From Sinonovacula constricta (Eukaryota; Mollusca; Bivalvia; Cardiida; Solecurtidae), in the NCBI GenBank assembly GCA_007844125.1, contig CM017569.1:11355686-11419685 (forward strand): DNA of 64,000 nt, given 5' to 3'. The notes under the pieces are model-generated. The model was given only the letters and a program-made list of their open reading frames with translations. It was not told the DNA's origin and ran no database searches. Below are positions 1 to 64,000 of the stretch, piece by piece; within the stretch, counting starts at the first letter, position 1; each line of letters starts with the position of its first letter. Made by a program: the position numbers and the translations under genes.

Positions 1-29
1 TTTATGCATCCTGATTGTAAATTTTCCTT

Positions 30-270
30 ATGATTCAATCAAAAGTCACCTATGCCTACTGGGTAGCATCACCAAATGATAACACCTCAGACTCTATGGT
101 CGCTAACAATGCTGGTGTGAGACCCAGTTATACTTTTATAAAGGTCTTCCAGCTGTCCTGTGGTGCACAAGTTGTTCTTTCCAGACATGGGTCTTTCTCT
201 ACAAAAATAGCTGGTTGTTACTTTATGACACAATTATTTTACAACAATGTATCTCAAAAACAGAAAAAAT
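30..270 (+). repeat. Decayed SINE copy, family A
   Basis: It contains AAAGGTCTTCCAGCTGTCCTG near 150, CCAGACATGGGTCTTTC near 180, AAAATAGCTGG near 204 and ATGTATCTCAAAAA near 248. These blocks recur in the same order at about 8680-8895 and 27309-27535. Confidence 0.75.
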
Positions 271-1569
271 ATTCAATTAATAAGTACAAAATGGAAATCA
301 AATGAGGGAGACAGAATCTACTGTTTATTAAATTTTGTTTACCTGTAATGCTGTTAAATAAGCAAGCAATCAAAACTTGTCTCCTCAAAACCTTCATTTT
401 GCTCTGCACTTTTCAAAGGAAGATTACCTGTACAGTGAGCCTGCTTTGCCTTTGTAATTTTTCCCTAACTAGGTGCTAATTGGTTTATCTGTGCCACTAC
501 ATTTGAAAAGATAATATAGCAATTAAAGTATTTGATATGTCATACAAGTGTATGGTAACATTTCTCTCAGACATACTTACTTTCAAACAGTTTAGCACGG
601 ACAACTGTCTACCATATATTTTACTTCAAGATTTTTACCTAATTAATATAATCAATTAAATTGTGAGTATGGAGTTTTCTCTCTGCTGTTGTAGTTTCAC
701 AAAAAAGGGGTTGTATACCATAAAAAGTGAAGGGTTTGTCTCCACCATGGAAAATGCAATGAAGATTATATTTGGGAGAGATTTTGTCAGGCCACCATGA
801 CATTTCGGACCAGTTTCTATTTTAACAGTTGAACATGTAAAAATATATACTATTATATGCTTTTTGGAACATTATTATTAAAAGGAGAAATTAATGGTTT
901 GATGTAGGCATGATACTATGTAATTCATTCACATATATAGTGTGACAATATAAAAATCACATCTAATACCCCTTTTAGTGGGAAAACCAAATTAGAGTAT
1001 CTCTGATTAAGACTAATTGTTTCATATCAACACTAACAAATATATTTATCCCTATGATACTGATTGCATGGAAGGATGGTATATTTATACATATTTCAGA
1101 ATTTCAGGTCAATAATGTTATAACTTAATATTTGTTAAAAAAGCACCGCTTAGAACATGACACCAATTCAATAAAAGATGACAATGACTTGCTTAATATA
1201 AGTGTAAAGATTGTGTATTACATTATCAGAGTAAGAGGTGTGTTCATAATAAGAATAAAGCGTGTTCATAAAACATAATGGATCTTGTGCTCATTAATTG
1301 GGATGCCATACCTTGTTCAACCTTTGTCAGCTATTCTGTCCTACACTATCAAAGTTTACTCTTAAATACCTGTTGTCAGTGTTTATATAAGTTTGCACAT
1401 CATTTGTTTATTAAGTAGTCTTAGCTCATACATTAGAAAACAGCAATACAATACTAAGACCTTTACCCTTGGGTTCTAACCCAGGCCACAACATACCTGT
1501 GCTAATGCTCAAGTGGGATGAAACCCAGTGAGCTAATTAATAAAAAATATATTATAAAAATGTATGTCC

Positions 1570-2160
1570 AACATTACCAGTATTGCGTGAGAACACATCA
1601 TAATATTATTTGTGGTTCACTTTAAGAGGAAGGTGTGTTCCTACATTGTCTGTCCTTTTTTAGCAGAGTATAGTGTATTAAACATCTAGTTCATTATCAT
1701 ATAGTGTGTTCAAACATTAGCCATCATTTATTCTTAGAATATGATGTGTTCAAAAATTATCTGTGGTTCATTAATGAGAGTACATTATTTTCAAACATCT
1801 ATCTTTCATTATCAGTGTATAGTGTTTATACATTATAAGACTTGTTGTCAGAGTATAGTGTGTTCACACATTATCAATGCTCATAATTAGAATATAGTCT
1901 TCACACATTATTAATGGCTCATTATCAGGTTCATGATGATAGTATAGTGTGTTCACAATGATCTGTGGTTCCTTATGAGAGTATAGTGTGTTCACATATA
2001 ATCTTTGGTTCATTATCAGATTATAGTGTGTTCATGCATTACTGGACGTTCATTATCAGAGTTTAGTATGTTCAAACATTATCAGTGCCTCATTATCAGA
2101 ATATAATGTGTTCAAAAATCCTGTGGTTCATTATCAGAATATAGTGTGTTCACACCTGGT
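1570..2160 (+). repeat. Degenerate minisatellite
   Basis: A motif of about 45-60 bp recurs about ten times with heavy decay. Its recognisable parts are TCATTATCAGA, GTATAGTGTGTTCA and ACATTATC. The least decayed units are at about 1925-2155. Similar fragments begin near 1220. Confidence 0.75.
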
Positions 2161-3132
2161 CGCTACAGAGGTAGGCACTCAACTATATTTTTATGTAGGA
2201 TAGGTTAGGGGTGCATACAGGAAAATCTTTGGGAGATATTTATTGCTTTATTTTTTAGTGTTTTTGTAGTGCAATCAAAATCAAATCACTTATTTAGCTA
2301 TTTTTAAATGTTTTAAGTTTATATATTTCATACTGCCATTCTCTCTATTAGACTTTTATTTAATATAAACACAATAATCTAACAACTGTAACTGATAAAA
2401 TGAATGAGGTTGTTCTTCTGTCAAAGAAATCATGAATGTTAAATTTATTCCATGTCAAAAATTTAACATTAAGTTTTCACTTTTTTATATTTAAATGCAA
2501 GAAAATATAATACATCTATTTAAATGTGGTAATTATGTTAGGGTAACTATTATTTTTGTTTTACAAAGATTTAACATTTTGGCACATATTTTGTCTCTCT
2601 GTATGCACCTCCTACTAGATTATTAAGTTTTGATTTATCTTCTCGCTTTGAATTTAATGCTTCCTCACAAATACAGTAGATCTTAAAAAACAACAACAGA
2701 AATTCCGTGATTATTAATAACATTTGAAAACTAATAATATCTGGTGAATGGTGGTATCTAATTTGTGTGAAAAATTGTCAGCAATTGACTAATCTAAAGA
2801 AAATGTGACTTAAATGGGGTTGAAAAAAAAGTTGTGTGTATGTTTAGTGAACCTTCAGCATATTGTTTATGTGTATTGACCTGTTCACTACAATATGACA
2901 TGAGTTATTGTTAAAAATATGGTGTCTTTTTAATTTCTGTTTAATACAGGGTAAATTTGCCTTTATTTCATTATTTTGTTTGTTTATGATTGAAAGTCTG
3001 TGTTACTATATTGAGACGCAATAATTATATTACCTTTTGACATTTGAATGGAGCTGTTAATAAAGCTTATGATTACTGGTATATACTATACTGGAATGCC
3101 AAACAAAACTAACCTTTGACCTTTGGTCTCAG

Positions 3133-3162
3133 ATGGGACACTGGACTTAGACAAGTACAAGG
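3133..3162 (+). CDS. DCTN1: Candidate 30-nt DCTN1 micro-exon
   Basis: A short segment follows a pyrimidine-rich tract ending CTCAG and precedes GGTAAAC, a good donor. It enters and leaves in phase 1. Joined to the exon at 8432 it reads [10 protein letters not shown] then DTEGLMPKK without a stop. The phase fit and the hydrophilic reading support it. I cannot match it confidently to a known p150Glued segment, and a 30-nt window with splice-like borders can occur by chance. Confidence 0.42.
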
Positions 3163-6100
3163 GTAAACTCTGTTACAGCCTGCTGCCAAAGTTATGTAGT
3201 TGTACTATACTTGCATTGCTGCCAAAATAATGTAGTTGTTCTATACTTGCATTGCTGCTCATGCTACCTTGGCATCCTTCATGAATGTTTTGTTTTTTCT
3301 ATAGCTAGTGCACTCTAATATGGCAAAAGCTATAAATTTATTTATTAAACAAGCAAGATAAAATATTTCAAATAATTTTAACTGCATAACATTAGCTTAA
3401 CCTATAAAAACCTAAATGCAACAACAAAAAATTAAAAGGTGTTTTCTCAATTACTTTTTTCTTAATTGTGGTAGTTATTATACTGAAATTAATAGAATCA
3501 AAGACAATTGCCCCTTAAAATATGTTTCATATTTTAGTCTGTTAAGAAAATTGCCTTAATTAGTATTAAAAATGCACTGGCTATGATCTTGGTTTCTTCC
3601 TTTTTGAATTGCATTTTTTTAAAATACACCAGAGTTCCATTTTATGACCAACTTCCTGTAAGTTCCTGATAGCACCAGATATGGAAGAGACGGTGTTTTG
3701 CCACAGACATGTAACTTTCTGCTTAGATAATTTTCTTTAACAATGTTTCTTAAAGACTTTTTCCATGGCCTTATCATCGGAACTCTACTGTATTTTCTTA
3801 TGCTACCAAATGCCTTCATATTCTAGAGTATCATATTTGTTCACCATTGTATTAAGTTTGCAAAGTTTATATTCTCATATGATGCATATAAATGTACATG
3901 TACAACCACTCCTGTTCTAATGATCATTTAAGTGCATTTCATATTCTGCCTTGGCAACTTCTTCAAGTACATCTTTTTTCCTCCCAATATTTGTAGAGCT
4001 GCCAGAAATATACATCTTTCCCCACTACAATTGCTGTAACATGCAGGAATTTATAGAGTTAAGATTTTGTTGTCAAATTATTAAAGATGTACAAGTATTC
4101 ACTTCTTTTGTCTGATTTAGTTACATCTTATAATTTAGTTTGAGTTTTGGGGAATAATCATATTTATATCTCATTTATGATCAATTAAGGAGTTCCTTTT
4201 TTAATTGCACTTAACACTATTGATGGCATTGTACTTATGACCTTTGCACATAGTTGGGTCTGCAGAGAGAAACAGATTTCTAAAGGCTCTCTAATGTAAT
4301 TTCATATCATTTTTTGTACAAGTATATGTACTTTTTAATATAGAAGTTTGTTGGGTTATTGTTCTTGTAATTCTTGTTGTGATTGAACTAACAAAAGCTA
4401 ATGGTGTGCTCTGGAAGCCAAACTATCTTTCTTGAAATAATGTAATAAAGAAAGGAAAATCAAAACAAAAAGACTGACCAAATCAATACTGATTGTCTCC
4501 TTCTTGGATCTGTCTTTAATCCTAATAAACACCGATGATCACAAACTGAGAGTACTCACATCATATATGTTGAGAGCTGTGTTTAAGCATTGTGCCAGCC
4601 TCAAAAATAAAACTACATCAAACATGCATGTACCAAGACTTACTGGCTCAGTTAGCTGATCAATGAACTTTTCTATGAGAGGGTTCAAATCATACAATAA
4701 CCGAACATTTAAAAAAAAGAAATATTACATATCTGTCTTTTCTTATTTTTACTATTATATTTAACAGCTTAAAGGTTTATCAACAAATATGTTTTCTACT
4801 ATTATTTTAATAACACAGACCATTGTGCAACTTTTTTTTATGTTAAAGGCTAAACAGTGTCATATTTATTATGACTTTAAGTGCAAAAATCATATTTTCA
4901 TCACCCTCTTTTTAAAGCAGCTTATTTCAGAAAGATATACACGTACAATATATTGAACATACTTTAAATAAAAGTAAGCAAATAATCTTTCAGGTTTAAG
5001 CCATATTTATTCTGCTTACTGGTATATGTTTCTGTAACACAGCTTATAGTTTAAAATAAATCACTTATTGTATACATGTACCTTGTAGAAAAGTACACTG
5101 AAGGGGGTGTTACAAAATATGTTGGTAAATAATGCACAATAAATGTTGGGCTAGGGTTGCAAGACTTCCACTTTGTAGATTAAGCTCGACTATTCTATGT
5201 AGCATTTGTTTAGTGTTGAAAAATCTTATATCCATAATTAAAGAACATTGATTGGGATAACTGGTAAATCAGCCTTTCATTCTTAACCTATTTGTGGGAA
5301 CACCACTCACACTTTTCACATAAAACATCCACACCCACAAGGTGTTTCCAGCAAGTAAAGGTTTAAACAGAGGTCACCTTTACAGAAAATATGCTCAGGA
5401 ATGTTTATCTCATTTCTTCAGTGCCAATTAAATTATACATTAACCTTCTGTCATAAGGCTTTTTGCACTGTTAGTTTCATTTTTCTTTATTTAAAAATAT
5501 TAATTTTATTTTAGAACACACTTGTCTTCATATAATTTTTTATATTCGTATTTCACTGTTCTGTGACAACTTTTATTTTTGCTAAGACATGATGCAAACT
5601 TTTTTGATTTGTTACTTTTTATGCAACATGAAGTCATTATTTTAAGTAAAAATTAAAGATGGAAAAACATACAGATAACAGACACAAGCTGTATTAACTG
5701 TGTGGTGTTGTGTGGTTCTGTGGATGTGTTGGCTAGAGTTTCTTTTACCTTTAAAGCCATAATGTCTCAAGTTTATTGGTACAAAATTCAAAACAAGAAG
5801 TTTATCACACAGATGACTGGCCAGATTAAAAGTTATGAACCCCTCATTGGACCAGACTATTATCCAAATGAACTGATGAGTACAGGTTAACACCCTTCAA
5901 AATTATAACATAGGTACTGTATAGATAACATTGTTCCTGATATAATGTATATTGAAACTACATAATAACAACAGATTATCAAGACTAGCATAGTCAGTAG
6001 AGCACTGGACTGTCATATAAGAGGTCCAGGGTTCAAATCATACACAATTAAAGCTGTTGTTAATACTTTTATTATACTATTTGTCTTTTTCTTCCTTCTT

Positions 6101-9100
6101 TTATATTGACACCTCCTAAATTTTATCCATGCATTAGTTTTTATTATCAGTTTTAAAGCACAAAGCATTTAAAACTGTTTTGGATAGTTGAAACAACATA
6201 CCTACCAGTGGTATTATGGCTTTAATTGTATCTCACTTGTGAATGAGATTGCAGTGTTTGCTGTGTTTGGGTGTCATTATGTAATGCCTGGAACAGATTT
6301 TGACATGCTGTTTTAGATGGGTTAGTCACAGGTAATGATTGCAATCTGTAGGTAGGTAGATGCAAGGGTGCTGGTATTTTTTCTTCTCCTTTTATAAATT
6401 CAAATGTTATAAAAACAAACATTTGTAGGTATGCATAATTAGTTTATTTGATAAGTAAACTGGTGATAGGAGAATGACACAAAAGTTAATTTCCAGTTGA
6501 AAGATTCAAAGTACAGACTATCGGATTACAATTCTAGCTTGTGGGGCACTCATGGTCAAGTGGTAATGTCAAAGACTTGTCACTCCTGTGATTGCTTGCC
6601 TTTCACCTCTTGGGCTTGAGTCCCGGTCAGGTGAAGGGCTAAATGTGGAAAGGTCTTCAAACTGACCTGCGGTGAAATCACCAGCCACAATAGCTCAGGT
6701 GGTAGAGCATTGGCTTGCAGATCCAGAGGTCAAACCCCGGCTGGGTCAAACAAAAGACTTTTAAGTTGGTAGTAGCTCAGGCTAAGGGGACAGCATTACG
6801 CCTGACTGGTCATTGTCAGTATAATGGACCAGCCAGGTTCAGTCCCTGAGCACCTCATCAGTGCTCCTGTGCTATAATGATAGAAAAATTTGGAGAAAGT
6901 TTCTTTGGCAGAAAGTTTTGGCTATACAGGGTTGAAATAGTAAAAACATTTTTAGAAAAAATTTGGCTGGATATAGTTTTCTAATGATCCTTTGAGACTT
7001 TTTGTTTTAATTTTCATAATGTTGAATTGCAGTATGTTGACCAAAATATAATGCAAGCTTCTGTTGGTATCATATTAATATATTTGAAAGTTTACACATA
7101 TATCACAACAATATATATTAATGACACTAGGCTTAAACAATATGTATTTACCGGTATATGCCTAACTAAGCTTGTCTAGTCAATGCAAATCTGTTAAAAA
7201 GGTGTTCATAGTGCGGCTTTCTGGTTATAATGGTATGAAAAATAAATAGTAGGCACTCAGACTAATTGGGGGTTGTGGTATGAATGATTTGTGCACCTGT
7301 TTTAATTTATGAATAAATACAATAAAAACCTCTAAAAGAATACACATATCACCATAATGCTTTTGCATGTAAATAAATTACCTGAAATATTTTTCTGCTT
7401 AATAATAGTTAATTCTTTTGTATGTTTTTTTAAAATTCCTTTTAAAGAATTTCTTTTATCCTTTTTATTACTTTTGTTTATTTACTGCTATCTGCATATT
7501 TCTTATTTCTAAATTTTATTATGTTTACTGAAGTATATCTTTTTTTAATTTGTTGAACATAGCAAGAAAATCTTAAGAGAAACAGATACAAAAAGCCAAA
7601 CTTTGTTATAATTCACCTTTGTTTGCTCTTACTTGATAAAGTACTCAGATTTAAAAAAAACTAAAACAAAAAACACATTTTTTAAGTATGTGATAACATA
7701 TGATATGTGTTGTGATTATGTATGACCATTAAAAATACACATGGTCATATTTTTGCATATGGTGCCATTTTAGATGCTGTTTTATTCTTATATCATCACA
7801 TGATTTTATTGTTCTTTATTTCTGTATATATTTGACAATTTGTTTGATATGCAAATATTAATTTAATGTACTTAAGTACAGATCAATATTTTAATTAATT
7901 TTAGATTATCTCAATTGTTTGATGAACACTACCACCTTCATCCCTAAGAAAGCTAACTGTCCTTTTTCAGGACCCATGTGTACACTCCAAACATGGTTTA
8001 GTAAATAAACATAAGTAGTAAATTTATTCTTATTAAATTACTGAAAAATAATTAAGTCATGTTTTTACTTTGTGCAGGTGTCTTTAAAGGGGTTCATATT
8101 CTGATTATATACTATGTGTCAATCACTAATTGAACACTGGTAGTCAGCAAACCCTATTATAAGCTGGACATCATTGTTTTGGTGTGATGTAACAAAAAAC
8201 AATCAGCATACATGTATCTTTTTTTTTGTGGGTTCTTGATAATTCCATTAAAAACTTTTATTTTTATTGATGTCTTGAAGCTTATGTTTAGGGTTGATCC
8301 AGGTTATGTTTTTGTTTGCCTGGCTAGCATATACTGATCAAGCATAAGCAAATAATGGTTGGTGAATATATTGTCATTACTTTATCGGCTCAAGCTAACA
8401 TATCTTTATTACTTATGCCCTCCCTATATAGACACAGAGGGCCTGATGCCCAAGAAGCTAGAGGAGATTGCGTACCAGGCATCAGACAAGGTCTATGGCA
8501 AGGAGGACACGGGTCCTTACGAGTGTCTCAGGTAGGCTTACATAAATAAACTCTTAGTCTCTTGAGTGCCCTTGAAGCAACATCTTAGGGATTTTGGTTA
8601 CACTTGTTTGTTTGATGTTTTAAGAGTTTTATATAAGTTATTTGAATCCATTTTTAATCTAGCTGCATCAGAGATGGTGTCCATGGTAATAGTGGTAGAG
8701 TCTCCGACTGCATAGCCTCTCAACTTGTTGGTTCGAATTCCATTTGGGGAGAAGGACCTAATAAGTTCTTATAGCTCATCTGCAGTGCACTAGAGGTTTT
8801 ACCCAGACATGTGTCTTGGGTCTTCCTCCGCCAAATAAGCTGGACATGACTATATTGATCATAAATGGTCACTGTGATGTATCTCAAAAATAAAAACAAA
8901 CTGGCTACATTCTAGGTCAAATCTGAACTTAGACCATAACTATGTGATAATTAGATAAATCGATAACACATTTTCAGTTGCATTTTCTGTCCATGATTCT
9001 GATTAATGTACTGACATTGTGGTGTCATATACATAGTGAAATTAATCGTATAAAGTTGCGAATGGTTAAGATCACCTCCGCAGTCTATCAGCTGTTTTAT

Positions 9101-12100
9101 CCTGCCTATGACTGGTATTGCTTTAGAAATATTGCTGGTTTAAAAATATATCAAAACAAATAGAAGACAGTCCATAAAAAGGTCGGCCTTAGATATATGA
9201 AGTATATGATAAAAGCAGACTATACATGTTTTGGAATTCAACGTTATAACTATAGACTTAAAGTCCAGTTTTATCTTTGGTTGTTTTTTCTGTTACTTAA
9301 GAATTGAAGATACATTATCTTCTTTAGATGATTGATTTAAACAAAGAGAAATTTCAGAACAGATAACACTGCTATATTTTAGACTGTCATTCGGCGTGAT
9401 CGTGGGCACGATGAACAAGACAGCCAATGCTATGGAGCATGGAGAGTACGACTTTGATGGCACTGTTGAGAAAAAGGTACATTACCCTCCTGTTTTTTGT
9501 GAATGTAGTTTACTCAAATAATAGAACCGGTTATGAATGAAGTCACTTTTTAAGTTCTTTCTGGCTTTTGTTAAGAAAATTATCTATGTACATATATGTA
9601 ATTAGTCAATTGTTGAATATTAATGAATCATAATTTAAATAATAGTTTTATTATATTTTCTTCCAGCTGGACATTGGATCTGGATGTTGCCAGTATCACA
9701 ATAATTGTGTGTGTGTGTGTGTGTGTGTGATGTAACAAAAAACAAACAAACAAATAAAAGTGGTACAATATTTCACAAAAGTTACGTTGGAAAAAACATT
9801 TACTTGAGTATCTTCAGTTTTGATCCTTTGCATCAAAATCTGTGTACAAATTCAAAGTTTTTGTTATCTTAATATCAGTTACTCTTAATTATAAGTGGTT
9901 GTACTTTATCTATTATCTATTGCATAAAATGACCTCCTCTATCCTCCAGCCAACGCCCCCTATCGCCCTGCGTGCCAATATCATCAAGTCTCAGCTAGCT
10001 GATATTGAGACCCTGAAGAATAAACTAGAGACCAAGGATGAGACCATTAAAGACCTCAAGAGGCAGATCAAGATAAAGGTCTGACTGAAAAACATATGCT
10101 CTTTGCATTTTTTCTAAAAGAATTAAAAAAAAACAAACCAAAATCACAGATCCTATGAGAATTGCAACAAATATTAAAATACATATTTAAAGCCTTGAAA
10201 TGTTTATTTATGTAATGCTGTATTTATCTAAATAATTTGAAAAAGCTATGTTTTTTCCTTTTTTTGTTACTCAGTATCTTGTGTTTGACATAAGTAGTTA
10301 TTGATTCATGGATTTCAATATACAATAATTCAATCATGTGCTTGGCCTCCTAGGTCACATGGTTAATGTCCATGTCAATAGAAAAATCACTATAATCCTG
10401 CTGTTCCATGTGGCTTATTAACTAGACTCACAAATACTGAGAATTACTGAACTAAGTGAACTATCACTGGTGGGAGTGTACTTGAAAGTAGGTCCCCTTA
10501 ACTAATCCTGGCAACAATTATATGAGCTGTTGGTGCCTGTTGAAAGCCCTAATGTTCAACTTCCATAAACGGAGCATTTTATTATCTATTTAGCAAGAGG
10601 AGTTTAGTGAACATCAGGTACGATACAGCCTGCTGGAGAAGAAACTGGACACAGCCACTAAGGACTCTGACGAGAAGATAGACTCCATACAGAGAAAGCT
10701 AGACGATGCCCTTAATACACTTAGGAAGAAAGAGAAGTGAGTAGATGATGTTTAATAATCTTTCAAAACCATATTAGGGGAAAAGGGTTTATTGGAATCA
10801 ATTGTCTGTTTTTCCGTCTGTTTATATATATTTTGTTTTTGCCAGTTTTCTTGTATCATTTGTGATAAAACTTGACTACCATCTTTAAGAACCTGTGCAC
10901 TTGCTATTTATGTTATTATAAAATGGCAACTACTGAAGTCATTGTCCCTTTTAACAATATTTTCACACATTCATATAAGAGGGCTTTATGAACAGGGAGC
11001 AGGGTGAGGGTTATTGTTAGAGTCTGGCTTGCAGTTATAGCTTATATATGGTTGGGCAGAAAGAGATGAGTATAGATGTGGCAAGTGAATTGATAGGACT
11101 TGCCTATTTATTTTTTCTTATCATCACCCTTTGGTCTCTCACTACATGTGTGTTAAATGAATATACGCTGTGTGAAACACCGGACCTGGTAGTGCAATCG
11201 GCAGAGCTCCAGGTATAGGAGGCCTCATGTTCGATCCCATGCCGCAACATACCAAAGTCGTAAAAAATGGTAGTGGTATTGCTCCATTGCTAACGCTCAA
11301 GTAAATATAAGAGTAGTTCCACAACTGGTTGGCCTGGTATCAGGATAATGTGACTGGGTCTGATTTCATGCCAGGTGTTTGCTGCATGCTATAGACGTGA
11401 AGGCAGTACTTTATCTACTTCAAGTGAACACTGTCTCCAGATAACTGAAATACTGTTGGTGGGATGATAAAACCAATAAACAAACAATGTGTTAAACATA
11501 CACAATGTAAAAAAATGATTCAGAAATTGTTTTACTTTAAAATGGATTAACCATTTCCCTCTTTTCCACTATTCCAGTGAGTTTGAGCAGACAATGGATG
11601 CCCTACAGGCTGACATCGACACCCTGGAGCAGGAGAAACTAGAGTTGAAGGAGCGCCTTAGTGTGCTTTCCAAGAAAACTCTTCTGGAGGGACTGACTAG
11701 GCAGGCAGGACAGTCAGGTGGGTAGTGTAGTTATCACCTGTGGTTTCTGGGCACAGGGTATTTAAGTTTTGAGCTTAAATATGAAATATTTCTTAAGCAT
11801 CTGATTGGCCAGATTTTAAACTTCATTTAATATAAATCCAACCAGATCCTTGAGGATCTCTCTCACATCTGATTGGCCAGATTTCACATTTAAGTTTTTA
11901 AAAAAAACTTCAGTCAATCTGATCTGTGAGGATCTGTATCACATCTGATTGGCCAGATTTCAAATTTAATTTTTAAAAATTCAGCCAATAAAATCTGTGA
12001 GGATCTCTCTCACATTGGCCAGATTTTTTTAAAATTCAGTCTGTAAGGATTTATACTTAAGCTCAAAGTGCTATAACCTTGGACCCTCAACTCATCCCTA

Positions 12101-15100
12101 GGATAAGACACACAAAGTTTATAAAATGCTTGCATTCAGTTTACTATTGTTGTTTTAAACTGAGCTAGGTGTTGCTGCAATTTATTTGTTCTAAGTGAAA
12201 ACATTTTTCTGAGAACCATAGTGATCTTAGGGTGTTGTTTATTTAAAAACTTAACTGTGTAAAACGATATCAGTAATACTAGGAGCGATCATTTGAGTAC
12301 ACTGATTTTGATCTATAATAAGTTCATTTAGATTTATCAACATTGTCTTTATAACTTTTTAACTGTTTGTTGTTTCCCTAGCAGCCACCAGCCCCACAGC
12401 CCACCTATCCCCCAGCAACAGTTTCTCTGTACAAGATTCTCCAGCACTCACTGCAAGGGTAAGTTAATCTGCTAGTCTTATGCAGCAAGAATGGTGAGTA
12501 ATGCAAAGCACATGCCAGTAGTTTAAATGTGTTATAGAAGGGAAAATATGAATCTTTTTCCCAACTGGCATGATGATTTAAAAAAGTTGTAGGTTCAAAT
12601 GGCATAATGAAATAATAGAAAGGTCTAAATATAAGTACCATTTGCCATTAATGAGTGGTAGATTCACCTCTTGGCACTCCCCTGACGGCTCAGCCTCTCA
12701 CTGCATGGGTTTGAGTCCCTGTCAGGGCTAAAGACTTTATGTAGAAAGGTCTTCCAGCTGACCTGTCTGTACAAGAGGATCTACTCAGATAGTTCTCTGG
12801 AGTCTTATAATTCCAAATTTGCTGGATATTGCAGGTTGACACTGATGATTACCTGTACCTGTCTGTGTTCTCTGCTATAGTGCAGGTTGACACTGATGGT
12901 TACCTGTACCTGTCTGTGTTCTCTGCTATAGTGCAGGTTGACTCTGTTTTAATTACCTCACCATGTATCTGCTGTACCTGTATGTATATCTGCTATCCTG
13001 CAGGTTGACTTTCTTATATCTGCTATCCTGCAGGTTGACTCTCTGATAATTACCTGTACCTGTCTGTTATCTGCTATTCTGCAGGTTGACTCTCTGATAA
13101 TTACCTGTACCTGTCTGTTATCTGCTATCCTGCAGGTTGACTGATAATTGCCTGTACCTGTCTGTGTTATCTGCTATCCTGCAGGTTGACTGTGATGATT
13201 GCCTGTACCTGTCTCTGTTATCTGTTATCCTGCAGGTTGACTCTCTGATAATTACCTGCACCTGTCTCTGTTATCTGCTATCCTGCAGGTTGACTCTATG
13301 ATAATTACCTGTACCTGTCTGTGTTATCTGCTATCCTGCAGGTTGTCTCTGTGATATTTACCTATACCTGTCTCTGTTATCTGTTATCCTGCAGGTTGAC
13401 TCTCTGATAATTACCTGTACCTGTCTCTCTTATCTGCTATCCTGCAGGTTGACTCTATGATAATTACCTGTACCTGTCTGTGTTATCTGCTATCCTGCAG
13501 GTTGACTCTGTGATATTTACCTATACCTGTCTCTGTTATCTGTTATCCTGCAGGTTGACTCTGTGATATTTACCTGTACCTGTCTCTGTTATCTGTTATC
13601 CTGCAGGTTGACTCTGTGATATTTACCTATACCTGTCTCTGTTATCTGTTATCCTGCAGGTTGACTCTGATAATTACCTGTACCTGTCTCTGTTATCTGC
13701 TATCCTGCAGGTTGACTCTGTGATATTTACCTATACCTGTCTCTGTTATTCTGCAGGTTGACTCTCTGATAATTACCTGTACCTGTCTCTGTTATCTGCT
13801 ATCCTGCAGGTTGACTCTGTGATATTTGCCTATACCTGTCTCTGTTATTCTGCAGGTTGACTCTCTGATAATTACCTGTACCTGTCTCTGTTATCTGCTA
13901 TCCTGCAGGTTGACTCTGTGATATTTACCTATACCTGTCTCTGTTTTCTGTTATCCTGCAGGTTGACTCTGTGATATTTACCTATACCTGTCTCTGTTAT
14001 CTGTTATTCTGCAGGTTGACTCTGATAATTACCTGTACCTGTCTCTGTTATCTGTTATCCTGCAGGTTGACTCTCTGATATTTACCTATACCTGTCTCTG
14101 TTATCTGTTATCCTGCAGGTTGACTCTGTGATATTTGCCTATACCTGTCTCTGTTATCTGTTATCCTGCAGGTTGACTCTCTGATATTTACCTATACCTG
14201 TCTCTGTTATCTGTTATCCTGCAGGTTGACTCTGTGATATTTGCCTATACCTGTCTCTGTTTTCTGTTATCCTGCAGGTTGACTCTGTGATATTTACCTA
14301 TACCTGTCTCTGTTATCTGTTATTCTGCAGGTTGACTCTGATAATTACCTGTACCTGTCTCTGTTATCTGTTATTCTGCAGGTTGACTCTCTGATAATTA
14401 CCTGTACCTGTCTCTGTTATCTGCTATCCTGCAGGTTGACTCTGTGATATTTGCCTATACCTGTCTCTGTTATTCTGCAGGTTGACTCTCTGATAATTAC
14501 CTGTACCTGTCTCTGTTATCTGCTATCCTGCAGGTTGACTCTGTGATATTTACCTATACCTGTCTCTGTTATCTGTTATTCTGCAGGTTGACTCTCTGAT
14601 AATTACCTGTACCTGTCTCTGTTATCTGTTATCCTGCAGGTTGACTCTCTGATATTTACCTATACCTGTCTCTGTTATCTGTTATCCTGCAGGTTGACTC
14701 TGTGATATTTACCTATACCTGTCTCTGTTATCTGTTATTCTGCAGGTTGACTCTGTGAAAATTAGCTGTACCTGTCTCTGTTATCTGCTATCATGCAGGT
14801 TGGCTCTCTGATAATTACCTGTCTCTGTTATCTGTTATCCCGCAGGTTGACTGTGAAAATTACCTGTACCTGTCTCTGTTATCTGCTATCCTGCAGGTTG
14901 GCTCTCTGATAATTACCTGTCTCTGTTATCTGTTATCCTGCAGGTTGACTGTGAAAATTACCTGTACCTGTTATTTGTTATCCTGCAGGTTGACTCTCTG
15001 ATAATTACCTGTACCTGTCTGTATTATCTGCTATCCTGCAGGTTGACTGATAATTGCCTGTACCTGTCTGTGGTATCTGCTATCCTGCAGGTTGACTGAT

Positions 15101-18100
15101 AATTGCCTGTACCTGTCTGTATTATCTGCTATCCTGCAGGTTGACTGATAATTGCCTGTACCTGTCCGTGTTATCTGCTATCATGCAGGTTGACTCTGTG
15201 ATAATTGCCTGTACATTCTGTGGTATCTGCTATCCTGCAGGTTGACTGATAATTGCCTGTACCTGTCTGTATTATCTGCTATCCTGCAGGTTGACTGATA
15301 ATTGCCTGTACCTGTCTGTGGTATCTGCTATCCTGCAGGTTGACTAATAATTGCCTGTACCTGTCTGTGTTATCTGCTATCATGCAGGTTGACCCTGTGA
15401 TAATTGCCTGTACCTGTCTGTGTTATCTGCTATCCTGCAGGTTGACTCTCTGATAATTGCCTGTACTTGTCTGTGTTATCTGCTATCCTGCAGGTTGACT
15501 CTCTGATAATTGCCTGTACCTGTCTGTGTTATCTGCTATTCTGCAGGTTGACTCTCTGATAATTACCTGTACCTGTCTGTTATCTGCTATCCTGCAGGTT
15601 GACTCTCTGATAATTACCTGCACCTGTCTGTTATCTGCTATCCTGCAGGTTGACTCTCTTATATCTGCTATCCTGCAGGTTGACTCTCTGATAATTACCT
15701 GTACCTGTCTGTTATCTGCTATTCTGCAGGTTGACTCTCTGATAATTACCTGTACCTGTCTGTTATCTGCTATCCTGCAGGTTGACTCTCTGATAATTAC
15801 CTGTACCTGTCTGTTATCTGCTATCCTGCCGGTTGACTCTCTTATATCTGCTATCCTGCAGGTTGACTCTCTGATAATTGCCTGTACCTGTCTGTGTTAT
15901 CTGCTATCTTGCAGGTTAACTCTCTCTGATAATTACCTGTACCTGTCTGTGTTATCTGCTATCCTACAGGTTGACTCTCTGATAATTATCTGTCTGTGTT
16001 ATCTGCTATCCTGCAGGTTGACTCTCTGATAATAACCTGTCTATTATCTGCTATCCTGCAGGTTGGCTCTCTGATAATTACCTGTACCTGTCTCTGTTAT
16101 CTGCTGTCCTGCAGGTTGACTCTGTGATAATTACCTGTACCTGTCTATGTTATCTGCTGTCCTGCAGGTTGACTGATAATTACCTGTACCTGTCTCTGTT
16201 AGCTGTTATCCTGCAGGTTGACTGATAATTACCTGTACCTGTCTCTGTTATCTGCTGTCCTGCAGGTTGACTCTCTGATAATTACCTGTACCTGTCTATG
16301 TTATCTGCTGTCCTGCAGGTTGACTGATAATTACCTGTACCTGTCTCTGTTAGCTGTTATCCTGCAGGTTGACTGATAATTACCTGTACCTGTCTCTGTT
16401 AGCTGTTATCCTGCAGGTTGACTCTGTGATAATTGCCTGTACCTGTCTGTGTTATCTGCTTTCATGCAGGTTGACTCTCTGATAATTGCCTGTACCTGTC
16501 TGTGTTATCTACTATCCTGCAGGTTGACTCTGTGATAATTACCTGTACCTGTCTGTGTTATCTGCTTTCATGCAGGTTGACTCTCTAATAATTGCCTGTA
16601 CCTGTCTGTGTTATCTGCTATCATGCAGGTTGACTCTCTGATAATTACCTGTACCTGTGTTTGTTATCTGCTATCCTGCAGGTTGACTGATAATTACCTG
16701 TACCTGTCTATGTTATCTGCTATGGTGCAGGTTGACTGATAATTACCTGTACCTGTCTGTGTTATCTGCTATCATGCAGGTTTACTCTGTGATATTTACC
16801 TATACCTGTCTCTGTTATCTGTTATTCTGCAGGTTGACTCTGTGAAAATTAGCTGTACCTGTCTCTGTTATCTGCTATCCTGCAGGTTGGCTCTCTGATA
16901 ATTACCTGTCTCTGTTATCTGTTATCCTGCAGGTTGACTGTGAAAATTACCTGTACCTGTTATTTGTTATCCTGCAGGTTGACTCTCTGATAATTACCTG
17001 TCTGTATTATCTGCTATCCTGCAGGTTGACTGATAATTGCCTGTACCTGTCTGTGGTATCTGCTATCCTGCAGGTTGACTGATAATTGCCTGTACCTGTC
17101 TGTATTATCTGCTATCCTGCAGGTTAACTGATAATTGCCTGTACCTGTCCGTGTTATCTGCTATCATGCAGGTTGACTCTCTGATAATTGCCTGTACTTG
17201 TCTGTGTTATCTGCTATCCTGCAGGTTGACTCTCTGATAATTGCCTGTACCTGTCTGTGTTATCTGCTATTCTGCAGGTTGACTCTCTGATAATTACCTG
17301 TACCTGTCTGTTATCTGCTATCCTGCAGGTTGACTCTCTGATAATTACCTGCACCTGTCTGTTATCTGCTATCCTGCAGGTTGACTCTCTTATATCTGCT
17401 ATCCTGCAGGTTGACTCTCTGATAATTACCTGTACCTGTCTGTTATCTGCTATTCTGCAGGTTGACTCTCTGATAATTACCTGTACCTGTCTGTTATCTG
17501 CTATCCTGCAGGTTGACTCTCTGATAATTACCTGTACCTGTCTGTTATCTGCTATCCTGCCGGTTGACTCTCTTATATCTGCTATCCTGCAGGTTGACTC
17601 TCTGATAATTGCCTGTACCTGTCTGTGTTATCTGCTATCTTGCAGGTTAACTCTCTGATAATTACCTGTACCTGTCTGTGTTATCTGCTATCCTACAGGT
17701 TGACTCTCTGATAATTATCTGTCTGTGTTATCTGCTATCCTGCAGGTTGACTCTCTGATAATAACCTGTCTATTATCTGCTATCCTGCAGGTTGGCTCTC
17801 TGATAATTACCTGTACCTGTCTCTGTTATCTGCTGTCCTGCAGGTTGACTCTGTGATAATTACCTGTACCTGTCTATGTTATCTGCTGTCCTGCAGGTTG
17901 ACTGATAATTACATGTACCTGTCTCTGTTAGCTGTTATCCTGCAGGTTGACTGATAATTACCTGTACCTGTCTCTGTTATCTGCTGTCCTGCAGGTTGAC
18001 TCTCTGATAATTACCTGTACCTGTCTATGTTATCTGCTGTCCTGCAGGTTGACTGATAATTACCTGTACCTGTCTCTGTTAGCTGTTATCCTGCAGGTTG

Positions 18101-21100
18101 ACTGATAATTACCTGTACCTGTCTCTGTTATCTGTTATCCTGCAGGTTGACTCTGTGATAATTGCCTGTACCTGTCTGTGTTATCTGCTTTCATGCAGGT
18201 TGACTCTCTGATAATTGCCTGTACCTGTCTGTGTTATCTACTATCCTGCAGGTTGACTCTGTGATAATTACCTGTACCTGTCTGTGTTATCTGCTTTCAT
18301 GCAGGTTGACTCTCTAATAATTGCCTGTACCTGTCTGTGTTATCTGCTATCATGCAGGTTGACTCTCTGATAATTACCTGTACCTGTGTTTGTTATCTGC
18401 TATCCTGCAGGTTGACTGATAATTACCTGTACCTGTCTATGTTATCTGCTATGGTGCAGGTTGACTGATAATTACCTGTACCTGTCTGTGTTATCTGCTA
18501 TCATGCAGGTTTACTCTGTGATATTTACCTATACCTGTCTCTGTTATCTGTTATTCTGCAGGTTGACTCTGTGAAAATTAGCTGTACCTGTCTCTGTTAT
18601 CTGCTATCCTGCAGGTTGGCTCTCTGATAATTACCTGTCTCTGTTATCTGTTATCCTGCAGGTTGACTGTGAAAATTACCTGTACCTGTTATTTGTTATC
18701 CTGCAGGTTGACTCTCTGATAATTACCTGTACCTGTCTGTATTATCTGCTATCCTGCAGGTTGACTGATAATTGCCTGTACCTGTCTGTGGTATCTGCTA
18801 TCCTGCAGGTTGACTGATAATTGCCTGTACCTGTCTGTATTATCTGCTATCCTGCAGGTTGACTGATAATTGCCTGTACCTCTCCGTGTTATCTGCTATC
18901 ATGCAGGTTGACTCTGTGATAATTGCCTGTACATTCTGTGGTATCTGCTATCCTGCAGGTTGACTGATAATTGCCTGTACCTGTCTGTATTATCTGCTAT
19001 CCCGCAGGTTGACTGATAATTGCCTGTACCTGTCTGTGGTATCTGCTATCCTGCAGGTTGACTAATAATTGCCTGTACCTGTCTGTGTTATCTGCTATCA
19101 TGCAGGTTGACCCTGTGATAATTGCCTGTACCTGTCTGTGTTATCTGCTATCCTGCAGGTTGACTCTCTGATAATTGCCTGTACTTGTCTGTGTTATCTG
19201 CTATCCTGCAGGTTGACTCTCTGATAATTGCCTGTACATGTCTGTGTTATCTGCTATTCTGCAGGTTGACTCTCTGATAATTACCTGTACCTGTCTGTTA
19301 TCTGCTATCCTGCAGGTTGACTCTCTGATAATTACCTGCACCTGTCTGTTATCTGCTATCCTGCAGGTTGACTCTCTTATATCTGCTATCCTGCAGGTTG
19401 ACTCTCTGATAATTACCTGTACCTGTCTGTTATCTGCTATTCTGCAGGTTGACTCTCTGATAATTACCTGTACCTGTCTGTTATCTGCTATCCTGCAGGT
19501 TGACTCTCTGATAATTACCTGTACCTGTCTGTTATCTGCTATCCTGTCGGTTGACTCTCTTATATCTGCTATCATGCAGGTTGACTCTCTGATAATTGCC
19601 TGTACCTGTCTGTGTTATCTGCTATCTTGCAGGTTAACTCTCTGATAATTACCTGTACCTGTCTGTGTTATCTGCTATCCTACAGGTTGACTCTCTGATA
19701 ATTATCTGTCTGTGTTATCTGCTATCCTGCAGGTTGACTCTCTGATAATAACCTGTCTATTATCTGCTATCCTGCAGGTTGGCTCTCTGATAATTACCTG
19801 TACCTGTCTCTGTTATCTGCTGTCCTGCAGGTTGACTCTGTGATAATTACCTGTACCTGTCTATGTTATCTGCTGTCCTGCAGGTTGACTGATAATTACC
19901 TGTACCTGTCTCTGTTAGCTGTTATCCTGCAGGTTGACTGATAATTACCTGTACCTGTCTCTGTTATCTGCTGTCCTGCAGGTTGACTCTCTGATAATTA
20001 CCTGTACCTGTCTATGTTATCTGCTGTCCTGCAGGTTGACTGATAATTACCTGTACCTGTCTCTGTTAGCTGTTATCCTGCAGGTTGACTGATAATTACC
20101 TGTACCTGTCTCTGTTATCTGTTATCCTGCAGGTTGACTCTGTGATAATTGCCTGTACCTGTCTGTGTTATCTGCTTTCATGCAGGTTGACTCTCTGATA
20201 ATTGCCTGTACCTGTCTGTGTTATCTACTATCCTGCAGGTTGACTCTGTGATAATTACCTGTACCTGTCTGTGTTATCTGCTTTCATGCAGGTTGACTCT
20301 CTAATAATTGCCTGTACCTGTCTGTGTTATCTGCTATCATGCAGGTTGACTCTCTGATAATTACCTGTACCTGTGTTTGTTATCTGCTATCCTGCAGGTT
20401 GACTGATAATTACCTGTACCTGTCTATGTTATCTGCTATGGTGCAGGTTGACTGATAATTACCTGTACCTGTCTGTGTTATCTGCTATCATGCAGGTTTA
20501 CTTGTGATAATTACCTGTCTCTGTTGTCTGCTATCATGCAGGTTGACTCTCTGATAATTACCTGTACCTGTCATCTGCTTTCATGCAGGTTGACATTCTG
20601 ATAATTACCTCAGTATATATGTGTTATCTGCTATCCTGCAGGTTGACTCTCTGAAGGAAGCCCTCCGCCATGTGAAGCAAGACAACCTTAGGCTTAAAGC
20701 CAGCAAGATGAGGGTAAGTAGGGACTATGTGTCATTGACATATTGTGATACTTAAATATGATCCAATACATCCCAATCCACAGCTTTACAATAATTGAGT
20801 TCCTTCAAACAAAATTGCATGTCTGTATTTAACTGCAGGACCAAATGGCAAGGTTACCTCCCCTGGTAGTACCTAAAAAGCCTATAGGACTGGGCAGCAA
20901 GACAGGAACTGTTACATTGGGAGAACCAGTTGAGGGAGGACAGGGAAAGGTCGAACTGGGCAGCCTGGTCAGACAGACTGCAGACCTGCTTCAGGTAAGT
21001 CTTACATAATGGCTGTCAAAGGTGGATAAATTATTTTGCTGAATGGCTTCAGACTATTGTCCATTGGTTGATATATGATCTTGTTAGAGTGAACCCCCTT

Positions 21101-23705
21101 CGTGGATTATTTAGCCTACTGAATGGCTTACCTTTCTTGATATCTTCAATGAGTTGTCTCCCTAGGTGGATAAAATGTAAAAATAAGACTACTATTTCAG
21201 TTTATTGACACTTCGTGAAAAGGCTAAAATATATTACTAAAAACTGTTTTAAGATATTTAAATTCTGTATGTTTAATTATGGTCAATATCTTTTGCAGTG
21301 TGTTCATAAGTTGAGTGCTTGCCCACAAATTGTTGACATCACAAGAAGAAAACCAGGTAGGCTTTTCAAACCAGACTGCTTGGAGAAATGGGCTAATAGC
21401 CATGTATAGTGAGAGTTGTGATACCAAGTGGATTTCTAGCTGGACTGTGGAACAAAATAATTTGTTACACATTTGTTGCTGTGTTTGCCGTAACTGATTG
21501 TAGCTGGAAACAGTTTAATTGATGGTTATCATGTTAAAAATATATTTCACAAATCCCTAAATCAGACAATTAGCTTTTGTGTAAAAAGTTGTTGTTTTTT
21601 TTAAATTCTTCATGACTTTGAAATACTATCCAAAGCAAGGCATAGGTTTTTCTGCATACTTCAATACTGTTGAGTTTCACTTAAATAGTGATGTCACATG
21701 AAAATGAAATGAAGTTTGATAAGTACAGAGCTATTGATACAGTCTTAATGAAATGCTTATGGATATTTATATTGGTTTTGTTTAATATCTTGTGAGAATC
21801 ATCTATAGTTTTCTGTAATACAGGGAACAACAGTGCATAATCTTAACAAAAGTCATGTTTACCTAAAACCTTTATCACATAAGATATTGCAAATTAGTTT
21901 ATTTTTATATCCGTTTGGATTATAATTAACTACAACATCCATCGTACATTGATGTGATTTTTGTTTATCCGTATGGGTAATTATTATGGCTACATTATAA
22001 AATTACACAATTGTTTTATATCCTGTGACATGGCAAGTATTAAAATCCCATTTCCATGTGGTATCTATGGATGCAAGATTATATAAAGTGGGAGAAAGAT
22101 AGACAGTTTCAGTAAGAGAGTTGAGAAGAAACTTTACTGCAGGAAGGCCCAGGTTGGAATTGAGGGGGAGCCTCTCCAGACTTAGCTCAGTGCAGAAGTA
22201 ACAGTTGCAAGATGTGAATAAAAGTTAAATAGAAAAAGCAGCTTTGTAATCATTATGCCACAGGTCTTTTAATTATTTGGCTATTGTTCTGCTTATTTGT
22301 CTTTATATATATGTTAATTGACCCACTTTTTAGGTACAGAGACCGTTTCAATGGTAACCAATCCCCAGCAACAATTAGTGAAGAATACTGCCTATCTAAC
22401 CCAGCTGGAGAAACGTACCCAAGAGGTTTGTTCCTTAGCTTGTTATGTGATAATAACAGCTATAGTATGTATATTCCCCAGATTCAGTATCAAAATAATC
22501 TGTTAACTTTGATCTATTAACATTTTTTTCTTTTTAATATGAAAAAAAATCATTTTTCAAAAACTAAATGATTAAGAAATGAGTACCTAATAACAGTTTT
22601 TTAAACAGATTAAATGTAACAGTGTACTATTGACCATGTAATATCCATATTTGTGTTTTGTCTTCAGTTACAAGTACAGGTAACCAACCTGTTAGCTGCC
22701 AACCGTACTGGAGGCCAAGTGAGAACCGACTTCTCTGTCTTCCCCACCCCGGAGTTTGCAAGGGTAAAAAACACTGAACTTTATTGCAGCTTGGCATGAC
22801 TTTATGAGGTTAAGGCAAATAGTGTAGATCTAAATCAGCCAGCTTCCACTGGGAACTCCTAATCAGGATCTGTACCATTTTCTTCAAACTCTGAAGTAAT
22901 ATGTCCAGGTACTGGGATATGAAGTTGAAGTAATATATATATATACATATATTGGGGAAGAGGATTGAATGTTATTTGCATGCACCTCATCATTGTATGA
23001 AACACTGTTGTCTAAAATCTTATTTACATAAATACCAAAGGCTATACCACAATCATTGACAATGAAGAACACAAAACAACATTTCATCCTTAAAATTACT
23101 GTCTTTTCTTGTGTGTTCACTGTTAAATGTCGGTGTGCTGAAAATCCCAAATAAAATTAAAAAAAAAATAAAACTGAGTCATTTTCAAAAGAAATATGAG
23201 CTTCAAAAACTTTTATAATGCGAGAGCAAGTTACCATAGTTGTTGTAGGAAATTATAATTGTTAGTCCATTGACCATCATTCAAGAATATTTATGAAGAA
23301 ATAGTCACCTGTGTTTTATTGGGAATTTAATAAGCATTTAACTGATCAAGATAATCTAATCTAACTCAATTAAAGATTGTAATGAGTAGTTGTTAAGACT
23401 ATTCTATAGGGAATTTAAAAGGGCAATTTAGCAAATATGAGGCAGTTGATATGGGCTAAATATGCCCCTATTTTGGCCTTTAAATATACTTAATTAGTAT
23501 GTTTTATTAAAAATGATGTTAAAGTTACAAAGAATTTACAAATAATTTTTGCCCTTTGTTATTGCAGGTGCTTCACGAGAAGAGTGGAGACAGCTTGTTA
23601 GTTGGTCGTATCACTGTGCCGTGTAAAGATGGGAAAGGGGAGGTAATCCCTATCAACATACAGCCCAACCAGTTACGTACCCTTCACTGCAGACTGATCA
23701 GCTGA
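3133..23705 (+). CDS. DCTN1: Dynactin subunit 1 (p150Glued), C-terminal half, multi-exon
   Basis: This is the large sidearm subunit of dynactin, which links cytoplasmic dynein to cargo and, through coiled coil 2, to the Arp1 filament. Exons seen: 8432-8531, 9383-9476, 9950-10078, 10594-10736, 11578-11717, 12382-12458, 20642-20713, 20839-20994, 21299-21356, 22334-22425, 22668-22763 and 23568-23705, plus a less certain 3133-3162. All junctions have AG/GT borders and matching phases, giving 430 residues and a TGA stop. Regions in order: a conserved segment ([29 protein letters not shown]), coiled coil 2 ([38 protein letters not shown]), a Ser/Thr/Pro linker, an LPPLVVPK motif, [10 protein letters not shown], and a C-terminal domain ending LHCRLIS, close to vertebrate p150Glued. 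The CAP-Gly domain and CC1 lie left of the window. One intron is swollen by a 7.8-kb splice-site-derived array. Identification is from remembered family sequence, not a search. Confidence 0.95.
3180..3260 (+). repeat. Short tandem duplication (about 43 bp)
   Basis: Two adjacent copies share TGCTGCCAAA, ATGTAGTTGT and CTATACTTGCAT. They lie just after the candidate micro-exon. Confidence 0.8.
4640..4705 (+). repeat. tRNA-like element (pseudo-tRNA or SINE head)
   Basis: An A-box-like TGGCTCAGTTAGC is followed about 40 bases later by a B-box GGTTCAAATC. The segment after the B box (ATACA) matches the element at 5984-6055, so the two are probably one family. No cloverleaf is intact. Confidence 0.5.
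5984..6055 (+). repeat. tRNA-like element (pseudo-tRNA or SINE head)
   Basis: An A-box-like region (TAGTCAGTAGAGC) and a B box GGTTCAAATC at 6030-6039 sit at tRNA-like spacing. It lacks a full acceptor stem, so a tRNA-derived repeat is more likely than a functional tRNA. Confidence 0.55.
6541..6684 (+). repeat. Truncated SINE, family A
   Basis: A tRNA-like head (CACTCATGGTCAAGTGG ... CTTGAGTCCCGG) is followed by GGAAAGGTCTTCAAACTGAC. It stops where the usual CTACCCAGACATG block should follow, because a second SINE begins there. Confidence 0.7.
6685..6880 (+). repeat. SINE, family B, abutting the truncated family-A copy
   Basis: A good tRNA-like head has an A box TAGCTCAGGTGGTAGAGC and a B-box-like GGTCAAACCCC. 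A body with GTCAGTATAATGGACCAGCC then follows, resembling the GATAATGTGACTGGG block of the element near 11.3 kb. Confidence 0.65.
8432..8531 (+). CDS. DCTN1: DCTN1 exon (segment before coiled coil 2)
   Basis: Bounded by TATATAG and GTAGGC. It reads [17 protein letters not shown] then [14 protein letters not shown], the counterpart of the vertebrate p150Glued block containing PYECLRQS. It starts with two bases of a split codon and ends with AG, completed to AGA (Arg) by the next exon. Confidence 0.93.
8660..8900 (+). repeat. SINE copy, family A, inside a DCTN1 intron
   Basis: A tRNA-like head with GGTTCGAATTCC near 8730 is followed by CCCAGACATGTGTCTTGGGT, TCTTCCTCCGCCAAATAAGC, TGGACATGAC, AATGGTCACTGTGATGTATC and an A-rich end. 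Confidence 0.8.
9383..9476 (+). CDS. DCTN1: DCTN1 exon (GTMNK block)
   Basis: Acceptor TTTTAG, donor GTACAT. It reads [20 protein letters not shown] then [11 protein letters not shown], matching the STMNKLATAMQEGEYD block of vertebrate p150Glued. It ends in phase 0. Confidence 0.94.
9705..9729 (+). repeat. (GT)n microsatellite
   Basis: About twelve uninterrupted GT dinucleotides in the intron between the exons ending at 9476 and starting at 9950. Confidence 0.95.
9950..10078 (+). CDS. DCTN1: DCTN1 exon (start of coiled coil 2)
   Basis: Acceptor CTCCAG, donor GTCTGA, which is weak after position +2. The 43 codons open with [20 protein letters not shown] and continue as a heptad-rich helix ending LKRQIKIK, the start of the Arp1-proximal coiled coil 2. 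Both ends are phase 0. Confidence 0.94.
10594..10736 (+). CDS. DCTN1: DCTN1 exon (coiled coil 2)
   Basis: Acceptor ATTTAG, donor GTGAGT. It reads [20 protein letters not shown] followed by a charged helix to LRKKEK. The LLEKKLD core is strongly conserved in p150Glued. The last codon is split, and AA plus T of the next exon gives Asn. Confidence 0.95.
11160..11490 (+). repeat. SINE copy, family B
   Basis: A tRNA-like head (GACCTGGTAGTGCAATCGG, GTTCGATCCCAT) is followed by GCAACATACC, GCTAACGCTCAAG, GGATAATGTGACTGGGTCTG, GCCAGGTGTTTG, and a tail of AATAAACAAACAA type. A partial relative lies at about 1460-1540 and an inverted one at about 41440-41660. Confidence 0.75.
11578..11717 (+). CDS. 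DCTN1: DCTN1 exon (coiled coil 2, DALQADID)
   Basis: Acceptor ATTCCAG, donor GTGGGT. It contains [19 protein letters not shown], the most recognisable block of p150Glued coiled coil 2, and ends [12 protein letters not shown] plus one base of a split codon. Confidence 0.95.
11790..12035 (+). repeat. Four tandem units of about 70 bp, with CCAAT-type motifs
   Basis: Units beginning near 11799, 11866, 11942 and 12012 share CATCTGATTGGCCAGATTT and GTGAGGATCTCTCTCA. Each full unit carries GATTGG, a CCAAT box on the minus strand. Confidence 0.85.
12382..12458 (+). CDS. DCTN1: DCTN1 exon (linker) with tandem NAGNAG acceptor
   Basis: The acceptor reads TAGCAG. Splicing at the first AG starts the exon at 12382. 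Splicing at the second starts it at 12385 and drops one Ala codon; both keep the frame. It encodes a Ser/Thr/Pro-rich linker ending QDSPALTAR, related to the vertebrate VKDSPLL segment. The donor is GG|GTAAGT at 12459, and the following intron contains the 7.8-kb array. Confidence 0.88.
12655..12800 (+). repeat. Truncated SINE, family A, next to the splice-site array
   Basis: A head (GTTTGAGTCCCTGTCAGGG) and the core GAAAGGTCTTCCAGCTGACC are present. The 3' half is missing and the array begins about 25 bases later. Confidence 0.7.
12825..20641 (+). repeat. Tandem array of about 150 splice-acceptor units of 46-53 bp
   Basis: Each unit reads, in order: CAG|GTTGACTCTCTGA, TAATTACCTGTACC, TGTCTCTGTTATCTG and CTATCCTG, then the next CAG. 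Variants lack TCTC or TG, or have GTGATATTTACCTATACC in place of the centre. The unit therefore carries a branch-point-like CTGAT or TTGAC, a pyrimidine-rich run, a consensus CAG|G acceptor and the first 13 bases of the exon beginning at 20642, which reads GTTGACTCTCTGAAGG. The leftmost units (GACACTGATGATTACC...CTATAGTG) are the most divergent. Runs of 51-bp units create spurious open frames on both strands. Confidence 0.97.
14751..20516 (+). repeat. Higher-order repeat blocks within the array (three copies)
   Basis: A marker unit containing CTCTGTGAAAATTAGCTG recurs at 14751, 16838 and 18567, defining blocks of about 2.09, 1.73 and 1.95 kb with near-identical unit order. Relative to the third copy, the first carries an extra duplicated pair of units of about 102 bp near 14870-14980, and the second lacks about 256 bp (the region equivalent to 18.9-19.16 kb). 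The third copy diverges after CATGCAGGTTTACT near 20500. This indicates recent unequal exchange or slippage, or an assembly effect. Confidence 0.9.
20642..20713 (+). CDS. DCTN1: DCTN1 exon fused to the end of the splice-site array
   Basis: The exon begins GTTGACTCTCTG, identical to the array unit, then departs as AAGGAAGCC where units have ATAATTACC. It reads [20 protein letters not shown] then SKMR, equivalent to the vertebrate segment with QLQHENSILKGAQMK. Both ends are phase 0 and the donor is GTAAGT. Its acceptor is the last of about 150 near-identical candidates. Confidence 0.93.
20839..20994 (+). CDS. DCTN1: DCTN1 exon (LPPL motif)
   Basis: Acceptor CTGCAG, donor GTAAGT, 52 codons in phase 0. 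It opens [15 protein letters not shown] (vertebrate SLASLPPLHVAK) and ends [13 protein letters not shown] (vertebrate LYRKTSQLLE). The Gly/Thr-rich middle is not conserved. Confidence 0.94.
21299..21356 (+). CDS. DCTN1: DCTN1 exon (VDIT motif)
   Basis: Acceptor TTTTGCAG, donor GTAGGC. It reads [19 protein letters not shown] plus one base, matching the vertebrate block THTHVVDITR. Confidence 0.93.
22334..22425 (+). CDS. DCTN1: DCTN1 exon (C-terminal helix)
   Basis: Acceptor TTTTTAG, donor GTTTGT. After completing a Gly codon it reads [20 protein letters not shown] then [10 protein letters not shown], corresponding to the vertebrate helix with PSAQLMEQVAQLKSL. It ends in phase 0. Confidence 0.9.
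22668..22763 (+). CDS. DCTN1: DCTN1 exon (TDF..FPTPEF)
   Basis: Acceptor GTCTTCAG, donor GTAAAA, 32 codons. It reads [20 protein letters not shown] then [12 protein letters not shown], matching the vertebrate VPTDFATFPSSAFLRAK. Confidence 0.94.
22930..22955. repeat. AT-dinucleotide tract
   Basis: Short (AT)n/(ATAC) tract in the penultimate DCTN1 intron. Confidence 0.8.
23568..23705 (+). CDS. DCTN1: DCTN1 last coding exon with stop
   Basis: Acceptor ATTGCAG. It reads [20 protein letters not shown], then a loop, then [12 protein letters not shown] and TGA. The vertebrate protein ends with the very similar LHQLHSRLIS. This fixes the identity and strand of the gene. Confidence 0.96.
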   Translation: MLHEKSGDSLLVGRITVPCKDGKGEVIPINIQPNQLRTLHCRLIS

Positions 23706-24050
23706 ACATTCAGACAGTCTCCATGTGCAATAATGGTTATAGCAAGATACCAGTCTATATGATGTTAAAGTCTTATTTTGAACTCTAATTTAGAAGACTC
23801 CTGTATAGCTTACCATGAAGGCAACATTGCCTGTACACTGTGGCATTTGTTGTAAACAAGTCTTTATTATGTTTTAAGTCTTGCTTTAGTTTATTTATTT
23901 TCTTTAAAGCTTTTTTTGAAGATTCTGTGTTTATTCCTTAACAAAAACATTGTTATATGTGTAAGACATTATATTGAATGTATATTGAAGTCTTTCCTTA
24001 GAATAAAAAAAACAACTGTTTGAATATTCTAGAATACATTGTTGTGTTAC
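23706..24050 (+). terminator. DCTN1: DCTN1 3' UTR and likely polyadenylation site
   Basis: AATAAA lies at 24002-24007, about 300 bases after the stop, followed about 30 bases later by a T/G-rich stretch (TTGTTGTGTT, near 24038-24047) typical of a cleavage/polyadenylation region. A second candidate, ATTAAA at 24768-24773, also has a downstream TGCTGTGTC, so a longer UTR is possible. Confidence 0.6.
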
Positions 24051-26700
24051 CTCTTGATAGTCAACATTTGGAATAGGTTCACAATCCAGCAACATTTTAA
24101 AGTGAATTGCTTGTGACCTACATTTAAGACTAATTTATTTGATCGTAATGAAAAAATATTTCTTCTTGAGAAGCATTTGCCAAAAAAAAATTCACTAATT
24201 CTGGAAGGCCTTATGGAAAAGGGCAAGCCTTCATAACTCAAAGGCAGTTTCATTCAAATTCCCATAAAAAGTTTTCGAAAATTGTGAATAGTGAATGAGC
24301 TACCTTTTTGTTGATTTTTTATTGAGCAAAGTTTTTAAAAAAAATGATGTTAAGTGATTTTTTATGAAATGGAATCATTCAATGAGCTTTACCTTGTAAG
24401 AATGGTGTTATGCTGCAGATCCTAGGCATTGTTGTTTGTTTTTGTACCTTATTAAATTGCAATGAACTATAACAGCTTTCAGTGTATTATGTTTTGGCAT
24501 AGTTTCCAAATTTGGCTTTGTGGGGATTTATTCTTTTTTAAAGAACACTCTAGTCTGCTTTTGAGCTTTTTAAAAAGGCAAGTATTTTAACTGTAAAAGG
24601 CTGTATCATTTCAAGTTATCATCATTATTATTATTATTATCATTATTATTATTATTATAAATATTATTATAAAGTGTTGATTAAAATTGATAATTTGGTA
24701 TTTTGTTCAATAATTTTGATCTTTCTATCATGGTGAAAGTATGTAACCACTTTTCTTCTTATTTAACATTAAAGAAAATGATAACTAGATGCCTCAGCTG
24801 CTGTGTCTTCACTTTATTTTCTTTTAATTAAACTGAATTATTATAGGATTTTGGCTTTCCCTGTTTAAGAGACACTGGTGATTAGTGGTCCATTTATATT
24901 TCTAAATGTAAGTAGGTCCTTTAATTTAGATTACTTCTTTTCATGCTCTTTAGCGTGCCTCTTAACTGTTGTTCTTACATTGTTAAACTTAAATTAACAA
25001 AAATATTACAAATTATTGTCTATATTACATATATCTATAGGCACTTTTCTCTATTGAGTGGATATTTTATGCAAAAGTAACACATTTCAATGTAAGTCAA
25101 TGTATTGACTCCATCTCAACAGAATCTACAATAAAAACAAAGGCCACAAGCTCAAAGGACCTACTACTATTTAGACTACTTCAGATTTTATCTGACAAGG
25201 GAGACAATGTTTGTAATCATTAATTGTTTTTTGCTATTTACCTGTGCATTTCTTGTGAGGGCATTTTATTCTGTGCGCGGCTCTGTTAAAATTAAATCTT
25301 GCCATTTTGTGCGTAGTCACTAAGTAGATGTAGTGCTTACATTCTTCTGCATTTTAAAAAGCAACATCATATTCATTCAGAATGTTGTATCCCAATTTCT
25401 GATATCTTGAAAAAACGTAAAGTTAATAATATATATAAAAAAAGATTTTTTTAAACATATTTTACAGCAAAAATGCAGTGCAGACATTATGTAATTCTGT
25501 TTCTAAAAATTGTGGAACAGCTTAGACATAAATACTAGGCAACAGAATAAACATTGTCTTCAAGGAACAACAGATTTTAACCATCCAGTTAACTTTTTGA
25601 ACAATTATTTGAACATCAACATCTGCTGAGTTTGTTTTTTTTCTTGCTGATATTAAAGGTGTAATGGTTAAGATGTGTTCTGTTCTCTGTTTCAACCATG
25701 TTCAGCCTCTATGTAAAAGCAATTTTAACCTTGTGGCATTTTAAGAGCAGAACATATATTTATTCAGATTTGTACAAAGTAACAAATAACACGCTGTTTA
25801 AAAATGTTGGGAAATTGCTTTGTATTTACATTCTCTTGATAGAGAAAGACGAGAGAAATGCAATATTTGTCTAACAAGGTTTTAATATTATAAATCCAAT
25901 TTTTACAAAATTAAAACAATTATCTTAACCTTGTTTATATACACATACTGTAATGCATTTTTCAGAGAAAATTGCACCAATATTTAATTATTCTTACAGA
26001 ACGTGAACTCCAAATCCTCCATAAATTACAGCATTACATGTTGACATTCTAACTTTTATAATACGCTTACAAAATTATTAAGTCCATAAACTTAAAAAAA
26101 TCTCTTCAAAAACACGACCTGTGCCATTTACACCTTGTGATATGTAACGTATAAATGAAGATCAAAGAAAATATGACCATATTCATAATATGGACTCGCA
26201 TCAATGAACATAGCAGTCTTTAACATCAAGATGCCACGGCATTATTTACGGAGGATAAAACAGGCCAACTTTAAGTAAATCGGCTAAAATATATGTGCAT
26301 CATCAATCGTTTCATTGTCAGGTCTGTATGTTGAAATAAAACGACCATTTCCTCTTTTTCTGTCATGCAATTTCATTATTACGACTCTAAAATCGGAAAT
26401 AAAATAGGAAGCGCAATAAATCTGGAAATAAACATAAGTTAGACATATTTTATAACTGAGTAGCTTGCCAAGTGGACCGGATTGTGTGTTATTGCATCAT
26501 AATGACATTGGGTCCCATATATCACACTCCTTTGTCATAGCCTCAGTTCATTGTTTGAATATCGCCTAGTTTTCGATCTCTCCAACAATAAGTTTTATTT
26601 TCTTATTTGAAGCAGATATAGTTCTACCTTCAGAACATCGGGTGCTACCAGTATTGGAACTTCTGTATAAAACTAACCTGAAATAATAATAACATTTTCT
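24051..26700. other. Intergenic, AT-rich
   Basis: Apart from an (ATT)n/(ATC)n tract at about 24619-24668 and the alternative poly(A) signal at 24768, no feature is seen. Confidence 0.6.
24619..24668. repeat. (ATT)n microsatellite
   Basis: Imperfect ATT/ATC trinucleotide run. Confidence 0.9.
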
Positions 26701-27304
26701 ACATTATCATATCTACACATGCATTTCTCTGCCAAAAGCCAGGTTTCTGAGAATCCATACGGAAAGAAGAGCTATACTGAATGGTAAGGAAGTGGACCTT
26801 TATGCTGTCAAAGCAGCCAATGAGATTCCTACTTATATGACAAACACTTCTTAACGGCTATGGTGTGAATGGACAAAGCTTAACAAGATGGTGACTTCAG
26901 GTCATGGGACATTTAGATGGCTAAATCGGATACTCTGTCAGTCTGGTCATATCAATTGTATAGTGTGCAGCAATAGAACACTCTTTGTCTTATTATTTAT
27001 GTCGAGTACAGCAGAATACCACGTGTATGGTTACATGACCAGGCATATCAATGCGATATTTATTATTTTTCTAATTGCGTTTACAGTTACCTTGAATTAC
27101 ATATAAATGTTTTACAATGAGATATTTTCCATGGTAAATTATTTATTTACCTTACTGATCCTACAATGTCGTTCAATCTGGTTTAAACCGGTTAATCCAA
27201 TCGGCGTAAGTGAAAAGCAAATGTTATACGCTTTATCTCCTTGATAGAACAGAATAAATATGCGTTTTGTTGGTGAGTACTTAATTTTGCGCTAAAAATT
27301 AAAT

Positions 27305-27535
27305 AACGGCGCCCGTAGCATTGTGGTAGGATCGCGGATTTGTAACGCCTCTGACTGCTTTGCCTCTCACCCCGTGATAGAATTACTGTGGGAAAGTCTT
27401 CCAACTGACCTGCGGTATTCCGGTGGTTCTACCCGGACTTTTGCGCGAGGTCTTCCTCCACCAAAATAGCTGGACGTCGCTTTAATGACCACATTTGGTC
27501 GCTGCGATGTATTTTAAAATCAATCATACAAAAGT
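27305..27535 (+). repeat. Best-preserved SINE copy, family A
   Basis: It starts GGCGCCCGTAGCATTGTGG (tRNA-like). It continues through GGGAAAGTCTTCCAACTGAC, GGTTCTACCCGGAC, TCTTCCTCCACCAAAATAGC, TGGACGTCGC, CATTTGGTCGCTGCGATGTA and an A-rich tail. It gives the reference order for the other family-A copies. Confidence 0.85.
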
Positions 27536-30500
27536 AAATACTTTATATGCCATTTTTCTTAAAATCAAATGCGGTAATGATAAGTATTTTAACTATTTTT
27601 ATTACACAGAAAGCCTTCAAATGTTCCTAAAATAACAAAATATATGTATAAAAATATTATATTTTTTGCTTGCTGGTGGGTGTGTTTAAATTTAGACTTA
27701 AACGTTTAGGGAAAAGATAAAGTGGTTTGAAAAAAGATAAATGCGGCGTAGATAGCTAAACACATCTCCATTTTCAGCCTTATTTGTCAAAATAACAATA
27801 GGACGAGGTATAACATACAAATCGCGGCACCAAGAATGTGAATGTAGTTACTCCTATATAAGACCGACGAAGATCGTTCCACTACAACATGCCACAAAAT
27901 GGTAAAAAATAAGTTTTGCACAGCACATCCAGAAGGAAATGATAAAAGTAAATGACTCGGCTGTGGCTGAAATTTAAATCCCCCAACCAAAAACACTTTC
28001 CATGCCAGTGCTCATTACGGCGTCTTCAGATGAAAACATGAAACAGGTTTTACCTTGCGTCTATCCATAGTCATACCTCAGGTTCTAATTGATAAGCTGC
28101 ACGTGCTTTGCTAGTCTGAATCTATTCTCAGATAGAAGCTGGGAACCTGACTACAGTTTTGCAGCCTCGTAAAATGTGGGAAATCCGGTGATAGATCTCT
28201 AATTGGCACGTGTCACGTCAGAATGGCGAAGAATTGAAGGATTGCCGTTCGAGTTTGATGCACCTTTGAGTCGAGCTGTTATTTTAATCTTGCATGATTG
28301 AGGCCCGTAGATTCAGGGTGGTCACGCACGATAGAGATGTCGTTCATAAACCAGCATCTTTCGTATATGATCGGCTTATTGATCTCATTCGCGAAGACAC
28401 TTTTGATCATGTTACTGACATGACGTGTGCGCGTTAACATTATATATCATTATATATCAATAAAGCGCCTTATAGAATAGTTGGCAGTCAGAGCATTTAT
28501 GAGCCAGAAAGATCTTCGACGATGCAAATAATGCAAATAATGTATGGTTAATTTGAAAGGCAGTGCTAAAAGCTGCGTCTTTATGTCATAACTTGTTGCC
28601 TTACAACACTACACATATTATTCTACCATTTTCAGAACTAGTCACCAGTATAGTCACAATTACACGGATAATGTAACAGTATCACAAGGGGATCTCTTAT
28701 ACTAAATATTGACCTGTAAATCAGTAGTAAACTTTTGTCATTGAAAAAACAGTTTTTCGTCAGATTTAAAGTGTATATTAAACGGAAATCACACTTTCGT
28801 CTTCAAAGAGATTAAAACGTGATGAACAGTCAGATTGAGTTTTAATTAAACACAATCTATTATTGAAGTTGTGATAAAATCGGTTCATCGATATGCACGT
28901 CGGATACTATTTCTATTTACCATTTCTATTACAAATGTCTTGCAATCATTGCATGTACAATGGTGTGTGCATTTAATGAAGGATGCTGTTTGTATTTAAC
29001 TTCGTTTACATGTTATGTTTCTGCAAATGCGGAATATGGTTATCCCTCTGCTACAATGAAAAAAAAATCAACAACAAAACTACAACAAAAGCAAACACAA
29101 AAAATACCCACCCCCCAAAAACAACAACAAAACAACAACAACAAACAAAACAACAACAACACAACAACAACAACTAAAAAACAAAACAACAACAACAAAA
29201 CAACAACAAAACAACAACAACCAGCAAACAACAACAAGCAAACACACACACACACACAAATTAAACACTTATTTAATGACTTGATATCTTATTGAATTTT
29301 TTTATATGAATGTATGTATATTATAGAATATTTTTTCTTTCGACAATTAAGCAACATTTTGAAATAAAACAATATAATATTCTTAAAAGTCAATAGCTGT
29401 AAGAAGAATTCCACAAGACAGTTTGTGAAATGATGAGAATGGTTTTCAGTCGAAATGAGAAACCATATTCTTAACACATTCAGACATCTATCTGTATCCA
29501 AGTTTCAGTGATTAAAAATTTCCATCAGGATGTGCATTAACAGCACTTTCTATATGGGAGCCTTCTCATGAAACCAACATAAATGGCCAGTCGTTTTCTT
29601 AATTGGTTAGTAGTGTCCATTGCACAGACTCAATTTGTTATTTCTGCAATAAAACCTGCCCGAATCTGCGACTATATTACTCACTTACATCTACAACCAT
29701 TTCTCGGTCGTAAACTTTATTGTTGTTGTTTTTGTTTTAATAGGTATTTGTATGTATTGCAATCTTTCATTATTTATCCGGCCACCGGTCGCCTCTTACA
29801 TTGTCTTACTAATCTATTTTTCACAGTGTTAAAGAATAAAACAACAATTGTTATAGGAAAAAAGTAGGGTTAAAAATTGTTAAATAAAAAATAAATTACA
29901 TCAGTTTTGTTTTAATGCATGTAAATTTATTAACATATAACCATAACAAAAACGCTGAAATCTAATAAATTATTTCATTTCATATGCAGTTATTTTAGAA
30001 ATAGCCATTAGGCGGCAAATCGTTTTTTTTTTTGTTATGTTAGTCAGTTAGGATCATTAATTACTGCGGAGTCAACATATCGTTTATCTCAATAGTTTTA
30101 GTAGTTAAGCAGGAAAAATCTGTGTTAACATTAATGTAATATTTTCTTAAATGGAGCATTCTGGAACCATGTTATCTGATAATATTTCTAGCTGGAAAAA
30201 TACGAGAGAAGGAACATGTACCAAAATGTCAGGTCCTCACTTGCAGAATCAGTTCTCCGCTGAGACTTTGCTTAAGCTCAAATTTTGACTGTTTATTGTT
30301 CACTCTTGCAATATCTCTTACACCTCAATGCAATATAGCAATACCTTTACACTGTCATATTAATATAGTTTATTTCATGAACTATAAATAGACACAACAC
30401 GATTGGTCACACCCCCAAAACAGTCAATAAATATAGACCTTGACCCGCTTTCGCTGATATTAACAGGTCTGTTAATAGAAAGCAAAATTTTCATCAAAAT

Positions 30501-30586
30501 TATGCGCGCGCATCTATAGAACTTCCTTGGCATTGTACGCCTTGTGGGATACTCGTCCCAGACAAACAATATTCACGAAGTAATCA
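27536..30586. other. Intergenic, no gene recognised
   Basis: A locally GC-richer stretch at about 27990-28450 (several CACGTG/ACGTCA-like words) has no long frame. An A/C-only low-complexity tract lies at 29059-29260. The 94-codon ATG frame at 29583-29867 lacks recognisable motifs. Confidence 0.5.
29059..29260 (+). repeat. (CAA)n-rich low-complexity tract
   Basis: About 200 bases made almost wholly of A and C on the + strand, mainly CAA and CAAAA units, ending in (CA)n. It generates spurious Gln/Asn/Thr or Val/Leu frames. Confidence 0.95.
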
Positions 30587-30853
30587 ATGTCGCGTTTTGC
30601 ATCAATTTCTGAAGAACAGTACAATAAATTGTAGAATATAAAGATTTTAAGTCGGCGAAACTGGCAACTAAAGTGGCCGTAAGTTTATTTAGGTCTTATC
30701 TGAAGGAAAAACATTTGCAAGATGACTGAAAATTTTCTGTTGGAGCAGATGGATGACATTTTGTCGAAGTTTTATCTCGAAATGAGAAAGTGCTGTGGAG
30801 GTGTATACAAAAATTCGTCATTTAAAGCCATTCGTCATGGATTAAATATATAA
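30587..30853 (+). pseudogene. Fragment of a Crypton/QRICH1-like recombinase-type N-terminal domain, broken
   Basis: From ATG 30587 it reads MSRFASISEEQYNKL then TAG (30632). A shifted frame reads YKDFKSAKLATKVAVSLF then RSYLKEKHLQDD. A third frame (ATG 30722) reads ENFLLEQMDDILSKFYLEM then RKCCGGVYKNSSFKAIRHG, ending at TAA 30851. The pieces line up as one domain resembling the N-terminal segment of Crypton-derived tyrosine-recombinase-like proteins (ZMYM/QRICH1/KIAA1958 type), in which a helical FY.E.RK..G..Y..SS...IR.G.. motif is typical. At least one stop and two frameshifts make it non-functional, and no catalytic domain follows. The assignment is from memory of the family pattern. Confidence 0.65.
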
Positions 30854-31211
30854 TAATTAAAGAAAAAAAAACTATTATTTACTTATTAGCTGGGAAATAT
30901 GCTATTGATGTTGACCGCAAAAATCGTTATTGACCTCGGCTATCGCCTCGGTCAAGTGGGGCATGGCATCAACCAATGCTTTTAGCAATTGTAACTTCTG
31001 GGCTGTTCTTTTGACCTTTATTCGAGCCTATTAACAAAACGTTTGTTAACTTTATTTGTAAGTCCAGAAAAGCTTGTAGGTAAGCATATAGGTGACATAT
31101 TCGTACGTTTGTGGTGCATTGGCAACTGCATGGACAACAGCATCATTATTAACCGCCTCGATATTCAAGATGGCCTTCATTATACAAGATTATTTACCTT
31201 CTAAATGCCTG

Positions 31212-31500
31212 ATGCATCAGCTTATATAGGTAAAGAATTATTTTCAATGTCTTATGTCAAAACGTACAACAGAAGCTAATGAAAAAAAAACATCGGTAAA
31301 AATATTTTATATAAATTAATAACCAAACGTAAAGCTATTTATTTTAAAATGATTCAGAATGTATGCGCATATTTAGGTAAAATCAGTTTTCATTGTCTTA
31401 TGTCGAAACTTGCAGTCGAACCAAATGAAAATATAAAATAATTATACAAATAAGTTAATACAAATTAGTACCAAACTTAAAGATATTTATTTTTTAAAAA
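31212..31500 (+). repeat. Diverged tandem duplication, period about 147 bp
   Basis: Two copies start with AGGTAAA at 31228 and 31375. They share CATTGTCTTATGTC or CAATGTCTTATGTC, then AACCAAACGTAAAG or TACCAAACTTAAAG, and TATTTATTTT. Confidence 0.8.
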
Positions 31501-33230
31501 TAATGGTTCTTATGTTTATCAATATGGTTCCATAGACTTAATTTTAAACAGGATTCTTAATTGGTTCCCGCTAACCTAAAAACTACGTACACATGTCTTA
31601 AGAATATGGTAATTCAAAGTTATACATACGCCGGCAAGTAGAATATTACTCTGAATGTCGAAGCTGCTAGAGCCAGTTTATAGTGGATTGCTTGTGTAGG
31701 AGACTCCCTTAACCATTCATATGGAGAAACAGTATTGTATTTATTATTGGAAAAGGGACTCAAAGAACATAAAGATATGTATACACCGAGGACGGTTACT
31801 ATCTATTAATTTTAAGCAATACAGTCGTCCACCGTATTGTCATCAGTACGTATAAGGAATTGTACTCAGCAAAGTAATGGTAAATATATGTATATTTTCT
31901 CCTGAATTTTTATGCTCTAATAAATACTTGGCACAGAAGACATACTTTAAACAGAGTTGTTCGCATACGTTTGAAGCGCTTTGGAAATGTTAAGTCTTAC
32001 AACTTGCAAACATTTTCTCTTTTCTTATGATCTTCATAGACAATTTCACAACAGTCTCATTGATTGCCGAAATGTTGCTGTATGTGTACAAGCAATTGGA
32101 CAACGATAGCCTCAAAACAGAGAGTCTCCGAGTGATACACCCTTAACCCCAGCAAACGATTTGAACAGTTACTTTTAACGTATGTAAATGTATGTGGAAG
32201 TAATCACTGCATTGATACTGTCTTGGTGGTACATGTAGCAGTGGCCTTTGTGTTGCTTTAAAAGAGGTTATCTCAGCACTCTCAGTGCTTTGAGTTTATT
32301 CCGAGTTACAATGTTTAATGCAATAATGCCAGTTTATACCTAAATCACTTGACGAAGAAAACATGGAGAGCTCCTTTTACATGTTATCTTGAAAATATAT
32401 CATGCGTATAAAATGGATAAATATTACTAGTTAAATTACATGAGAAGATAAAAAAAACATTATGACTTTAAGTGGTGTCATTTGTGAAAAGCTGCCGTCA
32501 TTTGCCTATTTTCATGCTTGTATTACAAAGTACACGATATTACCTGAAATATTGACTATCTGCTTGGCTTGCCTGAAATATTGACTATCTACTTGGCTTT
32601 TCATAAATAAGTCTAATGAGTCACTACTTGCTCCTACGGAGGCCCATTAGAATATTTGTGGTGTGTCTTGCTGGCTTGAAGTTAACCTTGCTAGATAAGA
32701 AAAAATATTGATTGTAGTAAATGTGGCAAGTTAATATGAATCACCTAACAATAATTAATTTTGTATAGAGCTAATTAACTGTCGATGTATACAATTGAGT
32801 TTTACATAGAAATTTAAATGTTATTTAATAATCTATGGTTTATTATTTAAAGTGTTGTCAGAATTTTTTCGGGCAATTATCCAACGTTTATTTACAAACT
32901 TGACTGTTTTACTAGAATAATTAAGTTTTCTGTATTATACGTATTAGAACGGCGTCAGATATATCTGATTAAGTGATAAATAACATATAATTTGTTGTGG
33001 CCGTAGTTCTTAAAGTGGTTTGTATAAATTTGACCGATTAATACATTATGTTCGTTAAAGCCACACAAACTCCGCACATTTGTTATAAATAGAGATCTTG
33101 TTATTCGTTGTAATTCATTGTATATTTATACTAGACGATCATACGTAAGTTACTTGCAGATTTTTACAATAAATTCATGCAAACGAAAAATTACAACACT
33201 TTCAAACCTGATATACTTATCTACCTTCTA
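31501..33230. other. Intergenic, AT-rich, no gene seen
   Basis: The only structure noticed is a 31-bp tandem duplication at about 32542-32601 (ATTGACTATCTGCTTGGCTT against ATTGACTATCTACTTGGCTT). Confidence 0.5.
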
Positions 33231-33260
33231 TCTGTCTTCGGTAATTATCTATTATATTGT

Positions 33261-33315
33261 ATTATCCATTTATAGAAAAAACATATATATATATGCCATT
33301 CTATAAATGGATAAT
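33261..33315. repeat. Perfect 17-bp inverted repeat with a 21-base loop
   Basis: The left arm ATTATCCATTTATAGAA (33261-33277) is exactly complementary to the right arm TTCTATAAATGGATAAT (33299-33315). The loop is mostly AT dinucleotides. The outer flanks do not pair. Confidence 0.95.
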
Positions 33316-33605
33316 CTTTCATCCATAATATTACTGTAGACAAGACGCAGAAAATTAACATTCACCGGCACCACTATCTTCAGCATCATCCAACTCACCA
33401 GGCAAATTGTCGAGTTATAGAGAATATTAAAGTCTGCACGCAAGGAAAACAGGTGTAACACCTTCGCGACAATCACCAGTTCGCCAACTTCACCGCAGCC
33501 TTAATAAGCAGCATCCACCTGACTTGCTGTCCGGCCGAGGTGATGTTGTCGGACCACTTTGTCGGTGAGTGACGCCGTGACAGCGCCAGTGTGACACTAG
33601 CTTTT
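33290..33605 (-). pseudogene. GC-richer island with a broken protein-like frame
   Basis: On the minus strand one frame reads FLLKASVTLALSRRHSPTKW, then SDNITSAGQQVRWMLLIKAA, then VKLANW and a stop. The adjacent frame continues LVIVAKVLHLFSLRADFNIL. The transition looks like one frameshift in a formerly coding segment. I do not recognise the protein. The + strand also has few stops here, so the strand is uncertain. Confidence 0.3.
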
Positions 33606-33997
33606 AACAAGAATGTTACTGATGACTTACATTGTAATTAATGGCACTAGGATAGCTACTCAGATATGATATATGGCCTATAGGTGGGCGGCCTCGGTCG
33701 CCAGAATAGAAGGTTTCTACAAATAGTGCATATTTATAATATACTTATTCTTATAGTTAGTCGCAAAATCAGTTGAAACACAATTAAACGTGCCCATCTT
33801 TATTTAATTAAATTCAAACACAAAGAATCTAGAAATGGTGCACTACTTTTGTTTCAAAAGCATAGTGCCCTGATCCTGAAATAAAGTAATAAATTTTCTG
33901 TTTGTTGCTAAAAATTAGACATATAAAATAACATTTTGTTATAACTTGAGCTAGTCCGTATCTTTTGATACAACAATGTACAACACAAGACAGCATA

Positions 33998-34024
33998 CTG
34001 ACCCCCCCCCCCCCCCCCGCCCCC
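33998..34024. repeat. Poly-C tract
   Basis: About eighteen C followed by GCCCC, in AT-rich surroundings. Confidence 0.95.
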
Positions 34025-34633
34025 TACACACACCCGCCACTTTAAATCAAAAAATATATTTTAAAATCAATTATAGAAACTGATTTGAATTAAAATCATA
34101 TGTAACTCTTTTAACAATAAGAAAGGTGTCGTTCTTTATATAGTATTTATTACAAAAATATAACACAATACGTTTAATCGTAAATAAGACAAAATCACAT
34201 TCGCAATTGTTATTCATTTATATATAACTTGTATATACATGTTTTACTGCTAAAATAAGAAAATGACTTAATTTTGTGAAAAAAAAAATCAAAAAAAAAA
34301 AAATCGACACAAGCGTATTACAAATGATAAAACATTATTAGTAGCTGCTTACATTATATTAGTTTACTAACATAGCAGCGCAAATAAAATGATTATTTCC
34401 TTGAAACTCAGTTTTAGTCAAATACTATAAAGGAAATGCTAAATATGCTGTTTTCAAACAACGACTTAAATTAATTATTACAATCCCCCAATACAATTAA
34501 AATATATGAATACTTGACATAATGAGTCACACTTGGCCGGTACTGTTGCAATGACAGCCATGTCGTCTCAATTTGTTATGTCCACTATTGTCCACTATTG
34601 CCCTGCAGACGACCACACAGTGACCAAAGCCCG

Positions 34634-34699
34634 GGTCAACTAGTGCACGGACACCCCCCCCCCCCCCCCCCTCCAACACAAACCTAGAGGTCAACTAGT
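34634..34699. repeat. Poly-C tract flanked by an 11-bp direct repeat
   Basis: GGTCAACTAGT occurs at 34634-34644 and 34689-34699, bracketing a C-rich run of about twenty C. It could be a small duplication or an insertion footprint. Confidence 0.8.
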
Positions 34700-35987
34700 C
34701 CATGATTTTTTAAACTAGGAATAGGTAATAAATGTTTAAATGAAACCGTCAAAGTGTAAGATTTATGATCAACGTCAAATCTGATTGTTGGGACAATATT
34801 TTCTTTGGCATAAATGTCGCAAAGACGGTCTTATTAACACCCCAAACACGCGGCCCGAACTATGATAGATCATGTTTTATGGTCAATTTTAGGTCATTTG
34901 AAGGTTTCTTGGCGAATATTTTATTTTCACAACACACCCAACAAGCAGGACTAATGACTAGTATTTAGGGTTAGAAAAAATAAATAAAAAGAAACTGTTA
35001 TTCAATAACTATATGGGAATGTGTTCAAATTTAATATTTACTCGACATTTGTTTACAGCAATTTGTCTGGTCAAAGATTTATTGAATTTATTATTTGACA
35101 AGTTTCAGGCAAATACTGCTGACATGATGTCCAACCGTTATAGAAGCAATCGTTGAAGAAAAACAATAATACAGGTAGTCTAGTAAGACTAAGAGAAATG
35201 ATAACAAATATGAAATATAGACTTATAAAGACGTGATTCCAGTTATTAATAAAAAATATTCAATCGTTTTATTCAAATTCATTTAACTAATAAATTTATT
35301 AACACATTATTTTACCATTTGAATGACCAAAGAAATGAATGAAAGTCATAAAAATGTCCACGTGACGGAAAGATATTAATAAAATACATTAATAACACAA
35401 TTGTACAATGAATTTTGAGAAAGGACTTGCACACAAAGTGTTAATTTTAAGGGAAGCATGCCTGCTTTCGTACTTAATTGAGCTTTCAAAATTGCAAGAT
35501 GAACAACCCTCAATTCGGGCTACGGTATACTCGAACCAACCACCCTCCATTGGTCAAGATGCCCGGAACTTCTGGACCATTCAAGTACACGCGAATTGAG
35601 TCTGAACTCAATAACTGAATAATTTTAACACTCGCGAAAACACCATTGCAATATATCACAATTTGTCAACCCCGCTCGTTTACCTTGAAATTAAACTGCT
35701 TGTCCATCGCCAGACGACGTGTCGTAAACTATAAACGCTTGAAGATGGACACTTTAAACGGAGGCCATCCAGAAACAATCATTAATATATTCTCTCCATC
35801 CGTACTGGATAACCCACAGTGTCCATCGTCATGAGACAAAGACCATCTTTGGTCCTTCTAATGTATGTTTACAGATAAACAACGAGATAAGAGTCAAACG
35901 GAGCACAGTTTTCACGCATCTATGATGCTACAACCCTTAGCCTGCTATATTTAATAATAATGATATTTAGAATATTTAGTAAAATAA

Positions 35988-35990
35988 TTA

Positions 35991-36071
<81 letters not shown>
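35988..36071. repeat. (TAA)n microsatellite
   Basis: About 28 almost perfect AAT/TAA repeats. Confidence 0.97.
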
Positions 36072-36072
<1 letters not shown>

Positions 36073-36720
36073 GTGATGGAGCCTGGTCAATGCGAGATAA
36101 ACAGGTTAAGAGTCAACGCATGTGACGCTTTAATAAACGCAGCTAAATAAAATATGGAGTAATGAACTTGTGTTCTCGTTCCCCTGGTTTTGTGTGTCTC
36201 CTTGTCGGATGCGCACAAATTAAGGAAGAGCGTATCAGTTTTGTCATCTTGTTTTCATTGATTAAGAATATGGGTGTCTTGATAGCCTGTGGTAACGAAT
36301 ACTAGAATACTTGTCGATATTAAAAACAAGCGACAAAAAACAAAAACAACAGTTACTTTTTTTACCACAGGGCAGCGGCGTTAAGATTTAATTCAAATCT
36401 GATAAGAAACCCTTTTCCAAAGTTATCAACCCACATAATTTTCAAAATATGCCCAACTCAAGTTGCCTTAGGATTGTAAAGTATTTTAACTTTTACCAAA
36501 TTTATCGAAAATATTTAAGGAAATATGTTCCGCAATGTAAACGATACTTAAAATTGTTACCAAAAATGTACAACAGTTTTCAAGAAATGTGTGTTTAAAT
36601 CGACATTTCCGATGAACTATGTTGTTATTGTCACATAAGACAGCCAGACGTTGTCACACATATTCGGATATTACCTTAAACGTCTGCTGAAGTTACAATG
36701 TCAAAGGTATAAAGGACATT

Positions 36721-36730
36721 ATGACGTCAT
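36721..36730. promoter_or_regulatory. Perfect CRE palindrome
   Basis: ATGACGTCAT is an exact CREB/ATF site. It lies in intergenic DNA between DCTN1 and Lbx with no gene start nearby, so a function is unproven. Confidence 0.35.
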
Positions 36731-39700
36731 AAGCGGCATAGTTTGGGAAAACCACATCTTCCAACGTTAATTAACTGAATTTGTTTATCAAAATATCATC
36801 TATAATCATGTGCGACATATCGTGACTATGTAATTGAATTCATAGAAAGGTGATAACACTTCAGGTATACCCTCTTTGGCGATAACGTCCCGTCAATGAC
36901 GATATATCGACCATTTGTCATTTCTGAACATTTGGATTTTACGCAACGTTGCACAATGACACGTTTATAACTAAAAATTAAGACTGAAAGTTGCCAAGAA
37001 AGATAGTTAATATGTTTAATATATCCATGTCGAGCTCACAGTGAAAACATTAAAGGCATACTACTTATATTTAGAACATTTATATTTATTTTACTCTCCT
37101 GTGTTGTGTTTACATTTACATGAAACTTTTAATTTGTTTTTGATTCTTTAATTTGCCTTTCTATCGATTTCGTTTTTTTTAAAATATATTTTAGCATTAA
37201 AATATAATAAAGGACATGTGTTAGACCAAAATGTTAGTAATGGATCTGACTCTGACTTAGGGCAATGAAGTTCATAGTAACAAGGTTAATTATGACATGC
37301 GTAAATAATGTAAAGGTACACACATGACAGAATAAATATAAAAAATAAAAAAATGCGCCAAAAAAAAAAAACGCAACACAAAAACAGCAAATAAAACAAA
37401 CAAACAAAAAAAAAATAACAAAAACACTGAAAGTTGCAGTTTAAATATTTAATTCTGAAAAAATAACAATTTTCATTAAAGCTGCATTCCCGGCAAAAAT
37501 ATCATATTCATACATAAACCTTTTAGACACTATGTATACTAATTTTATTGAAACATTAACTTTAAAAGGCGTTGTTTACATAGAAAATAAATATAACATT
37601 TTTGACTTGTGAACAGGAAATATCCATGTTATACTTATTGCAAGAAACAAGCTTATAATTAACGCTACGTCTTGTCGTTTAAGCAATGTACACATGAATA
37701 ATTGAAATCTTAACTACCATATTTTAGTCTACGTAGCGACAAAAGTGTTTTAATGCATGCGCATCTACGCCATTGTTGACATGTATTAATTGTTGTACGC
37801 CTTGGAGAAGGCCAGAAAATAATTAGTGTTAATGCTAAACATACTTTATTATCACAAAGACGTTTTGATAATTAAAATGGATAAACGTTACAATTTAAGT
37901 GTTGAAGGATGTATGATAATGAGGCGTGTTTGCCCTTACTGTATTGTTCCATGCATAATTCGTCGCTATTATGTCAGTCTAGTTTACGCAAGTTGACATA
38001 GCGTCTTATGAGACCAATATATCAATCTTAATTAGAAAGTTACAGATGAGAAAGCCCCTATTAAGTCCAGGCTACTGTCATTCTTTTAGCTTACACTGTC
38101 ACATTTAAAACCGACTAAGGACATAAATAATACGATTTAATAATATTCTTGAAAAAGCTGAATTGTGAACTTATCCGGGTTCTGAGAGTAAACACGTATA
38201 TATATGGTGGTGTCTAGGCAGACATGCCTGTTTAAAAGGAACGGTAAGAAAGGTTGAGAAAGATTTAATATTTTAACTACGATGAGTTATAAGCAGTGCT
38301 ATTATTAAAAGAAATATTGATCGACAATTGTAGATAAAAATTGAAGGACTGAAGTGTTCAGTGAGGCTCTCAAAATTAAAATAAATGTGACAAAAAAGCT
38401 TAACCCTGAATATTGTCAGAAATGTTGTAATATCTAAATAACACCGGTCTGATATGTTTACTTTTTTTCTAAATTGGAGCATTTTTTTCTTAATCACAAA
38501 TACATAAAAGAACTCACAAATGGCTTAACTGTGGTAATCATACAATAAAGGGCGTTAAATCAAGCTTCTGAACAACACGACGATAACAAGTATATAGTAC
38601 ATAACTAGAAAACTGAAATTATATTAAAGAAGGGATCCCGTAAGTTCACGGCTCATAGCGAAGACGACTTTTTCAAAAACTTTAATGTTTGCATTACTGC
38701 GTTTTATTACATTTTAACAGCTCAGAATCTCTGTATCCTTAATAAATAGATTAATTATCTTTCTTACTAAATGTATGCACTTTTTATACTTTGTGCAAAT
38801 GTGTTGCAATTATCATAATTCGTAACAACACCGTTTTACGATAACTTCTGAAAACGTACGTCTTAAAACAAACTGTCAACAAATTGCAAATGTGTCTACA
38901 ATGGTGACTTGAAGTGACATAATTCAGACGGGATGATCCTACCTTGCAATACATCGTCACCTTTATCCACACGGAACCTAATACAAAACAACTATATTTC
39001 ACTCACAACGGCCAAGTTGTGGAAGTTTATGTGCACTAAGTTCTTGTGTAGACTATATATCTTCTATTCATTAAATAAAAGTTAGCGTGAAGCATTTATT
39101 GTGGTAATTAGGTATGTCCCATGCTGCGAATACAACAGATTTGTTAGTTTAATTTATAACTACGGTAGTAGCTAGAAGGAAATTATGAATAATTATACAT
39201 AAATGTAATCGTACCACATCCAAGGTGTGCTGAAATATGGCTATTATTTCAAATGTACGAGATTATTTATTATTCAAGATACGTTTAAAGTCCTTAATTG
39301 TTTCTACTATATAACTATAATGTAAGAAAGCATATGTCCTTAAGTTTTATTAAAAATGAAGAAAAATGTTACTTCTGTAATTGTCCGTAATTAAAACAGC
39401 AATTGCTCATTTGGTGTCATTCGGCTTTTATGCTAGGAAAAAAGCTACACGGCACTCACGACTTGACTAGGAAGAATCAACAGGCGAATATGTTTTGACA
39501 GTCATACGTTCTTTGAAGAATGCAATCACTGACAATTTCAATTTTCATAGCCTTAAAATTAAAAGAAAAAATATGGTAGTTATCAAACCAAAGTTTAAAC
39601 TTTACTTAAAATGCGATGTTTGCAAAGACTTTGATGTCCTCAAACACTTATATACTATTGATCAACTGATTTTTTGCATAGGCGCAATTGGTTGCTAAAC

Positions 39701-39899
39701 GGGAAAATGGTTTCGGAGATTCGTCCTGTTTTCAACTTTGTTCTCTTATCACGGAATCAATTCCGGTTATTATCAAAATTGGCCGTAAAAACTGCACTGC
39801 CGAAGTGCTATTGTGTTCGCGAACATTGCTCATATTTTAAAAGTCAAACCATAAAAGCAGCTCTAAAATCTGTCAATGTATCGCCGTGATTTCCATCAA

Positions 39900-40080
39900 C
39901 AGTTGTGTGGTCCAGTGGAGAGAGCCTCTTCTTCGTGATTTACGTCCCCGCTTCAATCCTACCCACCATCAAAGCGGGAGACTTTACTTTTCATCTTCTC
40001 CGTTCTTGTTTGTGTTCTCGCGTTAATTTACGAGAGCTGACTACTGGGTAGGTATCTACTGTCGGATCTGATACATTTAA
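39900..40080 (+). repeat. Possible tRNA-derived repeat
   Basis: TGTGGTCCAGTGGAGAGAGC resembles a tRNA A-box region. It is followed by CGCTTCAATCCTA, a B-box-like sequence at tRNA spacing. No second copy was found to define the ends. Confidence 0.35.
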
Positions 40081-41164
40081 GGTAGGCAATAAAGGATCGT
40101 CATAAAATGATAATAGAATTAGAACTGTGGTTAAAGTACGACTTGTATGGGAGTTTCACAAGAAAGTTCTTTCTGTCCATGACATTTGCTGCTCTTTCAT
40201 AGGCTTTCGTCCAAACTGGCCATGTCATTTATGGACAGTGGGGGACATTTATGAATTAAATTACAGTCAATAAACGTCACGACACCATTCGATGTGATCG
40301 TATTTTAACCATTACTTTCAGCTGATCTGCAAAACTCTGACTTTCTAAATCCTGGCTGGGTATTTGCATAGCACTGACATATGTAGCAAAGGTATGTCGC
40401 ATCTCAGAATTTGCTAAGTCATTAATGGCATTGCTTTGTTTCTTTTCTTAAGAATCACTGACCTTATAAGTCACATATGTGTCTTTTCTTTAAAAAGATG
40501 ACATATATAAACCAGTTTTAAACATATTCATTGATCTTTGAATTCGGTAAGGACAATTTATTATCTGTAGCATGCACATTGGTATATGCTGAAAACTTCT
40601 GTCTACCAGTTGGTCAAATAGCCAAAATTACAATGAAGAAAGGCTTGTATCACCGTTATATCTTGAATTAAGTTCCACAAAAAAAATTACTAAAGATTTG
40701 TTTTAATGTCCCCGAAAATCGGACTTTATGTAGTTTTTGGATATCTTTTTTAGATTGATATCTAGCAAAAGTATGTTAAACTTTATCTTCTTAGATAATG
40801 AAATGCCTATCACTTTATCAAAGGTCACCTGCACGCCTTTCAGAACACAGTTGTAGATGAAAGTACATAGGCTTCGACGAACGAGATTTGAACGAGAGTA
40901 GGATATTTCGCTAGTAGTTTATAATATGTTCATAGGCTTATACCTTTATTATGCTGAATTGTTTTGAATATATTACATTTTAAACGTATGAAACATCTTT
41001 ACATTGACAGGGACACTGTACGAAGGCATCAGCCCACTTTGGGCGCATACTGATCATGATGACAGTGCGTACTTAGTCTTAAGCAAAACCAGTTTGGTGT
41101 GTCAGGAGAGTGCAATAAGTACTCCGATTACAAAATAATATTTATGAATGGCATCAAAATTGCA

Positions 41165-41230
41165 TTTGTCCAGATGGTCGAGTGGTTAGCTTGTTGCGCT
41201 CTCCGTTTTCTCGGTTATAAGAATGGTTTT
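41165..41230 (+). repeat. tRNA-like half element
   Basis: CCAGATGGTCGAGTGGTTAG looks like the 5' half of a Leu/Ser-type tRNA. No B box follows. It is most likely a tRNA-derived repeat head. Confidence 0.4.
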
Positions 41231-41439
41231 ATCAATGTGAATAAATTTAATTACACTCAATGTGATAAAAACAGGGTTATGGTATCCACCACATTTACCA
41301 ATCTTGTTGATAACAGTATCTACTAGGACAGAATCCACAGGGAAAATTGTCAATATTTGTGTTGCCATTAAAATTCAAACATATGTTAATTGTACAGTGG
41401 GTGTATTCAAGAGGGACAATACGAACTTTCAAAGCACAT

Positions 41440-41660
41440 GTTATAGCCCAACCAACAACCCCTTAGTAATCTAAAGGCCACATCCGCTTAAAGTCAATAT
41501 AGTAATGCCTTCACCGTAAATAGTATGTCATGAACACCTGGAATAATAACACACCCAGTCACATTTTCTGAACATCGGATCGACAAGTCGTTGTGCTACA
41601 ACGTCCAGTACATGCACAGGGTGCAGTCAAGAAGGTACCATATAAATGACAAAGTCCTGT
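41440..41660 (-). repeat. Inverted SINE copy, family B
   Basis: On the minus strand, AATGTGACTGGGTGTG, a CCAGGTGTTC block and GTGAAGGCATTACT follow in the same order as in the 11.2-11.5 kb copy. Confidence 0.65.
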
Positions 41661-41924
41661 AAACATAGCAAATAAACCAAACAAAGCACGTTGTAAAACT
41701 TTACCCCATACACTATGTATCAACATATGTTGTTTCTTTGTATTTTATGCATACACATATTGTAACAGCCTTATGTCAATAAAACTCAAAAACTGAAAAT
41801 TGACAGAAAATGGCAGTGTTGTAAGTACTTTTTACAAAATGAGGTACACTAAATATACTAAATAAAAGGGCAATAAAAATGTAATCTTTTAGTAGACTTA
41901 ATAATCATGCGATGCAGCATAAAT

Positions 41925-42120
41925 CTTAATAAGAATATATGACAAAATCCTATGAGCATTGCAACATATACCAGCTCCTGAAAAGGACAAAAGTATTCAC
42001 ATGCAAGACAAATGTAAAAGTAAGAACTAATCTATTGTGAGTCATTTTACAAAAAGCGCAAACCCAACAGTTACCGCCCTGTAACAGTCAGTCAGAAAAA
42101 TATAAACATCGCGCAGAATG
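41925..42120 (-). pseudogene. Dispersed repeat copy 1 with decayed GPCR-like frame
   Basis: Read on the minus strand, it aligns along its length with the copy at 61.6-61.9 kb. Shared blocks include GTTGCAATGCTCATAGGA and TTTGTCATATATTCTTATT. The reading frame is interrupted by several stops (RAVTVGFALFVK then a stop). Confidence 0.7.
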
Positions 42121-42165
42121 AAGACCTAAATTAACAAGCATTTGATAGTATTGCGGGCAATACAG

Positions 42166-42893
42166 TAGTCCCCTACCCGTCCCTCAAAAAGTTCTTTAGT
42201 TCAAACGCTTCTGTTTATTGCCATTTATAATTAATTTGAGGTTGAAGTCTGTATTTGTATAATTATGGCCTAAATAATTGTTAACTTATCATGACATTCA
42301 TTTTTGGCCTTTATTTAAGGTATGAGCACCTTAATGCACTATCATTAAAGGTAAGTGCACCTGAATGCGCTATCCAAAACTTCACAATTTTGTTGCAAGG
42401 TCATGCTGTGATCTTGACCTTCAAGGTAGCGACCCAAATGTTGTGCGCGACACGTCATCTCAATATGGTGATAATTTCTGTGAAATAGTTGTCAAATCCG
42501 ACTTCAAATAACAAAGTTATGGGCCGGACACAATTTTGCTTCAAGGTCATGCTGTGACCTTGACCTTCAAGGTATCGACCCAAATGATGTTCGCGACACG
42601 TCGTCTCAATATGGTGATCATTTCTGTGAAACAGTTGTAAAATCAAACTTCAAATAACCAAGTTATGGGGCGGACACGATTTTGCTGTAAGGTCATGCTG
42701 TGACCTTGACCTTCAAGGTAGCAAGCCAAATGTTGCGTGTGCTTATTGTACACATTGCTACCTATTAACATACCAAGTTTCATGCGCCTAGCTTTAATAG
42801 TTATCAAAGGATCCAGATTTTTAGCGGAAAGACAGACTGACGGACGGAGGGTAAACCTATAGTCCCCTCCGGTGTGAACACCGGTAGGGGACT
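42166..42893. mobile_element. Non-autonomous element (MITE-like) with terminal inverted repeats
   Basis: The left end TAGTCCCCTACCCG (42166-42179) is inverted at the right end CCGGTAGGGGACTA (42880-42893). TA borders fit a TA target-site duplication. The right end also folds on itself: AGTCCCCTCCGGTG against CACCGGTAGGGGACT. No transposase frame is present. The interior holds three tandem units of about 155 bp. Confidence 0.7.
42370..42735. repeat. Three tandem units of about 155 bp inside the element
   Basis: Units share AAGGTCATGCTGTGACCTTG, ACCTTCAAGGTA, GCGACACGTC, TCTCAATATGGTGAT, and CAAAGTTATGGG or CAAGTTATGGGG. The third is incomplete. Each carries AGGTCA/TGACCT hexamers. Confidence 0.9.
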
Positions 42894-43484
42894 AATAATT
42901 GTTTATCAAAATATTGGACAAATCTATACATAAAATATAGAAAAGGGAAGTCGTCTATCTAAATATGTAGCTTATTTCATAACCTTTTGCTCATACCACA
43001 CCTCTCCTGATGAACAGTGATGCCGTTGACATAAAAACCAATGGCTGTAAAGATGAACCGATTAAAGTCGTGTCAAATTCACTTTTTTCACTTTATTAGA
43101 CCCACTGTTAACCACACGTAAGTTGATATATGATAGATAAGTATTATTTGCTATAAAATAGGTTTTATATTATTTTACTTTAAGTAAGTAAAGACAAAAA
43201 ACTTCTAATTAAGGATGACCATCATACCAACACGGTGGCCATGGTTTGTGTGTTAAGTTGTATTAAAATAGTGATCAGTGTCCATTAAACTTGCACTACA
43301 TAGTGATTTATTAATTAGTATGTTCATTGCAAAATTATCAAACATTTTTCTACAATACAAATGGCTTAGCTTAGGCTGTAGTTTAGCGGCATTTAAAGGT
43401 AGACAAAGTTCGTACACAAAAATATGTGTCTTAAATCAGGTACAGGCTAGTATGTATTCGTTATATTTCAAGAAAAAAGCACAT

Positions 43485-43522
43485 ATATATATACATACAT
43501 ACATACATACATATATATACAT
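43485..43522. repeat. (TACA)n/(AT)n microsatellite
   Basis: A run of ATACATACATAC flanked by ATATAT. Confidence 0.95.
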
Positions 43523-45317
43523 GGGTCACTTCTAATAATCATTAACGAAGCGGATAAAAGTTAAAAACATAATAAAACACGTGAATATTACGCCATTGAT
43601 AAGTAGTATAGATCTTTAAAAACATTGCGACCCAGATACACATCATGTTTCAAGGAAGCCTTACAGGCTTTGCATAAATGTATCTGATCAGATGTCATGT
43701 TTTGAGATTTTGGCCTGGAAATATCTCTTTGCCTCATGTCATTACTTTGTTTTTCCATTTTATTTTTTTGGATCGGCTTTCATTTCCACATTCGTATTTG
43801 CCCATGTTCCATTTCTATAATTGTCGATTGAAATCTTAATTCCTATCCATATTATTTGATTTTTTTTAACTAAAATCCATGAAGCATACCTCTCAGAGTA
43901 CCAATTTGGAATTGTTACACAGCAAACATATCAATACATATAGTCAAGTGGCGATGCCTTCCACTTTCGTCAGTATTTCCATTGTCATGACAATTTGTTA
44001 GCCATTAGTGTCTGTGAAGTTGCTGTAAGCTGCCCCATCGGAGGGTCTTAACTTCAACATGATGTATCGCCGGCAGTGGGATTCCTTTCCAATTAAGAAT
44101 TGACGAGGCTCGACCTTAAGATGACAGTTTAGGTAGTCAAACTGTCAAATATACGTCACTGTCAAATTGAAACTTAATTGAATACTTTAGTGAAATGACG
44201 AAGCCACGAGCAAAGAACATCGTCTCCGAAATTTTGTGCCAGTGTCGTTTTTTGTTAAGTTGTTTGAAATCCATACCTGCAAAAACGTCTAAATGGGTTT
44301 CTACTTACTTCGTTAACTTGACATCTTGAAATGGCAAGTATATTTTTGGCAGTTTTCATTAAGCGTACTTTCTAGAAATGCGTTTTGCAGTTAATAAAAT
44401 ATGTTGACATCTCAGGTATTGGCGCCAGGTTGTAGACAGATTCCCTGTTTTTGACGTTGTACATGAATTTGCCCTAATTTGCCAAGAATTATAAATAATT
44501 TACAGCTACACTAAGCACAATAATGAGAACATTCACCATATGTACCTTGTTGGTCAAATAAATAATAGTCAAGGTTACACTTTAATGTTAATTTTGGCAC
44601 TAACAATAATTTTTCATTCTGCTACAGTGAAATTTACTTTATCAGGTTGTGTATTTTTATACAAATATTACATCTTCCTGAAACCTACACGTTGGTTTAA
44701 CAGGCGGCTTCACGTGTCTATTCGTCTAATATTTTAACTAGTAAAACTTAAATTAATGTATAAGAGTAACATTCATTTGTATTTAAATAGTTTATAAACA
44801 GAAAAGGGAGTGCTCTTCCCTTGCAAACATTTCCGTTTTGTGAAAAAAAATAGTTACGTTTGGATCAATCAACAAAAATATAAAAGCATATAGATGTTTT
44901 AGTAAATACAATGCAAGAAACTCGTTTTAATAATATAAAGATTAAAGAATTGTTCCGTTTTTTTCCTTTTTTCCTTTGGTGGACATTGGACTTTCGTTCC
45001 TCAATTCCATCTACACATAATCAGGTGATATAATCATTAACACTTCTTCCCTTGTCATTTTGTCTTGATAAAATAATATTATTTACAGTCAACAATTTAG
45101 TGTAGTTAATCTAATATAAATAATTCTTGTCTTTCTTTTCTAAATACCATGTGGACATCATTCTTCGATTACATCACTTGTTTCATTTAACGACGTCATG
45201 ACTTATCGAAGAGAACGTCAGCAGTTGCATACTTTTATTTACATAGATCTGTTTTATTTCTTTTGCTTGCATTTGAAAAGCCTTCCAGGAAGTGCTATGT
45301 AAGAGTTCTATAAAATC

Positions 45318-45510
45318 GGTTTAAGCAGCCTAGTTGCCGACTGACCGTTCCAAAGCGGTAACTATTGGGTTTGTTGTTGTTTGTGCAATGACTCATCGTG
45401 GATTTGTTCTTACTTTAATATTTGGCTTGCATGTGAATACCTTTGTGCTTTTTTAGTATTTTGAGTATATGTTACAATGCCTATAGATCATATTTCTTTA
45501 TTGCAAAATA
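45318..45510 (+). pseudogene. Dispersed repeat copy 2 with decayed GPCR-like frame
   Basis: GTTGCCGACTGACCGTTCCA at about 45333 matches the 61.9-kb copy exactly. The + strand reads LPTDRSKAVTIGFVVVCAMT and onward to LHVNTFVLF before stops. It is in the opposite orientation to copies 1 and 3. Confidence 0.75.
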
Positions 45511-46630
45511 AAGTTGGGTTATTGCGTATATTCTATAAATGGCAAAACTATTAAAATACGGAAAGATAACACTTTGACACACAAATCGATTATATTTAAA
45601 ACTGAACTTGGAAAAAGGCTTAACCATAGGCATAATTTTAAAAAAAGTCTGAAACCAAGACTCTTGAAAAATAAAATAAGACATTGGAACAATACCTTAG
45701 CCGGCCAAATGACGCATTGGGATACTTTAGAACGCATACAAACACACACATTTATACCAAATCAGCTGTGAAATTTTGTAGAAGTTTGACACCATAAAGG
45801 TCATGAAAAACTCTTTTTCCGATTAAAAACATCTTAGAGATCTGTTATTAATTATGACATAAGCTGCTCTAAACATAACTCATGAGGGAAAAGATATGGT
45901 TTATGTAAATGAAACCACAATAAAACATTTACTTCTTAAATGTTGCACCAACAATATCATCAAGAGTTGGTGTCCACATAGGGATATGTACTAAACGAAA
46001 CATCGCAAGAACCTTTAACATAGTTTAAACTACACCCGTTTTGTCACAAATAACCAACAAAATTACTTTGGTAAACAAAAGAGACGTTTGTGCGTTTTGG
46101 CCCACAATCGTCCTATTTCAACAGCAAAAATGTTTTGTTATAATATATGACGACAAATCCCGTTTAAGTATGGAGGGAGAATTATTAACATTAGTTCCGA
46201 ATTGACACCATCGGCTATCTTTACTCTCCTCAAACTTGAACCTTTCTGCACATTTTACACTTACAATGTTATATTTAGAATAAATAAATTCGTAAATTAT
46301 TTCATATATTTTTACTAGCTGCTGAAATTTCGAAACAACCATTCAGAAAGGGGCTTTCAACAAATTGGCGGTCCCAGTATGTAGAAAATCACTGGACAGT
46401 GTTAAATTGCTGATCTCGTTTTATATCTAGACCAGCGATCAAGTTCATATTTTATTAAACCAATTTACTGTATGATATTTAATCCATTTGTCAAACTGAC
46501 TGGCAGTCGTAAACGATCTGTGGTTACAAAACTTTGCTGATAAAAGTTGAACTAAGAATGCCACCAACAATGTTTTGTGACGAACAAAGTGGAAAAAAGT
46601 AAAAACGATAAATATAAAATTTATACTATG

Positions 46631-46711
46631 TATATATATATATGGAGAGAGACGGAGAGACAGAAGAGAGAGACAGAGAGACAGAGAGACAGAGAGAGAG
46701 AGAGAGAGAGG
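46631..46711. repeat. (TA)n followed by (GAGACA/GA)n microsatellite
   Basis: Compound purine-rich tract on the + strand. Confidence 0.95.
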
Positions 46712-48989
46712 TGTAGCTTACGTTTATAACATTATAACAAAAGAAGTTAAGTAGCAAGCAATGTAGCTGACTCTTGCTTAATCATCATTTTAAAAAATTA
46801 ACAAGTTTCGTTAAATAAATTGTATATTTTTATTATCAATCGAGAAAAAAGAACAACTAAATTGTTTTGATGTTGTTGATGTTTTAAAGTCTAAAGAGAA
46901 ACGACAGTCATACATGTGTGAAGGGATAATAATATTATCAGTGTAACTTGATTTATATATAATTCTAACACGAATAATAATAGCCTCTGGGACACGCATT
47001 AATAAATCATTAATGGTTTAAAATGGCCGCTCCATTACTAAAATTAATTAAAGTGTATCTTAAATTAAGCTCGACATAATTAGAGTATGAGTTGTTTGGA
47101 ATAATTACCCGTGTCTGTATATGAAATATACAGCATGGCAATATTGGGATGACTAAAGGCAATTAAATGAACTAAAACAAAAGGACAAAGACCTTTAGAA
47201 CTTTTAACAGCATACTTTTGCTCTCAACATCTTAACATTTCGTATATTTACTGACTAATGTATTGGCTCGTAGATTGACAACCCACTGGCTAATATAATA
47301 TATTAAATATTTAAACTATTTAACCTGTTCAAATTGTTCTCAATACTTTATGGATTCTTACATGCAGTAATGTTATCTACTTGGCATTGAGGTGTGACAC
47401 CATAGTACATTAACATTTGCCTTGTTATTAGCAATGATTGATGAATAGTGAAAGTACAAACCCCTCGCATAAAGGTCTCATGGTTCAGAACAGACCTAAA
47501 CAAGACCAGAAGGCTGGCCTTCTTATACTGAAACAATTATGATGACCTACTTAATTATTAATTTGTATTAATATATACATTATAAATTAATATTATGCGA
47601 ACTAGCCAAACAAAGTGTCTAGGATAATGATATTTAAAAGCCATGCTTCCTACAAGATGGTCATTTCTATATGTTTTTGTTTGTTACAGAAAATGTATTT
47701 CACATAATACAATGGTTCATGTTTTTCTTCTTTTGTCTTGTTTCTTTTTCGTAAACACTTTTACTAAGCTTCAAATAAAACACATTAAAATTTTGGTATA
47801 TTTAGTTTCGTGCTGATTTGCACATATCCTACAAGACAAATAGTGGATTAAAAGGATCTGAATATTTCTAAATTAAAATTGGACAAATTGAAGAAAGTGT
47901 CGCCTGCCCAGGTTTGATAGCTTGTCTAGCCATTGTACTAGTTTTACGTAATATCCATCGCATTGACTGAGAATTATACGTTATATCAAAACATATTATG
48001 TTATCTAAATAAAGCCCATTACATATTAAATAATCTTAGTTTGTGAATAACAAATACTAACACGTTTTACAGCTATTATAATAAAAAAAATGGTTGTTGT
48101 TGGGGTTTTTTACCATTTCATACACTGTATGATATAAAGCTGTAAAGCAAACTGGTTTCATTATTTGAATTTAGGCCTTCTAAAAGTAGGGCATCAACCA
48201 GAAAAACAGAAATGGCCAGATTTTTTTTTATATATGAATGATCTTCATTCCCACGATTTTGTGATGTTTTTATTATTATTGCTTATATAAGCATTTATAT
48301 AAAAGAAAATCAAATTTTACCAAGCTTTAATTTTCACTGATATACTAGCATTTGACCTTGCAAATAAGTACTTAGTTTTTTTTATGTTTTACAAAATAAA
48401 TCGTAAAGTTTAATTAAATTATTTACAATTAAAAAATCCAGTTACAATAAATTCTATGTAAAGTTCCGATCCATTAAATCACTCAAACCTTTTTTGCAAG
48501 GACTCTATTTCTAAACCGTTCTATAAAATCATTTTACTAAGGGCTTGCTTATTCTTTTCGAATACAAATTAACAAGAGAAAATATAATTTCTAACGAATT
48601 TGCTTTTAAGTAATATCAAATGATATTTAAATTTCTATTGTTATCAAGTTGAGCAATGTTTTGATATTTTCTTAAGACACTAACCAATGTCATATTTAAT
48701 ATACAGCCTTTTTCGTCAACCGGTTTCAACACTGACATCAACGTATGGTAAACTAGCTTCTTGTGAACGCACGCATGTGCGGTTTTTATTGTTCCTATCC
48801 ATAATTCAAGCGCTGTAAACCCTTCTTTTCAACGATCCTTATAAACCTTGTCATGGGCCGATCAGGCCACCCAAATTGCAAAACTATCAGATATGATTTT
48901 CAAACTTATATGTTGATCAGATTCTGACTTAAATAATATTTTAAACTTATTTCATGCAGCTTTCATCAGATACGGAATCCAGTTTGTGC

Positions 48990-49030
48990 TCATTTGCATA
49001 AGTGTTGCCCGAGATTCTCATTGGCTACCA
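48990..49030. promoter_or_regulatory. Octamer and CCAAT motifs upstream of Lbx
   Basis: ATTTGCAT (octamer) lies at 48992-48999 and ATTGG (CCAAT box on the minus strand) at 49020-49024, about 570-600 bases before the Lbx ATG. This spacing suits a proximal promoter with a 5' UTR of a few hundred bases. No TATA box is clear. Confidence 0.35.
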
Positions 49031-49594
49031 GAGCATTAAACACACCCTCACATACATTAGCATGATTTATTAGCATCTAATTGTTGGTTTGTGAAAACAT
49101 ATATCAAGATAACTATCAGGGAGATTTGAATGTGTAATATCGTCGCCTTCTTACCCATTGAATAATCACAAATACGACAGAGGTCTTTCAATGCTCACTG
49201 TTTGTTGATGTCCAGTAATTGTGGAAAAAGTGGGCAATTAGAGTAAACGTGCGCTATTTAATGTAGATACGGAGAGCAGCTCTAAACCGTCGGGTCATTT
49301 CAGGATACCAAGTGGCCAGTGCAATAAAAGTGATAACAAGACGGGAGATTGTTGCACTTGACAAATATACCTTGTACACGGATTATGGCCTAGCTATATG
49401 ACCCACAGTAACTGTAGTTCGCTAATTGTCCAGCCGAATCTAATGGACACATAACCGGATTTTGTGTTTTATTTTCTTTGCCTTTGTTTTGTGGTTCTAA
49501 AGGCGCTTTTGCATGTGAAAACAAAATGTTGATTGACGTTATAACAACAGAACTGTAGTCGATCAGATTGTTTGTATAATTTTTGGATATACAC

Positions 49595-50405
49595 ATGGAT
49601 CAAATGTTTTCTCAAGACAAACTAATGTATTTACCCCATCCAGTCTCGGCAGTTCAGTTCCTGGAAGCTCGCCGGTTCTTTGAGCTGCAACAAATCCAAA
49701 GTTTGGTGGATAAGCAGCATCATTGTCTACAACTACTGAATTCGCTTGGACCGCTAAGACAATTGTCAATGGCTGAAAATATTTCTACAAGACATCAAGT
49801 GAAACCGTACACATCTTTTAGCATTAGAGACATTCTTGAAGGTGACAAACAGGACAATAATATTGCGCGGAACACCAGTCGTCTCCGACCGGAAAAGCCG
49901 CCTCCGGGAAATGAATGCTCACCACGACCGAGATGTTCATCAACTTCATCTTCGTCGTCATTGTCGGGATATTCTTCCGATCGGCATTGCGAAAACTCTT
50001 GCAGCTGTTCTCAAAATTCTCCACCAAAACGAAATTCTAACAAGAAGTTAGATACAGGTGTTTGTCATAGAATAATCCGGCCTTGGTGTCCGTCAAACCA
50101 AGCTGTGTCGCCGGCTTCTGCGCAGGGACCGGCGTCAAAAGACGACCGCCGTGAAGAACGACATTGTTCACATAGCCAGGGTCAAACTATTTCCGGCAAT
50201 GGGCGCAGGCGAGAGGACATATTCTTTAGAACTAATACTTCAAATCTTAAAAGAAATGTTCGTCATTTACATAATGGAGATAACGAGGAAATTGATGTGG
50301 AGAGATGTGACGATGAGGAGGAAAATCACTCCGACCCCGATATGTCCCCGCTCGGAGCCTTGGTTGCAATGTCGACAAATGCTTTCAAGGGATTAGAATC
50401 CTTTG
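49595..50405 (+). CDS. Lbx: Lbx exon 1
   Basis: It encodes residues 1-270 plus one base, with donor G|GTAAGTAT. It contains the eh1 motif, FLEARRFFELQQIQSLV (22-38, a helix absent from the vertebrate protein as I recall it), a RIIRPWCPS stretch (159-167) and the FKGLE block. The intron position just after FKGLE and before the homeodomain agrees with vertebrate LBX1. Confidence 0.95.
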
Positions 50406-53400
50406 GTAAGTATAAAATCATAAACTACTGACCATATTAACGAATTTAACATCAAAAGTAAAGCCAAAGACGCTTAGCTTTTGCCACACAAATTAAACAG
50501 GCATGGATATATAATAACATCCAACAAAATGTATAATTAACAATTCATTTTATTTAATAAATACAATTAAGCACAAGCGATTTTAAATGTTTAATTTTAA
50601 ACATGTTAAATTAAAACTATAAATAATAAGAGAAAACATAATTAGCTATGCATATTTTCTTTCTAACTATTTTATTAAAATCATATTAACAATACAGGAA
50701 AGAGATGTAAATGATGGCAAATGGCTGCAAAGAAAACGTAAGTTCAATATGTAAGCATAACAATGTCAACATTCCTACGAGAAAAATAAAATCAACTACT
50801 ATCATTCCTTAATCCGAAGTGATTTAAAAATAATAATAAATGTTTGCTTTAAAAAACAACTATTTATACCACAAAATGTTAACATATCGAGGGATGATAA
50901 GGATTCAACAAAGAAATGGCGGCCGAACACAATACCATTGCCCATTTATTTTATTTGTTAATACAAATTAATTACATATCATAGCTATCCAACAAATAAT
51001 CATGTCAATATAACAAGAGAGAACACAGAAATTTATAACAAAGTAAACTTTTTATTTTTCTTAGTTTAATTCTAGACGTATAAAATAATATTTGCAAATA
51101 AAAAGATAAAAATAGTAAAAACCACATTATTTACTCTTATTTTAGTAACTTTAAATTCACGCTGCACCATTGAATATATATACGAAGTTTTTACTTGTTT
51201 GGCCATTTCCTAATGTTCAACTTAATAGCAAAGTTGTGAAAAGTCTTCTCTTCTTCACGGACAATAAGAGTTAATTTTCATCAAATCGGAATGCTAAATA
51301 GAGCTAAACCATTTAGAATTTAGAATTTATGCCAAATGCACCGGCAATGGTTAAATAACAGTTTTCTTAATCGCCTTGGTTTATATTTCGACCTATGCAT
51401 TCTTTTATTAATATGAGCTTAACAAAGCGCTCTACACATCGTCATTATAAAGAAATGTGTAAAATATGGCAAGGTGAAATAAGATTTATTTGATCATTTA
51501 TTCTTTTTCCCGCCATATCCTAATAAATAAAGCCACGAAGTGATACAAATACAATACATGGGCTCTTGAAAACACGTGTCATAAAGGAATCATTTCATCA
51601 AAGACATTGAAAGCTAAGACAACGGACATGTAAACATTGCGAATATATTATGAATGTATGAATATATGTTTATGTATATACAATAAAAATGAAAACATAG
51701 CGTATGTATTTTGCATGTATGAATATATGTATGCATATATGTATATAAAATGAAAATGTAAAGATGGCGTATATATAATGTATGTATAAATATATATATG
51801 CATATATGTATATAAAATGAAAATGTAAAGATGGCGTATGCATAAATGTATCTAATATTTAAAAAAATGAAAATCAAATTAGACTATTTTATCACTAATT
51901 TATTTTATTTTATAAAAATAGAAAAATTACCAGTCTTCCTTAAGCTCTACTACATCTAACTTTAAATAAGACCATGCAAATAAGCTGAAGAAAAGTTATT
52001 TAACACTTACTTATCCTTCCAATTTAGCTTCAAGTATGGCTATAATTAGCATAATATGTTTAAAAGTTTGTTGAGGAAAGCAGTCCAAGAAACCAAGAAT
52101 CTGTATTGCAGTCTTCATCCAAAGTTATTGTCATAGAGGTAAGCATAACTTGCTAACTTTGCAATGTGATATGGCAAACCGACTTAAGCGTAAGTTATGG
52201 CATTTTATAACACAATCGACCAAACAGTATGTATTTTACGTTTTACACTGTTAGAATAATCGTAACTGGGAAATGAAGTTCAATATAATTACTCTAGTTA
52301 AATAAAGAACATTCCTTATTGTCTTACATTACAATGCTTTGAAGTTGTTTATGTTTATTTTTTAATCATACATTGGAATGATAACTGTCTTTTTCAACTT
52401 AGTTTAAATTCTGCTACCTGTTTTGATTGACTTACTTAACGTTTTAATGGTAAAATAGTTTTGTAGTAGAGCGGGTGTAATGCAACAGTAATAAAGATGT
52501 ATACAAAATAGGTCCAAAATGCATTGAAACTTGGTTCGAGTAGCCGTGAAGGCAAGTACGGCCAACTTCGCTTCTTTCTCTTTTTCTCTCTTTGACCAAT
52601 TTTTCTGTCACTCATATACGGATTTAGAAAGATCAATGCCTTTATAATCTTCTATTTTTTATATGCTCATTAAACACATTGTGATTAATTTCACTTAAAT
52701 ATTCGGAAGTTTATATGATAAAATTAAATTTGAATAAAATCAAAACTACGTACAAAAAATTAGTTGTTATATGCCATTATCAACCAATATACTTTTTATA
52801 GAGAATTTCAGGAAGCTTTGAAATAAATGGCTATCTAAAGCTCGGCGACATCTTTATCTAACATACTATGCAGAAAAATTGAGAAAATTGGGCCTTTAAA
52901 ATGGGAGTATTTATGGGAACAATTGTACCATTTTTGTTAAATTGTGTGTTGTTTGAATTGAACCAATCAACATATTTGTTTGTTTTCTAAATGAATTAAT
53001 TTGTTTCCAGCTATTAGCAAATCACTTTTCATTAATAGTTTATGACATGATATTTGGAATTTTCTCATTTCGAATAAAGAGACATCCTTATATATGAATT
53101 AAGATAAAAACATCCCCAAAAGCATAACCGGATAGTACATTCTTTAAGAGCTGTGCACACACGTCTTATTTGAGGACCGCAACATATCAGCTGTTAAAAT
53201 TTTCTATTTCTAAATATTATCTATTACACTTGCTATACCGTCAGCTGACTTTTTATAGCACTCCTAAAACATGCACCTTTTCCTGATCAAGAGAGCACCT
53301 ATGTTAACGCTTGTTTATGAGGTTTTTTATACTGAAAGTAACTTCTTAATTGTAATTGTGGTTTTGACTTAAAACATAGCGAAACAACTCAATTATTATT

Positions 53401-56400
53401 ATGAACCAATAATTCTTATCTGAATATTTTATGAACACTATGAAACTGTATACATTGGTAAATTATATCTTGATTAAGTAAATTCCATCGTAAAAAGATG
53501 TTGATACTATCAAAAGCTGTTGTTAAGTTAAAGTTTTCTTCTGCAAGGTAATATTCCTGTCATAAAAATTAATCATTTTATCCCTGAGGTATGGAATGCT
53601 GTTTCAAGTGATCTTTGATGGCATGTGTAAGTTTATACAGGTATCTTAACGATTTCAACCCACGCGTTTTACACATTAACATTGCAATTTTAATTTCAAT
53701 GTTTATACTTGCTACGTAAATGTAACTATGAAAACAAAGTCATGTGTTTTGTGTCATTCAACATTAATGTCTCCATTTGATTCTCTTTTTTTATTATTGG
53801 TGACTTTCTCTGTAGTATTGGTATGTTGATCAATTGGTTGTTAACCCTTGTAGAACGACAGTTTGCGGCCACCAAGAGGAAATCTTGTAACTATTTCCGA
53901 ACGAAAATAACATATAACATACCAAGTGGCCAATACTGATGTGTGTTTTGTTTTCTCTTTGGGAAATCTCATTTTTGTACAAAAAAGCATTGACGCGAAG
54001 CATCAAAGGTCGCCGTCGAGCTATTTTTTTAAAAAAATGTTTACATTTTACCCAAAAGGAATTCATTAAAACAACAGCAACGTTTGTTGTTAAAACACAT
54101 TTAAATTGTCGTCAAACTTAGTGGGATTTTCCGTCATGTTTTTAGTTAGTTTGCACTATTATATACACCGTTTTAGCCCCACTTCCAATGCATTAGCACC
54201 AGTCTGAGTTTGTGATGTAACCCTCACCGCTAACTGCCCATAACCCCCAAATCATGGAAAGGAAAAAAATACGTGTACTCCTTACTCATTGGCGAAAGGA
54301 CGTCTCAGTAGAGCTATTGCTCTTTCCGATAACTAGTACAAGTCCATCCTGTTTCTAACCACAAGAAACACGCATAAAATTAAACCTAAAGAGAAAATAA
54401 TGAACAGGCAACAAAATGCAACGTTAAGAAACTAAAGATAGTTCGACATTGGTTTCTAGCTTCCACAAGGGTATAGAGTAACAAGAGGCCGGTCTTCATA
54501 ACATTGAAAGAAGTCTGCAATCCGAAACTCTGGTTGCAACGATACGATCAAACATAAAAATAAAACTAACTGATGATATGTAGTGTTTCATTTCTATACC
54601 ACGTCAAAAGTTTGTAACTGAAAACAATTTAAAATACAAAAAGAAACTGATTAAGCAGTGACGAATTGTCTTTGGACGCAGGGAAAGATGTCCGAATACA
54701 AACAGCAAAACATAACATAATTTTACTTTGACTTGTGCAAGGTACATCGTCGTAAAAGGTAATTTAAACAAATCACATATACATATAGTAAATTAACAAT
54801 TTTGAGTGACTGGTGATGATGTTAACTGTATTTTACAGTTAACTTAAATATATTGTTGATATTCACTAAACATTAATAATGACGGAAATTTCTATTCATT
54901 AAAGCGCCGCATATCACTTGTGCATTAAAACAACATGGCGTCATCCAAATGACTTTCCAGTAACGATCACATATAGACACCGCGCGCATGCGCACTACAA
55001 TAAAAAATGTAACTTACTAATTATATAGATGAACGTTTTTTGCTATGACATAAACATTTAAGCATTGATGCGTACCATCATTATGTAATATTTTAATTAA
55101 AGGTGTATTTATTATACAAAGTAAAAGCAAATAACTATTTTGTTGTATGTTTTTTTTTATTAATGAGAATTAAAATCATTCTTTATTCTTATAATTATAC
55201 TAATTTGCTCGGCATTAATAGAGATGTAAGTCTTTCGTTTTGTTCATACTATCACTTTTTGTTATGGTGATTTTATTTGCTAACAAATGTCAAAGACATG
55301 GTTGTTTTCACGAAATACAAAGTTTTCATTGGCCTCAAATGTTTAAATAAAGCAACACACTCCACAAATTTTCATCACATTGTGTTAATGAATCAACATT
55401 CAATACAGCACTCTGGTTCAGAACCATTTATAAATTTAAACTACATTATACAGTGAAATACTACCGCAGCTGTAGATGCACGTTGTTGTTTATGTTCAGC
55501 AAACGACCCGGCGTATTCAAGTCATACGAGAACACAGTGTGAAATAAAAACCCTACTGTGTTCGTGTTAAGCACGGAAACAGTGCAGTCCGAACTGACGA
55601 CCTTATTTACATACAGAGACAAGAGAGAAGATTAACTGGTGGAAAGTGACAAATATTTCATCGAGTTAGACATACAGGCTGAAGTCTCATTGTTCCTATC
55701 TGGGGATTCCTTTCTATGTGATAATGACAGTGGGGACCTTCTGCTATTCATCACAAACTTACAGACAGACCGGTCGTGGGGCAAACCCATGCTAGACAAC
55801 CGTCCGCGTTTTTTTTCTCTTTTTCTGTTTAAATTAAATATGGAAAAAATAAATTTAAATTATGTGTAACCATGGTAATAATTTTAATAAATTCGAGACA
55901 TAAGATCGGCCTAACAGTCGTTGATTTACACAGAACATAAGTCTCATTTCTGGAACTTAGCAAATGGACCAATTTCAGTTAAAACAGGTGAGTCGCTGTT
56001 GGTTTGCAAGTAAGCATGTTAAGAAAAAATGCCAATTTAAAATAAAACAAAACACAAGACTGGGCAATAAATGTGGTCTCTGGAACGTATATATGTGTGT
56101 GTTTCCTATTCTCTTCTGTATTGTAAACAATCAATGGTGTCCTTTTATTGTTAGTGTAGATATTAATTGTCGATTTAAACATGTAATGAGAATGTTCTAT
56201 ATGATTTAGCAAATCAAAATGTATATAAATAAAATTATTGATCTTAGACATGCGTTTAACAAAAGAGGCATTTTCGCAAATTGTCAAACACATCAAACAA
56301 TTGCAAGATGTAGAAATATTTAAAATGTAATAAATAATTTTGTGTACGTGTTGTTTAGTTACAAATAATGAATGTCCAATCATTGGACACATATTAACAT

Positions 56401-59400
56401 TGGGTCTTATCACATTACACTTAATATTTATGAGTCACTGAACTAATTACATATTTTAACTGCTACATTATGCCATTCTTAAAGAGATTAGGAAGGTCAA
56501 AGAAACATTATTGCACGGATATTCGCTGTGGTTTTAGGTCATCTTTTTCCATTAACAACTAACGTACTATTAAATGTAAAAAATCTTCACAATTTTGAAG
56601 AACTTAAATAGAATTCGGAACTTCTTAATATAAAGTTAAACAATGAAGGTCAAGATTCTGTTCGAATCAGGATCGGAACCGTTTTTTTACACGTTTAAGT
56701 ATTTCTGTTTTATACAAACAGTGTAGCCCCAGATTAGCAAGCTCCTTTGGTTAGATGATTGAACTGAATCTGCACTATTTGTTGCTATGTTTCTATAACG
56801 TACATTTACCCAATTGTATGTTCTCTGCAAAGAAAGCTTTTAATTCAAATGTTGCAATGACGTAGCTTTAGATATATATATTTTTAACGACCAGAGTCTT
56901 ATTCGCGTGGGCGCCTTTTTACTACTGTCCAGTTCTCTATTGACTATGCATTTTTATGTAGTCTTATTGTAAATTTGAGAACGACACGGTGTTTACATGC
57001 TGATTTCTACAATATCTATGTCTTTATTTTGTGTAGTATTTTCTTAAAATTTAAAATAGGACCCAATGGTGTGTCAGTTGCTTCTATTATCGCCAGACTT
57101 TGTCATGTATCCTTGTTCTCTACTATAATTGATTTTAATTGCTATACCGAATACAATGCTTATCAAAAGTGAGTTTGGCTGAAGCAGTTTAAACTGGGCG
57201 AAGAAACCAAACGGTGTTTAAAATTTTATAGTCTGGCTCTGCTTAATGAATATAAAATAATATTTAACATGAATTGTTTGTATCTTAAAGTGATATTAGG
57301 AATTAATTTGACATATCTCTGATGTCTTGTAAATAGTCAATTAGGCTGAAATTATCAGCTTGCATTTTATAGGTGTAAGTATCATAAAACTGGTTATTTT
57401 CCAGAGCATTTTGATATATGTTACTTGAATTTCCATCATCTCGTACAAGTACGGTTTTCTGCAGAATGACGATTAAAATCTGTGCAAATTTCATATCGGG
57501 AGCTCACTGATGTGCATCGTTAACGTCAAATGTATTTTAACAGCATCTTGTCAAGTTGGCCGCATGATTGCCTCTTGACTCTTAGCGTGCACAAACTGAT
57601 AAGGCGTGGACAAATAGTGTAGATCCAGAATCGTGATCTGAACCTTTTGATGTCTTAGTATAGTGAGTAGTTATTATAAAATACATATTATATTGATTTG
57701 TGACGAAGAAGCGCGGTCTGGGTGATGCGTCTTGGATTGTTAAGACCTCCATCGCTGCTTTAGTTACATCTACCGGTAGCTTTATTGCAGGTCTAGTAAT
57801 CAGGACATCTACGACGGTATTCCTGCACTTATCGATAACTGTGTGGGGTCTATGGCTGATCGCAGGATTATTTCTCCAACTAACTACCAATTATTGAAAT
57901 ATGATAAAAGTTAAAATAAGAAAATGCTTCATTGATAACATTAATGCTTGTAGCAATCTCGAAATTGCATAATTTTATAACAAAATCGTTTGCATGCACT
58001 GTGGTCTGATCGATGTTGTGCATTTAAACAAACTGATATGCTTCCAGATTCGATGTTATTCAAAGGGCGTAACATAAATTGAAGAATGCGTTTAACTATA
58101 AATGAGATAACAATGTTAATTTTGTTTTTAAGTTAATAGTCAATTTTATGAAAGGTAACCGTGGATGATGATACAAATAAATTCATCGGATAGAAAGAAA
58201 TGCATTTGGCAAAACATATTTGCCATATGAACAACATATCCGGCTAACAATATCAACCAATCCTTCAGACAGCAGCTGTTAGAGGCAAGATATCCTTTGT
58301 ATGAAATTAGTTTCAATGGATTTCGCAAGTTTGTAAACACTATGCCGCAATAAGTAAATATATAAATTGGCTAAGTTAGTTTAATAATGCTTACAAAACT
58401 GTTGAAACAGATGTTTGGAAACTGAAGTAGGAATGTACTTGGCTGGCATACTGTTTTAATAAACACAATTTTCTCGAATGTTCTTTAGTCATGTCTCTTA
58501 TATTTATGCTGCATTTATCGTGAATAAATGAAGACGGTTAAAATGGGGGTTTAAATTAGGATATTTTAATGGTGGCTAGAAACAAACCCGTAATGTTATA
58601 CCTAAATTGCCGAACTCATGTTTGAGTCACTAAATGCTGCAGAAGGGCATTTTGTATGGTCAGGATATGTCAATCTGTTGCTCTCTGTTCCAAAATTTCA
58701 ATGTGATATTTAACTGAATTTAAACTGAGGTTGAATACTATTATTTAAATCATGAATTGAAACCAGGCTAGCTTTTAAACAGGTTAAAGTGTATATATCA
58801 TTAACAAAAGATCTGTGACACGAAACGGAACTTTTATATGATTCTTTGTATGCATTTCAGTAAAATTAAAACATCAATAAAATCAATTAATTGGGGTTAC
58901 ATGCAATTTATAAACACATGAAACACGTCGAAATGAATAAATATATTGAGTAAAGTTAAAAGTCTATACAATGTCCAATTGTGCTCAATTATTTATATAA
59001 TTTGGTGCATTGTCCTATACCATTTGTTATTTTTCTATTTATAGATCGTTACTATTATGACCACCGTCAACCTCCATCTTCCATATTACCAGAATACACA
59101 TTGGTGGAAAGAATTTTGTTATTGAATTTTTAAAAATCCAGCTAGTCCGGTAACAATCTTATCGTCTTAAGATGTTTCCACATATTTGGAATGGTTGATT
59201 ACATCAAACAAATCTGAGAGTTGGGAAAGTACCTTTCAATACAATGTTTAAGCTCATGCTTTGTTACAAAACACTGATACCAGTAATTGCCCCTTATAAA
59301 CTTAGCATGACAGATACTTTTAAACTTGTTTGCAAGAATTTTGAAAAACAAAAGTTTTTGTTCAACTCTTGAAAAAGGGCATTTTGTCGAAGATTTGACT

Positions 59401-62400
59401 TTAATATTTTAAAGAAAATACTATCCGATTTTACAATATTTATTTTACAATAACTTACAGTATTGCGTATTATGCCAATATGTAATTTATCAAACTATAA
59501 TTGGAGTAAATGAACAACAAATAAAGACATATTCTTCGATATCACCATTAATTAAAAGAACAACAATAATATTTATCTATTTAAATGCAGTTTAATGACA
59601 AATATTGTTGAACTTAAAAAAAAGAGTTAATTGCGACTTTTCAATTATTTACGAGTCTTCATTAAGCTTTACTTTTCAGAGGAAAGAACAATTATGCAAC
59701 TAGTGAAAGACGTGGATCGTGTGACAGGGTGATTCAAGGCCTTAACATGAACAAACAGGAAGCTTGTAGTTTTTGTCTCTTGTGTATTACATGTCATTAG
59801 TCACTTTGGTGAGCTCAAAGACCTGTACACGCATATGTGAAAAGGTCTTTGGTTATCTGTCATTTTATGTGTTACGAAAGCTACCGATCAGATCCAACGA
59901 TAAGTTAAGTCCGCGAGGGTAGCTTGAATAAGGTTATGCAACACAGAAGTGGTAACGAGTGGTATTAGGTTATTAGATATTAATGTGCTAATTATTCTTT
60001 AATAAAATTGAATGTCGGGGCATCATGTCGACATAATACACTTAATGAGAACTTGTGCATCTCAATCACGCGACAAATTGACCAATTAAATAGTCATAAG
60101 TATCTTTTTTAGTAAAAATTTAAAAATAAAATATATTTATATTGATATGATTTCTGTTCTGTAATTAAAGTGTTGTAGTAAATAATGATGTTTAACCACG
60201 TAAATACGTTTCCGTTGTCAGAATGGTTGCATTTATTATGTTTTATGTTTCGATCTTTATGAAACCAGAACTAAAATAGCATATACCGAGTTGATATGTT
60301 ATTGGAAACAATATTTTTTCAGATAATTGCTCATAGATGTTAAACTCCAAATGAATGATTGTGTTAGTTCATCAACATTTAAACTACCTTTGGATCTTGG
60401 TTTTTAATTTTAACTGTTAACCCCCAGATATTGTCTTATATTAAACGCGGAAAAGACAACAACAAAATAATCATTGTTTGGATAAAATCTAATTTAAAGT
60501 TCACAAATCAGCAAGCAAAAAGAAGTAAAAAAGCAGAAACAAGCTCGCATCCAAACACACTCACACACTAGAGATGCAAAGGGCCAAATAAAACATATGA
60601 AGACGTACTTTTAAAAAACAGAAACTTACAGAAATGTACAAGCACACATTCTCAAAAACATTCACAATTCTACAATCACACACAAACACGCATACATAAG
60701 TTTAAACACAATCCTGTTCTCAGACAGAGCATATGTATTACTTGTGTTCTATCCTTTGTGTTATCATCGGCGATGTGACACCTCAATGCGCATGTCACAA
60801 CTCATGTAAACATATATGAGTCTTGTTACCCTGTTACGTATTGATCCGTACACACCATCTACTGCCATTTCATCCTCTAATTCACTCGTTAATTGGCCAA
60901 CAATAAAGAACATGCTTGTTTAAGTCCTTGCAATTTTGCCGTTTACCCAACCAGTCTATTTGTACGAAATCTTCGGGATTTAATAACTTAGTTTTGGACT
61001 TAAAACTTTAATTAAATTTAAATCTTTTACATCGAATTTCCCATTACGACCTGCGCGGTCGTTTTTCTCACCCCTTACAAATGTGGCGACAATTGGCCAT
61101 TTTGGACGCTGAATATATATGTGTGTGTGTCCCGAATGTCAAGGATTATGAGCAGTGGTCGCATTCCATAATATATTCTGGGAATAACATAGAGCCTTAA
61201 TTAAAAGTATCGCACTAGCGTTTTCTTTTCACGGATGAGGTTCGAATGCTGCTGGAAGCAGTATTGCGTTTGAGACTTGTTTTGCCACGCTGTACAGTAA
61301 ACAACACTACAAAATGGTGGCCCACATTTCAAAGATTACATAATATTTCGGTCACCTTAACGACCATTTATATAACCACATTGTGGGTCACGGGCTAAGT
61401 TACTCGTTTCTTACATCTTCTTTTTGTTCATTGGTGGATAGAGTAAATCGAACATACACAGCTAAATAGGACATAAAGAAATAATTGTAAGATACTCGTT
61501 TTTTAGAAATAATGTATGTTGTAATATCTTTATATTAATCAGTTCTTAAAATAGCCAAACGTGAAAAAACAATCATTTTATATATATATAAAAAAAACTT
61601 TATAATTAAATTGTATGTTTAGTTTAACAGAGCATTACTTCGTATGTGTTTCTGCGGCTTAAGTGACATACCATTAAGATGAAAAATACAAAATTAAGAA
61701 TGCCGACATAGAATAAGAATATATGACAAAGTCCTATGAGCATTGCAACATATTCCAAATTCCGGAAAGGCACAGAACAAAGGTTTTTTTTACATACAAG
61801 CCAAGCAAAAAGTAAGAACAAATTTGTGATGAGGCATTGAACGAAAAGAGCAAACATGACAGTTATCGCCTTGGAACGGTCAGTCGGCAATATGAACCGA
61901 CTGGGGTGCTTAATCCGGCTTTACAGAGCATGACTTTGATAAATAATTTTTAATACGGGTAGGGTTAATAATTAAACATTTTTTCTTGAAATCCTAATTT
62001 GATTTTTTGTCAGAAATTATTTACGCAAATTTGTTTGCTAGAGAATGATATTTGAATTTTAGCGTAAATATTTAAAGTAGGATTGTTTCTTTTGTTTCAA
62101 AATGTTGTTCACGAGCAACAAAACTCAGCGTGTCTGTTGTGCTTAACGCCTACCGAAAAATATATAACGTTCTTCTGTCCTGTTCTTGACTTTTTGACTT
62201 TATGTTGACAATTATAACGAAATAAGTGAAGATTCAAACGATTTTCAACTAAAGGCAAAAAAGTTTCATCTGAAAACAGACTGAAACTTTTACCATTCGT
62301 TTTTACGTTGAACTTTCACTTTACGCTTTTAGAATTATACAATACAATCAATTATATGCTCGTATACAGGCGTCTTCATACACCTAAGTTATATAATCAT

Positions 62401-63950
62401 ATCATCTTATTAATATTACATTCAGTTTTCTTTCTTAGTTATCAGTATTTCACACGCACAATCGCACATACAAACATACGTACACTTTTACATTTCGTAC
62501 AAACATTATCGTATTTCCGTAGAAACAGTATCTTTCATAATAGGGGTTATGTCCTTTGCTTACTAAGTTTTATGTTTAAAGTCAAAAGTAATGACTATAA
62601 TCAAATTAAAAAACTCACTATTGAAGCTGTAGTTTTTTTTAATATTTTTCTACAAGTGCTTTAAAATGTTTACATATTATCTTTATGCAACTTGTAATTT
62701 GTTCCTTAGTTCATTTTCTTAAAGACCAAATGAATATGAACATTGGGTTTAAATATAAACAATGGATGCTTTTATATTTTCTGAAAAAAGAAAACAAATC
62801 AGTTTAATTGAATCGCAGTAGTATTATTGGTTAATTAAGGATAAAGGACAGAAAACAATTATTAAAAGAACTGCATAACAATACAAAGAGCGAAAAGTAA
62901 CACATAACGTTCTGGAGCGGTCATTTTGCAAACTAGGTTCTTTTTATGAAGATCATTTTCTGAGAGGCAAGAAACAAGACATGAACCAACTAACAGTTAG
63001 CACTTGCATATGTAATAAATTGTCAACCAAATAGACAGTGTTGTCAAAAAATGCAACTACACATGCAATACTATATATACAAATATTCGAATAAGTGATC
63101 AAAATTAAAATTAATGAATAGAGTATATGCCTATATCTATAGAAATATAAAATCTCATAACATTTAACGTTATTTAACATTTTCGGCTCAGTTTTAAAAC
63201 AATGCTTTTTACATTTTGAGCATTTGCAATCTTCGTACAAATACAAATATGAACACTGTCAAATGTTACATGGTTGTCTTGAGTTCCGTTCGGCTAGGTA
63301 AGGTGCTACGAAAGAAGAAGGAATAAGTATTAATTCCAATTTGTCATAGAGAAGTAATTTTGGTAAGGTCGATATATTATAATTCAGCTTTAAAAGTTGT
63401 CCATTTTCTTTAAATTAGACTTAATGATATTTGAATGATAATTTAAGCTTACAAATAATATGTTGTCTACTACAAATCGACCCATAAACTATACCGCTGT
63501 AAGGAAATATGAACACAGCTTTCTTATGTCCATGGGTACATATTTGTTTGAGAACCTTTAAATACAGGCCAAATTTTTTTTGTAAGAAACAAATTAAAAC
63601 AAATACATAAAGGTATGCATTATCTCGTTCCAGAGAATCCCAATTCCGACCAACACGGCGACTGTCGATCTCAGATTCCGAAGAAGAAGCGGAAAACCCG
63701 AACTGCTTTCACAAACCAGCAGATTTATGAGTTGGAAAAACGGTTCATTATGCAGAAATACCTGACACCGGCAGACAGGGATGAAATCGCTTCCAAACTA
63801 GGACTGTCTTGTGCCCAGGTGATCACGTGGTTTCAAAACCGACGGGCAAAGTTCAAACGAGACATTGACGAGATGAAGAAGGATTCTGGTGTCATCAATC
63901 CGCCGGCATCCATGCATCAAGAAACAGATTCTTGTACAAGTGTAGGTTAG
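49595..63950 (+). CDS. Lbx: Ladybird-type homeodomain transcription factor, two exons
   Basis: This is a nuclear DNA-binding regulator of the NK-linked Lbx family, which specifies muscle and neural cell types in other animals. Exons 49595-50405 and 63634-63950 join in phase (G|AG, Glu271) to give 375 residues. The N-terminal half has an eh1 Groucho-binding motif, FSIRDIL (75-81), a Ser-rich run (115-127), an acidic run (231-243) and SPLGALVAMSTNAFKGLE (251-268), the counterpart of the vertebrate SPLCAL...TFKGLE block. The homeodomain (289-348) contains QIYELEKRF, YLTPADRDEIA and QVITWFQNRRAKFKRD. It has Thr47, typical of Lbx and Tlx, and Gln50/Asn51. The chosen start is the first ATG in frame. 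Only 27 residues follow the homeodomain, fewer than in vertebrate LBX1. Confidence 0.96.
51655..51850 (+). repeat. AT-rich minisatellite, three units of about 65 bp
   Basis: Units share GCATATATGTATATAAAATG and AAAATGTAAAGATGGCGTAT. Confidence 0.9.
54821..54843. repeat. Perfect 10-bp hairpin
   Basis: GTTAACTGTA, a TTT loop, then TACAGTTAAC. The arms also read as GTTAAC half-sites of HNF1 type. Confidence 0.9.
61624..61919 (-). pseudogene. Dispersed repeat copy 3, open GPCR-like TM6-TM7 frame
   Basis: On the minus strand about 98 codons are open. After a basic stretch (LPTDRSKAITV) there are two or three hydrophobic segments: MFALFVQCLITNLFLLFAWL, then YVAMLIGLCHIFLFYVGILN FVFFILM, followed by a basic tail HLSRRN. 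This layout suggests TM6, an extracellular loop with two Cys, TM7 and helix 8 of a class A receptor, though NPxxY is absent. It is bounded by stops with no start codon of its own. It could be an exon, a pseudogene or a coding relic in a repeat. Copies 1 and 2 are related but broken. Confidence 0.4.
63634..63950 (+). CDS. Lbx: Lbx exon 2 (homeodomain) with stop
   Basis: Acceptor CTCGTTCCAG. It encodes ENPNSDQHGDCRSQIPKKKR, the homeodomain and a 27-residue tail ending SCTSVG, stop TAG at 63948. GTTAGT directly at the stop could act as a donor (GTAG|GTTAGT), so a longer isoform continuing past the window is possible. Confidence 0.94.
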
Positions 63951-64000
63951 TACAGAAATAACAGAATCATTCGCTGGCGAAATAAATACAACCTCAGCCT

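What the first reader, a model, noticed from the sequence alone, without database searches (positions are those of the whole stretch)
12825..20641. A 7.8-kb minisatellite built from the host intron's own 3' splice site
About 150 tandem units each carry a branch-point-like CTGAT/TTGAC, a pyrimidine-rich run, CTGCAG and the first 13 bases of the real exon at 20642. The true acceptor of an essential gene (DCTN1) is the last member of this array. Either a functional splice site seeded the expansion, or the array overran and replaced the splice site. The spliceosome must choose the final copy among many near-perfect decoys, so the array may act as a splice-site buffer, a recursive-splicing ladder or a source of isoforms. 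Seeing the repeat and exon share sequence is direct; the functional roles are inference.
Basis: partly seen in the sequence, partly recalled or inferred. Interest (0 to 1): 0.9.

Follow-up and report, generated by a model that had tools for sequence, protein, structure and literature searches.

The report
Splice-site minisatellite in clam dynactin gene
In a bivalve's dynactin-1 gene, a piece spanning the start of one exon has been copied about 156 times in the intron before it, yet an assembled transcript shows the last, exon-attached copy being used; a second, younger array of the same type spans the end of another exon of this gene.

Summary
The gene is DCTN1; its nearest named relatives are the clams Dreissena and Mya. 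Intron 12459-20641 ends in 156 head-to-tail units, each opening with a copy of the real exon's start and closing with an acceptor; AG is intact at 154 of 157 boundaries, boundary 157 being the true acceptor at 20642. The evidence favours seeding: the shared exon bases encode residues of the kind found there in orthologues (chance 0.2-0.8%), so a working junction gave rise to the array. A near-identical assembled transcript joins 12458 to 20642. On a generic matrix 117 of 156 decoys score at least as well as the true acceptor. All 156, read through to the exon, would bring in a stop. Donor-like sites in the array are mostly poor (best 4.51; the gene's ten donors 3.84-12.66). Best explanation: exon definition favours the acceptor beside the exon's strong donor. 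This is a large member of a known kind, the amphioxus 'mirages'; human ABCA7 has a donor-side analogue. A second, young mirage lies in the same gene outside the window: nine identical donors, 82 bp apart. Buffer and recursive-ladder ideas gain little support; length-dependent control of exon skipping is open.

The parts
12385..12458 (+). DCTN1 exon upstream of the array; donor AGG|GTAAGT. Acceptor is a TAGCAG pair: P0001 uses the second AG (exon start 12385); the first would give 12382.
12459..12834 (+). 5' part of the intron before the array; no degenerate array unit detected
   Evidence: left flank score 17, 200 shuffles up to 23
12835..20641 (+). tandem array of 156 units, each an acceptor-junction copy: exon-derived GTTGAC(TCTCTGA), branch-point-like CTGAT, pyrimidine-rich stretch, TGCAG
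14851..20502 (+). higher-order blocks, near-identical pairs (14851-15925/18569-19643 at 99.4%; 15922-17001/17651-18730 at 99.8%; 17129-18515/19116-20502 at 99.6%), sign of recent block duplication
20589..20641 (+). last, edge unit with a diverged middle and an extra AG (CTCAG), 26 AG-free nt before the true AG; ends in the true acceptor CTGCAG
20642..20713 (+). authentic DCTN1 exon [24 protein letters not shown], 72 nt, phase 0-0; its first 13 bases are shared with the repeat; donor AGG|GTAAGT

Best explanation
The array is a 'mirage': a minisatellite born by tandem duplication of a segment spanning the 3' splice junction of a DCTN1 intron (about 40 nt of intron end plus the first 13 nt of the exon). 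It grew on the intron side by repeated unequal exchange or slippage, including recent block duplications. The exon-attached copy stays the working acceptor because acceptors are paired with donors across the exon: only the last acceptor lies 72 nt upstream of a strong donor, while the array's own donor-like sites are mostly poor. An allele in which a decoy were mainly used would give a stop codon and be selected against in what is, from recall, an essential gene. Shown: the anatomy; exon bases that encode orthologue-like residues; one assembled transcript using the last copy; a stop from every decoy read through to the exon. Inferred: exon definition as the discriminator, the duplication route, near-neutrality of the decoys.
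For: Exon starts in relatives: Dreissena IDSLKQAL, Mya IDFLKEAL, Tegillarca IASLKEAL, Mytilus IVTLKEAL, Capitella IESLKDAL, Apostichopus VESLKKAL, Branchiostoma IDALKVAL. Random 12-mers of array composition encode residues seen in orthologues at all four sites in 0.19% of draws with nine chosen orthologues and 0.75% with all 36 distinct octamers from 118 aligned proteins. P0001 (source label lgn, which I take from recall to be Logan; 1816-nt contig, too short for the 8183-nt intron) reads [13 protein letters not shown] and differs from the window's protein at 2 of 426 alignment columns. Donor at 20713 scores 10.17; the 707 GTs of the array reach at most 4.51. Every one of 156 decoys read through to 20713 meets a stop. 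Blocks 99.4-99.9% identical. A donor-side mirage in the same gene fits the same rule: nine donors of equal score 11.62, only the exon-attached one keeps the frame. Amphioxus mirages likewise do not appear to disturb regular splicing (passages of PMC3087553, and PMC3902484).
Against: No junction counts: minority use of decoys is not excluded, and in ABCA7 retention of one VNTR unit was seen at about 2% (passages of PMC5954066). The donor contrast is not clean: four of ten DCTN1 donors score 3.84, 4.61, 4.72 and 5.35, and seven array units reach 4.51; in neighbouring intronic sequence 11 of 355 non-donor GTs exceed 5, and with only 59 distinct GT contexts in the array a count of zero is not significant. 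The hexamer CAG|GTT is the least changed 6-base window (0 of 50 changes in 32 distinct 53-mers, P = 0.002; 0 of 18 in 14 distinct 49-mers; but 2 of 34 in 12 distinct 51-mers), which plain neutrality does not predict; yet 10 of 53 dinucleotides are equally intact in the 53-mers. Vertebrate-type DCTN1 does not share VDSL (human/pig 0 of 4), and L at the fourth site holds in 16 of 36 distinct octamers. Splice-site matrices are recalled human-like frequencies.
Confidence: 0.75

Rival explanations
1. The array regulates DCTN1: a large platform of decoy acceptors binds U2AF/U2 and, in a length-dependent way, promotes skipping of the 72-nt in-frame exon or retention of the intron. It could hold together with the best explanation.
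For: Human ABCA7 VNTR, whose unit carries the exon 18 donor, goes in length with skipping of exon 19 (passages of PMC5954066). Decoy exons mediate intron retention in OGT and other genes (passages of PMC12017769). The exon is 72 nt, phase 0-0. The junction hexamer is unusually conserved. The array RNA is 63% pyrimidine against 50-54% in five neighbouring introns.
Against: The one transcript seen includes the exon. No isoform data. OGT decoys are exons with donors; donor-like sites here are mostly poor.
Confidence: 0.2
2. Recursive-splicing ladder: units act as ratchet points (AG|GT), used and then regenerated as donors, so that the intron is removed stepwise.
For: AG directly followed by GT at 154 of 157 boundaries; units of about 50 nt resemble the ~50-nt RS-exon geometry described for Drosophila (passages of PMC8605326); CAG|GTT conserved; seven units have CAG|GTTGGC at 4.51, inside the range of the gene's weakest donors.
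Against: The usual unit, CAG|GTTGAC (138 copies), scores 0.7, below all ten DCTN1 donors (3.84-12.66). The intron is only 8.2 kb.
Confidence: 0.05
3. The array overran the exon and replaced an older splice site, so the exon start is repeat-derived.
For: The exon start matches the unit for 13 bases and then stops abruptly. The nearest relatives have I, not V, at the first codon.
Against: The 13 bases encode orthologue-like residues (0.19-0.75% by chance), exon length is unchanged against relatives, and a Tegillarca gene model reads 25 extra residues exactly at this junction, which fits an old intron position. The donor-side array in the same gene plainly carries coding exon.
Confidence: 0.05
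4. Assembly artefact: copy number or position of the array is wrong in this assembly.
For: Block repeats at 99.4-99.9% identity are hard to assemble; no reads were available.
Against: DCTN1 exons flank both sides in order on one 55-Mb contig.
Confidence: 0.04

Closest known systems
Amphioxus 'mirages' (Adh3, TnC, globins BflGb6 and BflGb9, PGBD5; passages of PMC3087553, and PMC3902484)
   Same: Tandem units span an exon-intron boundary, many units hold AG/GT signals, regular splicing seems undisturbed; both 5' and 3' boundaries can be affected.
   Different: Here a bivalve; 156 extra units against 6 and 3 repeat units reported for the two BflGb6 haplotypes; one gene carries both an acceptor-side and a donor-side array.
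Human ABCA7 intron 18 VNTR (passages of PMC5954066)
   Same: Repeat unit contains the real splice site of the adjacent exon; up to about 427 repeats, on the intron side.
   Different: 25-bp donor-side unit with measured effects on skipping of exon 19; here about 53-bp acceptor-side unit with no measured effect.
Minisatellite-type tandem repeats at exon-intron boundaries of human segmental-duplication genes (passages of PMC2812944)
   Same: Repeat variation at exon-intron boundaries.
   Different: Short arrays (on average 4 units) reported to form novel introns or alternative transcripts.
Human IFI6 (6-16) minisatellite giving multiple splice donor sites (title seen in a reference list; content recalled; paper not held)
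   Same: Minisatellite built from splice-site sequence.
   Different: Donor sites, used as alternatives by its title; here acceptors, with only the last one seen used.
Drosophila recursive-splicing ratchet points (passages of PMC8605326)
   Same: Juxtaposed AG|GT about 50 nt apart.
   Different: Ratchet points need a working donor; most units here score poorly as donors.

Membership tests
Mirage (minisatellite spanning an exon-intron boundary) | tandem minisatellite array | tested here: met
   TRF 153.3 copies, period 53
Mirage (minisatellite spanning an exon-intron boundary) | unit contains both intron end and exon start of the adjacent real exon | tested here: met
   array runs 13 bases into exon 20642-20713; exon part encodes orthologue-like residues
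Mirage (minisatellite spanning an exon-intron boundary) | splice signals kept in many units | tested here: met
   AG at 154 of 157 boundaries
Mirage (minisatellite spanning an exon-intron boundary) | normal mRNA is still made | tested here: met
   one assembled contig, P0001; frequency not measured
Mirage (minisatellite spanning an exon-intron boundary) | length instability, germline or somatic | not testable with these tools
   one assembly only; near-identical blocks suggest recent size change
Recursive-splicing ratchet point | AG|GT juxtaposition | tested here: met
   154 of 157
Recursive-splicing ratchet point | functional donor regenerated at the junction | tested here: inconclusive
   138 CAG|GTTGAC at 0.7, below all ten DCTN1 donors; 4 CAG|GTTAAC at 3.27; 7 CAG|GTTGGC at 4.51, within the range of the weakest real donors (recalled matrix)
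ABCA7-type splice-modulating VNTR | array length changes exon inclusion | not testable with these tools
   no RNA or population data

The most novel reading that the evidence does not exclude
The decoy junctions are kept by selection: the array is a working platform of about 150 U2AF/U2 binding sites whose size tunes inclusion of the 72-nt DCTN1 exon or the speed of intron removal, possibly through steps that leave no trace in mRNA. The near-invariance of CAG|GTT across otherwise diverging units would be its signature, and mirages at both kinds of splice site in one gene would make DCTN1 a length-tunable splicing locus.
Probability: 0.08. Interest if true: 0.85.

Novelty: new member of a known kind. 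Interest (0 to 1): 0.52.

Why it matters
It is a natural experiment on how the spliceosome picks one acceptor among 157 of similar intrinsic strength, and one donor among nine of equal score in the same gene. Both cases point to position relative to the exon, not site strength (use of the first donor is inferred). It also suggests that splice junctions can seed minisatellites well beyond amphioxus and human ABCA7, so such arrays may be an overlooked source of intron growth, of splicing variation between individuals and, as the amphioxus globin authors proposed, of new introns.

Tried and rejected
Chance resemblance between exon and repeat: rejected. Repeat overrunning the exon: disfavoured. 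A repeat dispersed in the genome: a search with the first 576 bases gave 19 matches of 77-100% at this locus and 7 of 67-69% on C1; the C1 array is a different 27-bp minisatellite, and a 45-bp array beside it stops about 86 nt before an exon. tRNA gene in 12400-21000: none. Array-encoded protein in the database: none of 7991 scored candidates for the 176-aa frame reached E 0.001; a weak negative. RNA folding of the last 732 nt: more stable than 20 of 20 shuffles, z -4.31; not pursued, since a repeat with units that pair can give this without function. Survey for mirages elsewhere: 58 of the 151 Ras-family matches, in 44 loci, had no TRF array within 60 nt of the match; match ends are domain ends, not splice junctions, so this is a weak test. 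A WD40 survey did not complete. Transcript support for the donor-side array: none of the same species among 9 hits.

Literature on splice-junction minisatellites: 30 of 719 listed; 3 of 3; 20 of 22; 10 of 14; 15 of 163; 0; 6 of 8; 10 of 27. By title or passage I found amphioxus mirages, the human ABCA7 VNTR, human boundary repeats (PMC2812944) and, in a reference list, IFI6. Most listed papers were not opened and subscription papers are mostly not held, so the lack of a bivalve report is weak.

Confidence in the best explanation went from 0.80 to 0.75, recursive ladder from 0.04 to 0.05, overrun from 0.04 to 0.05. The first background count (17 of 409) had included real donors and exons; the clean count is 11 of 355.
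Full report
WHAT IS THERE. Tandem Repeats Finder gives 12830-20654, period 53, 153.3 copies. Cut at the junction TGCAG|GTTGAC there are 157 boundaries, the last being the true exon start at 20642, hence 156 extra units, 74 of them distinct. AG is intact at 154 of 157 and GT follows at all 157. 'Each unit' is too strong: the exon's first 13 bases are exact at 56 of 157 boundaries and within one mismatch at 103; CTGCAG is exact at 119; a branch-point-like yTnAy lies 18-45 nt before the AG in 134 of 156 units. Large blocks are 99.4-99.9% identical, a sign of recent block duplication. An independent mid-unit anchor found 148 sites, of which 3 lack CAGGTT within 65 nt, so the cutting did not hide lost junctions.

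WHOSE GENE. The flanking exons encode DCTN1 (PDB dynactin subunit 1, E = 4.9e-40). Among the best 120 of 1265 protein hits, the nearest named relatives are Dreissena polymorpha (60% identity) and Mya arenaria (57%), so I take the source to be a bivalve. The window is C15:11355686-11419685 of a 1.22-Gb assembly; a search with the first 576 bases found close matches at this locus only.

WHICH CAME FIRST. At the start of this exon relatives read IDSLKQAL (Dreissena), IDFLKEAL (Mya), IASLKEAL (Tegillarca), IVTLKEAL (Mytilus), IESLKDAL (Capitella), VESLKKAL (Apostichopus) and IDALKVAL (Branchiostoma), against VDSLKEAL here. Random 12-mers of the array's composition encode residues seen in orthologues at all four sites in 0.19% of draws with nine chosen orthologues and in 0.75% with all 36 distinct octamers from 118 aligned proteins, most of them vertebrate. 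Agreement is looser outside molluscs and annelids: human/pig share 0 of 4 residues. A Tegillarca gene model (P0005) reads 25 extra residues exactly here, which fits an intron at the same position. I conclude that the exon start is old coding sequence and the repeat was derived from the junction.

IS THE LAST COPY USED. A protein predicted from a 1816-nt contig (P0001; source label 'lgn', which I take from recall to be Logan; no name) matches the window's DCTN1 at all but 2 of 426 alignment columns and reads [13 protein letters not shown]. A contig of that length cannot hold the introns, so it is spliced RNA or a copy of it. It joins 12458 to 20642. One difference is a missing alanine at the TAGCAG acceptor of the preceding exon, showing use of its second AG. 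This is one assembled contig and says nothing on how often decoys are used.

HOW THE RIGHT COPY MAY BE CHOSEN. On a matrix of recalled frequencies the true acceptor scores 10.2 and 117 of 156 decoys score as well or better, so strength does not mark it. Its neighbourhood may: 72 nt downstream lies a donor of score 10.17, while the 707 GTs of the array reach at most 4.51. The contrast is not clean. Of ten DCTN1 donors in the window six score 8.16-12.66 and four 3.84-5.35; seven array units (CAG|GTTGGC) reach 4.51, while the usual unit, CAG|GTTGAC (138 copies), scores 0.7. In neighbouring intronic sequence 11 of 355 non-donor GTs exceed 5; with 59 distinct GT contexts in the array, zero is no sign of selection. 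Splicing to any decoy with read-through to 20713 meets a stop in all 156 cases; on the other hand 37 of 156 single units would be stop-free in-frame exons if both their ends were used. I infer that exon definition selects the last acceptor and that selection removes alleles in which it does not.

AN ODD DETAIL. In 32 distinct 53-base units the hexamer CAG|GTT shows 0 of 50 inferred changes, the only one of 53 circular windows with none; a composition-matched draw reaches this in 0.2%. In 14 distinct 49-mers it shows 0 of 18, in 12 distinct 51-mers 2 of 34. Over all 74 distinct units it shows 2 of 108 against a window mean of 12.2. This hints at constraint on the decoys, but 10 of 53 dinucleotides are equally intact in the 53-mers and the units are not independent. 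It stays unexplained.

A SECOND ARRAY IN THE SAME GENE. I fetched 60 kb upstream. At L046:6595-7329 (C15:11342280-11343014, 13.4 to 12.7 kb before the window) nine copies of an 82-bp unit span the donor of another DCTN1 exon (YEMVTTFN...LLQSIMRQYE, L046:6514-6641). The nine donors GAG|GTAAGT score 11.62 each; the eight units between them show two sequences, seven being identical, so this array looks young; only the first donor keeps the frame, donors 2-9 meet a stop at codon 43. No same-species transcript was found over this junction, so use of the first donor is inferred. In both arrays the exon-attached copy is the one that gives DCTN1. Of the 151 Ras-family matches, 58 were examined and none had an array within 60 nt of the match, so such arrays are not at every exon; the DCTN1 pair may be luck or a hotspot.

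COMPARISON WITH WHAT IS KNOWN. Amphioxus 'mirages' are minisatellite-like tandem duplications of exon-intron boundaries, at 5' or 3' ends, that seem not to disturb regular splicing and vary in length (passages of PMC3087553; passages of PMC3902484). The bivalve array meets the four defining features I could test; length instability I could not test. Human ABCA7 has a 25-bp VNTR holding the exon 18 donor, up to about 427 copies, whose length goes with skipping of exon 19; one-unit retention, that is decoy use, occurs there at about 2% (passages of PMC5954066). That gives the best testable functional idea here, since exon 20642-20713 is 72 nt and in phase 0-0. Tandem repeats at human exon-intron boundaries can also form novel introns (passages of PMC2812944). 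Recursive splicing needs a working donor at the junction (passages of PMC8605326), which most of these units lack by score. Decoy exons that promote intron retention are known in OGT and others (passages of PMC12017769), but those have donors.

VERDICT. A large, well-anchored new member of a known kind, with the order of events largely resolved and a second example in the same gene. Claims of a ladder, buffer or isoform source have little sequence support; length-dependent regulation is possible and untested.

Noticed in passing
G000:C15:11342280-11343014 (L046:6595-7329), 13.4 to 12.7 kb upstream of window base 1: Second, donor-side mirage in DCTN1: nine GAG|GTAAGT donors exactly 82 bp apart, nearly identical units; only the first keeps the reading frame.
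   Followed up: yes
12379-12385: Tandem acceptor TAGCAG (NAGNAG type) on the DCTN1 exon before the array; an assembled contig uses the second AG, dropping one alanine.
   Followed up: partly
63552-63947 and 49580-50428: Homeodomain (Pfam PF00046, E = 3.5e-22, first frame only) downstream of DCTN1; by recalled motif an LBX/ladybird gene, which would echo a DCTN1-LBX2 neighbourhood recalled for human chromosome 2. The second frame was not searched.
   Followed up: partly
L010:994-3021 and L009:5372-9204 (contig C1): Two long minisatellites (45 bp x 45 and 27 bp x 142) beside an exon that reads like mLST8 (recalled); the 45-bp array stops about 86 nt before that exon, so it is not a mirage.
   Followed up: yes
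12660-12730: Short stretch with a B-box-like GGGTTTGAGTCCC (motif recalled), perhaps a tRNA-derived SINE remnant, just before the array; ARAGORN finds no tRNA gene.
   Followed up: partly
20589-20641: The edge unit next to the exon has an extra AG (CTCAG), 26 AG-free nt before the true acceptor, between the branch-point-like CTGAT and the used AG.
   Followed up: partly
9476, 22425, 22763, 10078: Four DCTN1 donors are weak on a human-like matrix (5.35, 4.61, 4.72, 3.84), so this genome may tolerate poor donors or the matrix fits it badly.
   Followed up: no
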